A DNA stretch of 64,000 nt from Pseudomonadota bacterium (GTDB taxonomy: Bacteria > Pseudomonadota > Alphaproteobacteria > Acetobacterales > Acetobacteraceae), in assembly GCA_021809435.1 (NCBI GenBank), contig JAKBAD010000003.1:124001-188000 (forward strand). The letters are read 5' to 3'. Of the stretch, positions 1-64,000 are shown piece after piece; position 1 is the stretch's first letter, and each line of letters starts with the position of its first letter. The translations under genes and the position numbers were made by a program. Below the pieces are notes generated by a model that made no database searches, had not been told where the DNA came from, and saw only the letters and a list, made by a program, of their open reading frames with translations.

Positions 1-1
1 G

Positions 2-1027
2 AATTTGACATCCACGGGCAATCCGCTTGACGCGGCCATCCAGGGTTCGGGATATTTTATTGTCAGCAATAATGGCGCGCAGCAATATACGCGCGATGGC
101 GCCTTTCAGCTCAGTGCCACCGGGCAAATGGAGACGCTGACCGGAAAACCATTGATGGGCTATGCAACAAACTCGAGCGGTGCGCTCAATAGCACGCTGG
201 GCACCATTACCATCAATACCGGTGCGGTGCCGGCGCAGGCGACCGGAAGTTTGGGTGTGACGCTGAATTTAAATTCCGGCGATAAGCAGATTCCTTCAAC
301 AACCCCCTTCAACCCGGCTGACTCGACGACATATGACGAAACCACCTCGGTGGTGGCCTATGACTCGCTGGGAAATGCCAACAGGGTGCAGCTATATCTG
401 GTTCAAAATCAACCCGCCACATCAGGCGCTACGCCGAGCTGGACAGTTTACGCCCAGCCCCTCACGGCATCCGGCACGTCCATTGGTACACCGACAAATC
501 TCACAACGTTGAATTTCTCAAGCACGGGCACGCTCACGTCGGGCAGTCCAGCGTCATTGGCGGTGAATTGGGGCAATGGCGCGGCGAACTCTAATTTAAG
601 CTTTAATTTTTCTGGAACATCTTTGGCGGCGCAGAGTTTTGCCGTGGCCGGGTTGACCAATGACGGGTATGCATCGGGATCTTACACGGGCACCTCAATC
701 AACAGCCAGGGCCAAATTCAATCGACCTATTCAAATGGCCAAACGGTGAGCGCGGGGACGTTGGCGTTGGCGAATTTTCTCAATCCCGAAGGGCTCGCGC
801 CGGTTACCGGTAATTTGTATAATTCCTCGTCAACATCTGGCCAGGCGGTGGTGAACACCCCGGGCTCTGGGCTGGCGGGCACGCTGTCTGGCGGATATCT
901 CGAATCATCGAACGCCTCGACATCATCGCTTCTCGTTTCGCTTATTCAATATCAGCAGGCCTATCAAGCCAATACGTCCGTTATCCAGACGGAACAGCAA
1001 GATAGCACGCGCCTGTCGCAAATCTGA
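2..1027 (+). CDS. flgE: Flagellar hook protein FlgE, 5'-truncated by window edge
   Basis: Structural protein of the flagellar hook, the flexible joint outside the outer membrane. The reading frame is already open at base 2; the first visible residues (TSTGNPLDAAIQGSGYF) are the conserved motif normally found about 70-80 residues into FlgE-type proteins, so the true start lies upstream. About 341 residues are visible. The middle part is the Ser/Thr/Gly/Asn-rich variable hook domain. The C-terminal end (GGYLESSNASTSSLLVSLIQYQQAYQANTSVIQT) is the conserved coiled-coil D0 segment of rod, hook and filament-junction proteins. The stop codon overlaps the next start as ATGA, showing translational coupling to flgF. 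The length and long variable domain favour FlgE over FlgG or FlgF. Confidence 0.9.
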   Translation, partial: NLTSTGNPLDAAIQGSGYFIVSNNGAQQYTRDGAFQLSATGQMETLTGKPLMGYATNSSGALNSTLGTITINTGAVPAQATGSLGVTLNLNSGDKQIPSTTPFNPADSTTYDETTSVVAYDSLGNANRVQLYLVQNQPATSGATPSWTVYAQPLTASGTSIGTPTNLTTLNFSSTGTLTSGSPASLAVNWGNGAANSNLSFNFSGTSLAAQSFAVAGLTNDGYASGSYTGTSINSQGQIQSTYSNGQTVSAGTLALANFLNPEGLAPVTGNLYNSSSTSGQAVVNTPGSGLAGTLSGGYLESSNASTSSLLVSLIQYQQAYQANTSVIQTEQQDSTRLSQI

Positions 1028-1770
1028 TGCAGAGCGACAGCTTATATACCGGCATGGCCGGATTGCAGGCGATTCGGGCGCGTATGCAGGCATTGTCGAG
1101 CAATATCGCCAATACCAACACACCTGGTTATGCCGCCGTGCAAGCAATTTCGGATACCGCCTATTACCAAGGCAGCAACGCCCCGGTTGGAGGAGATGTG
1201 CTGGTGAGTACCCCGGGGCCAGATTTGAGGCAGGGCGCGCTCAATCGCACGGGGGATCCTCTGGATGTTGGGCTTGGTGGCGATGCCTGGTTACAGGTGC
1301 AAACGGCAAACGGCATGGCCGTGACACGTAATGGGCAATTGCAAATCTCTGCGGCGGGACTATTGACCGATGCCGGCGGCAACCCTGTGTTGGGTGTTGG
1401 CGGACAGCCCATTAGTCTGCCGCAGCTGACGAACGTTACCATTGCCCAAGATGGTACGATTTCAGGCGTACCTGCTTCGGCGCCGGGCGGGAAGGTGCAG
1501 ACTTACGGCCAGATTGCTCTTGTCAGCGCACAAAATGTTACTCTAACCCCCCTCTCTGGTAGCCTTTATACGCCGCCATCAGGAACAACATTGCCGGCTT
1601 CTCAGAATGGCTCTCTGCATCAGGGATATTTGAATGACTCGAATGTAGATCCGACAATGGCAATGATGAGCATGATTAATGATAGCCGTGATTATCAACT
1701 ACAGACGGAGTTGATGAAGAGCCAGAGCGCGGCCTCGAGAGATATGAATAATATTCTTAGCCAGGCTTGA
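1027..1770 (+). CDS. flgF: Flagellar basal-body rod protein FlgF
   Basis: Proximal-rod protein of the flagellar basal body, periplasmic. The 247-residue product has the N-terminal flagellar rod motif (LYTGMAGLQAIRARMQALSSNIANTNTPGY), a central LNRTGDPLDVGLGGDAWL segment like that of FlgF/FlgG, and a C-terminal helix (GYLNDSNVDPTMAMMSMINDSRDYQLQTELMK). It is shorter than a hook protein and directly precedes a clear flgG, which favours FlgF. Its ATG shares bases with the flgE stop. Export is by the flagellar type III system, so no signal peptide is expected and none is seen. Confidence 0.88.
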   Translation: MQSDSLYTGMAGLQAIRARMQALSSNIANTNTPGYAAVQAISDTAYYQGSNAPVGGDVLVSTPGPDLRQGALNRTGDPLDVGLGGDAWLQVQTANGMAVTRNGQLQISAAGLLTDAGGNPVLGVGGQPISLPQLTNVTIAQDGTISGVPASAPGGKVQTYGQIALVSAQNVTLTPLSGSLYTPPSGTTLPASQNGSLHQGYLNDSNVDPTMAMMSMINDSRDYQLQTELMKSQSAASRDMNNILSQA

Positions 1771-1822
1771 TGTTTTGATGCTGATCTCTGGCATGATTTG
1801 TGAAATTGGAAGGTAGCCGAAG

Positions 1823-2617
1823 ATGGATCACGCGTTGGACACGATCGCCACTGGGCTGGCTGCCAGCCAGATGATGATGAACACGATCGCCGATAATCTT
1901 TCGAATGTGAATACCACGGCATTCAAGTCGGAAACGCCGGAGTTCCAGACTTTGCTTTATCAAGATGGAATCCAGCCGGGCGCGGGCTCGACTGGGCAGA
2001 CGGTGTATCCATCGGGTTTGGAGTTGGGAACTGGTGTAAAAGTCGCGTCCATCAAGCAGACGGAGACGCAAGGGACGCTGACGAGTACTGGTAATCCTTT
2101 GGATATGGCCATTAATGGTCAGGGTTATTTTCAGGTGAATCTACCCTCCGGCCAGACGGCATATACCCGAGATGGAGCATTTCAGCTTAATGCGGCGGGA
2201 CAGCTTGTCACATCGTCTGGCTATCAGGTTATTCCAGCTATAACCATTCCGGCTAACGCCCAGTCAGTGACAATTGGCACGGATGGAACCGTATCGGTGA
2301 CGCTGCCGGGATCGTCGACGGCGACGCAAGTGGGACAAATCCAGTTGGCGAATTTTGTAAATCCGCAGGGATTGCAGCCGCTTGGTGGAAATCTGTACGC
2401 ATCGACGACCTCTTCGGGCACGGCGGTCGCGGGGGCGCCGCAATCGAACGGGCTGGGCTCGGTCAATCAAAGTTATCTGGAGGCTTCGAACGTTGATGTG
2501 GTGAAATCTATGGTGGATATGATATCTGCTGAACGGTCATATCAACTTGGCACGCAGGTGGCGGCGGCGGTTGATAACCAAATGAATTATCTGGCACAGG
2601 CCGCGGCAGGGTCATGA
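1823..2617 (+). CDS. flgG: Flagellar distal-rod protein FlgG
   Basis: Distal rod of the flagellum. The 264-residue length matches FlgG closely. Visible family signatures are the N-terminal block (ALDTIATGLAASQMMMNTIADNLSNVNTTAFK), TLTSTGNPLDMAINGQGYFQV, and the C-terminal block (SYLEASNVDVVKSMVDMISAERSYQLGTQ). A purine-rich AAGGTAG ribosome binding site lies about ten bases before the ATG. The stop overlaps the flgH start by four bases. The chaperone gene flgA, which often sits between flgG and flgH in alphaproteobacteria, is absent here. Confidence 0.95.
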   Translation: MDHALDTIATGLAASQMMMNTIADNLSNVNTTAFKSETPEFQTLLYQDGIQPGAGSTGQTVYPSGLELGTGVKVASIKQTETQGTLTSTGNPLDMAINGQGYFQVNLPSGQTAYTRDGAFQLNAAGQLVTSSGYQVIPAITIPANAQSVTIGTDGTVSVTLPGSSTATQVGQIQLANFVNPQGLQPLGGNLYASTTSSGTAVAGAPQSNGLGSVNQSYLEASNVDVVKSMVDMISAERSYQLGTQVAAAVDNQMNYLAQAAAGS

Positions 2618-3294
2618 GGCGGTTGAGCTTAGTCGTGGTCATGCTGCTGGCTTCGTGCCAGACGGCGGCGCCGGGCGCGCCGACACTTGTCAAGCCAGCG
2701 GCTTTTCCGGTGGCGGTGAGTTCTTTGCCTTCATCGGAAAATGGATCGATTTTCATGCCCGTTGCGTCGGGATCGATTTATGAACCTCGACATGATTGGC
2801 GGGTTGGAGATTTGGTTACCATCGATATTGTTACCACGAGCGCTGCTAATAATACCGATACCACAGCCTTGACCCGCAAGGGCACAATTAATGATTCAAT
2901 GACAAATTTCATGGGTATCCCAATGAATTTTGGGCAGGTGAATGGCGGATCAATTTCTCCCAGTATCGGCGCGACATCGGATCAGGAGTTCAGCGGCGCG
3001 GGCAGCGCGGTCGCGGCCAACAATATCAGTGGCCAGGTTGAGGCGGTGATTACCAATGTCGATGCCAATGGCACGCTGGCTTTGGCAGGGAGGACGAATG
3101 TCAATATCAATGGAAATGTCGTCTCGTTGGTGGTTACTGGCTACGCAAGTCCGGATGATATTGCGTCTAACACCACAATCAGTTCAAACCAGGTAGCGGA
3201 TATGAATGTGCAATATGTTGGTAATGGGCCGACATCTGGCGCGCATCAGGTTCCTTGGTTGCAGAGACTCTTGAATGTAGTAGCACCGTTCTGA
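2614..3294 (+). CDS. flgH: Flagellar L-ring lipoprotein FlgH
   Basis: Outer-membrane L-ring protein that acts as the bushing for the rod. The 226-residue product begins with a short lipoprotein signal, MRRLSLVVVMLLASC, with the lipobox cysteine at residue 15. The typical FlgH segments follow: IYEPRHDWRVGDLVTI, a region with SGAGSAVAANNISGQVEAVITNVDANGTL, and LVVTGYASPDDIASNTTISSNQVADMNVQYVGNG. Four-base overlap with flgG and one-base overlap with flgI indicate one transcript. Confidence 0.95.
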   Translation: MRRLSLVVVMLLASCQTAAPGAPTLVKPAAFPVAVSSLPSSENGSIFMPVASGSIYEPRHDWRVGDLVTIDIVTTSAANNTDTTALTRKGTINDSMTNFMGIPMNFGQVNGGSISPSIGATSDQEFSGAGSAVAANNISGQVEAVITNVDANGTLALAGRTNVNINGNVVSLVVTGYASPDDIASNTTISSNQVADMNVQYVGNGPTSGAHQVPWLQRLLNVVAPF

Positions 3295-4397
3295 TGAAAA
3301 TAAAAAATATCTTATATAAAACGGTCTTACTTTTTTTCTATGCAAATATGGCGGTAGCTGATGTGACCACCATAGGGCAACTTGTTTCCGTCTCCGGCGC
3401 GCCGACTAACCAGATATATGGCTATGGATTGGTGGTGGGTTTACCGGGAACGGGTGATCAGACCACGCAAGTTCCCTATACCCAGCAGTCGATTTTGAAT
3501 ATGCTGAGAAATCTCGGCATCTCGCTGCCGAATGTGACCACGATGCAGCCAAATGACGTGGCGTCGGTGATGGTTACCGCTGATGTGCCGGCTTTTTCAC
3601 ATGCCGGGCAGCGTATAGATGTCATGGTGTCGGCCGTGGGTAATGCGACATCGCTGGCGGGCGGTATATTGCTGCCTACGCCATTGCGGGGCGCTAACGA
3701 TGCTACTTATGCCGAGGCGCAGGGGCCATTGCTGGTCAGCGGATTTTCAGCTGGCGCGGGAGGAACCTCGACCACGCAAAACGTGCCGACTGTTGGCACG
3801 TTGCCAAATGGCGCAATTTTGGCCGCCACCATTCCTGCAACCTATTCGATTGATGGTCAGTCGGCCTTGTTGGTCAATTCACCAGATTTTGCCGTTGCGC
3901 AGGCAATCGCGGATGCCATTACCGCTAAATTTGGCGAGGGAAGCGCGCAGGCAATCTCGCCGGGTGAGGTGGATGTCTCCGCGGGTGGCAGAAACCCGAT
4001 GGAGTTTATTTCAGATGTGCTGAGTACCAGCATCTCACCGCCCAATCCTAACCCGACGATTGTGGTTGATGCGCAAAGCGGCACAATCGTTATGAATGCC
4101 GGGGTGGTTCTGGGGCCAGCGGTGGTGAGCCATGGTGATCTGACTGTGAATATTCAAACACAGAACTCAGTGAGCCAGCCAAATCCATTGAGCACGGGCC
4201 AGACCGTTGGTGTACAAAATACGGTAGTGAATGCCAAACAGGGGAAAGCGCAAGTGATTGCATTGCCAAAGACGGCAACGCTGCAGGATGTTGCCGCGGC
4301 ACTGAATGCGGTTGGCGCGACGCCATCTGACCTCATCGCGATTATAGAGGCATTGAAGCAGGCAGGGGCGATTAATGGGGCGGTGAAGGTGATATGA
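3294..4397 (+). CDS. flgI: Flagellar P-ring protein FlgI
   Basis: Periplasmic P-ring protein. I start it at the ATG whose first base is the last base of the flgH stop. This gives 367 residues and a proper Sec signal peptide (MKIKNILYKTVLLFFYANMAVA, cleavage near ADV). An earlier in-frame codon at 3255 would add 13 residues inside flgH and bury the signal. Family motifs include NQIYGYGLVVGLPGTGDQT near the mature N-terminus, and the C-terminal ATLQDVAAALNAVGATPSDLIAIIEALKQAGAINGAV. The signal region is strikingly AT-rich. The stop overlaps flgJ. Confidence 0.95.
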   Translation: MKIKNILYKTVLLFFYANMAVADVTTIGQLVSVSGAPTNQIYGYGLVVGLPGTGDQTTQVPYTQQSILNMLRNLGISLPNVTTMQPNDVASVMVTADVPAFSHAGQRIDVMVSAVGNATSLAGGILLPTPLRGANDATYAEAQGPLLVSGFSAGAGGTSTTQNVPTVGTLPNGAILAATIPATYSIDGQSALLVNSPDFAVAQAIADAITAKFGEGSAQAISPGEVDVSAGGRNPMEFISDVLSTSISPPNPNPTIVVDAQSGTIVMNAGVVLGPAVVSHGDLTVNIQTQNSVSQPNPLSTGQTVGVQNTVVNAKQGKAQVIALPKTATLQDVAAALNAVGATPSDLIAIIEALKQAGAINGAVKVI

Positions 4398-5236
4398 ATC
4401 TCGCCAGTGTTCATGTAACCCCAAAGCCGGAGAACGCAGAAAAGAGCGCGGCTCAACGTCTGGTTGGTGCGCTTTGGTATGATATGCTTTCGGAGATGGA
4501 GAAGACCGCTGGGGGATATCAGTCATCCGACATGGGTAATTTTCAGGATCTGATGAATTGGCAAGTATCAGAACATGATTTCTCATCATATGACAAATCT
4601 CTGGTGGATGCGATCATGGCATCGATTGATGGGAAACATACCGTTGGGGGTACGTCATCAGTACGTATTATTGACCAGCATCCTTTGACTGAGGATTTGG
4701 TTGCCAATGCGGCTCTGGCAACACCGGGCGCCGGGCTGGCGGATGTGCCGGACATGACCAGAACTGATGGAGCTTTGGATCAATGGACTAACTTAGCCAG
4801 TGCGATATGGCCGGTTGTTCGTAAAATATCGGCGGATTTGAATGTGCCGGCAATTGGTGTTTTGTCGCAGGTAGCGCTTGAAACCGGCTGGGGCGCCGCG
4901 ACGCCAGGTAATAATTTGTTTGGTATTAAGGCGATAAATGGCGAGCCGGGTCAAAATCTTGAGACGCGGGAATTTATAAATGGTGTGGATATTAATGAAG
5001 TAGCAAATTTTAGATCTTATAGCACTCTTACGACGGCGCTTGGTGATTATGAGCGGCTGATTAAAACAAGGTATAATGACGCAACAAATAGCCAGACGGT
5101 TGCTGAATTTGCCGAGGCCTTGCAGAGTGGCGGTTATGCAACAGATGCTAATTATGCCCAGAAGATCATAGAGATTTCAAAATCTGATAAAATGAAACAG
5201 ATGATGTCGGAGATTTCTGGTTCAACAAATAGATGA
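4394..5236 (+). CDS. flgJ: Bifunctional FlgJ: rod-binding scaffold plus peptidoglycan hydrolase
   Basis: A 280-residue protein with two parts. Residues about 15-75 form the rod-binding domain (LVGALWYDMLSEMEKTAG, then DLMNWQVSEHDFSSYDKSLVDAIMASI). Residues about 130-275 form a glucosaminidase-type muramidase domain with the hallmark VLSQVALETGWGAATPGNNLFGIKA; Glu163 in LETGWG is the expected catalytic acid. It would cap rod assembly and open the murein for the rod. Most alphaproteobacterial FlgJ proteins are about 100 residues long and lack the hydrolase half, so the fused enterobacterial-like form is notable. The start overlaps the flgI stop by four bases. Confidence 0.92.
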   Translation: MNLASVHVTPKPENAEKSAAQRLVGALWYDMLSEMEKTAGGYQSSDMGNFQDLMNWQVSEHDFSSYDKSLVDAIMASIDGKHTVGGTSSVRIIDQHPLTEDLVANAALATPGAGLADVPDMTRTDGALDQWTNLASAIWPVVRKISADLNVPAIGVLSQVALETGWGAATPGNNLFGIKAINGEPGQNLETREFINGVDINEVANFRSYSTLTTALGDYERLIKTRYNDATNSQTVAEFAEALQSGGYATDANYAQKIIEISKSDKMKQMMSEISGSTNR

Positions 5237-5252
5237 AGACTGGTGTTGGCGG

Positions 5253-7187
5253 ATGAGTGGAATCAATAACGCGATCAATATCGCCTATAGTGGCCTACAG
5301 ATGTTCGAGGCGGGGATTTCAGCTGTCTCGAATAATCTTGCTAACGTAACAACAACCGGTTACGCGGCAGAAAGCGTTGTGTCACTCACGGCGCAGGCTG
5401 GATATGGCCAGCCTGGCGCCGGCGTGGCGGCGCCAACCATCAGCCGCGCCGCGGGTGGATTTGCGACAACCCAGCTCTGGGCAGCAAATTCGGCCAACCA
5501 GGCGGCTAGCGTTATGTCATCATCGTTAACGAATATTTCCAACGCTCTGCAGAATAACGGTGATGTGCAATCGGCCGTCAATCAATTTTTTAACGATATT
5601 AGCGCCCTGGCGGCGAACCCGACCAGCACCGCCCAGCGCCAGACCGTGATTGCCGATGCCGGGCAGGCGGCGGGCGTGTTTAACACCGCCAGCGCGCAAT
5701 TGGGCAGTGTGGTGACCTCGGCGCAAACGGCGGTGGGCACGCAAGTGACCTCGGCGAATAAGCTGCTCGCGCAGTTGCAGCAGATTAACAAGACCCTTGT
5801 GCAGCAGCCAAACAGCCCAAGCCTGCTCGACCAACAAACCGCGGCGCTTGATTCATTATCTCAAATTCTACCCGTGAGCGTTATTCCACAGCAAAATGGC
5901 AGTGTGCTGGTAACCTCGGGTGGCACGGTGCTGCTCGACCAAGGGGGCGCGCAAACGCTTAGTACCAGCATTTCGGCATCGGGCATTAGCACGGTAAGCG
6001 CGGGAAATGGCGGGGCCAGCCTTCCGCTTGGCGCGGCGGATGGCGCGTTGGGCGCCCAGTTGGCGACCATTCAGGCCGCACAGGCGGCGTCGCAATCGGT
6101 TTCAGCGCTGGCAACGGTGTTTGGCTTAACCGTTAATGCCGCACAAGCCCAGGGTTTGACTTTGGCGGGTAAGCCGGGAGGGGCGTTGTTCTCGGTTCCA
6201 TCGCCGCAAGTCACGGCGGGCAGTGCCAATACGGGCACGGCCACGGTGACGGCGAGCATCGCCTCGCCCGCCAGCCTGCCGCTGGATGGCGGGCCATTTG
6301 TGCTGAGCTATAGCGGGGCATCGGGGTGGAATGCGGTGGATCAGGCCTCGGGTGCCAATTATCCGGTCTCAGGTACGCCGCCGAGCTTTGCCGGCATTGC
6401 GCTCGCCGTATCGGGGACGCCGGCGGCGGGCGACAAGTTTGTCGTCAACCCGGCGCCAAACGCGGCGGGTGGCATCAGCGCCAGGGCGGTAACGAGCGGG
6501 GATATTGCGGCGGCTGATCCTTATGTGGCAAGCGCGGGAAGTTTGCAGACGGATGGTTCGATTGTGAATAATAACGGCGGTACGGCAAGCGCGGGAGCTG
6601 ATACGGTGGTAAGTACACCAAGCACCAATGCGGCGGTGGTGCCGGCGAGCTATTATGGCCAAAATCTCCAGATGAACTTTACCAGCTCTTCAAGCTACAC
6701 AGTGTCGCTGGCGGGTAGCCCGACGCCGGCCATTGCCACGGGTTCGTTGGGGGCAAATGGCGGCAATATCGCGGTGACTTATCCATCGACCGGTGGGGGC
6801 ACGCAATATTGGCAGTTGCCAGTGAGCGGCACGCCGGTTGCGGGTGATGTCATCAGCCTCACGCCGGGGGGCAGTTCAAGCGGCAGCAACGCGCAGCGCA
6901 TGGCATCTTTATGGACGAGCTCAACAGGAACGGCGGCGGGATCTCTACAAAACGGCTTCATCGGCCTGGCCACTCAGCTTGGGGAAAATGCGTCCGCCGC
7001 GCAAAATCTGGCCAGCGCCACCGCCGCGCAGCAGACCACGGCAAGTACAAATTTGCAGAACATAACCGGCGTTTCGAGCGATCAGCAGGGTGTGCTGCTA
7101 ACCAGCTATCAGCAATCCTATCAGGCGGCGGCGCAGGCGATTTCGATTGCACATTCGATGTTCGAGTCTTTGGTACAGGCGGTTTAA
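5253..7187 (+). CDS. flgK: Flagellar hook-associated protein 1 FlgK
   Basis: First hook-filament junction protein. The 644-residue product starts with the D0 motif (INIAYSGLQMFEAGISAVSNNLANVTTTGYAAES) and ends with the matching C-terminal helix (GVLLTSYQQSYQAAAQAISIAHSMFESLVQA). The long centre is Ala/Ser/Gly/Thr-rich and variable. Base composition changes inside the gene: roughly the first 300 bases resemble the AT-richer upstream flagellar genes and the rest is GC-rich. The usual partner flgL does not follow; fliL begins seven bases after the stop. Confidence 0.93.
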   Translation: MSGINNAINIAYSGLQMFEAGISAVSNNLANVTTTGYAAESVVSLTAQAGYGQPGAGVAAPTISRAAGGFATTQLWAANSANQAASVMSSSLTNISNALQNNGDVQSAVNQFFNDISALAANPTSTAQRQTVIADAGQAAGVFNTASAQLGSVVTSAQTAVGTQVTSANKLLAQLQQINKTLVQQPNSPSLLDQQTAALDSLSQILPVSVIPQQNGSVLVTSGGTVLLDQGGAQTLSTSISASGISTVSAGNGGASLPLGAADGALGAQLATIQAAQAASQSVSALATVFGLTVNAAQAQGLTLAGKPGGALFSVPSPQVTAGSANTGTATVTASIASPASLPLDGGPFVLSYSGASGWNAVDQASGANYPVSGTPPSFAGIALAVSGTPAAGDKFVVNPAPNAAGGISARAVTSGDIAAADPYVASAGSLQTDGSIVNNNGGTASAGADTVVSTPSTNAAVVPASYYGQNLQMNFTSSSSYTVSLAGSPTPAIATGSLGANGGNIAVTYPSTGGGTQYWQLPVSGTPVAGDVISLTPGGSSSGSNAQRMASLWTSSTGTAAGSLQNGFIGLATQLGENASAAQNLASATAAQQTTASTNLQNITGVSSDQQGVLLTSYQQSYQAAAQAISIAHSMFESLVQAV

Positions 7188-7193
7188 ACGATC

Positions 7194-7655
7194 ATGAAAA
7201 AATCGATTATTGCGATGATTGCCGGCGGTGTGGTGCTGGTGGTTGGCGCTGGTGGCGGGGCCGCCTATATGCTGCTGCACAAGGCGCCCGCCGCGACACA
7301 CGCGGCAGTGGCACCAAAGCCGCTATATTTCGCCGATATGTCGGGTCTGGTCGTCAGCGTGCCGTCTGATGTCAATAGTGGAGATCAGGTTTATATCCAG
7401 ATCTCCGTGCAGTTTTCCACCTATGACCAAAATGCCGCAACGGCGTTTGACAGTGTCTCGCCCATCATCAAATCGCAGATTATTCAATTTTTGATGGCCA
7501 AGACCGCGAAGGATATCATGGCCCCCGCGAACCAGCCCGCCATGTCGGGCGCATTTCTGAAAATCGTCAATGATGCGATGAGCAAGGCTGGGCCTTATAG
7601 CGGCACATCGCCTTTTTCGGCGGCTTATATCACCAATCTTGTCGAGCAGAATTGA
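7194..7655 (+). CDS. fliL: Flagellar basal body-associated protein FliL
   Basis: Inner-membrane protein that surrounds the stator and supports torque generation. The 153-residue product has a short basic N-terminus, one membrane segment (residues about 5-28, IIAMIAGGVVLVVGAGGGAAYMLL), an Ala/Pro linker and a periplasmic domain (YFADMSGLVVSVPSDVN...VYIQISVQFSTYDQNAATAFDSVSPIIKSQIIQFLM) characteristic of FliL. It immediately follows flgK. The fliM and fliN genes, which often follow fliL, are not present; the next gene is fliP after about 90 bases. Confidence 0.85.
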   Translation: MKKSIIAMIAGGVVLVVGAGGGAAYMLLHKAPAATHAAVAPKPLYFADMSGLVVSVPSDVNSGDQVYIQISVQFSTYDQNAATAFDSVSPIIKSQIIQFLMAKTAKDIMAPANQPAMSGAFLKIVNDAMSKAGPYSGTSPFSAAYITNLVEQN

Positions 7656-7744
7656 GGCGCAACACTATGGTTGCCTGTGCCGGAGCATAAAATACCGCCC
7701 GGCCTTGGTTTGATGAGGCTTCGATAAAATATGGGACTCTCAAA

Positions 7745-8428
7745 ATGTCGCCGGCTATGATCGATCTGGTGCAGGGTGTTGCGAGCAATGGCGGCGAATC
7801 CTATTCGCTCAATGTTCAAACCCTCATCGTCATCACCACCCTGGCATTTTTGCCGTCATTGCTGTTGCTGATGACTTGCTTCACACGAATCATCGTGGTG
7901 CTCTCGGTGTTGCGTCAGGCCTTGGGGTTGCAAACCACGCCACCCAATATGATTCTGGTGGCGCTCTCGCTAATTTTAACCTTATTCATCATGCGCGGCG
8001 TAGTGCAGAAAGAGCAGGACGTAGCGCTTACGCCCTACCTAAACGGTACCATCACCTTCTCGCAGGCGATTGAGGCGGCCGAGCCGCCGATCCAGGCCTT
8101 CATGGCAGGGCAGACGAGAAAGGACGCGCTGCATCTCTATGTTGATTTGAGCGGGGAGACAGATATTTCGAGTACGAATATACCAATGTGGATTCTGGTG
8201 CCAGCCTTTGCCACATCGGAACTGGAAACGGCATTTCAAATTTCCTTCCTCATCTATCTGCCGTTTGTACTTGTCGATCTGGCGGTGGCGGCCATTCTCA
8301 TGGCGCTGGGCATGATCATGGTCTCACCAAATCTCGTGTCATTGCCGCTTAAATTGCTGATGTTCGTGTCCATCCATGGCTGGGTTTTGGTGCTTGGTAC
8401 CTTGGCGAACAGCTATCTGGTGAAATAG
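7745..8428 (+). CDS. fliP: Flagellar type III export gate protein FliP
   Basis: Core subunit of the FliPQR export gate. The 227-residue product has the diagnostic segments LPSLLLLMTCFTRIIVVLSVLRQALGLQTTPPNMILVALSLILTLFIM and, near the C-terminus, AFATSELETAFQISFLIYLPFVLVDLAVAAILMALGMIMVSP. It lacks the cleavable signal peptide present in some FliP proteins. It starts the second flagellar sub-block, fliP-fliQ-fliR-flhB, with very tight spacing (fliQ starts two bases after this stop). Confidence 0.96.
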   Translation: MSPAMIDLVQGVASNGGESYSLNVQTLIVITTLAFLPSLLLLMTCFTRIIVVLSVLRQALGLQTTPPNMILVALSLILTLFIMRGVVQKEQDVALTPYLNGTITFSQAIEAAEPPIQAFMAGQTRKDALHLYVDLSGETDISSTNIPMWILVPAFATSELETAFQISFLIYLPFVLVDLAVAAILMALGMIMVSPNLVSLPLKLLMFVSIHGWVLVLGTLANSYLVK

Positions 8429-8430
8429 GC

Positions 8431-8703
8431 GTGCCATTCTATCTACTTATTTTTCAAAGGCTGCTCCACCTTGAATGGAGCATAGGCGCCTGGTTTGTGG
8501 TGGTGTCGTTGGTGATTGGGTTGGTGGTGTCTTATATCCAGGGTATTTTCCAGATCGATGATCCGGTTCTGAGTCTGGGGCCAAAAATTGTCGCCGTGGG
8601 TTTGGGGATTTTTCTGTTCGGGCCTTATATTTTTGGAACCCTGACCGCGAATCTTGCCGGATTCATCGGCCATATTCCAGAGGCAATCAGGGTGTCATGG
8701 TAG
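8431..8703 (+). CDS. fliQ: Flagellar export gate protein FliQ
   Basis: Small gate subunit of the flagellar type III export apparatus, 90 residues with two membrane hairpins (about 20-42 and 53-77). The central VSYIQGIFQIDDPVLSLGPKIVAVGLGIFLFGPYIF corresponds to the conserved FliQ block with Q-x(2)-T/F-QI...L-x-PK-x-x-x-V. It starts with GTG and overlaps fliR by seven bases. The sequence is divergent for the family, but position between fliP and fliR settles the call. Confidence 0.9.
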   Translation: MPFYLLIFQRLLHLEWSIGAWFVVVSLVIGLVVSYIQGIFQIDDPVLSLGPKIVAVGLGIFLFGPYIFGTLTANLAGFIGHIPEAIRVSW

Positions 8704-9467
8704 TGTCAGAGGACGGCATCTTGCTGATTCTCAGTCATTTTCTATGGCCGCTGGTGCGTATTTCAGGATTTTTTCTGGTGGCGCCGGTCTATGGCTCAGA
8801 GATGATCCCGCGCCCGGCCAAGGCGTTGCTGGCCATGTCCATGGCTGGGTTCGTGGCGTGGGGGCATGCTGGTTTGCCGCCTTTGCCGGGCGATGTGGTG
8901 GCGCTCACAATAATGTTGGCGGAGCAATTTTTTTATGGCGTGCTGTTGGGGCTGGTGCTGCAAATCGTGGTGAGCGCCATTGCCTGCGCGGGCGAGATTT
9001 GTGGGCTGGTCATGGGGCTGTCTTTCGCGCAGCTGCAATTTCGTGACAGTGCTGGCCAGACAACGGTATTATACGATCTCATGCTGTGGATCGGGCTGAT
9101 GGGCTTCATGGCGGCGGGCGGGCCGGTTTGGCTGATGGCGGCTTTTTTCCATTCATTCGATCACGGCATCGCCCTGCCTGATCCGGCGGTGTTGGGCAGC
9201 ATGGCGGCGTTTGGGCAAACCATATTCGCCGAAGCGGTGGAGCTGGCTCTGCCTGTTATCGTGGCGGGGATGACGATCAACCTGGCGGTTGGCATTGTCT
9301 CGGTGTTTTCGCCCAGCCTGAATTTAATGAGCATTGGCTTTCCGCTGATGATTTATGTCTGCATGGCGGTGTTTGCCGCCAGTATCCCGTTCTTTGGTGA
9401 TGTCATTCATTCATCCATCGAGAAGGGAATGATTTACACATCCTGGATGATTCACGATGTCCGATGA
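8697..9467 (+). CDS. fliR: Flagellar export gate protein FliR
   Basis: Gate subunit that completes the FliPQR pore. The 256-residue product is almost entirely membrane segments. It carries the family pattern: an early RISGFFLVAPVYGSEMIPRPAKALLAMSMA, then ALTIMLAEQFFYGVLLGLVLQIVVSAI, CGLVMGLSFAQLQF, and a C-terminal IVAGMTINLAVGIVSVFSPSLNLMSIGFPL. The start lies inside the end of fliQ and the stop lies inside the start of flhB, so the three are translationally coupled. Confidence 0.94.
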   Translation: MVVSEDGILLILSHFLWPLVRISGFFLVAPVYGSEMIPRPAKALLAMSMAGFVAWGHAGLPPLPGDVVALTIMLAEQFFYGVLLGLVLQIVVSAIACAGEICGLVMGLSFAQLQFRDSAGQTTVLYDLMLWIGLMGFMAAGGPVWLMAAFFHSFDHGIALPDPAVLGSMAAFGQTIFAEAVELALPVIVAGMTINLAVGIVSVFSPSLNLMSIGFPLMIYVCMAVFAASIPFFGDVIHSSIEKGMIYTSWMIHDVR

Positions 9468-10554
9468 TGATGGGGAGAAGAAGCACCAACCAACCGAGCG
9501 GCGGCTCATGCAGGCGGCCGAGCGTGGAGATATCGCCCGTTCGACCGATCTGCCAAAAGCCGCCGCGATCATGGTGACCATGCTGTTGGGATTCTCGGTT
9601 TTCGCCAGCGTGTCCCAGCGTTTTTTCACTTACTGCGGTGACTGGCTGAGCCTGGCGGGCACGGCCGATGTCAGCGTGGCGGGCGGGTGGATCAGGGTTT
9701 TTACCTCGGTGGTGATGGAGGTGGCGCTGGTGGTGGGGCTGTTCTCGCTGCTGGCGTCGTTTGCGCTGGGTGGCTGGGTATTCTCCCTTGGGCTGGTGAA
9801 GTTTGATCTGAGCCGCCTGGGGGCGCTCGAGCATGTGGTCTCCGCCCGGCAGATCGGGGAGGCGATGAAATCGACGGTGAAGGTTTTGGTCATTGGCGGC
9901 ACGGCGGCGCTGGCATTCATGGCGGCCGAACCGGGATTGAGCGCGCTGGTGAGGGTGCGGATACCCGGACCGGAGGTGGTATTTAGCGGGATCGCGAAAA
10001 TTTTGCTGCCCGTGTGCGCGATCATCGGCATGGTCGCGGTTACCGATATGGCACTGCAATTTCGCGCCCACCGCCAGCGCCTGCGTATGACCGACCAGGA
10101 AATGCGCCAGGAGGTGAAGGAGGCGGGTGGCAACCCGCATGTTAAATCCCGCCAGCGCATGTTGGCGCGCAAAATGGCGCGTGCCCGGCAAATGACCAAG
10201 GTGGGCGAGGCGACGGTGGTGGTGGCCAACCCCACCCATTATGCCTGTGCCATGCGTTACCGGCGCGGGGTGGATGACGCCCCCCTGTTACTGGCGAAAG
10301 GGGTGGATTTGGTGGCGCAGGAAATTCTGACCCGCGCGCGCGGCCATGGCATCCCCATTGTCGAGGCGCCACCCCTGGCGCGCGCCATTTACCGCACGGT
10401 GGAACCGGGCGACCATGTGCCGGTGGTGCTCTATCGCGCCTGTGCCGAGGTGCTGGCCTATATTTGGCGGGTGCAGAGATGGCGGGTCAATGGTGGGCCC
10501 CGTCCCGCGCCCTTCAAGCTCTCGACCAACATTCAAGATGCCTGGCCCGGCTGA
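9457..10554 (+). CDS. flhB: Flagellar export switch protein FlhB
   Basis: Substrate-specificity switch of the flagellar export apparatus. The 365-residue product opens with the cytosolic KKHQPTERRLMQAAERGDIARSTDLPKA motif, has four membrane segments (about 30-210), then a cytoplasmic domain. The autocleavage tetrapeptide NPTH is at residues 258-261 (VVVANPTHYACAMRYRRG), followed by GVDLVAQEILTRARGHGIPIVEAPPLARAIYRTVEPGD. It overlaps fliR by eleven bases and is the last flagellar gene. The next gene, gyrB, converges on it. Confidence 0.96.
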   Translation: MSDDDGEKKHQPTERRLMQAAERGDIARSTDLPKAAAIMVTMLLGFSVFASVSQRFFTYCGDWLSLAGTADVSVAGGWIRVFTSVVMEVALVVGLFSLLASFALGGWVFSLGLVKFDLSRLGALEHVVSARQIGEAMKSTVKVLVIGGTAALAFMAAEPGLSALVRVRIPGPEVVFSGIAKILLPVCAIIGMVAVTDMALQFRAHRQRLRMTDQEMRQEVKEAGGNPHVKSRQRMLARKMARARQMTKVGEATVVVANPTHYACAMRYRRGVDDAPLLLAKGVDLVAQEILTRARGHGIPIVEAPPLARAIYRTVEPGDHVPVVLYRACAEVLAYIWRVQRWRVNGGPRPAPFKLSTNIQDAWPG

Positions 10555-10592
10555 GCGATCAGGGCGGTGTCAGCCCGCCCTGGCGCGGTGGC

Positions 10593-13064
<2,472 letters not shown>

Positions 13065-13109
13065 TTATACAATATTTCCGCGTTTCTGCCTAATCGGGCG
13101 GTGCCGGCC

Positions 13110-14462
13110 TCATCCTCCCGCCGGCACGCCGTTGCCCGCGCCAATCGCCCCGGCGAGCTTGGCGATGGTGGTGCGGAACGCCCCCCTGATCGCGGCGGCC
13201 GGTTGGCCAAGCTGGCCAGCGCGCGGCACGATGCGGGGCAGGTCGGGAATCACCGCATCGAAGCGCATGCCCATGGTTTGTTCCATATAAGCCTGGCTCA
13301 GCCCGCCCGGCGCGCCCGCGCGGTTGAGCACGATGATCACCCGCGGATTTTGCGATGCCCCGCCCGGCAGGCTGAGCAGCCGCTCAAGGTTGCGAATCGA
13401 GATGGTCGAGGGGTCCATGACAATGACGCGCTGCTGGGCGTTATAGAGCAGGTCGCGCGCGAAAGGCTCAAGCCGCGATCCGGCATCGGCCAGGGCGAAA
13501 TTATAGCGCGCCCGCAGCGCCTGGATGAACTTCACCGCCGCCTCGGGCTGATAGGCAATGTCGCGGCCAAGCTCTTCGAGCGCGGCCAGCACATGCAGCC
13601 GGCCGCCGCCATCGAGGGTTGAACGCTCGATGAACAGCTGGTCCACCCGCTCGGGCGCCTCGAGCGCCGTGGTCAGGCCGTTATTGGGCGAAATATCGAG
13701 GTGGAGCGCGACGGTGCCGGTGTGCAGTTCGCCATCCATGAGCAGGGTATGGCGGTGCAGCTCGTTGGAAATATACCAGGCGAGGTTGGTTGAGATGGTG
13801 GTTGCCCCCACCCCGCCCCGCGTGCCGGCCACCACCACCAGCCGCCCGCCGCGCTGGGGCTGGTCATTTGCCGTCTGGTTGGCGATGAGGGGCAGGAAAT
13901 GCTGCTCGATGGCGCCGCGCGTGAGCGGTTTGGGCAGATATTCCCGCACCCCCATGCCCTTGGTGACGGTGCGGTAGAAATTCACGTTCTGGCTCTCGCC
14001 AATCGCCAGCACCATGGTGCCCGGCTCGACCACATCGGCCACGTCCAGCACGGCATTGATCGGCTGTTCCTCGCCCGAGAGGTCGATCAGCACGATCTCG
14101 GGGGTCGCCATGGCGGCCAAAATGGTCAGGCTGGTGCGAAAATCGACCACATGCACGATGTTGGTGTTGGGCACATAGCCGCCCAGCACCTCGTGCAGCA
14201 GATTGGCGCTCTGCTCATCGCGCGCGAAGCCGATGAATTTGTCCCGCTTCACCGGCGCCTGGCGCGGCGCGGCTTGGCGGATGACGCTGGCGGGCGCGGG
14301 CACCTCGGCCTCGGCGGGCGGCGCCGTGGGCGCCATGGCGGTGACGATGGTGCGCAGTAGCTCGGGCGTCATGGGCGCGTTTTGGGTGGGTTCCGCCTGT
14401 CTGTGGAGCGGGGCAGGGGGCAGGGAAGGGGTTTCGAAAAACACCCGGTCATCCGGCATCAT
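13110..14462 (-). CDS. cpaE: CpaE/TadZ-like pilus assembly ATPase (orphan)
   Basis: A 450-residue protein: a Pro/Ala-rich N-terminus (about 1-75), an atypical receiver-like domain (about 80-200; DKFIGFARDEQSANLLHEVLGG...EIVLIDLSGE), and a MinD/ParA-type ATPase domain from about 210 with a deviant Walker A, GTRGGVGATTIS, and LLMDGELHTGTVALHLDI. This is the CpaE/TadZ architecture, which places Tad/Flp pilus machinery at a cell pole. No other cpa/tad gene is within the window. The ATPase fold is certain; the pilus role is inferred from the family. Confidence 0.78.
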   Translation of the reverse strand: MMPDDRVFFETPSLPPAPLHRQAEPTQNAPMTPELLRTIVTAMAPTAPPAEAEVPAPASVIRQAAPRQAPVKRDKFIGFARDEQSANLLHEVLGGYVPNTNIVHVVDFRTSLTILAAMATPEIVLIDLSGEEQPINAVLDVADVVEPGTMVLAIGESQNVNFYRTVTKGMGVREYLPKPLTRGAIEQHFLPLIANQTANDQPQRGGRLVVVAGTRGGVGATTISTNLAWYISNELHRHTLLMDGELHTGTVALHLDISPNNGLTTALEAPERVDQLFIERSTLDGGGRLHVLAALEELGRDIAYQPEAAVKFIQALRARYNFALADAGSRLEPFARDLLYNAQQRVIVMDPSTISIRNLERLLSLPGGASQNPRVIIVLNRAGAPGGLSQAYMEQTMGMRFDAVIPDLPRIVPRAGQLGQPAAAIRGAFRTTIAKLAGAIGAGNGVPAGG

Positions 14463-14646
14463 GGGTCTCGTCCTTGGCTGGAAAACACGCCGGAGACTTT
14501 TTCCAGGCCGGCTTATGTCACCATGCCGGGGTTACCTGCCCGTTAACTCTCAAACCCGCCCGTGCTGAATTTCTTGTGGGCTTCTTTCCCCCCGGCGCGC
14601 TTTGCCCTATGTCCGCGCCCTCAGACTGACTGATACGCAGGATTTC

Positions 14647-15570
14647 ATGGCGCGCACCAAAAAAGGCCGCAAACTCGACGGCTGGATCATTCTCGACAAA
14701 CCCCAGGGCATCACCAGCACCCAGGCGCTGAACAAGGTCAAGCGCGCGCTCGACGCGCAAAAGGCCGGCCATGCCGGCACGCTCGACCCGCTGGCCACCG
14801 GCATTTTGCCGCTCGCCTTCGGCAGTGCCACCAAAACCGTGCCTTATGTCATGGACGCGACCAAAATTTACCACTTCACCATCCGTTTTGGTGAAGCCCG
14901 CGACACTGACGACGCCGAGGGCGAGGTGGTTGAAACCTCCGCCGCCCGCCCGACCAATGAGCAGATCGAGGCCGCGCTGCCGCAATTTCGCGGGCTCATC
15001 ATGCAGGTGCCGCCGGTATTCTCGGCGCTGAAAGTGGCGGGCGAGCGCGCCTATGACATGGCCCGCGACGGCCGCCCCCCCGAGCTGCCCCCGCGCCCCG
15101 CGCAAATCGACCGGTTCGAGCTGATCGGCCGCCCCGACGCCGACCATGCCGCGTTCGAGGTGCAGTCGGGCAAGGGGGTTTATATGCGCGCGCTCGCCCG
15201 CGACCTGGCGCGCGCCTGCGGCACGGTTGGGCATATCGCGGTGCTGCGCCGCCTGCGCGTCGGCCCCTTCACCGAAGCCATGGCGGTTCCTCTGGACATT
15301 TTTCTCGATGAGGCGCATACGCCCGCCACTCTGTCTGAATTCCTCCGTCCCCTCTCGACCGCGCTGGACGACATCCCGGCCCTGGCCTTGAACGCGGCGG
15401 AATTTCTGGCCCTCTCACAAGGTCAGGCGATCAGCCTGGTCGATCTGATGGGCAAGATCCCGGAAGAGGCCAACCCCGATGAGGGGCTGGTCCGTATCCT
15501 GGCAGCGGGGCGCACTGCGGCCTTGGCCCGACTCTCCGATGGGTGGCTGAAGCCGGAGCGCATGTTTTAA
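14647..15570 (+). CDS. truB: tRNA pseudouridine(55) synthase TruB
   Basis: Makes pseudouridine 55 in the T-loop of tRNAs. The chosen ATG has an AGGA ribosome binding site five to six bases upstream and gives 307 residues starting [21 protein letters not shown]; a TTG 45 bases upstream lacks such a site. The catalytic motif [18 protein letters not shown] places the nucleophile at Asp47. Further family segments are [40 protein letters not shown] and [15 protein letters not shown]. It is followed 23 bases later by rpsO, the common bacterial truB-rpsO pairing. Confidence 0.95.
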
Positions 15571-15593
15571 CCGCTTTTATAAGGAATATCCCG

Positions 15594-15863
15594 ATGTCGA
15601 TCACGCCAGAGCGCCGCACGGCCCTCATCCAGGAATACGCGACCGCCGCCAATGACACCGGCTCCCCGGAAGTCCAGGTGGCCATTCTCTCCGAGCGTAT
15701 CTCCAACCTCACCGAGCACCTGAAGACCCACGCCAAGGACTTCCACTCCCGCCGTGGCCTGCTCGTGCTCGTCGGCCAGCGCCGCTCGCTGCTGGACTAT
15801 CTGAAGAAGAAGTCCCTCCAGCGCTACCAGACCCTGATCAGCCGCCTCGGCCTGCGCCGCTAA
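15594..15863 (+). CDS. rpsO: 30S ribosomal protein S15
   Basis: Primary 16S rRNA-binding protein of the small subunit. The ATG preceded by AAGGA at eight bases gives exactly 89 residues, the family length, starting [15 protein letters not shown]. The motifs [35 protein letters not shown] and [24 protein letters not shown] are diagnostic. In most bacteria pnp follows rpsO; here a strong terminator and an AT-rich patch follow instead, which suggests a rearrangement at this point. Confidence 0.97.
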
Positions 15864-15920
15864 GCTGGTCACCGCAGGGGTTTCCCCCCTGCACCCCACT
15901 GGGGCCGAACGGCCCGCACG

Positions 15921-15959
15921 GATAAAAAAGCCCCCTCACGCGAAGGGGCTTTTTTTATC
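15921..15959. terminator. Strong bidirectional terminator after rpsO
   Basis: A near-perfect palindrome: GATAAAAAAGCCCC on the left pairs with GGGGCTTTTTTTATC on the right, around a short loop. It has an A-run before and a T-run after the GC stem, so it should stop transcripts from either strand. Confidence 0.93.
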
Positions 15960-16196
15960 CGATTTTGGCACCAAGCCTTGCGCCTCATGAGATGAGATCG
16001 ACGCAGCTCGCTCCGACGGCCTCAGTGCACGACCGCCGAGAGCCCATTAAACAAAGGTCTAAGATTAATCGAACCCGCGATAATAGAGGCGCACAGAACG
16101 GCAAACCACCAATGATCACGATCACCGGGAATTTATAAGTTGACTACCTTTTCCGAGCGGCGTTTAGACTAAACCCCCTCTCAAAAGGAAACGATC
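15960..16196 (+). promoter_or_regulatory. AT-rich leader with candidate promoter for the following gene
   Basis: No gene is visible in this stretch. Composition drops sharply compared with flanking DNA. A sigma70-like promoter is plausible: TTGACT at 16140-16145, 17 bases, then TTTAGA at 16163-16168 (a shifted TAGACT is the alternative). An AAAGGAA ribosome binding site at about 16184-16190 sits seven bases before the ATG of the next gene. Assigned from pattern only. Confidence 0.5.
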
Positions 16197-16733
16197 ATGG
16201 GTTTCATGAAGGTCGATGACGTTTATGTCGATCGCGATCTGGCGCTTCTACGTAAGCATCTCAGTTTTCTAGATCATGAGTTAGCCAAAGTTAATACCTC
16301 AATCAAAAGGTCGGCCGACCCCGAATCTGATGGATGGTGTGAGGCTGGGGAATATTTCATCGGCCACGGCTTTGTTGCCATTCAGCGCTATCTCACGGTA
16401 ACGCATACAACGTTAAAGATCGCCAAATCAGCCGCTCTCGCAGTTCCACCAGCGGCAATGGAAAATCTGACATTTGCCGCCGCCATAAATGCAGGAGCAA
16501 ATTATTGGAAACACGTGGAAGGGTGGATTGAAGATTTAAACAACCCAAAAAAAGGCGACCTAACGAAGAACGCTCAAAAGACAATTGACGACCTCGAGAA
16601 GATCACTGACTGGGCCGATTACACATGCTCAAATTTGCTGGCGTATTTGGGAGATAGTACAGAATTAACGCTATCAAAGCTCCTTCCCATAATTATCGAA
16701 TGGCGTAACAATTTAATAAGCCAAGCTATATGA
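16197..16733 (+). CDS. Hypothetical accessory protein, unrecognised
   Basis: A 178-residue soluble protein beginning MGFMKVDDVYVDRDLALLRKHL. I do not recognise the family. It looks all-helical, with no signal peptide or membrane segment, two cysteines (in DGWCEAGEYF and DYTCSNLL), and a Lys/Asp-rich linker (DLNNPKKGDLTKNAQKTIDDLEK). The start is supported by a good ribosome binding site and a promoter-like sequence. GC content and codon use (many AAT, ATA, TTA codons) differ from all neighbours, and it sits between two housekeeping operons whose usual partners (pnp after rpsO, recJ after glpX) are missing. I infer horizontal acquisition; function is unknown. Confidence 0.7.
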   Translation: MGFMKVDDVYVDRDLALLRKHLSFLDHELAKVNTSIKRSADPESDGWCEAGEYFIGHGFVAIQRYLTVTHTTLKIAKSAALAVPPAAMENLTFAAAINAGANYWKHVEGWIEDLNNPKKGDLTKNAQKTIDDLEKITDWADYTCSNLLAYLGDSTELTLSKLLPIIIEWRNNLISQAI

Positions 16734-16785
16734 TTGTAACGTGATGCTGTGTGAACAGCAGATCACAAAGATCTTCTCAGCAAGT

Positions 16786-16867
16786 GTAGGATGGGTGAGC
16801 GAAGCGCTACCCATCGCTTTTGTGCAACGTCACGGTTGATGGGTGGCGCTGCGCTTACCCATCCTAC
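16786..16867. repeat. 82-bp imperfect inverted-repeat element
   Basis: Two 30-base arms in opposite orientation flank a 22-base centre. The left arm starts GTAGGATGGGTGAGCGAAGC and the right arm, read on the minus strand, starts GTAGGATGGGTAAGCGCAGC; 27 of 30 positions agree. Each arm also contains its own GATGGGT/ACCCATC palindrome, so it can fold as a single long hairpin or as two. This resembles dispersed intergenic palindromes (REP- or MITE-like) of proteobacteria. It lies just downstream of the AT-rich orphan gene. Confidence 0.8.
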
Positions 16868-17025
16868 GAATCTTTGGTCATTTCGATAACGATCTTTTTT
16901 TGAACTGAACGTCCAAAACCCGCCCGTCCGTTTCCGGCCCAGCCCCGCCAGAAAGAGAATGTCCGGTATCTGCTTCCCCTGGCCGTGAACTGACTGGTAG
17001 CTTCCCCCCAAAAAACGTGCCCAAT
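16868..17025. other. Intergenic remainder, no gene seen
   Basis: Between the inverted-repeat element and the glpX terminator. I see no credible reading frame, RNA or repeat; composition is intermediate between the AT-rich patch and the GC-rich glpX operon. Confidence 0.5.
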
Positions 17026-17055
17026 AAAAACGGCGCCCTGCCTCCAGAGCGCCGT
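17026..17055 (-). terminator. Terminator of the glpX operon
   Basis: On the minus strand an ACGGCGC/GCGCCGT stem with a 12-base loop is followed by TTTTTATT. It lies 27 bases beyond the glpX stop. Confidence 0.8.
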
Positions 17056-17081
17056 CCTGCCTCTCGGCAACAGCTAAACCG

Positions 17082-18068
<987 letters not shown>

Positions 18069-18080
18069 GACGGCAAATCC

Positions 18081-19373
18081 TCAGTGTTTCGGTTCAATGC
18101 GGATAAAGGCGGGCGCCTCGAGCACGCAGGCGAGCGCGGCGATCTTCTCGACCGCCCTGGCCACCGCGGCCTCCTTGGTCTCGTGCGTGACCAGCACGAT
18201 GGGCACGGCCTCGCCGGGTGAGCGGCCATGCTGGAGCATGGATTCGAGGCTGATGCCCTCATCGCGCAAAATGGCGGTGACATCGGCCAGCACGCCCGGC
18301 TGGTCCACCACCGAGAGGCGCAGGAAATAGGCCGAGGTCAGCTCGGCCATCGGCACCATCGGCACGGCGGCGAGGTCGGCGCGCTTCACGCCCCACACCG
18401 GCAGCTGGGTGCCACGCGCGATGTCGATGATATCGGCTACCACCGCGCTGGCGGTCGGGCCTTCGCCCGCGCCCCGCCCTTGCAAAAACACGGGGCCGGA
18501 GAAATCGCCTTCCAGCAGCACGGCGTTGAACACGCCATCGACGGTGGCGATGGGCTTGTTCAGCGGCACCATGGCCGGGTGCACGCGCGCCGAGATGCCG
18601 GCCGCCGTGCGCTCGGCAATGCCCAGCAGCTTGATCCGGTAGCCCAGCTCACGCGCGAAGGCGATATCGAGCGCCGAGACGCGGGTAATGCCCTCGACAT
18701 GCAGGGCGGCGAAGTCGATTTCGGCGCCAAAGGCCAGCCCGGCCAGAATGGCGAGCTTGTGGGCGGCGTCCACGCCGTCAATGTCGAAGCTGGGGTCGGC
18801 CTCGGCATAGCCCAGCGCCTGGGCGTCGGCCAGAACATCGGCGAAATCGCGGCCTTCCTCGCGCATGGTGGTGAGGATGTAATTGCACGTGCCGTTCAAA
18901 ATGCCCGCCACGCGTGACACGGCATTGGCCGCCAGCCCCTCGCGCAGGGCCTTGATGACCGGAATGCCCCCGGCCACCGCCGCCTCGAAGGCGATGGTCA
19001 CCCCCTTGGCCTCGGCGGCCTCGGCCAGCGCCACACCATGATGGGCGAGCAGCGCCTTGTTGGCGGTGACCAGATGCTTGCCATGGGCGATGGCCGCCTC
19101 GGCCAGCGCCTTGGCCTTGCCTTCCGAACCGCCGATCAGCTCCACCACCACATCCACGTTCGGGTCGGCGGCCAAGCTCAGCGCGTCATCATGCCAGGTG
19201 ATGCCCTCCAGGCTGAAGCCGCGGTCGCGCCCCTTGGCGCGCGCCGAGACGGCGCTGACCCGCACGGTCCGCCCCGCGCGCTGGGCGATCAGCCCGGCCT
19301 GCGCCGCCACCAGCTTGGCCACGCCCGCGCCAACCGTGCCCAGCCCGGCGATGCCCAGTTTCAGTTCAGTCAT
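18081..19373 (-). CDS. hom: Homoserine dehydrogenase
   Basis: Reduces aspartate semialdehyde to homoserine, the branch point to threonine and methionine. The 430-residue protein has an N-terminal NAD(P)-binding fold (LGIAGLGTVGAGVAKLV), the catalytic segment (NKALLAHHGVALAEAAEAKGVTIAFEAAVAGGIPVIKALREGL), GILNGTCNYILTTM, and a C-terminal ACT domain from about residue 345 (YFLRLSVVDQPGVLADVTAILRDEGISLESMLQHG) for feedback by threonine. It overlaps the upstream aminotransferase by four bases. Confidence 0.96.
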   Translation of the reverse strand: MTELKLGIAGLGTVGAGVAKLVAAQAGLIAQRAGRTVRVSAVSARAKGRDRGFSLEGITWHDDALSLAADPNVDVVVELIGGSEGKAKALAEAAIAHGKHLVTANKALLAHHGVALAEAAEAKGVTIAFEAAVAGGIPVIKALREGLAANAVSRVAGILNGTCNYILTTMREEGRDFADVLADAQALGYAEADPSFDIDGVDAAHKLAILAGLAFGAEIDFAALHVEGITRVSALDIAFARELGYRIKLLGIAERTAAGISARVHPAMVPLNKPIATVDGVFNAVLLEGDFSGPVFLQGRGAGEGPTASAVVADIIDIARGTQLPVWGVKRADLAAVPMVPMAELTSAYFLRLSVVDQPGVLADVTAILRDEGISLESMLQHGRSPGEAVPIVLVTHETKEAAVARAVEKIAALACVLEAPAFIRIEPKH

Positions 19374-20587
19374 TTAACGGGCTCCTCCGGCTCCACGGGG
19401 CCGCCATTATCGGCGGCGAAGAAAGTTTTGATGTTGCGCACGGCCTGGCGCAAACGCTGGGCGTTCTCGACCAGCGCGATGCGCACATGGCCATCGCCAT
19501 ATTCGCCAAACCCAATGCCCGGCGCCACCGCCACGCGGGCCTTGGCCATCAGCAGCTTCGAGAATTCCAGGCTGCCCATATGGGCGTATTTGGGCGGAAT
19601 CGGCGCCCAGGCGAACATCGAACCATTGGGCGAGGGCACATCCCAGCCCGCCGCGTGCAGGCCTTTGATGAGAATGTCGCGCCGCTCGCGATAGAGGGTG
19701 CGCATATCCTCCACGCAATCCTGCGGGCCGTTGAGCGCGGCCACCGAGGCCACCTGGATGGGCGTGAAGGCGCCATAATCGAGGTAGGATTTCATGCGCG
19801 TCAGCGCCTTGATGAGGCGCGGATTGCCGACCCCGAAGCCCATGCGCCAGCCGGCCATGGAATAGGTCTTCGACATCGAGGTGAATTCCACCGCGATATC
19901 CTTGGCGCCCTCCACCTGCAGCACCGAGGGCGGCGGATTGCCGTCGAAATAGATCTCGCCATAGGCGAGGTCGGAGATGATGAAGATTTCGGTCTTTTTG
20001 GCCAGCGCCACCAGCTCCTTGTAAAAATCAAGGTCGGCCATGTAGGCGGTGGGGTTGGAGGGGAAATTGACGATCAGCGCGGTCGGCTTGGGCACTGAAT
20101 GGCGCACCGCGCGGTCGATGGCGCGCAGCATGTCCTCGCCCGGATGGGCGGGAATGGAGCGCACCGAGGCGCCGGCGATGATGAACCCGAACTGGTGAAT
20201 GGGATAAGACGGGTTGGGCACCAAAATCGTGTCGCCGGGCGAGGTGATGGCGGCGGCGAGGTTGGCCAGGCCTTCCTTCGAGCCGAGCGTGGCGATCACC
20301 TCGGTTTCGGGGTCGAGCTTCACGCCAAAGCGCCGCTCATAATAATTGGCCTGGGCGCGGCGCAGGCCCGGAATGCCGCGCGAAGTGGAATAGCGGTGGC
20401 TGCGAGGGTCGGCGATGGTCTCGACCAGCTTGGCGACGATATGGGGCGGCGTCGGGCTGTCGGGGTTGCCCATGCCCAGATCGATAATGTCCTCGGCCGC
20501 GGCGCGGGCCTTGGCCTTGGCCGAATTCACCTCGGCGAAGACATAGGGGGGCAGGCGGCGGATGCGGTGAAACTCTTCAGAGGACAT
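19370..20587 (-). CDS. Class I/II PLP-dependent aminotransferase, AlaC-like
   Basis: A 405-residue fold-type I aminotransferase. Typical segments are DLGMGNPDSPTPPHIV, LGSKEGLANLAAAITSPGDTILVPNPSYPIHQFGF, LIVNFPSNPT and the PLP lysine motif TSMSKTYSMAGWRMGF, with Lys240. It resembles AlaC (glutamate-pyruvate) and LL-diaminopimelate-type enzymes, and alphaproteobacterial members are usually found directly ahead of hom, as here. The neighbour suggests a role in the alanine/aspartate-family amino acids; the exact substrate cannot be read from the sequence. Confidence 0.9.
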   Translation of the reverse strand: MSSEEFHRIRRLPPYVFAEVNSAKAKARAAAEDIIDLGMGNPDSPTPPHIVAKLVETIADPRSHRYSTSRGIPGLRRAQANYYERRFGVKLDPETEVIATLGSKEGLANLAAAITSPGDTILVPNPSYPIHQFGFIIAGASVRSIPAHPGEDMLRAIDRAVRHSVPKPTALIVNFPSNPTAYMADLDFYKELVALAKKTEIFIISDLAYGEIYFDGNPPPSVLQVEGAKDIAVEFTSMSKTYSMAGWRMGFGVGNPRLIKALTRMKSYLDYGAFTPIQVASVAALNGPQDCVEDMRTLYRERRDILIKGLHAAGWDVPSPNGSMFAWAPIPPKYAHMGSLEFSKLLMAKARVAVAPGIGFGEYGDGHVRIALVENAQRLRQAVRNIKTFFAADNGGPVEPEEPVK

Positions 20588-20627
20588 TGTCAGCTATGCT
20601 TCTCGTGTTGGAGTGAGAGACCAGGGC

Positions 20628-21278
20628 TTAATAAACGAATTGCACAAACCCGCCAGAACCCGATGCGATGGCGGTAATGCGAATGGCGCTGGCGGGCACG
20701 CCGGCGGCGGTCAGGGCATTGGCCAGGCGTTGCGCGCGCTGCAGCGCAAGGGCGAGGTTGCCTTCGCCAAACCCCACCACGCGCACGGTTTGGTCTTTAT
20801 AGCGCTGGGCAAAGGCGCGCAGCGGGGCGTCATCGGCGGCGGGCAGCAGGGCTGAATGAGGCCGAAAGCCAAGCACTACGGGCGGGCTTGGCGGTGGCGG
20901 CGCGGCGGGCAGGGCGGGTAATGGCGCGGCGGCGGGCGCGGGCAGCTCGGCGGCGGGTAGGTTCAAGCCCGGCACGTTGGGCGCGGGCGGGGCGCTGGTG
21001 GGCAGGTTCAGCCCCGCCAGCGCGCCGGGCGCGGGGGCGGAAATGCCGGTTTTGGCCTGCGTGGCCATGGCCGCCTGCGCGCTGGGCCCGGCGGCGGGCA
21101 AAGGCGGGGGAATATCGGCCAGGTTGGGGTAGGGCAGATTATCGCCCGGAGGGGCTTGCCGGTTTTGCGCAATCGCGCCACCTTCGATCTGGTGGTACGT
21201 ATCCACGCCGGCCGAACAACCGCAAAGAAGCCCCGCCAGAGCGACCAGACAGACCGATTTGAAACGCCACCTCGCCAT
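20628..21278 (-). CDS. Proline-rich lipoprotein with OmpA-like C-terminus
   Basis: A 216-residue predicted lipoprotein. I use the ATG at 21278, preceded by a GAGGGG site, rather than a GTG four codons earlier. The signal MARWRFKSVCLVALAGLLCGC ends in a lipobox with Cys21. Residues about 50-135 are Pro/Ala-rich with two GLNLP repeats, and would span periplasm or wall. The C-terminal 80 residues (ALLPAADDAPLRAFAQRYKDQTVRVVGF...ALALQRAQRLANALTAAGVPASAIRITA) have an OmpA/MotB-like arrangement that in relatives binds peptidoglycan. It is the first gene of the minus-strand operon, 40 bases before the aminotransferase. Confidence 0.75.
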   Translation of the reverse strand: MARWRFKSVCLVALAGLLCGCSAGVDTYHQIEGGAIAQNRQAPPGDNLPYPNLADIPPPLPAAGPSAQAAMATQAKTGISAPAPGALAGLNLPTSAPPAPNVPGLNLPAAELPAPAAAPLPALPAAPPPPSPPVVLGFRPHSALLPAADDAPLRAFAQRYKDQTVRVVGFGEGNLALALQRAQRLANALTAAGVPASAIRITAIASGSGGFVQFVY

Positions 21279-21358
21279 ATCACCCCTCACCCGAATCGCC
21301 GGCCTCGCCGGCTTTGGGTGTTTTGCCCGAGATTGGCGCGCACGGAAAGGAGAGCCTT

Positions 21359-23167
21359 ATGCCCCCCGCTGACAAACCCGAGCCCCAGCCCGACATCGTG
21401 CTGCCCGACCCCGAGAAGCTCGGGCGGTCGATGGCCGATATCGCCGCGCGCAGCCAGCGCCTGGTGGGCGACTGGCTGAAGCGCCAGGCCGCCGAGGGCG
21501 TGTCGTTCGACCCGCTCAATGTCGGCAATGCCTTCCTTGAAATGACCACCAAGCTGATGAGCAAGCCCGGCTCGCTGATCGAGGCGCAGTTCGGCTTGTG
21601 GCGCGACTATATGCTGCTCTGGCAGAGCACGGCCGAACGCCTGCTCACCGGCACCCCCACCGATCCCGTGATCGCCCATGACCCCAAGGATAAGCGCTTC
21701 GCCGATCCGGCCTGGAAAGAGAACGAGATTTTTGACTTCATCAAGCAATCCTACCTGCTCTCGGCGCGCTACATCAACGATGTGGTCACCGGCGTCGATG
21801 ATCTCGACCCCAAGACCGCCCAGAAGGTCGATTTCTACGCCCGCCAGTTCATCAACGCGCTGAGTCCGAGCAATTTCGCCCTCACCAACCCCGAGGTGCT
21901 GCGCCGCGCGCGCGAGACGGGCGGCGAGAATCTGATCCAGGGCCTGAACAACCTGCTCAGCGACCTCGAGCGCGGGCGCGGCAATCTGCACATCAAGATG
22001 ACCGATCAGGATGCCTTCACGGTTGGCGGCAACATCGCCGCCTCGGAGGGCAAGGTCATTTACCAGAACGCGCTGATGCAGCTCATTCAGTACAGCCCGG
22101 CGACCGAGAGCGTTTATCAGCGCCCGGTGATGATCCTGCCGCCCTGGATCAATAAATTCTATATTCTCGACCTGCGGCCCAAGAACTCGCTGGTGCGCTA
22201 TCTGGTCAATCAGGGCCACACCGTGTTCATGGTGAGCTGGGTCAACCCCGATGAAAGCCTGGCCGAGAAGAATTTCGACGATTACATGGTCGAGGGGCCG
22301 CTGGCCGCGCTCGATGTCATCGAGAAGGCCACCGGCTCGAAAGAGGTCAATGCCATCGGCTATTGCCTGGGCGGCACGTTGCTGGCCTCCACGCTCGGCT
22401 ACATGGCCGCCAAGGGTGATGAGCGCATCACCTCCGCCACTTTCTTCGTCACCCTCACCGATTTCACCGATGCCGGCGAGCTGGGCGTGTTCATCGATGA
22501 GGAACAGCTCTGCCAGCTCGAGGAGAAGATGAACAAGCGCGGCTATCTCGAAGGCTCGGAGATGGCCACCACCTTCAACATGCTGCGCGCCAACGACCTG
22601 ATCTGGTCCTTCGTGGTCAATAACTACCTCATGGGCAAGGAGCCGTTCCCCTTCGACCTGCTGTACTGGAACGGCGACGCCACGCGCATGCCCGCCGCCA
22701 TGCATAGTTTCTATCTGCGCAACATGTACCAGAAGAACCTGCTGGCCCAGCCCTGCGGCATCTCGATGAAGGGCGTGCCGGTCGATCTCGGCAAGATCAA
22801 GACCCCGCTCTACTTCCTCTCCTGCCGCGAAGACCATATCGCCCCCTGGACCAGCACCTATAAGGGCATGAAAAATTTCACCGGCGCGCCGGTGCGCTTT
22901 GTGCTGGCGGCGTCGGGCCATATCGCGGGCGTGGTCAACCCGCCCGAGGGCGGTAAATATAACCATTTCGTCAACAAGGACCTGCCCGCCGATCCGGAAG
23001 CCTGGTTCGAGAACGCCACCGAGGTCGCCGGCTCCTGGTGGCCGGACTGGAATCGCTGGGTGACCAATTTCAACGCCGAGAAAGTGCCCGCCCGTGTGCC
23101 CGGCAAGGCCCGGGGGATCAAGGCGCTCGAGGAGGCGCCGGGGTCTTACGTGAAGATCAAGGTCTGA
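21359..23167 (+). CDS. phaC: Class I poly(3-hydroxyalkanoate) synthase
   Basis: Polymerises hydroxyacyl-CoA into PHA storage granules. I start at the ATG preceded by GGAAAGGAGAG rather than the TTG 45 bases earlier; the protein is 602 residues, normal for class I. The lipase-like box GYCLGGT puts the catalytic cysteine at Cys336, with Asp492 (CREDHIAPW) and His521 (ASGHIAGVVNPP) completing the triad at the usual spacing. Other family segments are IMPPWINKFYILDL-like (MILPPWINKFYILDLRPKNS) and NYLMGKEPFPFDLLYWNGDATRMPA. No phaA, phaB or phasin gene is adjacent. It is divergent from the lipoprotein gene. Confidence 0.96.
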   Translation: MPPADKPEPQPDIVLPDPEKLGRSMADIAARSQRLVGDWLKRQAAEGVSFDPLNVGNAFLEMTTKLMSKPGSLIEAQFGLWRDYMLLWQSTAERLLTGTPTDPVIAHDPKDKRFADPAWKENEIFDFIKQSYLLSARYINDVVTGVDDLDPKTAQKVDFYARQFINALSPSNFALTNPEVLRRARETGGENLIQGLNNLLSDLERGRGNLHIKMTDQDAFTVGGNIAASEGKVIYQNALMQLIQYSPATESVYQRPVMILPPWINKFYILDLRPKNSLVRYLVNQGHTVFMVSWVNPDESLAEKNFDDYMVEGPLAALDVIEKATGSKEVNAIGYCLGGTLLASTLGYMAAKGDERITSATFFVTLTDFTDAGELGVFIDEEQLCQLEEKMNKRGYLEGSEMATTFNMLRANDLIWSFVVNNYLMGKEPFPFDLLYWNGDATRMPAAMHSFYLRNMYQKNLLAQPCGISMKGVPVDLGKIKTPLYFLSCREDHIAPWTSTYKGMKNFTGAPVRFVLAASGHIAGVVNPPEGGKYNHFVNKDLPADPEAWFENATEVAGSWWPDWNRWVTNFNAEKVPARVPGKARGIKALEEAPGSYVKIKV

Positions 23168-23186
23168 CCGGCCGGCGCCGTCCCGA

Positions 23187-23212
23187 GGGGCCTGCCCGCA
23201 CGAGCAGGCCCC
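23187..23212 (+). terminator. Stem-loop after phaC
   Basis: A perfect nine-base stem, GGGGCCTGC with GCAGGCCCC, around an eight-base loop, 20 bases after the phaC stop. It lacks a T-run, so it may protect the 3' end or terminate weakly. Confidence 0.5.
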
Positions 23213-23280
23213 GTTCGTGGCGCTGATCTTCCCGCCGGTCAGGGTTCAAAAAAGCCATATTTGCGGGGCATAAGCCCTGC

Positions 23281-24321
23281 ATGTACTCCGAATCAGAGAT
23301 CGACGCCGCCATCCGCGCCGGCACCCTCACCCCCGATGACGCCCGCAAATTCCGCACCGCCCTCGCCGCCCAAAAAGGCGCGCCTGCGGTCGATGAGGAA
23401 TATGTCCGGCTGCTCACCGGCTTTAACGATATTTTCGTCAGCATCGCGCTGGTGCTGGTGCTCACCGCCGTGGGCGCGCTCACCCTGCCCACCGGCGTGC
23501 CGGGGCTGTGGGTGGCGGCCGCTTCATGGGGGTTGGCCGAATATTTCACCGCCCGGCGCCGCATGGCGCTGCCTTCGGTGCTGCTTCTGCTCACCTATTG
23601 CGCCGGTATCGCCTCCAGCCTCGCCTGGTTCATCGGCATTCATGCCGGGCTATGGGGGGCGTTCGCGTTAGCCCTTGGCGCCGCGCAGCCGGTGGTGATG
23701 GGCGCGCTGCTGATCGGCCCGGCGGTGATGGGCGCGGCGGCCTGGGTGCATTGGCGGCGGTTTCATGTGCCCATCACGGTGGCGGCGGGGGCTGGCGGGG
23801 TGGTGCTGTTTGGCCTTTCGCTGGTGGTTTCGCTCTTTCCCGGTCTGCGTGCCGACTGGCCGCTGCTGTTGCTGCTCGCTGGCCTTGGCGTGCTGGGGCT
23901 GGGGCTGAAATGGGATATGTCCGACCCCGCGCGCCAGACGCGCCGGGCCGATGTCGCCTTCTGGCTGCATTTGCTGGCGGCCCCGCTCATCGTGCATCCG
24001 CTGTTTCACATGCTGGGCCTGCTCGACCAGACCGCCCCCGGCCTGGCCCGCGCGGGCGGCGCGATCGGGGTGTATCTGGCCCTGGCCGTGCTGGCTCTGG
24101 CCGTTGACCGGCGCGCCCTGCTGGTTTCGGGGCTGGCCTATCTGCTTTCGGCGCTTGGCGCGGTGCTCAAGGTCTCGGGCCTCGCCGATCAGGATTTATC
24201 GATCACGGGGTTGATCGCGGGCGGCTCGCTGCTGGTGCTCTCGGTCGCCTGGCACCGCGCGCGAGCGCTGGTGGTGGCCCCGCTGCCCCGCGCGATAAAG
24301 GCTCTGCTGCCGCCCCTCTGA
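23281..24321 (+). CDS. Multi-pass membrane protein of unknown function
   Basis: A 346-residue protein with a soluble head of about 50 residues (MYSESEIDAAIRAGTLTPDDARKFRTALAAQ...VDEEYVRLLTGFNDIFVSIALVLVL) followed by about ten hydrophobic segments. The head resembles a short helical motif and the whole layout recalls DUF2157-type membrane proteins, but I cannot assign a family firmly. There is no strong ribosome binding site. It has no obvious operon partner; the next gene converges on it. Confidence 0.7.
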   Translation: MYSESEIDAAIRAGTLTPDDARKFRTALAAQKGAPAVDEEYVRLLTGFNDIFVSIALVLVLTAVGALTLPTGVPGLWVAAASWGLAEYFTARRRMALPSVLLLLTYCAGIASSLAWFIGIHAGLWGAFALALGAAQPVVMGALLIGPAVMGAAAWVHWRRFHVPITVAAGAGGVVLFGLSLVVSLFPGLRADWPLLLLLAGLGVLGLGLKWDMSDPARQTRRADVAFWLHLLAAPLIVHPLFHMLGLLDQTAPGLARAGGAIGVYLALAVLALAVDRRALLVSGLAYLLSALGAVLKVSGLADQDLSITGLIAGGSLLVLSVAWHRARALVVAPLPRAIKALLPPL

Positions 24322-24335
24322 CCCCCCATCGCCCG

Positions 24336-24704
24336 CTAAATCGCCGCCAGCAGCTTGGGCAGCAGCACCGACATTACCACCCCGATATTGGTTTTGGTGG
24401 TATCGATCAGCAACCCTTGCACCAGATTATAAGGGTGGAGAATGGCCAGCCCCGCCTTGCCGGCCTGAAATTGGAGAAACACGAACCGGTCGAGCGGCGG
24501 AAAGCCCGAGGTGGCGAGATGCTGGTCGAGCATCTTGATGAGTTGCGCGAGCAGCGCGGCGGCCGCGGGGTTGGAGTTATAGCCCACCAATGGCAGGCCG
24601 GTTGACTGATCCCAGATGCTGCCCACCAGCAGGGCGCCCTTCAGCACCGCCTTGGCCTGCTCCATGGCGGCTTCCAGCCGGGTAATGTCGATCGTGTCGC
24701 TCAT
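24336..24704 (-). CDS. Small hypothetical protein, possible Roadblock/LC7-like fold
   Basis: A 122-residue soluble protein. The ATG at 24704 has a GAGGAG site seven bases upstream; a TTG directly before it is less likely. The pattern (KAVLKGALLVGSIWDQSTGLPLVGYNSNPAAAALLAQLIKMLDQHLATSG, then FVFLQFQAGKAGLAILHP, then NIGVVMSVLLPKLLAAI) alternates helix-strand-helix in the way of Roadblock/LC7 or longin-like proteins, which often regulate small GTPases. This is a weak structural guess, not a recognised match. It stands between two convergent or divergent membrane-protein genes. Confidence 0.6.
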   Translation of the reverse strand: MSDTIDITRLEAAMEQAKAVLKGALLVGSIWDQSTGLPLVGYNSNPAAAALLAQLIKMLDQHLATSGFPPLDRFVFLQFQAGKAGLAILHPYNLVQGLLIDTTKTNIGVVMSVLLPKLLAAI

Positions 24705-24928
24705 CAAACATCTCCTCGCGGCGCCGCGCGCCTGCTTGTTTTGGTTGGTCCGCCCCCCTTTGGGCCAGCGCTGTGCGGGATGATGGGCGCCCCATCTAAC
24801 GCTTAAGTTACGCTATAACCCAAAACGGCAGCCTCGGCTACGGTGCTGTGCCGTGGGTTTGCTCCGGTGCGGCGAAAACGGCTAAGCAGCGTCACGGGCC
24901 GGCCCGGCCCGCCACATGGTGCAAGATA

Positions 24929-26236
24929 ATGATACGCCTGCCTCAGCTCATGGCGGAACCGCCGCTTCGCCGCGCCGCGCTGGTTTTGCTGGCGCTGGTG
25001 CCGCTTTGCCTTTTGCATGCCGTCTCGGTGGCCGATGTGCTGATCGATGTCATCGCCGGGCTGTTTCTCCTGCGCTCGGCGGCGCGGCGTGAGTTTGCCT
25101 GGGCACGGCAAAGCTGGGTGCGTCTGGCGCTGGTTTGGTGGGTGTGGCTGGTGGTTTGCTCAACGCCCTGGCCCTGGCCGGGCTTTGGCGCCGCTGGCTG
25201 GCGTGACGGCTTCGTCCAGGCCCTTGTGACTGGCCGGTTGTTATTGTTCACGGCGGCATTGCAGGCCTGGCTGCTCACCACCCCGTCCGCGCGCCGGCTG
25301 GTGCTGTGGGGTCTGGCGCTCTCCTGCCTCTGGATCGGCGTGGAGTGCTGGCAGCAATATCTCACGGGGCATGACATATTCGGCTATCCGCGCTGGGGCG
25401 ATGGTTCGCTCACCGGTCCCTTCCGCAAGCCGCTCGCCGGGGCGCTGTTCGCGCATCTGTTGTTCATCGCCGTTTTGCCGTCTGCGGCATGGCTGGCGCG
25501 GCACGGCACCTGGCGTGGCCGGGCGTTGGGGGGCGGGCTGGTGGCGGCGGGGCTGGTCACGTGTGTGCTCATCGGCCAGCGCATGGGCGTGGCGTATGGC
25601 GTGCTTGGGCTGGTGGTGGTCGCGTTTTATCGTCCGCGCCTGCGGCTGGCGGCGCTGGCGGCCGTGGTGGCGGCGGGAGCGGTGCTGGCGGCGCTGCCGG
25701 TGCTCTCACCACCGACCGAGGCCAAGCTGATTGGCGAGACCCGCACCAATCTCAGCCATTTCTCACAGAGCCCCTATGGCGAGATTTTCACCGTCGCCGC
25801 GGTGATGGGGCTAGACAGCCCCTGGCATGGGCTTGGCTATCGCGGTTACCGCGCCAGCTGCCTCGCGCCGCGCTTCAATACCGGCCTGCCCTGGCTGGGC
25901 ATCGGCCCCACTTCACGCTGGCTGGGCGCTTGCAACCGCCATCCACAAAATTATTACCTCCAGGCGCTCACCGATTCAGGCTTTCCCGGCCTGCTGCTAT
26001 TCTCGGCCCTCATGGGCTATTGGTGCTGGGCCGCCGCCCGGTTTTTGCGCCGCCAGCCCGATCCGCTGCGTGTCGGGTTGTTCGCCGCCGTGCTCACCTT
26101 CGCCTGGCCCATCGCCTCGACCGACGAATTCCCCACCCTTTATATGCTGGGATGGTTTTTCCTCATCCTTGGCTTTGCGCTATCTTGTACCGATATAGCG
26201 GCCAGAAACCCACAAGCGGATATGTTACATGACTGA
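24929..26236 (+). CDS. O-antigen ligase/polymerase family membrane protein
   Basis: A membrane protein of about 435 residues with roughly a dozen hydrophobic segments. The larger periplasmic loop near the C-terminus carries the family pattern around GLGYRGYR and NRHPQNYYLQALTDSGFPGLLLFSALMGYW, where the conserved His-rich region of O-antigen ligases (WaaL) and Wzy-type polymerases lies. It would join or polymerise sugar repeat units at the outer face of the inner membrane. The start is uncertain (24929 or 24950, both without a strong binding site). The stop overlaps the next gene by eight bases. Confidence 0.78.
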   Translation: MIRLPQLMAEPPLRRAALVLLALVPLCLLHAVSVADVLIDVIAGLFLLRSAARREFAWARQSWVRLALVWWVWLVVCSTPWPWPGFGAAGWRDGFVQALVTGRLLLFTAALQAWLLTTPSARRLVLWGLALSCLWIGVECWQQYLTGHDIFGYPRWGDGSLTGPFRKPLAGALFAHLLFIAVLPSAAWLARHGTWRGRALGGGLVAAGLVTCVLIGQRMGVAYGVLGLVVVAFYRPRLRLAALAAVVAAGAVLAALPVLSPPTEAKLIGETRTNLSHFSQSPYGEIFTVAAVMGLDSPWHGLGYRGYRASCLAPRFNTGLPWLGIGPTSRWLGACNRHPQNYYLQALTDSGFPGLLLFSALMGYWCWAAARFLRRQPDPLRVGLFAAVLTFAWPIASTDEFPTLYMLGWFFLILGFALSCTDIAARNPQADMLHD

Positions 26237-27188
26237 CCAGATCCCCGTTACCGTGCTCACCGGCTATTTGGGCGCGGGCAAAACCACCCTGCTCAACCGT
26301 CTGCTCACCGGCCTGCACGGCAAGAAATACGCCGTTGTCATCAACGAGTTCGGCGAGCTGGGGGTGGATAACGACCTTGTCGTGGATAGCGACGAGGAAG
26401 TGTTCGAGATGAATAATGGCTGCATCTGCTGCACGGTGCGCGGTGATCTCATCCGCATCATTGGCGGGCTGATGAAGAGGGCCGGCAAGCTGGACGGCAT
26501 CATCGTCGAGACCACCGGCCTCGCCAACCCCGCCCCGGTGGCGCAGACTTTCTTTGTCGATGAGGATGTGCGCGCCAAAACCCGGCTGGACGCCATCGTG
26601 ACCGTGGTGGACGCCAAATATTTCCAAGACCGCCTGGCCGATTCCCCCGAGGCCCAGGATCAGGTGGCGTTCGCCGATGTCATCGTGCTCAACAAGCTCG
26701 ATCTGGTCACGCCCGAGGAATTGGCGGCCGTGGAAGCCAAAATCAAGGCCATCAACCCTTACGCGGTCATCCACACCGCCACCAAGGGCGATGTGCCGGC
26801 CGATGAGTTGCTCGGCCTCAATGCGTTCGATCTCAAGCGCGTGCTCGAAAACGTGCCCGACTTCCTTGAAGAGGATAGCCACACCCATAACGAGCATCTG
26901 ACCAGCATCTCCCTCTCGACCGACAAGCCCCTGGCGGCCGAAAAATTCCAGGCCTGGATCGGCCATATTCTCCAGACCCAGGGCCAGAACATCCTGCGTA
27001 CCAAGGGCATTTTGTCATATAAAAACGAGGAGAAGCGCTTCGCCTTCCAGGCCGTGCACATGATTGCCGACGGCGATTTTCTGGGCCCTTGGAAAGAGGG
27101 TGAGCCGCGCACCAGCCGCATCGTGTTCATCGGCCGAGATCTCAACCGCCCGCAGCTGCGCCGTGGCTTCGAGGCCTGCGCCGCGTAA
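26229..27188 (+). CDS. CobW/COG0523-family GTPase, putative metal chaperone
   Basis: A 319-residue G3E GTPase. The N-terminal P-loop is GYLGAGKTTLLN; the Walker B-like region is VVINEFGELGVDNDLV; the metal-binding motif is CICC in NNGCICCTVRGDL; and the base-recognition motif is NKLDL. The C-terminal CobW domain (SISLSTDKPLAAEKFQAWIGHIL...AFQAVHMIADGDFLGPW) follows. The stretch EEDSHTHNEH is a small His-rich patch of the kind found in members that carry zinc, cobalt or nickel. The actual metal is not readable. Co-translation with the upstream ligase-like gene is likely accidental in function. Confidence 0.9.
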   Translation: MTDQIPVTVLTGYLGAGKTTLLNRLLTGLHGKKYAVVINEFGELGVDNDLVVDSDEEVFEMNNGCICCTVRGDLIRIIGGLMKRAGKLDGIIVETTGLANPAPVAQTFFVDEDVRAKTRLDAIVTVVDAKYFQDRLADSPEAQDQVAFADVIVLNKLDLVTPEELAAVEAKIKAINPYAVIHTATKGDVPADELLGLNAFDLKRVLENVPDFLEEDSHTHNEHLTSISLSTDKPLAAEKFQAWIGHILQTQGQNILRTKGILSYKNEEKRFAFQAVHMIADGDFLGPWKEGEPRTSRIVFIGRDLNRPQLRRGFEACAA

Positions 27189-27216
27189 GGCATATAATTA
27201 AAAATTTTTGCGGGGT

Positions 27217-27246
27217 TTGGGGAGCTTTTTATAAAAAGCTCCCCAA
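27217..27246. terminator. Perfect 30-bp palindrome, likely bidirectional terminator
   Basis: TTGGGGAGCTTTTTA is followed directly by its exact reverse complement, so the stem has 15 base pairs and an AT core. It lies between the convergent GTPase and aldolase genes. Confidence 0.75.
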
Positions 27247-27251
27247 TTCAC

Positions 27252-27278
27252 CCGCCCCTTTTTTGAAAAAAAGGGCGG
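27252..27278. terminator. Second AT-cored hairpin, partner of the preceding one
   Basis: CCGCCC plus a T-run pairs with an A-run plus GGGCGG. It is built like its neighbour, a GC clamp with an A/T core, and sits just before the 3' end of the minus-strand aldolase gene. Confidence 0.65.
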
Positions 27279-27298
27279 CCCCAAAAACTTTTGATTGT

Positions 27299-28108
27299 TT
27301 AATAAACCCCGCCGGGTGCCGCCTCGGGCAGCGCTCCGCCGGCCTTGAAACGCCGGGCCAGCGCCTCGGTGCCACGCGCGAGCAGCGACGCATCCACGCC
27401 AACAGCGGCGAAATTGCAGCCCTGCGCGATATAGCCCCGCACCACCTCCTCGTTCGAGGTGAGAATGCCGGCGGCCTTGCCCGCCTTGCGGATGCGCGCG
27501 ATTGCCTCAAAAATCAGCGTCTGCACCTCCGGGTGATCGGGCTGGCCGGGCAGGCCGAGCGAGGCCGAGAGATCGGCCGGGCCGATGAAAATCCCATCCA
27601 CCCCGTCAACTTCGAGAATGGCGTCGAGATTCTCAAGGCCCGCCTTCGATTCCACCTGCAGCAGCAGGCACACGCTGTCATCTGCCTGTTCCATATAATC
27701 GGCGATGCGGTTCCAGCGCGAGGCGCGCGCGATGGCCGAGCCCACGCCCCGCACGCCGCGCGGCGGGTAGCGCACGGCGGCCACCATCGCCTCGGCCTGC
27801 GCGCGGGTCTCGATCATCGGGATAAGCAGCGAGCGCACGCCGATATCGAGCAACTGCTTGATGATGTGCGTCTCGCCCACCACCGGGCGCACCACCGGCT
27901 CGGTACCGTAAGACGACACCGATTGCAGCTGCGAGAGCACCGAGCGCAGGTCGTTGGGGGCGTGTTCGCCATCGATCAGCAGCCAGTCAAACCCGGCACC
28001 GGCGCAAATCTCGGCGCAATAAGGGTCGGCGAGCGTGACCCAGAAGCCGATCACCACCTCGCCATGGGCAAGGCGCTGTTTAAACCTGTTCTCCATGGCG
28101 GCCGACAT
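27299..28108 (-). CDS. HpcH/HpaI-family 2-oxo-acid aldolase
   Basis: Class II pyruvate aldolase of the HpaI/GarL type, cleaving 4-hydroxy-2-oxo acids to pyruvate and an aldehyde. The 269-residue product has [34 protein letters not shown] (catalytic His in GEH), [35 protein letters not shown] and the metal Glu/Asp region [45 protein letters not shown] site lies six bases before the ATG. It is the last gene of the mutY-dipeptidase-aldolase run. Substrate cannot be narrowed beyond the family. Confidence 0.9.
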
Positions 28109-28139
28109 GCGGGGCTCCTCGCGCGATTTTGGTCATGAT

Positions 28140-29195
28140 CTATGGCGTATTTTGCGCCGCCGCAAAAGCCGGATTTTGCATGGCGGCATAGCGCTCGGCC
28201 TGGCGCAGCAGGCGCAGAAAATTCCCGCCCCAGATCTTGCCGATCTCCTCGCGCCCAAAGCCCCGCCGGGCCAGCTCGGCGGTGAGGGCGGGGGCCTGGC
28301 TGGCATCGGTAAAATCCCTCACGCCGCCGCCACCGTCGAAATCCGAGCCGAAGCCGACATGCTCAACGCCGATGCGCCGGGCGATATATTCGATATGATC
28401 GACAATATCCTTGATCGAGACATCCTCCGTGCGCGCCTTGGGCCGCAGGAAGGAGGAAACCATGGTCACCTGCACCAGCCCGCCCGTGGCGCCCAGCGCG
28501 TCGAGCTGCTCATCGTCGAGGTTACGCTTGTGCTCACAGAGCGCGCGGGCGCAGGAATGGGTGGCCAGCACCGGCACTTTCGAGCGCTCCACCGCCTGCA
28601 TCATGGTGGTTTTGGCGCTGTGCGAAATATCGGCCAGCACGCCAAGCGCGTTCATGCGCGCCAGCACCTCCTGGCCATAATCCGAGAGCCCGCCATAGCG
28701 CGTCTCGTCATCGCCCAGCGCGCGCAGCGGAATGGCGGCATCGCCGATCTGGTTGTGGCCATTATGGGTGAGCGTGACATAGCGCACCCCCAGCCCCGCG
28801 AACTCATCGAGTGTAGCCAGCTCAAGCCCCAGCCCGTAGCCATTCTCGATGGCCGGCACCACCGCCACCTGGCCGGCGGCAAACGCCGCCTCTATGCCCT
28901 CGGCCGAAGGCGCGACCACGCCGCCTTGCGGCCCATGGGCCCCCATGGCGTTGATCTCGCCCAGCATCTCGCGCGTGCGGGCCACCGCCTTGGCATAGCC
29001 CGCCGCATCGCGCAGCCCTTGGGGAATATAGGCGACAAAACACACCGCCCCCAAGCGCCCGCGCCGGAGCTTGGGAAAATCGACATTTCGCGGCCCATCC
29101 TCAAAGGCGCTGGGACCGGGCGGCCAGGGAATGTCGACATGGGTATCGATGGCGAGCAGGCCGGCATGGGGATCGGTATGGGGGTCAATCGTCAT
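28140..29195 (-). CDS. Membrane dipeptidase family (peptidase M19)
   Basis: A 351-residue zinc dipeptidase. I use the ATG at 29195, which gives a natural start ahead of LLAIDTHVDIPWP (His-x-Asp metal ligands); a longer frame would run far into mutY. Further motifs are VPAIENGYGLG (bridging Glu), YVTLTHNGHNQIGD, VLADISHSAKTTMMQAVERSKVPVLATHSCARAL and HVGFGSDFDGGGG. No signal peptide is seen, so it is probably cytoplasmic. The start overlaps the mutY stop by 11 bases. Bacterial relatives hydrolyse dipeptides including D-amino-acid ones. Confidence 0.9.
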   Translation of the reverse strand: MTIDPHTDPHAGLLAIDTHVDIPWPPGPSAFEDGPRNVDFPKLRRGRLGAVCFVAYIPQGLRDAAGYAKAVARTREMLGEINAMGAHGPQGGVVAPSAEGIEAAFAAGQVAVVPAIENGYGLGLELATLDEFAGLGVRYVTLTHNGHNQIGDAAIPLRALGDDETRYGGLSDYGQEVLARMNALGVLADISHSAKTTMMQAVERSKVPVLATHSCARALCEHKRNLDDEQLDALGATGGLVQVTMVSSFLRPKARTEDVSIKDIVDHIEYIARRIGVEHVGFGSDFDGGGGVRDFTDASQAPALTAELARRGFGREEIGKIWGGNFLRLLRQAERYAAMQNPAFAAAQNTP

Positions 29196-30240
29196 GTGAC
29201 TGAACTTTGAGTGCGCCGAGCGCCGCGTCAAGCGCCTTGCGCATGACGCTGGGCACCGGGGCGGTGGCGGCGGGCGCGCGCTCGCCTTGGTTGGGCAAAT
29301 GCCGGCAGCGCGCCACCAGCACCGCCAGCTCAAGGGTGAAATGGGTAAACACATGCGAAACCCGCCCGGCCGGGCGCCACGCCGCGCGCGCCACGGGCGG
29401 CTGGCTTGGCAGCACCAGCATGCCGCCCAGCAGCCCGCGTGGCGGGTTGCGCTCAAGCAGCGCCTCGCCCTGCTGGTCGATCAGCGCATAAACCTCGCCG
29501 GTGCGGTGCGGCTTGGGTGGCTTGGGCGCGCGCCGTGGCAGTTCGGCGGCTATGCCCCGCGCCCGGGCGGCGCAGGCATCGGCCCACGGGCAGACCCGGC
29601 AATCAGGGCTTTTGGGGGTGCAGATGGTGGCGCCCAGATCAAACAGCGCCTGAGCGAAATCGCCGGGTGCGGCGCGCGCGGCGGGGTCGTCCATCAGCCG
29701 CTCGGCGGTGGTTGCCAGCAGCGCCTTGGCGCGGGGCAGGGGGGCTTCAATGCCAAACACCCGCGCGGTCACGCGCTCCACATTGCCATCCACCGGCAGC
29801 ACGGGGGCGTTGAAGGCAATGGCCGCCACCGCCCGCGCGGTATAAGGGCCAATGCCCGGCAGCGCCCGCAGCCCGGCCACATCGGCCGGAAACCCGCCCA
29901 ATGCCGCCACCGCCTGGGCGCATTTGTGCAAATTGCGCGCGCGGGCATAATAGCCAAGCCCGGCCCACAGGGCGCATACCTCTTCCACGCCAGCGGCCGC
30001 CAAATCCTCGATACGCGGAAAGCTTGCCAGAAATTTAGCGTAATAGGGCTTTACGGTTGCCGCCACCGTCTGTTGAAGCATGATCTCGGAGAGCCAGACA
30101 TGGTAAGGCGCCGCCGCCTCACCGGGCTTGGCGCGCCAGGGCAGGTCGCGGCGGGCGCGCGCGTACCAGGAAAGGAGCCGGGATGCCGAAGGAGCCGAGC
30201 GTGAAGAGGGGGAGGAAGACCGATGCGCCACAAGCGCCAT
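29185..30240 (-). CDS. mutY: A/G-specific adenine DNA glycosylase
   Basis: Removes adenine mispaired with 8-oxoguanine. The 351-residue protein has WLSEIMLQQTVAATVKPYY (catalytic Glu52), the helix-hairpin-helix LPGIGPYTARAVAAIAF, catalytic Asp151 in PVDGNVERVTARV, and the iron-sulfur ligands in CTPKSPDCRVCPWADAC. The C-terminal NUDIX-like domain contains VYALIDQQGEALLERNPPRGLLGGMLVLP and SHVFTHFTLEL. The 5' end overlaps the divergent DUF721 gene by 58 bases and has no clear ribosome binding site; an in-frame GTG at 30231 is an alternative start but still overlaps. Confidence 0.95.
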   Translation of the reverse strand: MALVAHRSSSPSSRSAPSASRLLSWYARARRDLPWRAKPGEAAAPYHVWLSEIMLQQTVAATVKPYYAKFLASFPRIEDLAAAGVEEVCALWAGLGYYARARNLHKCAQAVAALGGFPADVAGLRALPGIGPYTARAVAAIAFNAPVLPVDGNVERVTARVFGIEAPLPRAKALLATTAERLMDDPAARAAPGDFAQALFDLGATICTPKSPDCRVCPWADACAARARGIAAELPRRAPKPPKPHRTGEVYALIDQQGEALLERNPPRGLLGGMLVLPSQPPVARAAWRPAGRVSHVFTHFTLELAVLVARCRHLPNQGERAPAATAPVPSVMRKALDAALGALKVQSHDD

Positions 30241-30683
30241 TAGTGCCGCCGCCCGAGCCGCCGCGCAACTACGGCCCGCGCGGCATAGCGGCGCTGCTTG
30301 CCCCCATCACCCGTCCGGCCTTTAAAAAACGCGCCCCCGCCGCCGCGCAGCTTTTCGCCGATTGGCCCCAGCTCGCCGGGCCCGAGCTTTGCGCGCGCGC
30401 CAGCCCGGTGAAATTCGCCGGCGGCACGCTCACGCTGGGCTGTTCGGGCCCCACGGCCATGGAGCTGCAATTTGTTGAAGCCCAGATCATCGAGCGCCTG
30501 AACATGGGGCTGGGCCAGGGCACGGTCGAGCGTCTGCGCTTCGTGCAGGCCTCGCCCCGCCTGCCCGCGCCGCCCGCGCCCCGTCCGCGCCCGCCCAACA
30601 TCGCCCCGCCGCCCGGCCTGCCCGAAGGCGAGCTTGGCGAAGCCTTGGCAAAACTCTACCTGGGCCTAAAAACCCGTGGATAA
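30183..30683 (+). CDS. DUF721 protein, DciA-like
   Basis: A 166-residue protein with the DUF721 domain in the middle (GIAALLAPITRPAFKKRAPAAAQLFADWPQLAGPELCARASPVKFAGGTLTLGCSGPTAMELQF). In DciA, the ancestral bacterial replicative-helicase loader, this domain forms a KH-like fold; DUF721 is the only loader-type gene visible here. The flanks are Pro- and Arg-rich and probably disordered. A strong GGAAAGGAG site five to six bases before the ATG fixes the start, although this places it inside the 5' end of divergent mutY. The role in helicase loading is inferred from the family. Confidence 0.85.
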   Translation: MPKEPSVKRGRKTDAPQAPLVPPPEPPRNYGPRGIAALLAPITRPAFKKRAPAAAQLFADWPQLAGPELCARASPVKFAGGTLTLGCSGPTAMELQFVEAQIIERLNMGLGQGTVERLRFVQASPRLPAPPAPRPRPPNIAPPPGLPEGELGEALAKLYLGLKTRG

Positions 30684-30743
30684 GTGCCGTTCCCGATTCG
30701 ACTCCCGCGCGCAAATCTGCCAACACTATATATAGGAGAAAAA

Positions 30744-31388
30744 ATGCTGATTACCCGTCGTTCCACACTATCCCTGGTAGGTGCTTCATTGTTCGGCGGG
30801 CCCGCCCTGGCGGCCCAGTCGGCGGCGGCCTCGGCGGCGCCCGTGGTCAACCCCTATTCTCAGCGCTCCATTGGCTCGGCCAAGGCGCCGGTGGTGGCGC
30901 TGGAGTTCTTCTCCCTCACCTGCACCCATTGCGCGCATTTCGCCACGGTCACCATGCCCAAGGTGAAGCCCAATCTGGTCGATACCGGCAAGCTCCAGAT
31001 CATTTACCATGATTTCCCGCTCGACCAGGTGGCGCTGAAAGCCGCGCAGGTGGCGCGCTATCTGCCGGCCGAGCAATATTACCCCTTCATCGAGGCGCTG
31101 TTCGCCGCGCAAGATGACTGGGCCTTCCAGCCCGGCGAGGATTATCATGCCTCGATCTTCAAATATGCCGCCCTCGCGGGCATGGATCAGGCCACTTACA
31201 ACACCGCCTGGAACGATGACAAGCTCGCCCAGTTCATCTTGAGCGGCCAGCAGGAGGCTGAGAAGATGTATAACATCAACGCCACGCCCACCTTCGTCAT
31301 CAACGGCACGGTTCACCCCGGCGCCGCCGAATATGATGATTTCGCCGCCATGGTCGAGGCCGCCGCCAAGGCGCCGGCCAAGGGCTGA
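30744..31388 (+). CDS. DsbA-family thiol oxidoreductase with Tat-like signal
   Basis: A 214-residue thioredoxin-fold protein. The ATG with AGGAG at five to six bases is chosen over an upstream in-frame codon that would displace the signal peptide. The signal MLITRRSTLSLVGASLFGGPALA contains a twin-arginine pair. The active site is CTHC (Cys60, Cys63) in EFFSLTCTHCAHF, followed by the DsbA helical insertion and the cis-Pro loop INATPTFVINGTVHPGA. Periplasmic disulfide formation or isomerisation is likely. It lies just ahead of smc with a three-base gap, but a functional link is not expected. Confidence 0.9.
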   Translation: MLITRRSTLSLVGASLFGGPALAAQSAAASAAPVVNPYSQRSIGSAKAPVVALEFFSLTCTHCAHFATVTMPKVKPNLVDTGKLQIIYHDFPLDQVALKAAQVARYLPAEQYYPFIEALFAAQDDWAFQPGEDYHASIFKYAALAGMDQATYNTAWNDDKLAQFILSGQQEAEKMYNINATPTFVINGTVHPGAAEYDDFAAMVEAAAKAPAKG

Positions 31389-31391
31389 GCC

Positions 31392-34300
31392 ATGCCGGCC
31401 CGTTTCGCCCGCCTGCGCATCGCCGGGTTCAAAAGCTTCGCGGACGCCACCACGGTGGAGATTCTGCCGGGGCTGACCGGTGTGGTCGGGCCGAACGGGT
31501 GCGGCAAATCCAACGTCATCGAGGCGCTGCGCTGGGCGATGGGCGAATCCAACGCCCGCAACATGCGCGGCGCCGAGATGGAAGATGTGATCTTCGCCGG
31601 CACCACCGCGCGCGCGGCGCGCAATCTGGCCGAGGTCACGCTCTCCCTCGAGGAAACCGCCGGCCTCGCGCCGCCGCCCTTCCATGAGGCGGGGGATCTG
31701 GAAATTTCGCGCAAGATCGAGCGTGGGGCGGGCTCGAGCTACCGGGTGAACGGCAAGGAAGCCCGCGCCCGCGACGTGCAGACCCTGTTCGCCGATCTCG
31801 CCTCGGGCGCGCGCGCCTCGGCCATGATCTCGCAAGGCCGGGTGGGCGCGCTGGTCAGCGCCCGGCCCGAGGAACGCCGCGCCTTGCTCGAAGAGGCCGC
31901 CGGCATCACCGGCCTGCATGCCCGCCGCCACGAGGCGGAGCTGAAGCTCAAGGCCGCCGAGGCCAATTTGCTGCGCGCCGATGACCTCAAGGGCCAGGTC
32001 GAATCCCGCCTGACCGACCTCAAGAAACAGGCGCGTCAGGCCACCCGCTATAAAAACATCTCCCAGCTCATCCGCCAGGCCGAGGCGGAATTGCTCTCGC
32101 TCCAGCGCGCCTTGGCCGAGGCCGGGCGCGTAGCGGCGGCTGAGGCGTTCGCCGTGGCCGAGGCGCGGGTGGCCGAGGCCATGGCCGCCGCCGCCCACAG
32201 CACCGCCCAGGCCGCCGAGACCGAGGCCGCCCTGCCCGCGCTGCGCGAGGCCGAGGCCCAGGCCCGCACCGTGCTCGAGCGCGCGCGCATTGCCGCCGAG
32301 CAGGTGGGCGAGCAGGAAACCCGCGCCCGCGCCGCGCTCACCGAGGCTAAAACCCGCCACGCCGCCCTCACCCGCGACCATGCCCACGCGCTGAAACTCA
32401 CCGAGGACGCCCAATCCGCCGCCACCAGGCTGGAGGAGGAGCAGCGCCGGCTGGCCGCCGAAACCGTGGCCGCCCCCGCCGAGATCGAAGCCGCTGGCTT
32501 GGCCGAGGATGAGGCGATCGAGGCGCTGCGCACCGCCGAGGCGCTGGTCAACCGCCGCACCGAGGAGGCGGCGCGTATCGCCGCCGAATCCGAGCAAGCC
32601 CGCCGCGCCTTGGCCGAGGCCGAGGCGCGGGCCAAGCGCGCGGCCCAGAAAGCCGCCGAGACCCAGACCGAACATGACCGCGTGAGCGCTGCCATCATCG
32701 AACCCGCGCGCGTGAAGGCGGCCGAGGATGAGCGCGCCCATGCCGAAGCCGCGCTGGTGGCCGCCCGCGAGGCGGTGATCGCCGCCGAGGCGGCCAAGCT
32801 GCGCGCCGAGGAAGACGCCCAGAAAACCCGCCAGGCTGCCGAGGCCGCGCTGGCCGAGGCCCGTGCCAAAGCCAGTGCCCAGGATGCCGCGTTGGCCAAG
32901 GTGAGCGCCGAATATGACGCGCTGAACGCGGTTTTGGCGCAGAAATTCGGCCGCGAGGGTGCGCCGATCCTCGACCAGATCACCGTGCCCCCGGGGCTGG
33001 AAGCCGCCCTGGGCGCGGCGCTGCGCGAGGAGCTTTCGGCCTCCGCCGAGATCGCCGCCGCCCGCCATTGGCGCAAACTGCCCGATCTGGATTTGCCCGT
33101 GGTGCCGCTGCACAGCTTCGCCCAGCTGGTGAAGGGGCCAGATGCGCTCAAACGCGCGCTGAGCCATATTTTGCTGCTGCCCGAGGGGGCGGATGGCGAT
33201 GTTCACCAGGGTAATCTCACCCCCGGCCAGATTCTGGTCTCGCGCGAGGGCGCGGTGTGGCGTTGGGATGGCTATACGGTGCGCGCGGGCGCGGCCTCCG
33301 AGGCGGCGGTGCGGCTCAAGCAGCGCAACCGGCTGGCCGAGCTGGCGGGCGCGGTTGAGACCGCCAAGGCCGCCGCCCTCTCGGCCCGCGAGGCGCGCGC
33401 CCAGGCCGAAGCCGCCGAGCGTGAGGCCCGCGCCGCCGAGCAGAATAGCCGCGAGCGGCTGCGCGCCGCCGAGGCCGAGGCCCGCGAGGCCCGCCGCCAG
33501 GCTGAGCAACGGTTTGACAAGGCCCGCAACGAGGCTATCCGCTTAAGTGCCGAGGCCGAGCGCGCGAGTGCCCGTGCCCAGGCCGCCGAGGCCGCGCGCG
33601 ACCATGCCGCCCGCGAGGCCGAGGAGGCCGCCAAGGCGCTGGAGGCGGTGCGCGAGAAGGCCGCGACCATTCCCGATGTCAACGCCGCCCGCCAGGCGGT
33701 GGAACAGGCCCGCGCCGCCTTCAGCCAGGCCCGGACCGCCGAGTCGGCGGCGCGCAACCGGCTCTCGGCGCTTAAATCGGCCGATGCCCAGCGCACGCTG
33801 CGCCTGGCCACGCTGGCGCGCGAGAGGGAGGATTGGGCCGAGCGCGGGCGCGATGCCGCCGACCGGCTGACCGACCTCAGCGCCCGGCTGCGTGATGCCG
33901 ACGCCGCGCTGCCCGCGCTCGAAGCCGCGCCCGAGGCGGCTGCCCTGGCCCGCCGCGAGGCACTCGATAATCTGCAAACCATTGAAGGCGAGCATAAACG
34001 CGCCGCCGTGGCGCTGCAAAACGCCCAAACCGCCGCCGATGCGGCCGCCCGCGCCGCCCGCGCCGCCGAGAGCGCGGTGAGCGCGGCCCGCGAGGCCCGG
34101 GCGCGGGAAGAAGGCAATATCAGCGCCGCCAACCATGCCTGGGGCACGGTGGCCGAGCGTATCCTCGAGCGGCTGGGCGCCGAGCCGGTGCTGCCCGACC
34201 CGCCCGCCGAGCTCTCGCCCGAAACCGAGGATAAGGCGCGGCGCAAATGGGAGCGGCTGATCCGCGAGCGCGAGGAGATGGGGCCGGTCAATCTGCGCGC

Positions 34301-34928
34301 CGAGATCGAGGTGAGCGAGGCCGAGGAGGCGATTGCCACCATCGAGCGCGAACGGGGCGAGATCACCTCGGCCATCGCCAAGCTCAGAGGCTCGATCGGG
34401 CATCTCAACCGCGAGGGGCGTGAGCGGCTGAACGCCGTGTTCGCCGAAGTGGACAAGCATTTCCAGGCTCTGTTCAGCCGCATGTTCAATGGCGGCAAGG
34501 CGCATCTGGCGCTGGTGGGCTCCGATGACCCGCTCGAGGCCGGGCTTGAAATTTACGCCCAGCCGCCGGGCAAGAAGCTCAGCACCCTCTCGCTGCTCTC
34601 GGGCGGCGAGCAGGCGCTCACCGCGCTTTCGCTCATCTTCGCGGTGTTCAAATGCAACCCCGCCCCTATTTCAGTGCTCGATGAGGTGGACGCCCCGCTC
34701 GATGACGCCAATGTCGAGCGGTTCTGCACCTTGCTCGAAGACATGGTGCGCGAGACCGGCACGCGCTTCATGGTGGTTACCCACCACCATCTCACCATGG
34801 CGCGCATGGACCGGCTTTATGGCGTGACCATGCAGGAACGCGGGATTTCGCGGCTGCTCTCGGTCGATCTCTCAAAAGCGGTGGCGATGGTCGATGGCCC
34901 GGCCGGCGCGGTGCTGGCGGCCGAATAA
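31392..34928 (+). CDS. smc: Chromosome segregation protein SMC
   Basis: ATP-driven chromosome-organising protein of 1178 residues. The N-terminal head has FKSFADATTVEI and Walker A GPNGCGKSN at about residues 34-42. Two very Ala/Glu/Arg-rich coiled coils (about 170-500 and 650-985) flank a hinge (about 510-630). The C-terminal head has the ABC signature LSGGEQALTALSLIFAVF and Walker B PISVLDEVDAPLDDANVERF. Its partners ScpA and ScpB are not in the window. The coiled-coil code is so GC-rich that long spurious reading frames occur on both strands; these are shadows. Confidence 0.96.
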   Translation: MPARFARLRIAGFKSFADATTVEILPGLTGVVGPNGCGKSNVIEALRWAMGESNARNMRGAEMEDVIFAGTTARAARNLAEVTLSLEETAGLAPPPFHEAGDLEISRKIERGAGSSYRVNGKEARARDVQTLFADLASGARASAMISQGRVGALVSARPEERRALLEEAAGITGLHARRHEAELKLKAAEANLLRADDLKGQVESRLTDLKKQARQATRYKNISQLIRQAEAELLSLQRALAEAGRVAAAEAFAVAEARVAEAMAAAAHSTAQAAETEAALPALREAEAQARTVLERARIAAEQVGEQETRARAALTEAKTRHAALTRDHAHALKLTEDAQSAATRLEEEQRRLAAETVAAPAEIEAAGLAEDEAIEALRTAEALVNRRTEEAARIAAESEQARRALAEAEARAKRAAQKAAETQTEHDRVSAAIIEPARVKAAEDERAHAEAALVAAREAVIAAEAAKLRAEEDAQKTRQAAEAALAEARAKASAQDAALAKVSAEYDALNAVLAQKFGREGAPILDQITVPPGLEAALGAALREELSASAEIAAARHWRKLPDLDLPVVPLHSFAQLVKGPDALKRALSHILLLPEGADGDVHQGNLTPGQILVSREGAVWRWDGYTVRAGAASEAAVRLKQRNRLAELAGAVETAKAAALSAREARAQAEAAEREARAAEQNSRERLRAAEAEAREARRQAEQRFDKARNEAIRLSAEAERASARAQAAEAARDHAAREAEEAAKALEAVREKAATIPDVNAARQAVEQARAAFSQARTAESAARNRLSALKSADAQRTLRLATLAREREDWAERGRDAADRLTDLSARLRDADAALPALEAAPEAAALARREALDNLQTIEGEHKRAAVALQNAQTAADAAARAARAAESAVSAAREARAREEGNISAANHAWGTVAERILERLGAEPVLPDPPAELSPETEDKARRKWERLIREREEMGPVNLRAEIEVSEAEEAIATIERERGEITSAIAKLRGSIGHLNREGRERLNAVFAEVDKHFQALFSRMFNGGKAHLALVGSDDPLEAGLEIYAQPPGKKLSTLSLLSGGEQALTALSLIFAVFKCNPAPISVLDEVDAPLDDANVERFCTLLEDMVRETGTRFMVVTHHHLTMARMDRLYGVTMQERGISRLLSVDLSKAVAMVDGPAGAVLAAE

Positions 34929-34956
34929 TACACGCTGGCTGGCAGGCGGGCGGATA

Positions 34957-34993
34957 CAAAAAACCCCCGTCCAGCTGACCGGGCGGGGGTGTT
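34957..34993. terminator. Terminator between smc and the DUF1127 gene
   Basis: A CCCCCG...CGGGGG stem lies between two convergent genes. The T-run is best on the minus strand (GGGTTTTTTG), so it mainly serves the small DUF1127 gene, but it can stop smc transcripts too. Confidence 0.75.
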
Positions 34994-35010
34994 TGGGCCG
35001 TTATCGGGCC

Positions 35011-35241
35011 TTACAGGGTTTTGTAGAGCGCCGGCAAATCGTCGCGGGTCAGGCCGATATCGGCCAGTTCGCGGTCTGAGAGGCTGGCCAGCTCGGCCAT
35101 GGCCGAGCGGCGCTCGCGCCAGCGGCGGAAGGCGTTGAGCAGCCCGTAATGGCGCGGAGCCCCGGTACGCGCCGCTTGGTGCGCAAAGAAAAGCGCCCCG
35201 AACTTGGCAAAGGCACCGTGGTTGAAAGTCGCGGTCGTCAT
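35011..35241 (-). CDS. DUF1127 small protein
   Basis: A 76-residue basic protein. The ATG at 35241 has an AGGTG site five bases upstream. The C-terminal half is the DUF1127 motif, LLNAFRRWRERRSAMAELASLSDRELADIGLTRDDLPALY. In other alphaproteobacteria such short Arg-rich proteins bind RNA or modulate phosphate and stress responses, but for this copy that is only family knowledge. It is a monocistronic gene with its own terminator. Confidence 0.88.
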   Translation of the reverse strand: MTTATFNHGAFAKFGALFFAHQAARTGAPRHYGLLNAFRRWRERRSAMAELASLSDRELADIGLTRDDLPALYKTL

Positions 35242-35417
35242 GATACACCTGATGTGACTGGTTTTGGCCGGTCGCCGAACCGTCATGGTCCAGCAGGGCC
35301 GGCAATTGGGAGGGACTATCCTCCGCTGCAATGCAATATAGCGCGAAACCCGCCAGTCTGGTTGTATCGGCGCGCCTGAGCAGCCATGTATGCCGCGCAT
35401 AACGAAAAGGGGGCCCT

Positions 35418-37175
35418 ATGAGCTCAGAACATGACATCCGCGTGACAGCCTTGCGCGCCCGCCTCGCGGCCCACGGGGTTGCCGGATTCATCGTGCCAAG
35501 GGCCGATGAGCATTTGGGTGAATATGTGCCCGAAAGCTCTGAGCGCCTGGCCTGGCTCACGGGCTTCACGGGGTCGGCGGGGGTGGCCATTGTGCTCGAA
35601 ACCCGCGCGGCCGTGTTCTCGGATGGCCGCTACACCCTCCAGCTCGCCCAGCAGACCGATGAGCGCCTGTTCGAGCGCCGCCATATCACCCTCGACCCTC
35701 CCGAGGCCTGGCTGCGCGCCGCCGCGCCCGGCGCGCGCATCGGCTATGATCCCCGGCTGATCAGCGCCGAGGGGCTGAAGCGCTTCGCGGGTGTTGAGAT
35801 GATCGCCCTGCCCAATCTGGTCGATGAAATCTGGGCCGCCCGCCCGGCGGCACCGGCTGGCCCGGTGGTGGTGCATGAGCTGGCCTTTGCCGGCGAGGCG
35901 GGGGCTGACAAGCGGGCCCGGCTGGGGGCTGAGCTGCGGGCCGCCGGGCAGGATGCCGCGTTGCTCACCGACCCCACCTCGGTGTGCTGGCTGTTCAATA
36001 TCCGTGGCGCGGATGTTGAATTCTGTCCGGTTGTGTTGGGTTTTGTGGTTTTGCACGCCGATGGCGGGGCGGATTTCATCATCGAGCCCGCCCGCGTGAA
36101 CGTGGCGGTGCGTGACCATCTCGGCCCCGCCGTGCGCCTCGTCCCGCCCGCTGATTTGCCCGCCCTGCTGGCCGGCCTGCACGGCCAGACCGTGCGTTTC
36201 GACCCCGCCAGCCAGCCTGTCTGGTTTGAAACCACCCTGCGCGCGGCGGGCGCCGTGCTGGCTGCTGGCCCCGACATCACCGCCCTGCCGCGCGCTTGCA
36301 AGAACGCGGTGGAGCAGGCCGGCGCGCGCGCGGCCCATGAGCGCGACGGCGTGGCGATGGCGCGGTTTCTGGCCTGGTTCGCGGCGCATGGCATTGGCCA
36401 GACGGAACGCTCAGTGGCCGCCAAATTGCTGGAGTTCCGTGCTCAGGGCACGTATTTCCGTGGCGAGAGCTTCGCCGCCATCTCGGGCGCGGGCGAGAAC
36501 GGCGCCATCATCCATTACCGCGTCACGGATGAAACCAACCGGTCCATCTCGCCCAACGAGGCCTATCTCATCGATAGTGGCGGGCAATATCTCGATGCCA
36601 CCACCGACATCACCCGCACGCTCTGGACCGGGCCGGACGCGCCGCCCGAGGCGTTGAAGGCGCATTTCACCCGCGTGCTGGCCGGGCACATCGCGCTCGC
36701 CACCGTCAGCTTCCCCGAAGGCGTGGCCGGCGCGCATCTCGATGTGCTGGCGCGCGCCAGCCTGTGGGCGGCGGGGCTCGATTATGACCATGGCACCGGC
36801 CACGGTGTGGGGTCTTATCTTTCGGTGCATGAAGGTCCGGCGGGCATTTCGCGCGCCGCCCGGCCCGTGCCGCTGCAGCCGGGCATGATTCTCTCGAACG
36901 AGCCCGGCTATTACCTGCCCGGCTCTTATGGCATCCGGCTGGAAAATCTGGTGCTGGTGCGCCAGGCCAGCCTGCCCGGCGCCGCCAAGCCGTTTTTGTG
37001 CTTCGAGACACTGACCATGGCGCCCTTCGCGCGGGCGCTCATCGCCCCTGACCTCCTCACGCCCGAGGCCTTGGCCTGGCTCAACGCCTATCACGCCACG
37101 GTGCTCGCGCGCCTCGGCCCGCATCTGGACGAGGCCACGCGGGGCTGGCTGCGTGCCGCCTGCGCGCCCATATAA
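35418..37175 (+). CDS. Xaa-Pro aminopeptidase (aminopeptidase P, M24B)
   Basis: A 585-residue protein with two N-terminal creatinase-like domains (about 1-300) and a C-terminal pita-bread metallopeptidase domain. Metal ligands are visible: Asp pair in YLIDSGGQYLDATTDITRT, His in DYDHGTGHGVGSYLSVHEGP, Glu in ILSNEPGYYLPGSYGIRLENLVLV. It removes N-terminal residues ahead of proline. The long three-domain form resembles the eukaryotic-type and alphaproteobacterial aminopeptidase P rather than the shorter E. coli PepP. Standalone gene. Confidence 0.93.
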   Translation: MSSEHDIRVTALRARLAAHGVAGFIVPRADEHLGEYVPESSERLAWLTGFTGSAGVAIVLETRAAVFSDGRYTLQLAQQTDERLFERRHITLDPPEAWLRAAAPGARIGYDPRLISAEGLKRFAGVEMIALPNLVDEIWAARPAAPAGPVVVHELAFAGEAGADKRARLGAELRAAGQDAALLTDPTSVCWLFNIRGADVEFCPVVLGFVVLHADGGADFIIEPARVNVAVRDHLGPAVRLVPPADLPALLAGLHGQTVRFDPASQPVWFETTLRAAGAVLAAGPDITALPRACKNAVEQAGARAAHERDGVAMARFLAWFAAHGIGQTERSVAAKLLEFRAQGTYFRGESFAAISGAGENGAIIHYRVTDETNRSISPNEAYLIDSGGQYLDATTDITRTLWTGPDAPPEALKAHFTRVLAGHIALATVSFPEGVAGAHLDVLARASLWAAGLDYDHGTGHGVGSYLSVHEGPAGISRAARPVPLQPGMILSNEPGYYLPGSYGIRLENLVLVRQASLPGAAKPFLCFETLTMAPFARALIAPDLLTPEALAWLNAYHATVLARLGPHLDEATRGWLRAACAPI

Positions 37176-37252
37176 TGATTGACCACGGTTTGGGTGGTCG
37201 GGCACTCTTGCCTCACCGACTCGCTGATCTTTGCAACTGAAAGGCTCTGTCC

Positions 37253-37786
37253 ATGCGCCTGTTCGTGGCACTCGACCTTCCCTGGGAGGTCAAGGCGGAG
37301 TTGAGCGATCTGTCGTGCAATCTGCCCGGCGCGCGCTGGGTGCCGGAAGATAATTTCCACCTCACGCTGCGCTTTATTGGCGAGGCCAACCGCCTCCAGG
37401 CCGAGGAAATCGACTCAGCCCTGGCCGCCCTGCGCGGGCGCAGCTTCACCTTCTCGCTTTCGGGCCTGGGATGGTTCGAGAAAAACGGCCGGGTGAACAC
37501 GCTTTATGCCGGCGTTGAGCGCAATGACGAACTCGCCCGCCTGCAGGCCAAGGTGGAACAGGCCTTGCTGCGCGCGGGCGTGCCCATCGAGCGGCGGCGC
37601 TTTACTCCCCACGTCACGCTGGCGCGCATGGACCAGCCGGTGACGCCCGCCCTGGCCAGCTTCGTGCAGGCGCATAATCTCTACCGCTCCGCGCCGATCC
37701 TGGCCGATAATGTCATCTTGTTCTCGTCCTATCTCGGCAAGGACCAGCCGACCTACACGCCCGAAGCCGCCTATTCGCTGGCCTGA
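37253..37786 (+). CDS. thpR: RNA 2',3'-cyclic phosphodiesterase
   Basis: 2H phosphoesterase of 177 residues that opens 2',3'-cyclic phosphates on RNA (historically a 2'-5' RNA ligase). Both catalytic HxTx motifs are present: HLTL at His36 and HVTL at His120. The start MRLFVALDLPWEVK is typical. Its last 16 bases overlap the 3' end of the convergent holin-like gene. Confidence 0.92.
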   Translation: MRLFVALDLPWEVKAELSDLSCNLPGARWVPEDNFHLTLRFIGEANRLQAEEIDSALAALRGRSFTFSLSGLGWFEKNGRVNTLYAGVERNDELARLQAKVEQALLRAGVPIERRRFTPHVTLARMDQPVTPALASFVQAHNLYRSAPILADNVILFSSYLGKDQPTYTPEAAYSLA

Positions 37787-38205
37787 GGGCGGGAGTTTCT
37801 GGCAGGGCGGGGTAGTGTCGGGCTTAAAAATTCGCTCAGCATGCCCAGCAGCAGCGCGCCAATGAGCGCGGCCTTGGGGCTTTTGCGCACCAGCGCGCCC
37901 AGCAGGGCGGAGAGCAGCGGCAAGGCCGCCGAGCCGGCCACGGCTTCGGACGTCTCGGGCGGTGCGGCGCGCGACCGCCTGGCCAGCAGCACCCCGCCCA
38001 GCGCGATGAGCGCGGCCAGCACCAGCAGCGCCGCGCCGGTAATGGCCGAAGCCGCCGGCGCGCCCAGATGCGCGGTCAGCCACAGGCAAAACCCGGCGAC
38101 CAGAAAGCCGAACGCCACCAGACACAGCATCAGCGCCAGCAGCGCCACCGCCAGCGCCAGCAGCCCGGTGCGCAGCGCGGCGCTCAGGCGGGCGGGTAAC
38201 TCCAT
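37771..38205 (-). CDS. Holin-like/YqjE-like small membrane protein
   Basis: A 144-residue protein with two long hydrophobic segments (about 12-42 and 50-75) and a third weaker one near residue 115, typical of the phage-holin-superfamily and YqjE-like proteins encoded beside ElaB/YqjD-type genes. Here it starts two bases after the stop of such a DUF883-like gene. Despite the name, there is no phage context. The pair is probably a stress-related envelope module; that is inference. Confidence 0.75.
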   Translation of the reverse strand: MELPARLSAALRTGLLALAVALLALMLCLVAFGFLVAGFCLWLTAHLGAPAASAITGAALLVLAALIALGGVLLARRSRAAPPETSEAVAGSAALPLLSALLGALVRKSPKAALIGALLLGMLSEFLSPTLPRPARNSRPQASE

Positions 38206-38207
38206 GC

Positions 38208-38573
38208 TCAGGGCCGGCGCAGCAGGCTGGCCAGCAGCAGCCCGGCGCCAAACGCCAGCGCCACCGAGGTCAGTGGCTTTTCGGCCACCTGGTGTTCGAG
38301 CTTCTCGGCCGCGTCCTTGCCCTTGTCCTTGAGGGTGGTGCTCAGATGGCCGAGCTGCTCCTCGAGCGAGGCGACGCGGGCCTTGAGGTCGGCCCCCTCG
38401 AGATGCGCGCCGATGCGCTCGAGCGCTTCATGAGCCTCGCTACCCAGGGTGGTTTTCACCCCGGCCAGCTCATCGCGGAGGCGGGTGAATTCGCGGCGCA
38501 GATAATCGAGATCGAATGTCTCGCGGGGCGGTGGCGGGGTGGTGGGGTCTGGGATGGTGTCGTCGCTGGTCAT
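38208..38573 (-). CDS. DUF883/ElaB-YqjD-like membrane-anchored protein
   Basis: A 121-residue protein starting at the ATG at 38573. It has a Pro/Asp/Thr-rich head, an amphipathic coiled coil (DLDYLRREFTRLRDELAGVKTTL...RVASLEEQLGHLSTTLKDKGKDAAEKLEHQV) and a single C-terminal membrane anchor (LTSVALAFGAGLLLASLLRR). YqjD and ElaB of E. coli have this plan and bind stationary-phase ribosomes at the membrane; transferring that role here is inference. It is co-transcribed with the downstream holin-like gene. Confidence 0.78.
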   Translation of the reverse strand: MTSDDTIPDPTTPPPPRETFDLDYLRREFTRLRDELAGVKTTLGSEAHEALERIGAHLEGADLKARVASLEEQLGHLSTTLKDKGKDAAEKLEHQVAEKPLTSVALAFGAGLLLASLLRRP

Positions 38574-38926
38574 GGTCGTCACCCTCTCGGTCAAGGTTGG
38601 GGAACGTTTTGAATGTAAACCTGTCTGGTGTTTCTGGCCAGGGTTGGTTATATTGATGCTTGAACGAAATACATTAACGCGGCTTTTTAGCCATGCTTGC
38701 GGCGCATTGCCGCCAATGGCAGGACTGGGGAGACAGTCCGCGAGGCCTGGGCGCGGCGGGGGTTTTTCCCCCCGATGGCGGGAGCGACGGGGCAAATTCG
38801 CCGGAGCCCCGCCTGGTTCGGCGCTGAAACGGTTGCCCGGGGCGGTTTCGCGGGCGGGGCGTGGATATCGCCCCGGTTAAAATAAAGTCACCTGCCGCCG
38901 GTCGGGCGGGGTGAAAGGAGAAGCTG
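38574..38926. other. Intergenic region between divergent genes
   Basis: About 350 bases hold the promoters of the DUF883-like gene (minus) and the response regulator (plus). The left third is AT-rich; the right part (about 38700-38880) is GC-rich with G and C runs that could form several hairpins. I find no convincing gene. The only clear site is AAAGGAG at 38914-38920, the ribosome binding site of the response regulator. Confidence 0.5.
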
Positions 38927-39610
38927 ATGCGTATACTCGTGGTGGAAGATGACAGGGATGTCGCCTCGTTCGTGGTCAAGGGGCTGAAAGAGGCCGGGCA
39001 CGCGGTCGAGCACACCGATAATGGCCGCGACGGGCTGTTCATGGCGGCTTCCGAGAATTTCGACGCCATCATTCTCGACCGCATGCTGCCCGGGGGCATA
39101 GATGGGCTGCGGCTGCTGGAAACACTGCGCGCGCAGGACAATGTCACCCCGGTGCTGTTTCTCTCGGCGCTCGGCCAGGTGGATGACCGCGTGAAGGGGC
39201 TGAAGGCGGGCGGCGATGATTACCTCACCAAGCCCTTCGCCTTCGCCGAGCTGCTGGCGCGCGTGGAAGCCCTGACCCGCCGGGGCAAGGCCGAAGGGCC
39301 GACCACGCGCCTCGCGGTCGGGGATTTGGAGATGGATTTGCTGTCGCGCAGCGTGCGCCGGGGGGCGCAAAAAATCGAGCTGCAGCCGCGCGAGTTCCGG
39401 CTGCTCGAATATCTGATGCGCCATGCCGGGCAGGTGGTGACCCGCACCATGCTGCTCGAGGGCGTGTGGGATTATCATTTCGACCCGCAGACCAACGTGA
39501 TTGACGTGCATATCTCGCGCTTGCGCCAGAAGATCGACAAGCCCTTCGACCAGCCGCTGCTGCACACGGTACGCAACGCCGGCTATATGTTGCGCGTCGA
39601 GGAACCCTGA
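38927..39610 (+). CDS. OmpR/PhoB-family response regulator
   Basis: A 227-residue two-domain regulator. The receiver has acidic residues Asp8/Asp9, phosphoacceptor Asp51 (IILDRMLPG), and the conserved Lys in YLTKPFAFAELLAR. The C-terminal winged-helix DNA-binding domain contains LQPREFRLLEYLMRHAGQVVTRTMLLEGVWDY and NVIDVHISRLRQKID. It is followed six bases later by its cognate histidine kinase. The stimulus is unknown. Confidence 0.93.
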   Translation: MRILVVEDDRDVASFVVKGLKEAGHAVEHTDNGRDGLFMAASENFDAIILDRMLPGGIDGLRLLETLRAQDNVTPVLFLSALGQVDDRVKGLKAGGDDYLTKPFAFAELLARVEALTRRGKAEGPTTRLAVGDLEMDLLSRSVRRGAQKIELQPREFRLLEYLMRHAGQVVTRTMLLEGVWDYHFDPQTNVIDVHISRLRQKIDKPFDQPLLHTVRNAGYMLRVEEP

Positions 39611-39616
39611 GGCGCC

Positions 39617-41092
39617 ATGTCGCACCGGGCGCAAATGGCCGGTACGGACGGGGCGGCGGGCGAGCCGCGCCGGCTGCGTCCGTTCATCCGCTCGGCCGGG
39701 GTGCGCTTCGCGGTGGCTTATGCGCTGGTGTTTGGGGTTTCGGCGTTCATTCTGGCGTTTTCCATCTGGTATTCCACCCTCGGGCTGTTGCAGCACCAGG
39801 TGGAGGCCGAGGTGCGCGCCGACGAGTTCGGCCTGCTTGAGCATGAGGGCATGGGCGGGCTGGGCGCGCTCAGCGTGGCCATTGCCAACCGCATGGCGGA
39901 TGCCGCCAATGTCAACGCCATCTACCTGCTCGTCGATCCCACGGGCCGGCCGGTGGTCGGCAATCTCGATTCCTGGCCGCGCGGGCTGACCGGCGTGCAG
40001 GAATGGTACGAGCTGCCGGTGCAGCGCCAGGGCGTCGCCTCGGTGGCGCTGATGCGCGCCACCATGTTCCCCGACGGCTCGCGCCTGCTGGTGGGGCGCG
40101 ATGTGCAGGCGCGCTCCGAGCTGCGGCTGATTTTGCGCGATGCATTGATCTGGGCGTTCGGCATCATGGTGGCGCTGGGGGCGTTCGGGGCATTGCTCAT
40201 CCGCTCGCTGTTCAGGCGGATCATTCAGGATGTGGCCGAGACGACCCGCGCCATTGCGCGGGGCGAGCTGTCGCGGCGTGTGCCGGTGAGTGGCGTGGGC
40301 GATGAGTTCGACGAGCTGGCCGTGGTGATCAACGACATGCTCGAGCGGCTGGGCCGGCTGATGGACGGCGTGCGCCAAGTCTCCAACGCCATTGCCCATG
40401 ATTTGCGCACCCCCGTGGCCCGCGCCCGCGCCCGGCTGGAAGATGCCGCCCTGCACGCCCACACGCCCGAGACCATGTCGGCCGCCATCGAGCGGGCGAT
40501 TTCGGACCTTGACGGCATTACCGGCATTTTCGAGGCGCTGTTGCGTATTTCAGAAATCGAGGCGGGCTCGCGCCGGGCCGCCTTCGCCGCCGTCGATCTG
40601 GCGCCCATGCTCCATGACATGGACGAGCTTTATGCCGTCGTGGCCGAGGAGCGGGGGCTGAAGCTCGATAGCTCGATCCACGGTCCGCTGCCCGTGATCG
40701 GCGACCGCCAGCTGGTGCAGCAGGCGGTGGCCAACCTGCTCGACAATGCGCTGAAATTCTCGCCCATGAACGGGGTCATACGCTTCCAGGCCCAGCGCCA
40801 TGAGCAGGTGGTGGAAATCGTGGTGGCTGACCGCGGGCCGGGGATTCCTGAAAACGAGCGCGCGCGCGCGACCGAGCGTTTTTACCGTGGCGAGGCCGCG
40901 CGCCATACTCAGGGTTCGGGGCTGGGGCTGTCGCTGGTGGCGGCGGTGGCGCAGCTGCATGGCGGCACGCTTTACCTGGGCGACAATCATGCCCCCGATG
41001 AGCCCAATACCGGGCTGCGCGCCGTGCTGGTGCTGCCCGCCAACGTGCCGCCGCCCAAATTCGTCGCCTCCAGCCTGCCCAGGCGGGGCTGA
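39617..41092 (+). CDS. Sensor histidine kinase, partner of the adjacent regulator
   Basis: A 491-residue inner-membrane kinase. Membrane segments at about 33-55 and 178-198 bracket a periplasmic sensor region of about 120 residues. A HAMP linker follows (IIQDVAETTRAIARGELSRRVPV), then the H-box with phosphorylated His261 (SNAIAHDLRTPVARARARLED), and the ATPase N, G1 and G2 boxes (NLLDNALKFSP, VADRGPGIPENERARATERFYRG, GSGLGLSLVAAVAQLHGG). Organisation resembles the EnvZ/QseC-type kinases. The operon ends in a strong terminator. Confidence 0.93.
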   Translation: MSHRAQMAGTDGAAGEPRRLRPFIRSAGVRFAVAYALVFGVSAFILAFSIWYSTLGLLQHQVEAEVRADEFGLLEHEGMGGLGALSVAIANRMADAANVNAIYLLVDPTGRPVVGNLDSWPRGLTGVQEWYELPVQRQGVASVALMRATMFPDGSRLLVGRDVQARSELRLILRDALIWAFGIMVALGAFGALLIRSLFRRIIQDVAETTRAIARGELSRRVPVSGVGDEFDELAVVINDMLERLGRLMDGVRQVSNAIAHDLRTPVARARARLEDAALHAHTPETMSAAIERAISDLDGITGIFEALLRISEIEAGSRRAAFAAVDLAPMLHDMDELYAVVAEERGLKLDSSIHGPLPVIGDRQLVQQAVANLLDNALKFSPMNGVIRFQAQRHEQVVEIVVADRGPGIPENERARATERFYRGEAARHTQGSGLGLSLVAAVAQLHGGTLYLGDNHAPDEPNTGLRAVLVLPANVPPPKFVASSLPRRG

Positions 41093-41098
41093 GGCCAT

Positions 41099-41134
41099 AA
41101 AAACGGCCTCCCGATCTCATGGGAGGCCGTTTTT
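41099..41134. terminator. Bidirectional terminator
   Basis: AAAAACGGCCTCCC pairs with GGGAGGCCGTTTTT around an eight-base loop, between the convergent histidine kinase and permease genes. Confidence 0.92.
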
Positions 41135-41143
41135 GCGGGCGCG

Positions 41144-42529
41144 TTACTTGGCGGCGATCACCGCGCCTTCGAGATCATGCTCGATGCTGGCCAGGACCTG
41201 CGGCGCGCGCAGCTTGACGAAGCTGAACCAGGCAAAGCCAAGGAGCAGATAGGCGCCAAAGGCGTAAGGGAAATAATTGTAAGGCGCGGCCGGCACCGGA
41301 TAGACACTGCCGCCCAGCGCGAACAGCATGAACACCACGCCCAGCCCCCCAAACACCAGATGCGAGGCTTTGAGCTCGCCAGTGCGCTTGAGATAAACCG
41401 GCGCGGCGATGGAGCACAGAAGATACACGATGATAAAACCATAAGAGGCCAGCGTGCCGTACCAGCCATAAGTGTTGGTCTCGGTCTGCCCGGCGAAGGC
41501 CTCGCACACAACGAGGTTGAGCACGGCGCCGGCGGTGAGCGCGAGAAACGGGGTTTTGTGGGTCTTGTGTACCAGCCCCATGGAATTATGCACGAACTGG
41601 TAGCGCCCGAGCGAGAACAGCATGCGCCCAAAGGCGTTGAGCGAGGCCAGCGCGCAGGCAAAGGAGGACACGGTGGCGCCGAAATAGACCGGCGCGGTCA
41701 TCCATGTGCCGATCTTCGAGGCGATATCGCCGATCGGCGCGGCGCTGTTGCCGAGGGCGGCGCCATTATCGTTGAAGCCCTGGGTGATGGCGTAGGCGCT
41801 GAGGATGAAGAACAGGCCGGAGGATATGGCTGTCCAGATGATCGCCTTGGGGATGGTGGTTTCGGGGTTCTTGGTCTCCTTGCCCAGTGAAGCCGCCGAC
41901 TCGAAGCCCACGAACGAGAAAATGCCGAACACGATGGCCTGGGTGATGCCACCAAAGCTGGCGCCTGAGAGGCTGATTTGGGTGGTGTCGGGCTTGAAGT
42001 GGAAATGTGCCAGCGTGATGGCGATGACCGCCAGGATGATGGTCACCGAAATGGCCTCAAGGGTGAGGCCGATGCGCGAGGAGATGCGCACGTCGCGCGT
42101 GGCGAAGGCCCAGATGAGCACCGAAATGATGAGGTAGAACACCGCATTGGGAAGGCCCAGACTTACCCCGATGGAAGAGAGGAAGGTTTTGGCGAACAGA
42201 GAGGTGGCGACGGTGAGCGCCATGGCCGTGAATATATAGGCCGCCAGCATCGCCCAGCCCGAAAGCACGCCCCATACCGGCCCGAGGCTGCGCGAGACGT
42301 AAATGAAAAACGAGCCCGCCGCCGGTATGCGCCCCGCGAGCTTGGAAATGTTGAGCGCCACGATGACCAGCGCCACCGTGCACAGCGCGAAAACCAGCCA
42401 CGACGCCGTGCCCGCCATGCCAGCCACAACCGCCACCGACAAAGCCGGCGTGAGCGTGGGCGATACGTTGGCGACCGATTGGCCCAACGCCTCGAGAAAC
42501 GACAAACTGTCCTTACGCAATTCCGACAT
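41144..42529 (-). CDS. APC-superfamily amino acid permease
   Basis: A 461-residue transporter with twelve predicted membrane segments. Family features include the start SLSFLEALGQSVANVSPTLTPALSVAVVAGMAGTASWLVFALC, the segment ISKLAGRIPAAGSFFIYVSRSLGPVWGVLSGWAML (consensus G-x-x-P-x-x-G-G/S), and FGIFSFVGFESAASLGKETKNPETTIPKAI. It probably takes up an amino acid or a related amine. It sits immediately downstream of the ntr cluster, where hfq would be expected in many alphaproteobacteria. Confidence 0.88.
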   Translation of the reverse strand: MSELRKDSLSFLEALGQSVANVSPTLTPALSVAVVAGMAGTASWLVFALCTVALVIVALNISKLAGRIPAAGSFFIYVSRSLGPVWGVLSGWAMLAAYIFTAMALTVATSLFAKTFLSSIGVSLGLPNAVFYLIISVLIWAFATRDVRISSRIGLTLEAISVTIILAVIAITLAHFHFKPDTTQISLSGASFGGITQAIVFGIFSFVGFESAASLGKETKNPETTIPKAIIWTAISSGLFFILSAYAITQGFNDNGAALGNSAAPIGDIASKIGTWMTAPVYFGATVSSFACALASLNAFGRMLFSLGRYQFVHNSMGLVHKTHKTPFLALTAGAVLNLVVCEAFAGQTETNTYGWYGTLASYGFIIVYLLCSIAAPVYLKRTGELKASHLVFGGLGVVFMLFALGGSVYPVPAAPYNYFPYAFGAYLLLGFAWFSFVKLRAPQVLASIEHDLEGAVIAAK

Positions 42530-42666
42530 GCATGACCCCCAGACCTGAGTTTGTCCGTGGGACAGGCGGCTCTACCCCTGCATCCCGCCCTTGTTCAGCG
42601 CCGGGCGATCGTCTTAATTTCTTTAAATGAAAAAAGTTTTCTTTTCAAGGGTTGTTTTGTCGGATC

Positions 42667-44064
42667 TCACGCGCCGCCCCGGTCATCGGCCGCGCCAATC
42701 CCCAATTGTTTGAGCTTACGGTGCAGGGCGCTGCGCTCCATGCCCACGAAATTGGCCGTACGCGAAATATTGCCGCCGAAGCGCAAAAGTTGCGCCTGGA
42801 GATACTGGGTCTCGAACACGTCGCGCGCTTCGCGCAGCGGCAGGGCCATCAGGTCGGCTTCGGGATCGATCGAGAGCGCGCTCGGCGCGTGGCTGGCCAG
42901 TTCGGTGGGCAGATGCTCGGCATGGAGCATCTCCCCCGGCTCGGCCGCGCGCATGATCATCAGCCATTCCATGACATTGCGCAGCTGGCGCACATTGCCC
43001 GGCCAGTCATGCGCCTGCAGCGCGGCCACGGCATCAGAGGCCAGGATGCGCGCGGGCAGGCCCGAGATTTCGGCGGCATGTTTTAGAAATTGCGCGGCGA
43101 GCACCGGAATATCCTCGCGCCGTTCCTTCAGCGAGGGCACGCGCAGCGGCACCACCGCCAGGCGGTAATATAGATCCTCGCGGAAATGCCCGGCATTGAT
43201 CTCGGCGGGCAAATCCTTGGCGGTGCTGGCGAGCACGCGGATATCGACCTTCACCCGCCCACTGCCGCCCACCCGCTCGAAGGATTGCTCCTGCAGCACC
43301 CGGGCGATCTTGCCCTGGGTTTCCATGGGCAGTTCCGAAACCTCATCGAGCAGCAGCGTGCCGCCATGGGCGCGCTCGAGCACGCCGATCTTGCGTGGGG
43401 AACCGGAGCCATCGGCCCCGGCCTCGACGCCAAACAGCTCGGATTCGAATTTCTCGGGCGCCAGGGTCGCGCAGCTCAGCACCACGAAGGGGCCATCCGC
43501 GCGGCGGGATTTGGCATGAATCAGGCGCGCCACCGTCTCCTTGCCCGCGCCCGGCGGGCCGGAAATGAGCACGCGCGAGCCCGTGGGCGCCACTTTCTCG
43601 ATGGTCGAGCGCAGATGCGCGATGCCATGCCCATCGCCGACCAGATTGCTCTCCGCCCCCACGCGCTGGCGCAGCTCGGCATTCTCCGCCTCCAGCTTGG
43701 CGGTTTCCAGGGCGCGCTTGACCACCAGCAGCAGCCGGTCGGAGTTGAAGGGTTTCTCGATGAAATCATAGGCGCCGCGCTGAATGGCGGCGACCGCGGT
43801 TTCGATGGTGCCGTGACCCGACATCATCACCACCGGCACGCGGGGCACCTCCTGGTGCAGCACTTCGAGAATGCCGATGCCATCGAGCTTCGAGCCCTGC
43901 AGCCAGACATCGAGAATGACCAGATTGGGCCGGCGCGCGCGATAGGCGGCCAGCGCCTCGTCCGACGTGCCCGCCGAACGGGCCTCATAGCCCTCATCTT
44001 TCAAAATCGCTTCAACGAGCAGCCTGATATCGGGCTCGTCGTCCACGATCAGAATTTCGGTCAT
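42667..44064 (-). CDS. ntrX: Nitrogen-regulation response regulator NtrX
   Basis: A 465-residue NtrC-like regulator and partner of NtrY. The receiver carries phosphoacceptor Asp52 (LVILDVWLQGSKLDG), the AAA+ domain has Walker A SGPPGAGKETVAR and Walker B GGTLLLDEVSELPM, and a Fis-type helix-turn-helix closes the protein (ISRTANFVGMERSALHRKLKQLGI). The sigma54-contact loop GAFTGA is missing; the equivalent region reads ELFGVEAGADGSGSPRK. As in other alphaproteobacterial NtrX proteins, it may act without sigma54. The start overlaps the ntrY stop by four bases. Confidence 0.93.
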   Translation of the reverse strand: MTEILIVDDEPDIRLLVEAILKDEGYEARSAGTSDEALAAYRARRPNLVILDVWLQGSKLDGIGILEVLHQEVPRVPVVMMSGHGTIETAVAAIQRGAYDFIEKPFNSDRLLLVVKRALETAKLEAENAELRQRVGAESNLVGDGHGIAHLRSTIEKVAPTGSRVLISGPPGAGKETVARLIHAKSRRADGPFVVLSCATLAPEKFESELFGVEAGADGSGSPRKIGVLERAHGGTLLLDEVSELPMETQGKIARVLQEQSFERVGGSGRVKVDIRVLASTAKDLPAEINAGHFREDLYYRLAVVPLRVPSLKERREDIPVLAAQFLKHAAEISGLPARILASDAVAALQAHDWPGNVRQLRNVMEWLMIMRAAEPGEMLHAEHLPTELASHAPSALSIDPEADLMALPLREARDVFETQYLQAQLLRFGGNISRTANFVGMERSALHRKLKQLGIGAADDRGGA

Positions 44065-46295
44065 TCCTTCGGCAACTCCTTTGTTCCTTCACCCGGACGT
44101 TCCACGGTTTTATCTTCCTCGCCCGTCAGGACGGGCAGCGTCAAGCTCACTTCGGCGCCCACGCCGCCGGGCGCGGGCTTCAGGTTCAGCCAGCCGCCAT
44201 GATCCTCCATGATCTTGGCGACAATGGCCAGCCCCAGCCCCGTGCCCTTGGGCTTATGCGTCACATAAGGTTCGGCCAGCCGGTGGCGGTCTTCCTCGGG
44301 CAGGCCCACACCGTCATCGGTCACCGAGAGCACGGCCATGGCGCCGTCTTGGTACAAATGCAGCTTCACGCTGTGGGCGCCTTCGCGCATGGCGACGGCG
44401 TCGGCGGCGTTTTGCAGCAGGTTGGTCAGCGCCTGGCCAATCAGTCGGCGGTCGCATACCGCGCGCAGCGGCGCGTCGATCGTCACGTCCCAGTCGATGC
44501 GCGGATGCGCGACACGCTGGAGCGTCATGGCCTCGCGGGCAATGCGCTCCAGGGCCTCGGGGCGCATCACCGGCGCGGGCATGCGCGCGAAGGACGAGAA
44601 TTCATCCACCATGCGCCCGATATCGCCGACATGGCGCACGATAGTGTCGGCGCATTGGCTGAAGCTTTCGGGGTCGGAGGTGATTTCGCGCGCGAACCGG
44701 CGCTTGAGTCGCTCGGCCGAGAGCTGAATGGGGGTCAGCGGGTTTTTGATCTCATGGGCGATGCGTCGGGCCACATCCGCCCAGGCGGCCTTGCGCTGGG
44801 CGGCCATGAGCTCGGTGACATTGTCGAACGTGACGATGAACCCGTCGGGCGCGCCATCGTTCATTTCGGCGCCGATGCGCACCAGCAGCACGCGCTTCTC
44901 GCGCCCCTGGCCATGTTCAAGCTGCGCGACGGCGGTGCGTTCGGGGGTGGCCATGACACTGGTGAGTAGTGGTTCGAATTCGGGCACCAGCTCGGCCAGA
45001 TTGCGGCCAATCAGGGGCAGAAGGTTGATTTGCAGCAACTCCGAGGCCGCGCGGTTGGGCAGCTCGACGCGCCCGAAGCGGTCCAGCCAGATGACGCCGG
45101 CCGAAACGCCGGCCAGCACCGTCTCGGTGAAGCGGCGCCGCTCATCGAGCTGGCGGTTGACATCGAGCAGTTCGGCGCGCTGGGCGCCAAGCTCGGCGGT
45201 CATGCGGTTGAAGGCTTTCGAGAGCCCGGCCACCTCGTCGCCAGTCGCGCTTTCGGGCACGCGCACACCCAGATCGCCCTGGCTGATCTGCTCGGCGGCG
45301 CGGATGAGATGGCCGATGGGCCTGGCGATCTGGTTGGCGATGACCAGCCCAAACCCGACCAGCGCCGAAAGCACCAGCAGCGAGAGCACGGCGATGATGA
45401 GGGCAAAGGAGATTTCGAGCCCCGCGCGGTTGCGCGCCAGACGCTGATATTCATCCACCGCCTGCTGGGTTCTGTTGACGTGATCGAGGATCGCCGGGTC
45501 GATCGGCTTTTCGATCATCAGCATCAGGGGGGGGGTGATGTCGAGCTTGATCACCGCCTGCTCGGACGTACCGCCCGCGGCGCTGATCACCGGCACCTGG
45601 CCGGTCTGGGCGGCGGCGATGGCGCGCGAATTGGGCACGGTCGCGGCCATGCCGGCGAACAGCCCGGCGGAGGCGATGATCTCGCCATTATCGGGCTGGA
45701 AGATCACCGCCTGGGTCAGGCCGCGCGCCGCCGTCTGATTGACCAGATAGGAGCCGAACTCGTCGGGATTGCCAAAAAACACCGAGCCGGCCTGAGAGAG
45801 GTCGTTGGCCATGGCGAGCGCGTCGAGCCGGATGTCGTTCTCGTGCTCGGTCAGATAGCCCTGGGCGACCTGGTTCGATTCAGCCAGCGCGGTTTGCACC
45901 CTGGTATTGAACCAGGCCTGGATGCCGAAATTGAAGAACACAATGGCGAACACCGCGACCAGAATGGCCGGCACCGCCGCCACGCCGCCAAACAGAAACA
46001 TCAGCCGCACATGCAGCCGCGCCCCCGCGGCGCCGCGCCGGTGCTCGAGCAGCACGCGGGTAATGCGCCCGACCAGCACCAGGATGAGCAGCAACAGCGC
46101 CGCGAAATCGGCCACGATGAGCCCGACCGCCGTGCCCGAATGCAGCGAGAGCTTGACCCGCCCGGCCAACACCGCGAACGAGGCGATGCCCAGCAGCAGC
46201 GCCGCCGAGGCCACCAGCAGCGTGGCGATGCGCCCCAGCGCCAGATCGACGAAATAAGCCAGCCCCGAGCGTGGCTCTTGATCACGCATGGCCAT
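44061..46295 (-). CDS. ntrY: Nitrogen-regulation sensor kinase NtrY
   Basis: A 744-residue membrane kinase. Three or four membrane segments lie within the first 110 residues and another near 290-310 (FALIIAVLSLLVLSALVGFGLVIANQIA), with an extracytoplasmic sensor region between. A HAMP domain (about 315-365), a PAS domain (about 380-490), the phosphorylated His514 (RRIAHEIKNPLTPIQLSAERLKRRF) and the ATPase boxes (LTNLLQNAADAV, VTDDGVGLPEEDRHRLAEPYVTHKPKGTGLGLAIV) follow. In alphaproteobacteria NtrYX responds to nitrogen, redox or envelope signals. Confidence 0.94.
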   Translation of the reverse strand: MAMRDQEPRSGLAYFVDLALGRIATLLVASAALLLGIASFAVLAGRVKLSLHSGTAVGLIVADFAALLLLILVLVGRITRVLLEHRRGAAGARLHVRLMFLFGGVAAVPAILVAVFAIVFFNFGIQAWFNTRVQTALAESNQVAQGYLTEHENDIRLDALAMANDLSQAGSVFFGNPDEFGSYLVNQTAARGLTQAVIFQPDNGEIIASAGLFAGMAATVPNSRAIAAAQTGQVPVISAAGGTSEQAVIKLDITPPLMLMIEKPIDPAILDHVNRTQQAVDEYQRLARNRAGLEISFALIIAVLSLLVLSALVGFGLVIANQIARPIGHLIRAAEQISQGDLGVRVPESATGDEVAGLSKAFNRMTAELGAQRAELLDVNRQLDERRRFTETVLAGVSAGVIWLDRFGRVELPNRAASELLQINLLPLIGRNLAELVPEFEPLLTSVMATPERTAVAQLEHGQGREKRVLLVRIGAEMNDGAPDGFIVTFDNVTELMAAQRKAAWADVARRIAHEIKNPLTPIQLSAERLKRRFAREITSDPESFSQCADTIVRHVGDIGRMVDEFSSFARMPAPVMRPEALERIAREAMTLQRVAHPRIDWDVTIDAPLRAVCDRRLIGQALTNLLQNAADAVAMREGAHSVKLHLYQDGAMAVLSVTDDGVGLPEEDRHRLAEPYVTHKPKGTGLGLAIVAKIMEDHGGWLNLKPAPGGVGAEVSLTLPVLTGEEDKTVERPGEGTKELPKE

Positions 46296-46332
46296 CAGGC
46301 GGGCTCACCGGTTGGGCGGGGGGCGCGCATGG

Positions 46333-47802
46333 TCAGCCCACCTTGCGCTGCACGCCAATGCCGTGCTCGCGGATTTTTTTGCGCAGCGTGTTGCGGTTGA
46401 GCCCCAGCAGCGCCGCGGCGCGGATTTGGTTGCCACGCGTCTCGGCCAGCGTCATGCGGATCAGGGGCCGCTCGAGATCGGCCAGCGCGCGTTCATACAG
46501 CACGCCTTCCTCGCCCGATTCGCGGATGGCGGCGAGCAGGCGCGAAATATGGCGCTCGACCACGGCGGTCATGTTGTCGGGCTCATCGCCGCCCGGCCTG
46601 GGGCCGGCGCTCTCGGTGGCGGCCGGCTCAGGCGCGGTGTGCTCGGCCAGCTCCTGGGCAACCGCCTCCGCGCTGATGACCGGCTGGGGCACCAGGGCGG
46701 CGAGCCGGCGGATGAGGTTTTCGAGTTCACGCACATTGCCTGGCCAGCGATAGCCCGCGAGCAGCGCCATGGCGGCGTGATCGATGGTTTTGGCGGGCAG
46801 CCCCTCGGCCTGGGCCTTGGCCAGAAAATGCTGGGCCAGCGCGGGGATGTCGTCTGGCCGCTCTCTGAGGGGGGGCAGGCGGATGGGCACGACATTGAGC
46901 CGGTAGAACAGATCCTCGCGGAACTGGCCGGAGCGGATGAGCGCGCGCAAATCGCGGTGGGTGGCGGCGATGATGCGGGCATTGGCCTTGATCGGCTGAC
47001 GTCCGCCCACGGTGGTATATTCGCCCTCCTGCAACACTCTCAGCAGCCGGGTTTGCGCCTCGGGCGGCATATCGCCGATTTCATCGAGAAACAGCGTGCC
47101 GCCGCTGGCTTGCTCAAACCGCCCGACATGGCGGTTGGTGGCGCCCGTGAAGGCGCCCCGCTCATGGCCAAACAGCTCGGATTCGATGAGCTCGCGCGGG
47201 ATCGCGGCCATGTTGATGGCGACGAACGGCCCCTGGCGGCGGCGGCCGAAATCATGCAGCGCGCGAGCCACCAGCTCCTTGCCGGCCCCTGATTCGCCAT
47301 TGATCATCACGGTCAGGTCGGTGGTGGTGAGCCGGGCGATGATGCGGTAAATCTCCTGCATCGCCGGCGAGCGGCCGATCAGGGGCAGAGAGTCATCCCC
47401 GGCCGGCTCGGCCGCCTTGGCGGCGGCGGGCGCCAAGGGCTGGTTCAGCGCCCGCTCCACGGTGGCCAGCAGCTCGGTCAGGTCGAAGGGCTTGGGCAGA
47501 TAATCGAACGCGCCGCGCTGGGTGGCCTGCACGGCGGTGGTCAGCGTGCTTTGCGCGCTCATCACAATCACCGGCAACTCGGGCCGCACGCGGCGGATGC
47601 GCGGGATGAGGTCGAGCCCGTTTTCGTCAGGCATGATGACATCGGTGATGGCGACATCGCCCTCGCCATCCTCCACCCAGCGCCAGAGCGTGGCGGCGCT
47701 GGCGGTGGCGCGCACCTGGTAGCCCGCCCGGCCCAAAGCCTGGGTGAGCACGGTGCGGATGGAGCGGTCGTCATCGGCGATGAGGATGGTGGGCAGGGTC
47801 AT
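46333..47802 (-). CDS. ntrC: Nitrogen-regulation activator NtrC
   Basis: A 489-residue sigma54-dependent activator. The receiver has Asp54 ([16 protein letters not shown]) and Lys in YLPKPFDL. The AAA+ domain has [15 protein letters not shown], the GAFTGA loop ([38 protein letters not shown]) and the [15 protein letters not shown] region. The C-terminal Fis domain is [36 protein letters not shown]. It follows ntrB by seven bases and should activate glnA, amtB and related genes when nitrogen is limiting. Confidence 0.96.
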
Positions 47803-47809
47803 GGCGGGC

Positions 47810-48958
47810 TCAGCGTTCAGCCGGGTCTTCGTAAACCGGGAGGTGGATACGGAATTCGGTGCGGCCGGGGCGGGACTCGACGTCGATCAGCCCGCCATGG
47901 TCGGCCACGATCTTGGCGACCAGGGCGAGCCCAAGCCCCGAGCCCGTCGCCTTGGTCGAGACGAAGGGCTCGAACAGATGGCGGCGTATGTCTTCGGGGA
48001 TGCCGGGGCCATTGTCGCGCACGGCCACGAACAGCGGCAGGTTGGGGCGCGAGCGGCCGGCGGCGGCGGCCAGCCGCACGCCATGCTGGAAGCCGGTGAT
48101 GAGGTGGATCTCGCCATCCCCCAGCTCGGCGGCGCCAATCGCCTCGGCGGCGTTCTTGATCAGGTTCAACAGCACCTGGATGAGCTGATCGCGGTTGCCC
48201 TGCACATGCGGCAGCGAGGGGTCGTAGCTCTCGGTGAATTTCACCTTGGTGCCAAACCCGCTGCCCGCCAGCTTGCGCACATGCTCGAGCACGCGGTGGA
48301 TATTGACGCTCTGGCGCTCCAGCTTCTTCTCGCCAAACGTCTCCATGCGCTCGACCATGGCGCGGATGCGGTCGGCCTCCTCGCGAATCAGCACGGCCAG
48401 CTCGCGGTCGGCGGGGGGGGCACTCATTTCCAGCAGCTGGGCGGCGCCGCGTATGCCCGAGAGCGGGTTTTTCACCTCATGGGCCAAAATCGCCGCCATG
48501 CCGGTGAGGGAGCGCGCCGCGTTACGCGCCGACATTTGCTGATCGAGCGCGAGCGCGGTCGATTCATCATGCACCGTGAACGAGACATGGCCGGGGTAAT
48601 CGGGCATCGGCCCGGCCTGCACCGCGCAGCCCCGGCGCAGCAGGCGCGGCCCCTCGAACATCATGTTATGCTCGGCCACCGAAATGCCGGCGCGGCGCAC
48701 GCGCTCGAGGATGAGAAAGATCGGATGATCGGGCGAGAGCGTGTCGGCCAGCGGGGTGTTGAGCAGCATCGACCGCGAGGCGCCGAAAAATTCCTCGGCG
48801 GCGTAATTGAGCGCGGCGAACTGGTCCTGCTCGTCAACCACCACCACCGCGATCGGCAGGGTCTCGAGCAACTGGCCGGGTTCGAGGACAATGCCGGCCC
48901 GGGGCCGCGCGGGGGCGCGCCGGACCAGCCCGAAGGCTTTCTTGAGCCCGCTATTCAT
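47810..48958 (-). CDS. ntrB: Nitrogen-regulation kinase/phosphatase NtrB
   Basis: A 382-residue cytoplasmic kinase for NtrC, controlled by PII protein. It has an N-terminal PAS domain ([31 protein letters not shown]), the H-box with His160 ([24 protein letters not shown]), and the ATPase boxes ([50 protein letters not shown]). No membrane segment is seen. Its ATG shares one base with the dusB stop. Confidence 0.95.
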
Positions 48959-50013
48959 CAGGCGGCGAGGGCCATGTCGTCCTGGCGGACGAAACCTTGC
49001 GCGATCAGCGGATCGAAGAATTCATCGATCAGCGCCTCGACCTCAGCGGCATTGTCCATCCGGTTCATTTGCGCGCGGAAGGCGGCCGAGCCGCGCAGCC
49101 CCTGGCTGTACCAGGCGATGTGTTTGCGCGCCAGCCGCACGCCCGGCCCCTCGCCAAAATAGGCCCGCACCTCGCGATAATGGCGCAGCAATATCTCTTT
49201 CTGCTCGGCCAGGCTGGGCGCGGCGCGGTGCGCCCCGGTGGTGAGATGTTCGATGACCTGGCGCAAAAACCACGGCCGCCCATAAGAGCCGCGCCCGATC
49301 ATCACCCCGTCGGCGCCCGAGCGGGCCAGCGCCTCGGCGGCCTTGGCCTCGGAGGTGATGTCGCCATTGACGATGACCGGCAGCTTGACGCTCTCCTTCA
49401 CCTCGCGCACGAAATCCCAGTTCGCCGTGCCTTCATAAAATTGCTGGCGCGTGCGGCCATGCACCGTGATCAGCGCGATGCCCGCCTCTTCGGCAATGCG
49501 CGCGAGCCTGGGGGCGTTGAGGCTGGTATGGTCCCAGCCCATGCGCATTTTCAGCGTCACCGGCACCTCCACCGCCTTGGCGGTGGCTTCCAAAATCGCC
49601 CCGGCGCGCAGCTCGTCCTTCATCAGGGCCGAGCCCGCCATTTGCCCAATGGCCACTTTCTTCACCGGGCAGCCAAAATTAATGTCGATCAGGTCGGCGC
49701 CCAACCCGACGGCGATTTTCGCGGCCTCGGCCATGGCGGCGGGTTCGCAGCCGGCGAGCTGCACGGCGTTGGGCCCGCCCGAGCCCACCACTTCGGCCAT
49801 TTGCAGCGTCTGGCGGTTTTCGCGCACCATCGCCCACGAGGCGATCATCTCCGAGACGACCAGCCCCGCGCCCATTTCCTTCACCAGCGCGCGGAACGGC
49901 AGGTCGGTGACGCCCGAGAGCGGTGCCAGGAACACCGGCTCGTTGATCGTCACGGCGCGCGGGCCGGCGCCGATTTGGATGGGCTTGATCAAGGGGGTGG
50001 GCGATGTGCTCAT
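48958..50013 (-). CDS. dusB: tRNA-dihydrouridine synthase (DusB/NifR3)
   Basis: FMN-dependent enzyme that reduces uridines in the tRNA D-loop. The 351-residue protein has VFLAPLSGVTDLPFRALVKEMGAGLVVSEM, DLIDINFGCPVKKVAIGQMAGSALM (catalytic Cys in NFGCP), TLKMRMGWDHTSLNAP, ALITVHGRTRQQFYEG, VIVNGDITS and GADGVMIGRGSYGRPWFLRQ. It heads the ntrBC operon, the nifR3-ntrBC arrangement widespread in alphaproteobacteria. It diverges from ispF. Confidence 0.95.
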   Translation of the reverse strand: MSTSPTPLIKPIQIGAGPRAVTINEPVFLAPLSGVTDLPFRALVKEMGAGLVVSEMIASWAMVRENRQTLQMAEVVGSGGPNAVQLAGCEPAAMAEAAKIAVGLGADLIDINFGCPVKKVAIGQMAGSALMKDELRAGAILEATAKAVEVPVTLKMRMGWDHTSLNAPRLARIAEEAGIALITVHGRTRQQFYEGTANWDFVREVKESVKLPVIVNGDITSEAKAAEALARSGADGVMIGRGSYGRPWFLRQVIEHLTTGAHRAAPSLAEQKEILLRHYREVRAYFGEGPGVRLARKHIAWYSQGLRGSAAFRAQMNRMDNAAEVEALIDEFFDPLIAQGFVRQDDMALAA

Positions 50014-50124
50014 GATTTGGGCAAAGTACAGCCCGCCCGGGCGCCATGCAATGCACTAAATAAAGACGGTTGACGCCGCGCGCGGCGGCAATACATCTCG
50101 GAGGGGCATAATCAGGAGCATAGA

Positions 50125-50610
50125 ATGACCCCGCGCATCGGTACCGGTTTCGACGTTCACGCCATGGCGGAAAACCGCGACATGATTATCTGCGGGGTCA
50201 AGATCCCGTTCGAGAAAGGCCTGGCTGGCCATTCGGATGCCGATGTCGGCATTCATGCGCTGTGCGACGCGATTTACGGCGCGCTCGCCGAGGGCGATAT
50301 CGGCCGGCATTTCCCCCCCTCCGAGGATAGCTGGAAAGATGCTGATTCCGCACGGTTTTTGGTGCACGCCGCCGGGCGCATCAAAGCCCGTGGCGGCAAG
50401 CTGGCCAATGCCGATATCACCATCATCTGCGAACGCCCCAAAATCGGCCCGCACGCGGCGGTCATGCAAGCCCGCCTGGCGGCACTGCTCGATGTGGCGC
50501 CGGGCAAAATCTCGGTGAAGGCGACCACCACCGAGACGTTAGGCTTCACCGGCCGGGGCGAAGGCATCGCCGCCCAGGCATCGGTGATCGTAATGGTTCC
50601 CGAAGAGTGA
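50125..50610 (+). CDS. ispF: 2-C-methyl-D-erythritol 2,4-cyclodiphosphate synthase, standalone
   Basis: Fifth step of the MEP isoprenoid pathway. The 161-residue protein is a complete IspF: metal ligands Asp10 and His12 in GTGFDVH, the GHSDADVGIHALCDAIYGALAEGDIGRHFP block, and the substrate loop KATTTETLGFTGRGEGIAAQASV. In most alphaproteobacteria the gene at this place, next to dusB, encodes an IspD-IspF fusion of about 380-400 residues. Here there is no IspD domain in frame and none in the 110 bases upstream, so ispD must be elsewhere. Confidence 0.94.
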   Translation: MTPRIGTGFDVHAMAENRDMIICGVKIPFEKGLAGHSDADVGIHALCDAIYGALAEGDIGRHFPPSEDSWKDADSARFLVHAAGRIKARGGKLANADITIICERPKIGPHAAVMQARLAALLDVAPGKISVKATTTETLGFTGRGEGIAAQASVIVMVPEE

Positions 50611-50729
50611 AAAATTCTGCACTGGCCGGTTAATGGCCACAAAATCCTGTGTATAAAATTACCGCTCCCATCTATTTCCGCATTGCTGCGCTGCGAAAAC
50701 CCCTCTGTCGTCATGGCGCGTGGCTCGGC

Positions 50730-50822
50730 TATAGAATGAGGCATAGGATGAGTTTCCTCTCCTATTTTCTTGGACGTTTCCTCCCTAAACTTGGCGGCGC
50801 GCATTCGCGCCGCCTTTTTTTT
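50730..50822 (+). ncRNA. Candidate small RNA with anti-Shine-Dalgarno motifs and own terminator
   Basis: A TATAGAAT -10-like element at 50730 is followed by about 80 bases that contain two pyrimidine stretches (TTTCCTCTCC at about 50753 and TTTCCTCCCT at about 50777) and then a textbook terminator. This plan, C/U-rich loops able to pair with ribosome binding sites followed by a strong hairpin, is known from trans-acting small RNAs of alphaproteobacteria. No good -35 box is evident and a short reading frame from 50737 cannot be excluded, so this is a candidate only. Confidence 0.4.
50793..50822 (+). terminator. Strong intrinsic terminator between ispF and ssrA
   Basis: A nine-base stem, GGCGGCGCG with CGCGCCGCC, a CATT loop and eight T residues. 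It lies about 180 bases after the ispF stop, unusually far for an ispF terminator, which suggests a separate short transcript. Confidence 0.92.
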
Positions 50823-50901
50823 GCGCAAAATTCAGGGGCGCGAAAAGCGCGGACCTTGGGATGCCGTTTGCGATAGGCCAAAGAGAAAATTTTTGCGGAA
50901 A

Positions 50902-51160
50902 GTGGGGGGCTTCTGTTGCCCGGTGCCCCCCGAACCGCGCTTAGCTGTTTTTAGGCAGCGACAGCGAATGCAACGTTGTTATCGTTCGCATTTAAAAAAT
51001 AGCCCGATGACGGCGGTACAATGCCGAGCAAAAGATGGGTCTTTACTACACGTGTCGAGCCTGTTTCGCCCCCATAAATGGTGGAGGCGCCGGGTACCGC
51101 CCCCGGGTCCACAATGCTTATTCCACGCACCGTTTATTGCCATAGCCGGCGAACCGGCAA
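50902..51160 (-). ncRNA. ssrA: Circularly permuted two-piece tmRNA
   Basis: Ribosome-rescue RNA, read on the minus strand. First comes the acceptor piece (about 51160-51079): a T-arm of CCGGG/CCCGG with loop GGCGGTA, then CGCCTCC and ACCA, ending at 51079. After five bases the coding piece begins at 51073 with GGGGGCG, which pairs with CGCCTCC over seven positions including a G-U at position 3, the alanine identity pair. The resume codon GCG is at 50989 and the tag reads ANDNNVAFAVAA, stop TAA at 50953-50951. A seven-base GGGGGGC/GCCCCCC stem closes the coding piece near 50904. Both outer ends are approximate. Confidence 0.93.
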
Positions 51161-51164
51161 CACT

Positions 51165-51193
51165 TATATAGACCGCGAAGCCCTGCGGTGAAA
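51165..51193 (-). promoter_or_regulatory. Probable ssrA promoter
   Basis: On the minus strand TTTCAC, 17 bases, then TATATA (51170-51165), which would start transcription near 51160, exactly where the acceptor piece begins. The -35 is a poor match, the -10 is good. Confidence 0.5.
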
Positions 51194-51194
51194 G

Positions 51195-51218
51195 GGGGCG
51201 CGTTGAAGGACGCGCCCC
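51195..51218 (+). promoter_or_regulatory. GC hairpin in the thyX leader
   Basis: A perfect eight-base stem, GGGGCGCG with CGCGCCCC, around an eight-base loop TTGAAGGA, ends 18 bases before the thyX start. There is no T-run, so it is not a terminator; the loop exposes an AAGGA. Any regulatory effect is a guess. Confidence 0.4.
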
Positions 51219-51236
51219 GTCGCGCTATGAGCAGCC

Positions 51237-52145
51237 ATGACCCTGACGCCAGAACAGACAACCGAGATCGAAGCCGCGCGCGGCCGCACCCACGCCACCC
51301 TGCGCCCCACCGTGCCCGCGCTCGAGGAAAAGCTTTTCACGGCCTTCCCCGTGCTCGACCATGGCTTCATCCGGGTGGTCGATTATATGGGCGATGACGG
51401 GGCCGTGGTGCAGGCAGCGCGGGTCTCTTATGGCCGGGGCACGCGTAAAGCACTCGAGGATGAGGGGCTGATCCGCTACCTCATGCGCCATTACCACTCC
51501 ACGCCCTTCGAGATGTGCGAGATCAAGTTCCATGTGAAACTGCCGATTTTCGTGGCTCGCCAGTGGATTCGCCACCGCACCGCCAATGTGAATGAATATT
51601 CGGCGCGCTATTCGGTGCTCGACAAGGATTATTACCTCCCCGCGCCCGAAAATCTGGCCAAACAGTCGGTGGTGAACAACCAAGGCCGCGGCGAGGTGCT
51701 CGATGCCAAAACGGCCGCGCGCGTGCTTGGCCTGCTGCAGGCCGATGCCGAGGCGACCTATGGCCATTATGAAGACATGCTGGGCGACGAAATCGGCCTG
51801 GCGCGTGAACTGGCGCGCATGAACCTGACGCTCAACACCTATACCCAATGGTACTGGAAGACCGATTTACATAATCTCTTCCATTTCCTGCGCTTGCGCG
51901 CCGACTCCCACGCGCAGTATGAAATCCGCGTTTACGCCGAGGAGATGCTGAAGCTGGTCGAGGCCTGGGTGCCGCTCTCCTGCAAGGCTTTCCGCGATTA
52001 CCGCCTGGGCGCGGTCACGCTCTCGGCGCGCATGCTTGAGGCCGTGAAGCGCATGCTGGCGGGCGAAACGGTCACGGCCGAGAGCGCCGGGCTCTCAAAG
52101 CGCGAATGGGCGGAATTCTCAGCCGCCCTGGGCCGTGAGGCCTGA
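51237..52145 (+). CDS. thyX: Flavin-dependent thymidylate synthase ThyX
   Basis: Makes dTMP from dUMP with FAD/NADPH and methylene-tetrahydrofolate. The 302-residue protein has the diagnostic signature [18 protein letters not shown], preceded by [29 protein letters not shown], and the dUMP/FAD segment [25 protein letters not shown]. No ThyA is present in the window. The gene is divergent from ssrA. The ribosome binding site is weak, with only GAG close to the ATG. Confidence 0.96.
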
Positions 52146-52150
52146 TACGA

Positions 52151-52174
52151 AAAACGGCCCTCACGGGCCGTTTT
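52151..52174. terminator. Bidirectional terminator after thyX
   Basis: AAAACGGCCC pairs with GGGCCGTTTT around a TCAC loop, between thyX and the convergent ACT-domain gene. Confidence 0.9.
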
Positions 52175-52176
52175 GT

Positions 52177-52716
52177 TTACACAGGTTCGGGAGTTTTTAT
52201 ATCGACCATCAGCTCATGGGCCAGGCGCTCAAGCGCCGCGCGCACGGTGGGCTCGGGCACATCGGCCGGCAGGCTCAGGCTCAGCTGGGCCTTGAACAGC
52301 GTTTCGCCGGTGAAGGGCGCGCTCTCCAGGGCCGAGGAGAAATCCTCGATATTGACGCCCAGCCGGGTCAGGGTCTGGGTTACGTCGCGCACAATGCCCG
52401 GCCGGTCATGGGCGACCAGCTCCAGGCGCAGCGGCGTGCCGGCGGGCGCTGCCGTCTCCTGGCCCGAGGCGATGGTGATACGCAGCCCCTCTTGTTCAAG
52501 CTGCGCCAGCGAGGTGATGAGCCCGGCCCGCGCGGGGGCCGAAACCTGCACCAGCACCACCCCCGCGAACGCCCCGGCCAGATTGGCCAGCCGGCTTTCC
52601 AGCCAGTTGCCGCCATGGCGGGCCACGGCTTCGGCAATTAAATTCACCAATCCTGGCCGGTCAGGCCCGACAAAGGTGAGAACCAGCGAGTCGGTGGCGC
52701 GGAGGGGTGAGGTCAT
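52177..52716 (-). CDS. Tandem ACT-domain protein, GcvR-like
   Basis: A 179-residue protein made of two ACT domains (LVLTFVGPDRPGLVNLIAEAVARHGGNWLESRLANLAG and LELVAHDRPGIVRDVTQTLTRLGVNIEDFSS). This is the layout of GcvR, the glycine-cleavage repressor accessory protein, and of related amino-acid-sensing proteins. No gcv gene is adjacent, so the ligand and partner are unknown. It lies eight bases downstream of the Bax-inhibitor-1 gene on the same strand. Confidence 0.85.
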   Translation of the reverse strand: MTSPLRATDSLVLTFVGPDRPGLVNLIAEAVARHGGNWLESRLANLAGAFAGVVLVQVSAPARAGLITSLAQLEQEGLRITIASGQETAAPAGTPLRLELVAHDRPGIVRDVTQTLTRLGVNIEDFSSALESAPFTGETLFKAQLSLSLPADVPEPTVRAALERLAHELMVDIKTPEPV

Positions 52717-52724
52717 TGCTGTCC

Positions 52725-53507
52725 TCAGCGATTGTTGCGCTGGCCGAAGAGCTGCAGCAGGAACATGAACAGGTTGATGAAGTTCAGATACATCTGCAGC
52801 GCATCGTACACCGCGCGCTTGGCGGCCAGCGCCGGCCCGAAGCTGGCGCCGAATTGCAGATAATCGGCCTTGATGCGCTGGCTGTCATAGGCCGTGAGAC
52901 CAACGAAGATGAACACGCCGAGCACGCTGATGGCGAACTGCACCGCGCTGGAATGGAGGAAGAAATTCACCAGCGAGGCCAGAACGAGCCCAATCAACCC
53001 CATGAAGAAGAAGCTGCCGAGCGAGGTCAGGTCGCGCCGGGTGGTGTAGCCATAAAGCGCGGTGCCCGCGAAGGTGCCGGCGCTGATGAAGAACACCTGG
53101 GTGATCGAGGTTTGGGTATAGACCATGAAAATGGTGCTCAGGCTGGCACCCATGGCCCCGCAAAAGGCCCAAAACAGCGCTTGGGCGGTGGTGGTGGAGA
53201 GACGGTTGACCCCGAAACTGAGCACCAGCACAAAGCCCAGCGGCGCGAAAATGGCCAGATAGGTGAGGATGGTTGGCACCTGTACGAGCTGGCCATAGGC
53301 GTTCTGCTCGGAGGTGTAGAACAGATCATTGAGCGCCGGCACCGCGAAAATCGCGTAGGCGATAATGCCGGTGAGCACCAACCCCGAGGCCATCCAGTTA
53401 TAAACGCGCAGCATATAAGCCCGCAGCCCCTGGTCGAGCGAAGCCGCCCCGAAGCCGGCATACCCTTCCGACAATGGGCGGTAGGACTGATTCGAATTGA
53501 GTGCCAT
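52725..53507 (-). CDS. Bax inhibitor-1/YccA family membrane protein
   Basis: A 260-residue inner-membrane protein with seven hydrophobic segments. The ATG at 53507 gives the family-typical start MALNSNQSYRPLSEGYAGFGAASLDQGLRAYMLRVYNWMASGLVLTG. Other signatures are LSTIFMVYTQTSITQVFFISAGTFAGTALYGYTTRRDLTSLGSFFFMGLIGLVLASLVNFF and FVGLTAYDSQRIKADY with the conserved Asp pair region. Relatives modulate membrane proteases or act as pH-gated calcium leaks; the role here is not determinable. Confidence 0.93.
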   Translation of the reverse strand: MALNSNQSYRPLSEGYAGFGAASLDQGLRAYMLRVYNWMASGLVLTGIIAYAIFAVPALNDLFYTSEQNAYGQLVQVPTILTYLAIFAPLGFVLVLSFGVNRLSTTTAQALFWAFCGAMGASLSTIFMVYTQTSITQVFFISAGTFAGTALYGYTTRRDLTSLGSFFFMGLIGLVLASLVNFFLHSSAVQFAISVLGVFIFVGLTAYDSQRIKADYLQFGASFGPALAAKRAVYDALQMYLNFINLFMFLLQLFGQRNNR

Positions 53508-53630
53508 GAGGCAAGTAACTCCGTCTAGCTTGGCCGAAACCCGGCCATCGCGTGCGATCTTTCGCGGTTTCACAGGGCATTTCAAGTGAATTGGCCGTGA
53601 GATTCAGTGCCGCGCGGTGGGCTGTTGGCC

Positions 53631-53664
53631 AAAAAACACGGCCCGGACTGGGCAAGTCCGGGCC
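53631..53664 (-). terminator. Terminator of rne
   Basis: On the minus strand a perfect ten-base stem GGCCCGGACT/AGTCCGGGCC is followed by GTGTTTTTT. It lies just beyond the rne stop. Confidence 0.9.
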
Positions 53665-53692
53665 GCGAAACTTACTGGTCACAAAGATGTGA

Positions 53693-56605
53693 TCAGCGGC
53701 GCCACCAGCCGGTCTTTTTGGTGTTGGGCGCGGCGTCCTGGCCGCCAATCACAATCGGTTTCACCGCCGGTTCGGGCTTGGCGGCCGGCTCCGGCGCGCT
53801 GGCCTCGGGCAGGGGAGGCTGAGTGGCCTCGGGCGCGGGTTCAGCTTGGGCAAAAGCCGGCGCCTCGGCAACCGGGGAAATGGGCGCCACCGGCGCGGGC
53901 TCGGGTTCGGCCGCCAGGGGCGGGGGCTCGGCAACGGCCGGTTCGGGCGCCGGGGCGGCGCTGCGCGCGGCCCGCCGGCGGGCGCGGGTTTCGGCTTCGC
54001 GCTGCTCCGCCACCTCAAAAATATCGGCGATGTCGGTGAACAGCGGCACCTCGGCGGCGGCCGGGGCTTCAGCCTCGGCCTCGCCTTCACCGGCGGTCCG
54101 GCGGCGGCGGCCGCCGCGCGTGCGGCGGCGCTTGGGCGCGGCTTCGGCGGGTTCGGCCGGCGCTTCGGCCAGTGTCAACTCGGCGGGCTCTTCTGGCAGG
54201 GCGGGCTCGGGCTCATCGGCCGGGGCGCCCAGTGCGGCTTCCAGCACCAAATCGATCTCGGAAGGCTGGTCCTCGGCCGCCACGGGCATGGCGGGCGCTG
54301 CCTCGGTCTCGGGCTCGGCTTCGGTGCCTTCCGGTGTCTCACCGTTGCGCTCGTCGCGGCGCTTGCCGCGGCGGCGGCGGCGGCGCTTGCCGCGCTCGGC
54401 CTTGTCCTCGCCATTGGCCTCGGTGGCGCTGTCTTCCGTCTCGCCCTCGGTCTCGGGCAGGTCTGCGGCCTCGTCCTCGTCAAAATTCTCAACCACGGGG
54501 GCGGCGAGTTGGCGCTCGGGCCGCACGGGTTGAGGCATGGGCTGCACGGTTTGGGCGCGCAGCCGCTCAATGCGGAAATTCGTACCCGTCATGCCGGCGT
54601 CGGGCACAAAAATCACACGCATCGCATAGCGCGCCTCGATCACCGAGAGCCGCTCGCGCTTGTGATTGAACAAATAGAAGGCGATCTCGGGCGGCAGGGT
54701 CACCGAGATTTCAGCGGCGCGGAATTTCGCCCCCTCATCCTCGATGGCGCGCAGAATATGCAAGGCCGCGCTTTCGGGGCTGCGGATATGGCCCATGCCG
54801 CCGCAATGCGGGCAGGTGATCAGCGAGGCCTCGGTGAGCGAGGGGCGCAGCCGCTGGCGCGACATTTCCATCAGCCCGAAATGCGAGATGCTGCCAACCT
54901 GAATGCGCGCGCGGTCGTTCTTCAGCGCCTCTTTCAGCCGCCGCTCAACCGCCTGGTTGTTCTTGCGGCTTTCCATGTCGATGAAGTCGATCACGATCAG
55001 CCCGGCCAGGTCGCGCATGCGCAGCTGCTTGGCCACTTCCTCGGCGGCTTCGAGGTTGGTGCGCAGCGCCGTGTCCTCGATGCTGCGCTCGCGCGTCGAG
55101 CGGCCGGAATTGACGTCGATGGCGACCAGCGCCTCGGTCTGGTTGATGACGATATAGCCGCCCGAGCGCAGCTGCACCACCGGGCTTAGCATGGCGTCGA
55201 GTTGCGCCTCGACCTGATAGCGCGAGAAGAGCGGCTGGCCCTCGCCCCATCCCTGCACCTTGCGGGCGTGGCTGGGCATGAGCATGCGCATGAAATCATG
55301 CGCGGCCTTGAAGCCCTCCTGGCCATCGACCAGGATTTCCTCGATATCGCGGGTATAGACATCGCGGATCGCGCGCTTGATCAGGCTGGCTTCTTCATAA
55401 ATCAGCGCCGGAGCGGTCGAATCCATGGTGCGGTCGCGAATATCGTCCCACAGCCGGAGCAGATATTCGCAATCGCGCTTGATCTCGGGTTTGGGCCGGT
55501 TGGCGCCCGCCGTGCGCACGATTAGCCCCATGCCCTGGGGCACGTCGAGTTCGGCCATGGCCTCTTTCAGGCGGCGGCGGTCGGCTTGCGAGGTGATCTT
55601 GCGCGAAACCCCGCCCCCGGTGGGCGAGTTGGGCATGAGCACCGAGAAACGCCCGGCCAGCGACAGATAAGTGGTGAGCGCCGCGCCTTTGTTGCCGCGC
55701 TCCTCCTTCACCACCTGCACCAGCATGATCTGGCGGCGGTGAATCACGTCCTGGATCTTGTAATTACGCAGGAAACGCTGGCGCAGGCGGCGCTCGCGGG
55801 CTTCCGCGGCGTCATCGCCATCGCCGCCAATCTGTTCGGGCGCGGGCGGCTCGGCGTCGAATTCACCGCCCAGCGTCTCCACGGCCTCGGGGCTCTCCCC
55901 CGCCGCCTCGGCGGCCATTTCCCCGCCGGCCTCCTCAGCCGCGCGTTCGGCGGGCATCGCCTCGGCCTCTCGGGCATCGGCCGGGGCTTCGGGGTCGGGG
56001 GCGAAATCGGTCTCGCCCTCGAGCGCGGGGGCGGCTTCGGCGAGCGCCTCGGCGATGCCGGTCTCGGCGGGGGCGGTCAGCGGCTCGTCATCGCCCGGGG
56101 GCGGCGCCGAGATGATGGCGATGGGGCGGACGGCCAGGGCCTGGGCGGCGGGCTCGGCGCCGTCATCGGGCGATGACGAGCCGTTCGCCTCGGCCTCGGG
56201 GGGCAGATCGTCCTCGGTCGGCTCTTGCGTCTTGGCCTCGGCCTTGCGGGCGCGGGCGGCCTCGCGCGCGCTGCGCGCGGCATCCGCCGCCTCTTCCTCG
56301 CGCCGTGCCTCTTCCTCGGCCTCGGCCTGCAGGGCAATCAGCTTCTCGCGGTCGGCGACCGGAATCTGGTAATAATCGGGGTGGATTTCGCCAAACGCCA
56401 GGAAGCCGTGGCGGTTGCCGCCATACTCCACAAACGCCGCCTGCAGGCTGGGTTCTACGCGGATAACCTTGGCGAGATAGATATTGCCCTTGATTTGCTT
56501 GCGGCTGACGGTCTCGACGTCAAAATCTTCCAGGCGGTTACCATCCAGCACGACCACGCGGGTTTCTTCCGCGTGGCTGGCGTCGATCAACATTTTTTTG
56601 GTCAT
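53693..56605 (-). CDS. rne: Ribonuclease E
   Basis: Main mRNA-decay and rRNA-processing endonuclease, 970 residues. An S1 domain at the start (KGNIYLAKVIRVEPSLQAAFVEYGGNRHGFLAFGEIHPDYY) is interrupted from about residue 95 to 275 by a very acidic Ala/Glu/Pro-rich insert, then resumes (MLVQVVKEERGNKGAALTTYLSLAGRF). The catalytic core has Asp497 (VAIDVNSGRSTRERS) and the VIDFIDMESRKNN segment, and the zinc link Cys598-x-x-Cys601 in TCPHCGGMGH. The C-terminal 300 residues are a disordered scaffold with Arg patches (GKRRRRRRGKRRDE) and Ala/Glu/Pro repeats, the likely degradosome platform. Confidence 0.95.
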   Translation of the reverse strand: MTKKMLIDASHAEETRVVVLDGNRLEDFDVETVSRKQIKGNIYLAKVIRVEPSLQAAFVEYGGNRHGFLAFGEIHPDYYQIPVADREKLIALQAEAEEEARREEEAADAARSAREAARARKAEAKTQEPTEDDLPPEAEANGSSSPDDGAEPAAQALAVRPIAIISAPPPGDDEPLTAPAETGIAEALAEAAPALEGETDFAPDPEAPADAREAEAMPAERAAEEAGGEMAAEAAGESPEAVETLGGEFDAEPPAPEQIGGDGDDAAEARERRLRQRFLRNYKIQDVIHRRQIMLVQVVKEERGNKGAALTTYLSLAGRFSVLMPNSPTGGGVSRKITSQADRRRLKEAMAELDVPQGMGLIVRTAGANRPKPEIKRDCEYLLRLWDDIRDRTMDSTAPALIYEEASLIKRAIRDVYTRDIEEILVDGQEGFKAAHDFMRMLMPSHARKVQGWGEGQPLFSRYQVEAQLDAMLSPVVQLRSGGYIVINQTEALVAIDVNSGRSTRERSIEDTALRTNLEAAEEVAKQLRMRDLAGLIVIDFIDMESRKNNQAVERRLKEALKNDRARIQVGSISHFGLMEMSRQRLRPSLTEASLITCPHCGGMGHIRSPESAALHILRAIEDEGAKFRAAEISVTLPPEIAFYLFNHKRERLSVIEARYAMRVIFVPDAGMTGTNFRIERLRAQTVQPMPQPVRPERQLAAPVVENFDEDEAADLPETEGETEDSATEANGEDKAERGKRRRRRRGKRRDERNGETPEGTEAEPETEAAPAMPVAAEDQPSEIDLVLEAALGAPADEPEPALPEEPAELTLAEAPAEPAEAAPKRRRTRGGRRRRTAGEGEAEAEAPAAAEVPLFTDIADIFEVAEQREAETRARRRAARSAAPAPEPAVAEPPPLAAEPEPAPVAPISPVAEAPAFAQAEPAPEATQPPLPEASAPEPAAKPEPAVKPIVIGGQDAAPNTKKTGWWRR

Positions 56606-56926
56606 GAAAACTCCGGGGCGCGCGCATGGGTCCGGCCCGGCCCAAAAGGCTCGAGAGGCGGGCGCTCAGCGCGCGAATATGAGAAAAAGAGTGAAAGCGA
56701 CCGAAACCGCGCCGGGCATCATCCGAAACCAACCAGGGAAAAGCCAACGGCAACGCGATCATGGGTCCTTGAACTTGCCGGCCCAGAGGCCAGCCGAAAA
56801 CGGTGGAGATGCCGGCCAGAAAGGCCGGCTGGAGCGGTCTTGTTTGTGAGGGTCAGGACTTTGCCAGCCGCCGGTCAGGGACAGCCCGCGCCAAGCGCCA
56901 TGAACCTGTAATCGTAGATGACCCAA
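56606..56926 (-). promoter_or_regulatory. Long rne leader region
   Basis: About 320 bases upstream of rne contain no gene I can support. On the minus strand it would form the rne 5' untranslated region. It holds a perfect hairpin, GCCGGCC with GGCCGGC around five bases, at 56811-56829, and a second GC-rich stem around 56775-56795. Long structured leaders let RNase E control its own mRNA in enterobacteria; whether this holds here is inference. Confidence 0.4.
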
Positions 56927-56950
56927 AACCCCCCATCCTGCAAGGGGGTT
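56927..56950 (-). terminator. Likely terminator of the glycosyltransferase gene
   Basis: On the minus strand AACCCCC pairs with GGGGGTT, followed by TTGGG. It lies 30 bases after the stop. The U-run is short. Confidence 0.55.
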
Positions 56951-56979
56951 GTTCGCCCAGCCCGTGGGGCGGGGCGCCG

Positions 56980-57816
56980 CTAAAAGAACAAAAACCCCTC
57001 AGATTGATAGGGCACGGCCAGCCCCCGCTCCTGAACGGCCAGGCGCATTTCGGTTATGAACTCCAGCCGTTGGGGATCGTTTCGCCAGGGCGGGCGGTAG
57101 GTATGGGCGCGTTCGGCGATGATCTGGCGCCAGATCGTCGCATTGGCCGCGACATCCGCGGCCGACCCCGAGGAGGTGCCCGCCAGCAGGCGGATCCCGC
57201 CGGAGATCACATAATAATAATGTGCCGGCTCCCGCGCGCCCTCGCGGATGATCCCGCCAAACCCGTTGCGCAAAAAGCGGTTCGTGAACTCGGTATGTTC
57301 ATGCCCATAGCGGCCAAAGCGCGTGTCCATATACCCGACCAGGCTCCACGGGTAGCGGCTGAAGGCGATACAAGACCCCAAAAGCCGCCCCACGGCCCCG
57401 GGTTTGGCGGCGGTGCAGGCGGCGGCCTCAACCCCCGGCACCAGCCCCGGCGCGATGAAATTCACATGCCCCCAGCGCAGGGCGCCCTCCACCCAGCGGG
57501 CCTGCCAGGCGGGCTCTTCGGGTAGCATGTCGTCATCGAGCAGGATGGCGACGTCGCAGCCTCTCAGGGCCATGAGATAGAAAATGCCGCGATTCTTGTT
57601 CCAGGCAATGCCCCGATTGACCCCCGCGATAACGGCCTCGCCCAAATCACGCAGGGTCTGGGGCGTGCCGTCGGTTGAGCCATCGTCACAAATGACCAGC
57701 TCATAGGCGCCGGAAGTGAACCGCCGTATATGCTCGATCTGCCGGCACACCTGCTCCCGGCGGTTATAGGTGGTGATGGCGATGCCAACCCGGAGGAGAT
57801 GGTCGGTGGCGGGCAT
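56980..57816 (-). CDS. Family 2 glycosyltransferase
   Basis: A 278-residue GT-A fold transferase. The ATG at 57816 starts just before the fold (LRVGIAITTYNRREQVCRQIEHI). Nucleotide-sugar binding residues appear in YELVICDDGSTDGTPQTL and the metal motif DDD in DVAILLDDDMLPEEPAW. A later FGRYGHEHTEFTNRFLRNGFGG resembles the acceptor-side GHED-type motif of such enzymes. No membrane segment is present. It stands alone, so the glycan made cannot be named. The region upstream of it is shared with glcB. Confidence 0.85.
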   Translation of the reverse strand: MPATDHLLRVGIAITTYNRREQVCRQIEHIRRFTSGAYELVICDDGSTDGTPQTLRDLGEAVIAGVNRGIAWNKNRGIFYLMALRGCDVAILLDDDMLPEEPAWQARWVEGALRWGHVNFIAPGLVPGVEAAACTAAKPGAVGRLLGSCIAFSRYPWSLVGYMDTRFGRYGHEHTEFTNRFLRNGFGGIIREGAREPAHYYYVISGGIRLLAGTSSGSAADVAANATIWRQIIAERAHTYRPPWRNDPQRLEFITEMRLAVQERGLAVPYQSEGFLFF

Positions 57817-57890
57817 GGGCGGGCCTTGTGATGTCGGCACCGTTTCTAAAGGCCCGTCAGGGGCGGAGCAAGTTGCCGCGCGCGGGGTTT

Positions 57891-57953
57891 TGTAAAACAG
57901 CGCCGCCAAACAATGTAAAAACTTTTACATATTTTCAAGCGCGGCTTGTAAAA
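57891..57953. promoter_or_regulatory. Cluster of TGTAAAA operator-like sites upstream of glcB
   Basis: TGTAAAA occurs at 57891, 57914 and 57947, and the middle copy forms a nearly perfect palindrome, ATGTAAAA-AC-TTTTACAT (57913-57930). This AT-rich cluster in a GC-rich intergenic region, about 100-160 bases before glcB and also upstream of the divergent glycosyltransferase gene, looks like a transcription-factor binding region. The regulator is unknown. Confidence 0.55.
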
Positions 57954-58052
57954 CCCTCTCCAAGCAGGGGCGCAGCTGTGCCATAGCCGCCCACATATTG
58001 CCGTCCCATGCTGCTCTGCGGCACAAAGGCGGCAAAACACAAGGAGATCAGA

Positions 58053-60209
58053 ATGAGCCTGTCCAGAATCGAGACCCATGGCCTCTCAGTCGCGGCCAGC
58101 CTGTATGAGTTCGTGAACGACAAGGCACTGCCGGGGACCGGCGTTGAGCCGGCCGCGTTCTGGGCCGGGTTTGCGGCGCTGGTGGCGAAATTCTCGGCCA
58201 CCAACGCGGCCCTGCTGGCGCGCCGCGACGAGATCCAGGCCAAGCTCGATTATTACATGGGCGTGCGCAAGGGCATGGAATTCGATGCCCCGGCCTACGA
58301 GGCGTATCTGCGCGAGATCGGCTATATCGTGCCCGAACCCGCGCCCTTCACCGTCGATACCGCCAATGTCGATGATGAAATCGCCCATATCGCCGGGCCG
58401 CAGCTGGTCGTGCCGGTCTCCAATGCCCGCTACGCGCTCAACGCGGCCAATGCCCGCTGGGGCAGCCTCTATGATGCGCTCTACGGCACCGACGCCCTGC
58501 CCGACGAAGGTGAAATCGCGCGCGGCAAGGGCTTCAACGCCAAGCGCGCCGATGCCGTTATCGCCCGCGGCCGCGCCTTCCTCGATGCCCATTTCCCGCT
58601 CAGCACCGGCTCGCACGCCGATGCGCTGAGCTATAAGGTGCATAACGGCCATCTGGCCGTGGTGCTGCATTCGGGCGAGGTGGGGTTGAAACAGGGCGCC
58701 CAGTTCGCGGGCTACACGGGCGAGGCCCAGGCCCCCAAGAGCGTGCTGCTCAAGAACCATAATCTGCATGCCGACATCATCCTCGACCCCACCCACCCGA
58801 TCGGCAAGGCCGACACGGCCGGCATCGCCGACATTATCCTCGAATCCGCCATCAGCACGATCATGGATTGCGAAGACTCGGTGGCCGCGGTGGATGCCGA
58901 GGACAAGGTGCAGGTGTATGGCAACTGGCTGGGCCTGATGCAGGGCACGCTGACCGCGCCGGTCGAGAAGAACGGCAAGGTGTTTGAGCGCGCGCTCAAC
59001 CCCGACCGCGTTTACACCGCGCCTGATGGGTCCACGCTCACGCTTCATGGCCGCTCGCTGCTGCTGGTGCGCAATGTCGGCCACCACATGCTCACCGACA
59101 TCATCACCCTGAACGGCCAAGAGGTGCCCGAGACGGTGGTGGATGCCGCGATCACCTCATTGATCGCCATGCACGACCTCAAGGCGCGGCGCAATTCGCG
59201 CGCCGGCTCGGTCTATATCGTCAAGCCCAAGCTGCATGGGCCCGAGGAAGTGGCCAATGCGGTGGCGCTGTTCGGCGCGGTCGAGGCGCTGCTCGGCCTG
59301 CCGGCCAACACGCTCAAAATGGGCATCATGGATGAGGAGCGCCGCACCTCGGTCAACCTCAAAGCCTGCATCGCGGCGGCCAAATCGCGCGTGGTGTTCA
59401 TCAATACCGGCTTCCTCGACCGCACGGGCGATGAGATCCACACCTCCTTCGTGGCCGGGCCGTTCATCCGCAAGAACGACATCAAGACCCAGCCCTGGAT
59501 CAAATCCTACGAAGACCGCAATGTCGATTTCGGCCTGGAATGCGGGCTTCAGGGCCGCGCCCAGATCGGCAAGGGCATGTGGGCCGCGCCCGACCTGATG
59601 GCCGCCATGCTCGAGCAGAAGGTGGGCCACCCCAAGGCCGGCGCCAACACCGCCTGGGTGCCCTCGCCCACCGCCGCCACGCTGCACGCCCTGCATTACC
59701 ATATGGTCGATGTCTTCGCCCGCCAGGAGGAGCTGAAGCATCGCGCCCCGGCCAAATTGTCCGACCTGCTGACCATTCCACTCAGCCAGGGCGTCAACTG
59801 GGCGCCAGAGGAAATCCAGCAGGAGCTCGACAATAACGCCCAAGGGCTGCTGGGCTATGTGGTGCGCTGGGTGGACCAGGGCGTGGGCTGCTCGAAAGTC
59901 CCCGACATTCACGATGTCGGGCTGATGGAAGACCGCGCGACGCTGCGTATTTCCTCCCAGCACATCGCCAACTGGCTGTTCCACGGGGTGGTGACCAAGG
60001 AACAGGTCGAGGAAACGCTGGCCCGCATGGCGCTGGTGGTGGACCGCCAGAATGAGGGCGATCCGGCCTACCGTAAACTCTCCGAGAACCCGAACGGCCC
60101 GGCCTTCCAGGCCGCGCGCGATCTGGTGTTCGAGGGCCGCACCCAGCCCAACGGCTATACCGAGTTCATCCTCACCCGCCGCCGCCGCGAGGCCAAGGCT
60201 CAAGGCTGA
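58053..60209 (+). CDS. glcB: Malate synthase G
   Basis: Condenses glyoxylate and acetyl-CoA to malate in the glyoxylate and glycolate pathways. I start at the ATG preceded by AAGGAG, giving 718 residues, the size of the monomeric G form. Motifs include [104 protein letters not shown] and the C-terminal [28 protein letters not shown]. Isocitrate lyase and glycolate oxidase genes are not adjacent. Expression is probably controlled by the TGTAAAA cluster upstream. Confidence 0.96.
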
Positions 60210-60215
60210 ACCCGC

Positions 60216-60245
60216 AAAAGGCGCCCCGCAATGGGCGCCTTTTTT
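60216..60245. terminator. Terminator after glcB
   Basis: AAAAGGCGCCC pairs with GGGCGCCTTTTTT around a six-base loop, between convergent glcB and the MFS gene. Confidence 0.92.
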
Positions 60246-61623
60246 ATGTCCGGTGGCCGCTCACATGGGCTCCGGCAGTGGGCGGCAGCCGCAGGCTGCC
60301 CAGTGTGCCCACCAGCGCCAGACCGCCGGTCAACACCAGCGCGATGCGGAAATCTCCGGCGCTTGGGCTGGCCTCGCCGCCCAGCGCGCGCACCATGTTC
60401 AGGCACAGCGCGCCAAAGGCCGGGCCAAACCCCAGCCCCATCTGCGCCGCCAGCGCGCCCAGCGCGTTGGCGGCGGGAATTTCCTCCTGCGGCACATCGG
60501 CGAATTGCAGCGTGTTGAGGCAGGTGAACTGCATCGAGCGCGTGAGCCCGCCCAGAAACAGCAATGGCACCATCACGGCCAGTGGCGTGGCGGGGGTGAA
60601 CACCGCGCACCCCGCCAGCGAGGCCGAGGCAAGGACGCCATTGACCAGCATCAGGTTACGGAAGCCGAAGGTGCGCAGCAGCCGGGTGGTGGCGGTTTTC
60701 ATGAGCAGATTGCCGGCGAACAAGGCCAGCAGCAGCAGGCCCGACTGATCGGGCCGGTAGCCGAGCCCGAGCTGGAAGAACAAGGGCAGCAAAAACGGCG
60801 CGCTGTTGATGGAGATGCGCATCCAGCTGCCATCGAGGGTGGAGACGCTGAAACACACATGGCGCAGGGCCGAGATATCGAGCAGCGGTTCGCGCGCGCG
60901 GCGGCTATGGCCGAGCAGCGCCCAGCCAAACAGCAATGTGCCCCCCAGCGCCGCCGCCGTGCCGGGCCAGGAGGTGCCGATCAGATCCGAGCCGCCAACC
61001 AGACATAACAGTGTAAGCGCCAGCAGTGCCAGGCCCGGCGCATCGAACCGTCGCGCGGCGGCCGGGCTGTGGGCGGGCATCAGCTTAAGCGCCAGCCCAA
61101 ACCCCGCCAGCCCGAGCGGGATGTTGATGTAGAAAATCCACCGCCAATCGGCATGGGTGACGATAAATCCCCCCAGCGCCGGGCCAATGACCGGCGCCAC
61201 CAGCCCCGGCCACACAATGGTGCCAATGGCCTGCACCAGCCTGTCCTTGGGCGTGGCGCGCAGCACCGCCTGGCGCCCGAGCGAGACCATGGCCCCGCCG
61301 CCCACCCCTTGCAGAATGCGCGCCAGCACGAAGCCGGTGAGCCCATCGCACAGCGAGCAGAGCAGCGAGGCCAGCGTGAACAGCGCGATGCCCGCGGCAT
61401 AAACGCGCCGCAGCCCGTGGCGCTCGGCCGCCCAGCTGGCGGCGGGCAGCGCAATGGCGGCGGCCAGCAAATAGGCGGTGACCGCCAAATTCATGGCCAC
61501 GGGCGTGGCGCCAAACACCTGCCCCATGCGCGGCAGCGCGGTGACGATGATCGTGCCGTCGAGAAACTCCATGAACCCGGCGGCGGCGGCCAGGAAGATG
61601 ATCATCCGCAAAGTCCTGTCCAC
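60244..61623 (-). CDS. MFS drug-efflux family transporter (DHA2-like)
   Basis: A 459-residue transporter with about 12-14 membrane segments. It has the DHA2 motif C region, FMEFLDGTIIVTALPRMGQVFG, the loop PAASWAAERHGLRRVYAAGIALFTLASLLCSLC, and VWPGLVAPVIGPALGGFIVTHADWRWIFYINIPLGLAGF (EmrB/QacA-type motif). No membrane-fusion partner (emrA-like) is adjacent. Substrate unknown; it stands alone. Confidence 0.88.
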   Translation of the reverse strand: MDRTLRMIIFLAAAAGFMEFLDGTIIVTALPRMGQVFGATPVAMNLAVTAYLLAAAIALPAASWAAERHGLRRVYAAGIALFTLASLLCSLCDGLTGFVLARILQGVGGGAMVSLGRQAVLRATPKDRLVQAIGTIVWPGLVAPVIGPALGGFIVTHADWRWIFYINIPLGLAGFGLALKLMPAHSPAAARRFDAPGLALLALTLLCLVGGSDLIGTSWPGTAAALGGTLLFGWALLGHSRRAREPLLDISALRHVCFSVSTLDGSWMRISINSAPFLLPLFFQLGLGYRPDQSGLLLLALFAGNLLMKTATTRLLRTFGFRNLMLVNGVLASASLAGCAVFTPATPLAVMVPLLFLGGLTRSMQFTCLNTLQFADVPQEEIPAANALGALAAQMGLGFGPAFGALCLNMVRALGGEASPSAGDFRIALVLTGGLALVGTLGSLRLPPTAGAHVSGHRT

Positions 61624-61779
61624 GCTGCCCGACTCCCTGGGGTGGTGGTCTGATATAGCGGGGGGTGGCGAGGCAAAGGAAGCGGCGGGGCGCGCCGCTT
61701 CGCGTTGGGCGGCTTAATTAAGTTCTAACCGCGGCGCGTTAACGAGATGGGGCAGCAAAACAATATCGGAGATACGCAC

Positions 61780-61989
61780 TTGTCCGTTCCCGCCAAGACC
61801 GATCCGCGCTGGCAGCGCGCCTTGACCGGTGCCGAGCCCAAAGTCTCATCGCTGGCCACGCGCCTGCTCATCACCCGCTTGCGCGACGATGTACGCCGCG
61901 ACCCCAAGAGCCTGGGGCCGAGCGTCGTCCAGCTTTATGATTTTTTCGTCGCCAACAGCTTCGCATCGCGCGATCTCGCGGCCCTCTGA
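61780..61989 (+). CDS. Small hypothetical protein, first gene of a two-gene cassette
   Basis: A 69-residue protein starting at TTG with GGAGA seven bases upstream; an in-frame ATG at 61747 would add 11 residues but has no good binding site. The sequence (VPAKTDPRWQRALTGAEPKVSSLATRLLITRLRDDVRRDPKSLGPSVVQLYDFFVANSFASRD) is helical and charged, without signal or membrane segment. I do not recognise a family. The next gene starts 14 bases later with a good ribosome binding site, so the two are very likely co-expressed. Confidence 0.65.
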   Translation: MSVPAKTDPRWQRALTGAEPKVSSLATRLLITRLRDDVRRDPKSLGPSVVQLYDFFVANSFASRDLAAL

Positions 61990-62003
61990 CCCGGAGACCT
62001 TAC

Positions 62004-63005
62004 ATGAAAAACGAATTCCTCACGGTTAATCAGGCGGCCGCGCTCATCCATGAAGGTAAGGTGATGCTGGTGGCCGGAGCCGCCGGCCTGCTCGCCGGCC
62101 TGCCGCGCGGGCGCTGGATCGGCGGCTCCACCCCCTATTTCATGACCAGCACGGGCGGCGTGAAGGACCGCGCCCATCTGTTCTGCACCATCATCGATGA
62201 GGCGGCGGATGCCCGCATCGAAACCATCGGCCCCGATGAGCTACCCCGCCTGACCGAAAACCGCTTCGAGAACGGGTTTTCCTATGTGCTGGTGCCGGCC
62301 TTCTCGGCGGTGCATCAGCGTTTCGCCCTTGAAGCCCCGGCGCTCGACGGGCTTTATAACCAGCCTGTGCTCGGCTGGGTCACCGGCGTTGATCTCGATG
62401 AGCTGGGCAAAACCGCCCCCGTGGCCGTAGATGGCCGCACCGGCGACGCCCATACCGACCGGCTGGTGGTGATGCGCGTGGCCCTGCCCGCCACGCAACA
62501 GGCCGAGCTCGACATCATCAACCTGTTCACCCAGGGCGAGGGGGATGAAATCACCTTCCCCGCCACCGGCTTCTCGGCGGCTGAATGCCTCGTCAACGGC
62601 GCGCCCCGCAATTTCGCCGCCTACCTGCGCGAGGTGCAGGCCAACCAGGCCCTGCCGCTGGTCGCCAATTACGCTGGGGCGATGATCAACGTCTCCTTCC
62701 AGGCGGTGCATGACGAGCGGGTGGAATTTTACGCCCCCGTGGTGGCCGGGCGGCACTATCGGCTGGCCGCGCCGGTGGGCGATTACGCGGCGGCCTATGG
62801 CAGCCATTGCGGCGCGCAGGCGGGTGGCGCGGCGCTCTCGTTCAACTGCATCCTCAATTATCTCTACGCCGCTCTGGAAGGTAAAATGACCGCCGGCTTC
62901 GTCGGGCCGGTCACGTTTGGCGAAATCGCTTATATTCTGCTCAACCAGACCCTCGTGCGTCTCGATCTGGTCAGCGTGTCCGCCCTCGCCGAGGCCGGGG
63001 TGTAA
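62004..63005 (+). CDS. Conserved hypothetical protein (possibly DUF6976), partner of the small upstream gene
   Basis: A 333-residue soluble protein. The ATG follows GGAGA. It begins MKNEFLTVNQAAALIHEGKVMLVAGAAGLLAGLPRGRWIGGSTPYFMTSTGGVKD, and later contains INLFTQGEGDEITFPATGFSAAECLVNGAPRNFAAYL, VNYAGAMINVSFQ-like (VANYAGAMINVSFQAVHDERVEFYAPVV), and YGSHCGAQAGGAALSFNCILNYLYAALEGK. The GGSTPYF segment and alternating strand pattern recall FIST-type sensory proteins, and from memory it fits a family named DUF6976. Neither link is certain. Three cysteines occur (FCTII, HCGAQ, NCILN) plus one in AECLV. Function unknown. Confidence 0.75.
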   Translation: MKNEFLTVNQAAALIHEGKVMLVAGAAGLLAGLPRGRWIGGSTPYFMTSTGGVKDRAHLFCTIIDEAADARIETIGPDELPRLTENRFENGFSYVLVPAFSAVHQRFALEAPALDGLYNQPVLGWVTGVDLDELGKTAPVAVDGRTGDAHTDRLVVMRVALPATQQAELDIINLFTQGEGDEITFPATGFSAAECLVNGAPRNFAAYLREVQANQALPLVANYAGAMINVSFQAVHDERVEFYAPVVAGRHYRLAAPVGDYAAAYGSHCGAQAGGAALSFNCILNYLYAALEGKMTAGFVGPVTFGEIAYILLNQTLVRLDLVSVSALAEAGV

Positions 63006-63013
63006 CACGCCCC

Positions 63014-63439
63014 TTATTCCGGGCGCGGGGTGTCGTCATCCTGCGCCTGGTTTTCCAGCACCTCGCCCACCTTGCTATGCAGCTCCAGGTGCAGCTGGTG
63101 AATCTCATTCATCAGCTGGCGCATCGAGTTCACCGTCTCCATCACCGCGTCATGCTGTTCCTTGGCCAGCTGGTCGGAAGACCGGGCGGCCAGAATCGTC
63201 CCCACCCCGATGAGCGGCAGCGCCACCAGCTGCAACACGCCCGAGCTGGCATATTGCACAAACGGCATGGTCGCCGGCCATTTCAGCGGCAACAGCGAAA
63301 ACACCAGACACAGCCAGAAAAACCCCATGCTGGCGAACACCACATTGGCCCGCATGGCGATAAGATCGTTGATCCGGCGCAGTTTTTCGTAAATCCGGCT
63401 GAAATTCATCCGCAGCTCCCGCTCATGGTCTGAGGTCAC
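63014..63439 (-). CDS. Small membrane protein with C-terminal coiled coil
   Basis: A 141-residue protein with a basic N-terminal helix (RMNFSRIYEKLRRINDLIAMRANV), two membrane segments (about 30-52 and 62-84), and a C-terminal amphipathic coiled coil (DQLAKEQHDAVMETVNSMRQLMNEIHQLHLELHSKVGEVLEN). The plan recalls DUF1003 or low-affinity iron permease-like small membrane proteins but I cannot place it. An internal start at Met11 is possible. It converges with the unknown cassette and lies downstream of another small membrane-protein gene. Confidence 0.65.
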   Translation of the reverse strand: MTSDHERELRMNFSRIYEKLRRINDLIAMRANVVFASMGFFWLCLVFSLLPLKWPATMPFVQYASSGVLQLVALPLIGVGTILAARSSDQLAKEQHDAVMETVNSMRQLMNEIHQLHLELHSKVGEVLENQAQDDDTPRPE

Positions 63440-63479
63440 TCCACTCAGTGCGCCATCAAACCATGTCGGCGGATTATTG

Positions 63480-63995
63480 TCAGCGTGTCATGACCGGCAC
63501 CAGGCGCAAAATTCCGCTCACGCGTTGCTCGGGCGGGGGCGGCACGCGGCAACACACCAGCCAGTAGGGCAGAATCAGCAACAGGGTCCAGGCAAAGCTG
63601 CTCCACAGCTCGGCGCCGGTCTCCACCGGCAATTGCGAGGGAAACAGCGCCAGATCGAGCAGCCAGAGCGTGCGCCACACCAGCCCGGTGAGCCGCACGG
63701 CGGGCGCCAGCACGGGACGCTTGGGGGCGTGGCGCTCATGGGCGCGTATTTGCTGCACGGCAACCGCGGCCATGGCCAGCAGGCAGAACAAATCCTCGAG
63801 GAAATCCAGTGACAAAGGGGCATCGAACCGGTGCAGCCAGATCAGCCCGCCGCCAAACCCCAAAACCACCGAGGCGCGCGCCAGCGTGTAGAGCTTGAGG
63901 CCCAACACCCATTCCGCCCGGTTCACCCAGGGCTGCAAGAGATGGTCGATGATAAAATCATCCACCCGCCGCGCCATGTTCATCACGCCGCTCAC
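63480..63995 (-). CDS. Hypothetical membrane protein at window edge
   Basis: A 171-residue protein beginning (M)SGVMNMARRVDDFIIDHLLQPWVNRAEWVLGLKLYTLARASVV, with three or four hydrophobic segments (about 38-55, 66-83, 105-120, 132-150). I do not recognise it. The first usable ATG is five bases from the window end, so the start could lie beyond the window; an internal ATG at 63977 is another option. It is followed 40 bases later by a second small membrane-protein gene on the same strand. Confidence 0.55.
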   Translation of the reverse strand: MSGVMNMARRVDDFIIDHLLQPWVNRAEWVLGLKLYTLARASVVLGFGGGLIWLHRFDAPLSLDFLEDLFCLLAMAAVAVQQIRAHERHAPKRPVLAPAVRLTGLVWRTLWLLDLALFPSQLPVETGAELWSSFAWTLLLILPYWLVCCRVPPPPEQRVSGILRLVPVMTR

Positions 63996-64000
63996 CCGGC

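Follow-up and report, generated by a model that had tools for sequence, protein, structure and literature searches.

The window analysed here, a 64,000-nucleotide stretch of alphaproteobacterial DNA, carries on its minus strand a circularly permuted ssrA gene, an ordinary representative of an established family, the circularly permuted alphaproteobacterial tmRNA (RF01849, alpha_tmRNA). The covariance model of this family matches positions 51197-50901 over its full length (model positions 1-355 of 355) with 262.9 bits against a gathering score of 50 (E = 2.4e-75), and a second model, tmRNA_permuted (RF04321), matches the same locus with 149.2 bits; chance is therefore excluded. ARAGORN likewise calls a permuted tmRNA, spanning 50860-51173, and reads from it the tag that is seen in the sequence, ANDNNVAFAVAA. 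The gene is flanked by ispF (50125-50610, plus strand, convergent; PF02542, E = 5.2e-63) and thyX (51237-52145, plus strand, divergent; PF02511, E = 2.3e-56). A preliminary description of this DNA had placed a permuted two-piece tmRNA between these two genes and had suggested a covariance-model search as a check; the full-length match and the two protein families bear out both gene and setting. It had also called the gene hidden, but standard tools (ARAGORN and Rfam) find it. We infer that the source genus is Acidocella, of the family Acetobacteraceae. Across that genus, thyX lies near ssrA in 35 of 36 loci and ispF in 28 of 36, some of the loci being incomplete.

On the minus strand, the acceptor (3′) part of the gene comes first and the coding (5′) part second, with a spacer between CCA and G1. 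The acceptor piece (51079-51160, its 5′ end approximate) is the first part of the transcript. It contains the T-arm CCGGG-GGCGGTA-CCCGG (51090-51106, with stem strands at 51106-51102 and 51094-51090), the 3′ strand of the acceptor stem, CGCCTCC (51083-51089), the discriminator A73 (51082) and an encoded CCA (51081-51079). The spacer, or intervening sequence, is TTTAT (51074-51078), only 5 nt long. The coding piece (50901-51073) opens with the 5′ strand of the acceptor stem, GGGGGCG (51067-51073), contains the tag reading frame (50951-50989), which ARAGORN reads as ANDNNVAFAVAA with an AA end and a TAA stop, and has an approximate 3′ end set by the end of the RF01849 match at 50901. The acceptor stem has seven pairs, including G3-U70, the alanine identity pair. 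The T-arm, the two acceptor halves, CCA, the five-base spacer, the tag frame with its stop and the seven pairs with G3-U70 had been listed in the preliminary description and can be read in the sequence, and its range of 50902-51160 fits the mature pieces, which would measure about 82 and about 173 nt if the outer ends are placed as above.

Downstream of ssrA, and convergent with it, Rfam reports a suhB/mmgR small RNA match at 50752-50829 on the plus strand (49.3 bits against a gathering score of 41), with a terminator-like hairpin at 50793-50814. This match is also present in both of the other ssrA loci that were scanned (L054 and L061). A terminator scan of the minus strand around the window's ssrA returned nothing.

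The 2.65-Mb genome contains one match each to RF01849 and RF04321. The 13 matches to RF00023 all stay below the cut-off; 12 span 75-93 nt and one spans 18 nt, and they are therefore probably tRNAs. A second complete ssrA, which the preliminary description had named as evidence against its own reading, is thus absent from the genome as searched with these three models. The same genome encodes SmpB (PF01668, 155.3 bits, in a 165-aa frame) and RNase P RNA. For RNase Z, no match in the genome exceeds the TIGR02651 cut-off; the best one covers 58 of 302 model positions, and RNase Z is therefore not confirmed as the enzyme that would mature the 3′ end. This best match lies at G000:C4:647676-647846 (L190), inside an ORF that reads in translation as PhnP-like and adjoins a TatD-like ORF.

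In the order of its parts, and in its acceptor stem, T-arm, tag and stop codon, the gene agrees with alpha_tmRNA and tmRNA_permuted. RF01849 has 28 positions at the spacer, compared with 5 nt in the window; otherwise there is no difference of substance. A five-base spacer had been described as short even among permuted genes, and its frequency was surveyed at three taxonomic depths. In the source's order, 173 of 299 genomes match a pattern that allows spacers of 0-30 nt; among the matches listed, at least 17 have spacers of 10 nt or less, in at least five genera. In the source's class, spacers of 12 nt or less occur in 40 of the 385 genomes and in 30 of the 277 genera. With a stricter pattern, a scan across 84,980 species yielded 52 loci whose spacers measure 0-6 nt, among them loci of Belnapia, Commensalibacter, Acidicaldus, Acidisphaera and Devosia. 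Three of these have fewer than seven acceptor pairs and were set aside. In the other 49, spacers of 2 nt (n = 7), 3 nt (n = 12), 4 nt (n = 8), 5 nt (n = 15) and 6 nt (n = 7) occur, so that 27 of them are shorter than the window's. Five bases are therefore short but ordinary for a permuted tmRNA, and all three scans rule out that the spacer is unique.

These patterns fix acceptor pairs 1-4, mostly in the order and class scans and wholly in the 84,980-species scan, so the seven pairs seen in 49 of 52 loci test pairs 5-7 alone; the last pattern also demands G3-U70, and its 52 loci are no evidence for that pair. The patterns also overlook genes in which CCA is not encoded. Among the short-spacer loci, pairs 5 and 6 vary with two-sided changes (GGGGACG/CGTCTCC, GGGGGTG/CACCTCC and GGGGATG/CATCTCC). 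A tag scan of the 49 loci found none in four (L101, L111, L122 and L132). Of 20 of the 52 loci examined with ARAGORN, 18 gave a tmRNA, including L101, for which a tag was read; L112 and L122 gave none.

Within Acidocella, 36 permuted ssrA genes were collected from 35 of 38 genomes, two of them from one 82%-complete MAG. All 36 have seven acceptor pairs, and all have T at position 70, where the script allowed C as well. The tag ANDNNVAFAVAA is common to 34 of the 36; it is the norm of the genus, which rules out an unusual tag, although the tag had been singled out for record. The two mature pieces are well conserved, with mean pairwise identities of 0.918 over 72 nt of the acceptor piece and 0.902 over 175 nt of the coding piece (lowest pair 0.667), and the spacers have a mean identity of 0.245. 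The median spacer length is 68.5 nt (n = 36), with extremes of 5 and 115 nt; 5 nt is the shortest class, found in four of the 36 genes. Acidocella aromatica DSM 27026 belongs to this class, with the spacer TTCAT. Sister genes can differ greatly in this respect. L038 and L067 are 0.986 identical in the acceptor piece and 0.977 in the coding piece, with spacers of 29 versus 65 nt; in L046 and L037, the identities are 0.917 and 0.914 and the spacers 7 versus 73 nt. CCA is encoded in 29 of the 36 genes. The seven without it (L046, L048, L051, L058, L062, L065 and L066) have close relatives with CCA; in these seven, a CCA-adding enzyme would therefore be needed.

To judge by its sequence and setting, the window gene is very probably the sole ssrA of its Acidocella genome, most likely functional, with a permuted transcript that would be cut into two pieces, charged, and used with SmpB for tagging. 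In the predicted pathway, the transcript would fold so that a short loop, ACCA followed by UUUAU, closes the acceptor stem. RNase P would then cut before G1 and set the coding piece free. The acceptor piece would keep the five bases of the spacer as a short trailer at its 3′ end, much as on a tRNA, and exonucleases would trim this trailer back to CCA. Both pieces would be held together by the acceptor and neighbouring stems; alanine would be attached by way of G3-U70, and the charged tmRNA, together with SmpB, would add ANDNNVAFAVAA to stalled proteins. The spacer itself would be a neutral leftover whose length is of little importance. The preliminary description had held that five bases leave little room for processing enzymes. 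Since a single RNase P cut would leave them as a short 3′ trailer, no special enzyme would be necessary.

A different outcome would be that the five-base loop is kept, either in an uncut, permuted one-piece RNA or until cut by processing specialised for tiny spacers. The small spacer and the stable closed acceptor hairpin (−12.4 kcal/mol, z = −3.19; equally stable in 1 of 200 shuffles) would suit such a loop, but an uncut RNA would have no free CCA 3′ end to receive alanine, the genome has an RNase P RNA, and the near-identical mature RNAs of sisters with very different spacers (L038/L067 and L046/L037) also argue against it; we regard it as very unlikely. Even less probable is a decayed or silent copy, with a working ssrA elsewhere. 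A scan of 50600-51400 on the minus strand found no sigma-70 promoter-like site, which could be taken as a sign of silence. Against this stand the full-length model match, the intact tag and stem, the position of orthologues beside thyX across the genus, and a genome with no other above-cut-off match to RF01849, RF04321 or RF00023. Cutting of the permuted transcript into two functional pieces thus accounts best for the gene.

Two-piece tmRNAs of this type are well described. That of Caulobacter is encoded by a permuted gene, consists of two pieces and has been shown to be active in trans-translation (Keiler et al. 2000, as cited in PMC3985003); like the window gene, it is permuted and alphaproteobacterial, a likeness by description. 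Northern blots are reported to show two-piece maturation of the Orientia tmRNA (PMC7335160), and for the Hodgkinia tmRNA, with a 129-nt spacer, there are reported indications that the ends are trimmed and CCA is added (PMC6581868). A review names RNase P and tRNase Z as the probable processing enzymes of permuted tmRNA (PMC3985003). According to a tmRNA database paper, CCA is not always encoded in tmRNA genes (PMC11915505). The permuted tRNA genes known from algae and archaea, with spacers given as 1-74 bp (PMC3978253), resemble the window's ssrA in that the 3′ half precedes the 5′ half and the intervening sequence lies at the acceptor ends. The tRNA halves, however, are ligated at the junction into one tRNA, whereas tmRNA remains in two pieces.

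The spacers of this genus frequently contain hairpins or a repeat. A palindromic repeat of about 50 bp (GGCGGCCCGATTCAGACTACG..CGTCATCGGGACGCC) lies in 19 of the 36 genus ssrA spacers (loci L033-L067), which extend from CCA, or from A73 where CCA is lacking, to G1; it stands in one orientation in 14 and in the other in five. Seven of its 18 pairs are kept through two-sided changes, a number reached by none of 500 shuffles. The window lacks the repeat (16-base core, up to 3 mismatches), and so does its own genome when searched with a covariance model of the repeat.

A thyX tree of 35 loci was used to follow the direction of spacer change. In this tree, the window's locus (L035) and the other 5-nt genes (L036, L044 and L045) group with L039 (support 96/94). 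The L039 spacer is 38 nt long and begins with TTTAT, like the window's. Either the loss of a hairpin that left a TTTAT-like stub or the gain of one in such a stub would fit this grouping, and the window's 5-nt spacer may be the empty state. The spacer states, labelled by hand, need 17 changes on the tree; as few occur in 29 of 200 shuffles, so they are not clearly clustered. Short spacers need four changes, as low a number as in 16 of 500 shuffles. In the tree, 15 of 32 inner branches are starred; L058, for which no thyX was found, was left out, and for L054, whose thyX match is split, the longer part was used. On balance, the Acidocella ssrA spacer is probably a recurrent lodging site of the repeat, where copies would have been gained, lost, exchanged or inverted among sisters with little change in the mature RNA, and the window's 5-nt spacer would be an emptied site.

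The window gene in itself is a further instance of an RNA that is already well described. Its relatives form a natural series of spacers (5-115 nt in the genus, down to 2 nt elsewhere) on similar mature RNAs, some without encoded CCA, and this series could reveal the enzymes responsible for cleaving permuted tmRNA and trimming its ends. If the spacer is indeed a lodging site, a conserved RNA gene would serve as a natural assay of the indifference of processing enzymes to the loop.

Inserted elements are known from other tmRNA genes. Palindromic element inserts are reported for the Rickettsia tmRNA (Ogata et al. 2002, as cited in PMC2229807), and they resemble the repeat in the 19 genus ssrA genes; the likeness is by description, and the window's genome is without the repeat. 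In one permuted gene noted in the tmRNA database paper, a repetitive element lies within the intervening sequence (PMC11915505). Among the papers listed in the literature searches, which covered few subscription papers, none pointed to palindromic repeats in Acidocella ssrA spacers, and the Acidocella repeat is at best a further instance of something already described. Eight loci scanned against Rfam gave no family for the repeat at gathering score. The CGTC-tagged REP super-family has an unpaired CGTC tag on one side of a stem of 8-9 bp, a loop of 4-5 nt and a CCA-like tail; the genus repeat contains CGTCATC, but its GTC is paired in the fold used and its hairpin is about 50 nt long. CGTC repeats are described as missing in Acetobacteraceae (PMC3733652). 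A REP mobilised by RAYT is not supported: Y1_Tnp (PF01797) occurs in five of 38 genus genomes versus 27 of 38 for the repeat.

Beyond ssrA, the repeat is dispersed. Its covariance model finds 79 distinct places in those 27 genomes, 19 of them in ssrA, and some copies form arrays with a period of about 60 bp. In eight of the 27 repeat-bearing genomes, all copies lie outside ssrA; in one of these eight (G318), no ssrA was found. In the source's order, 54 of 299 genomes, from 10 of 65 genera, have matches, which are weaker beyond the genus. Four of ten inspected stretches with extra copies hold a tRNA gene near the copies or arrays, namely tRNA-Leu in L187 and tRNA-Ala in L180, L184 and L189; these last three are perhaps one orthologous place.
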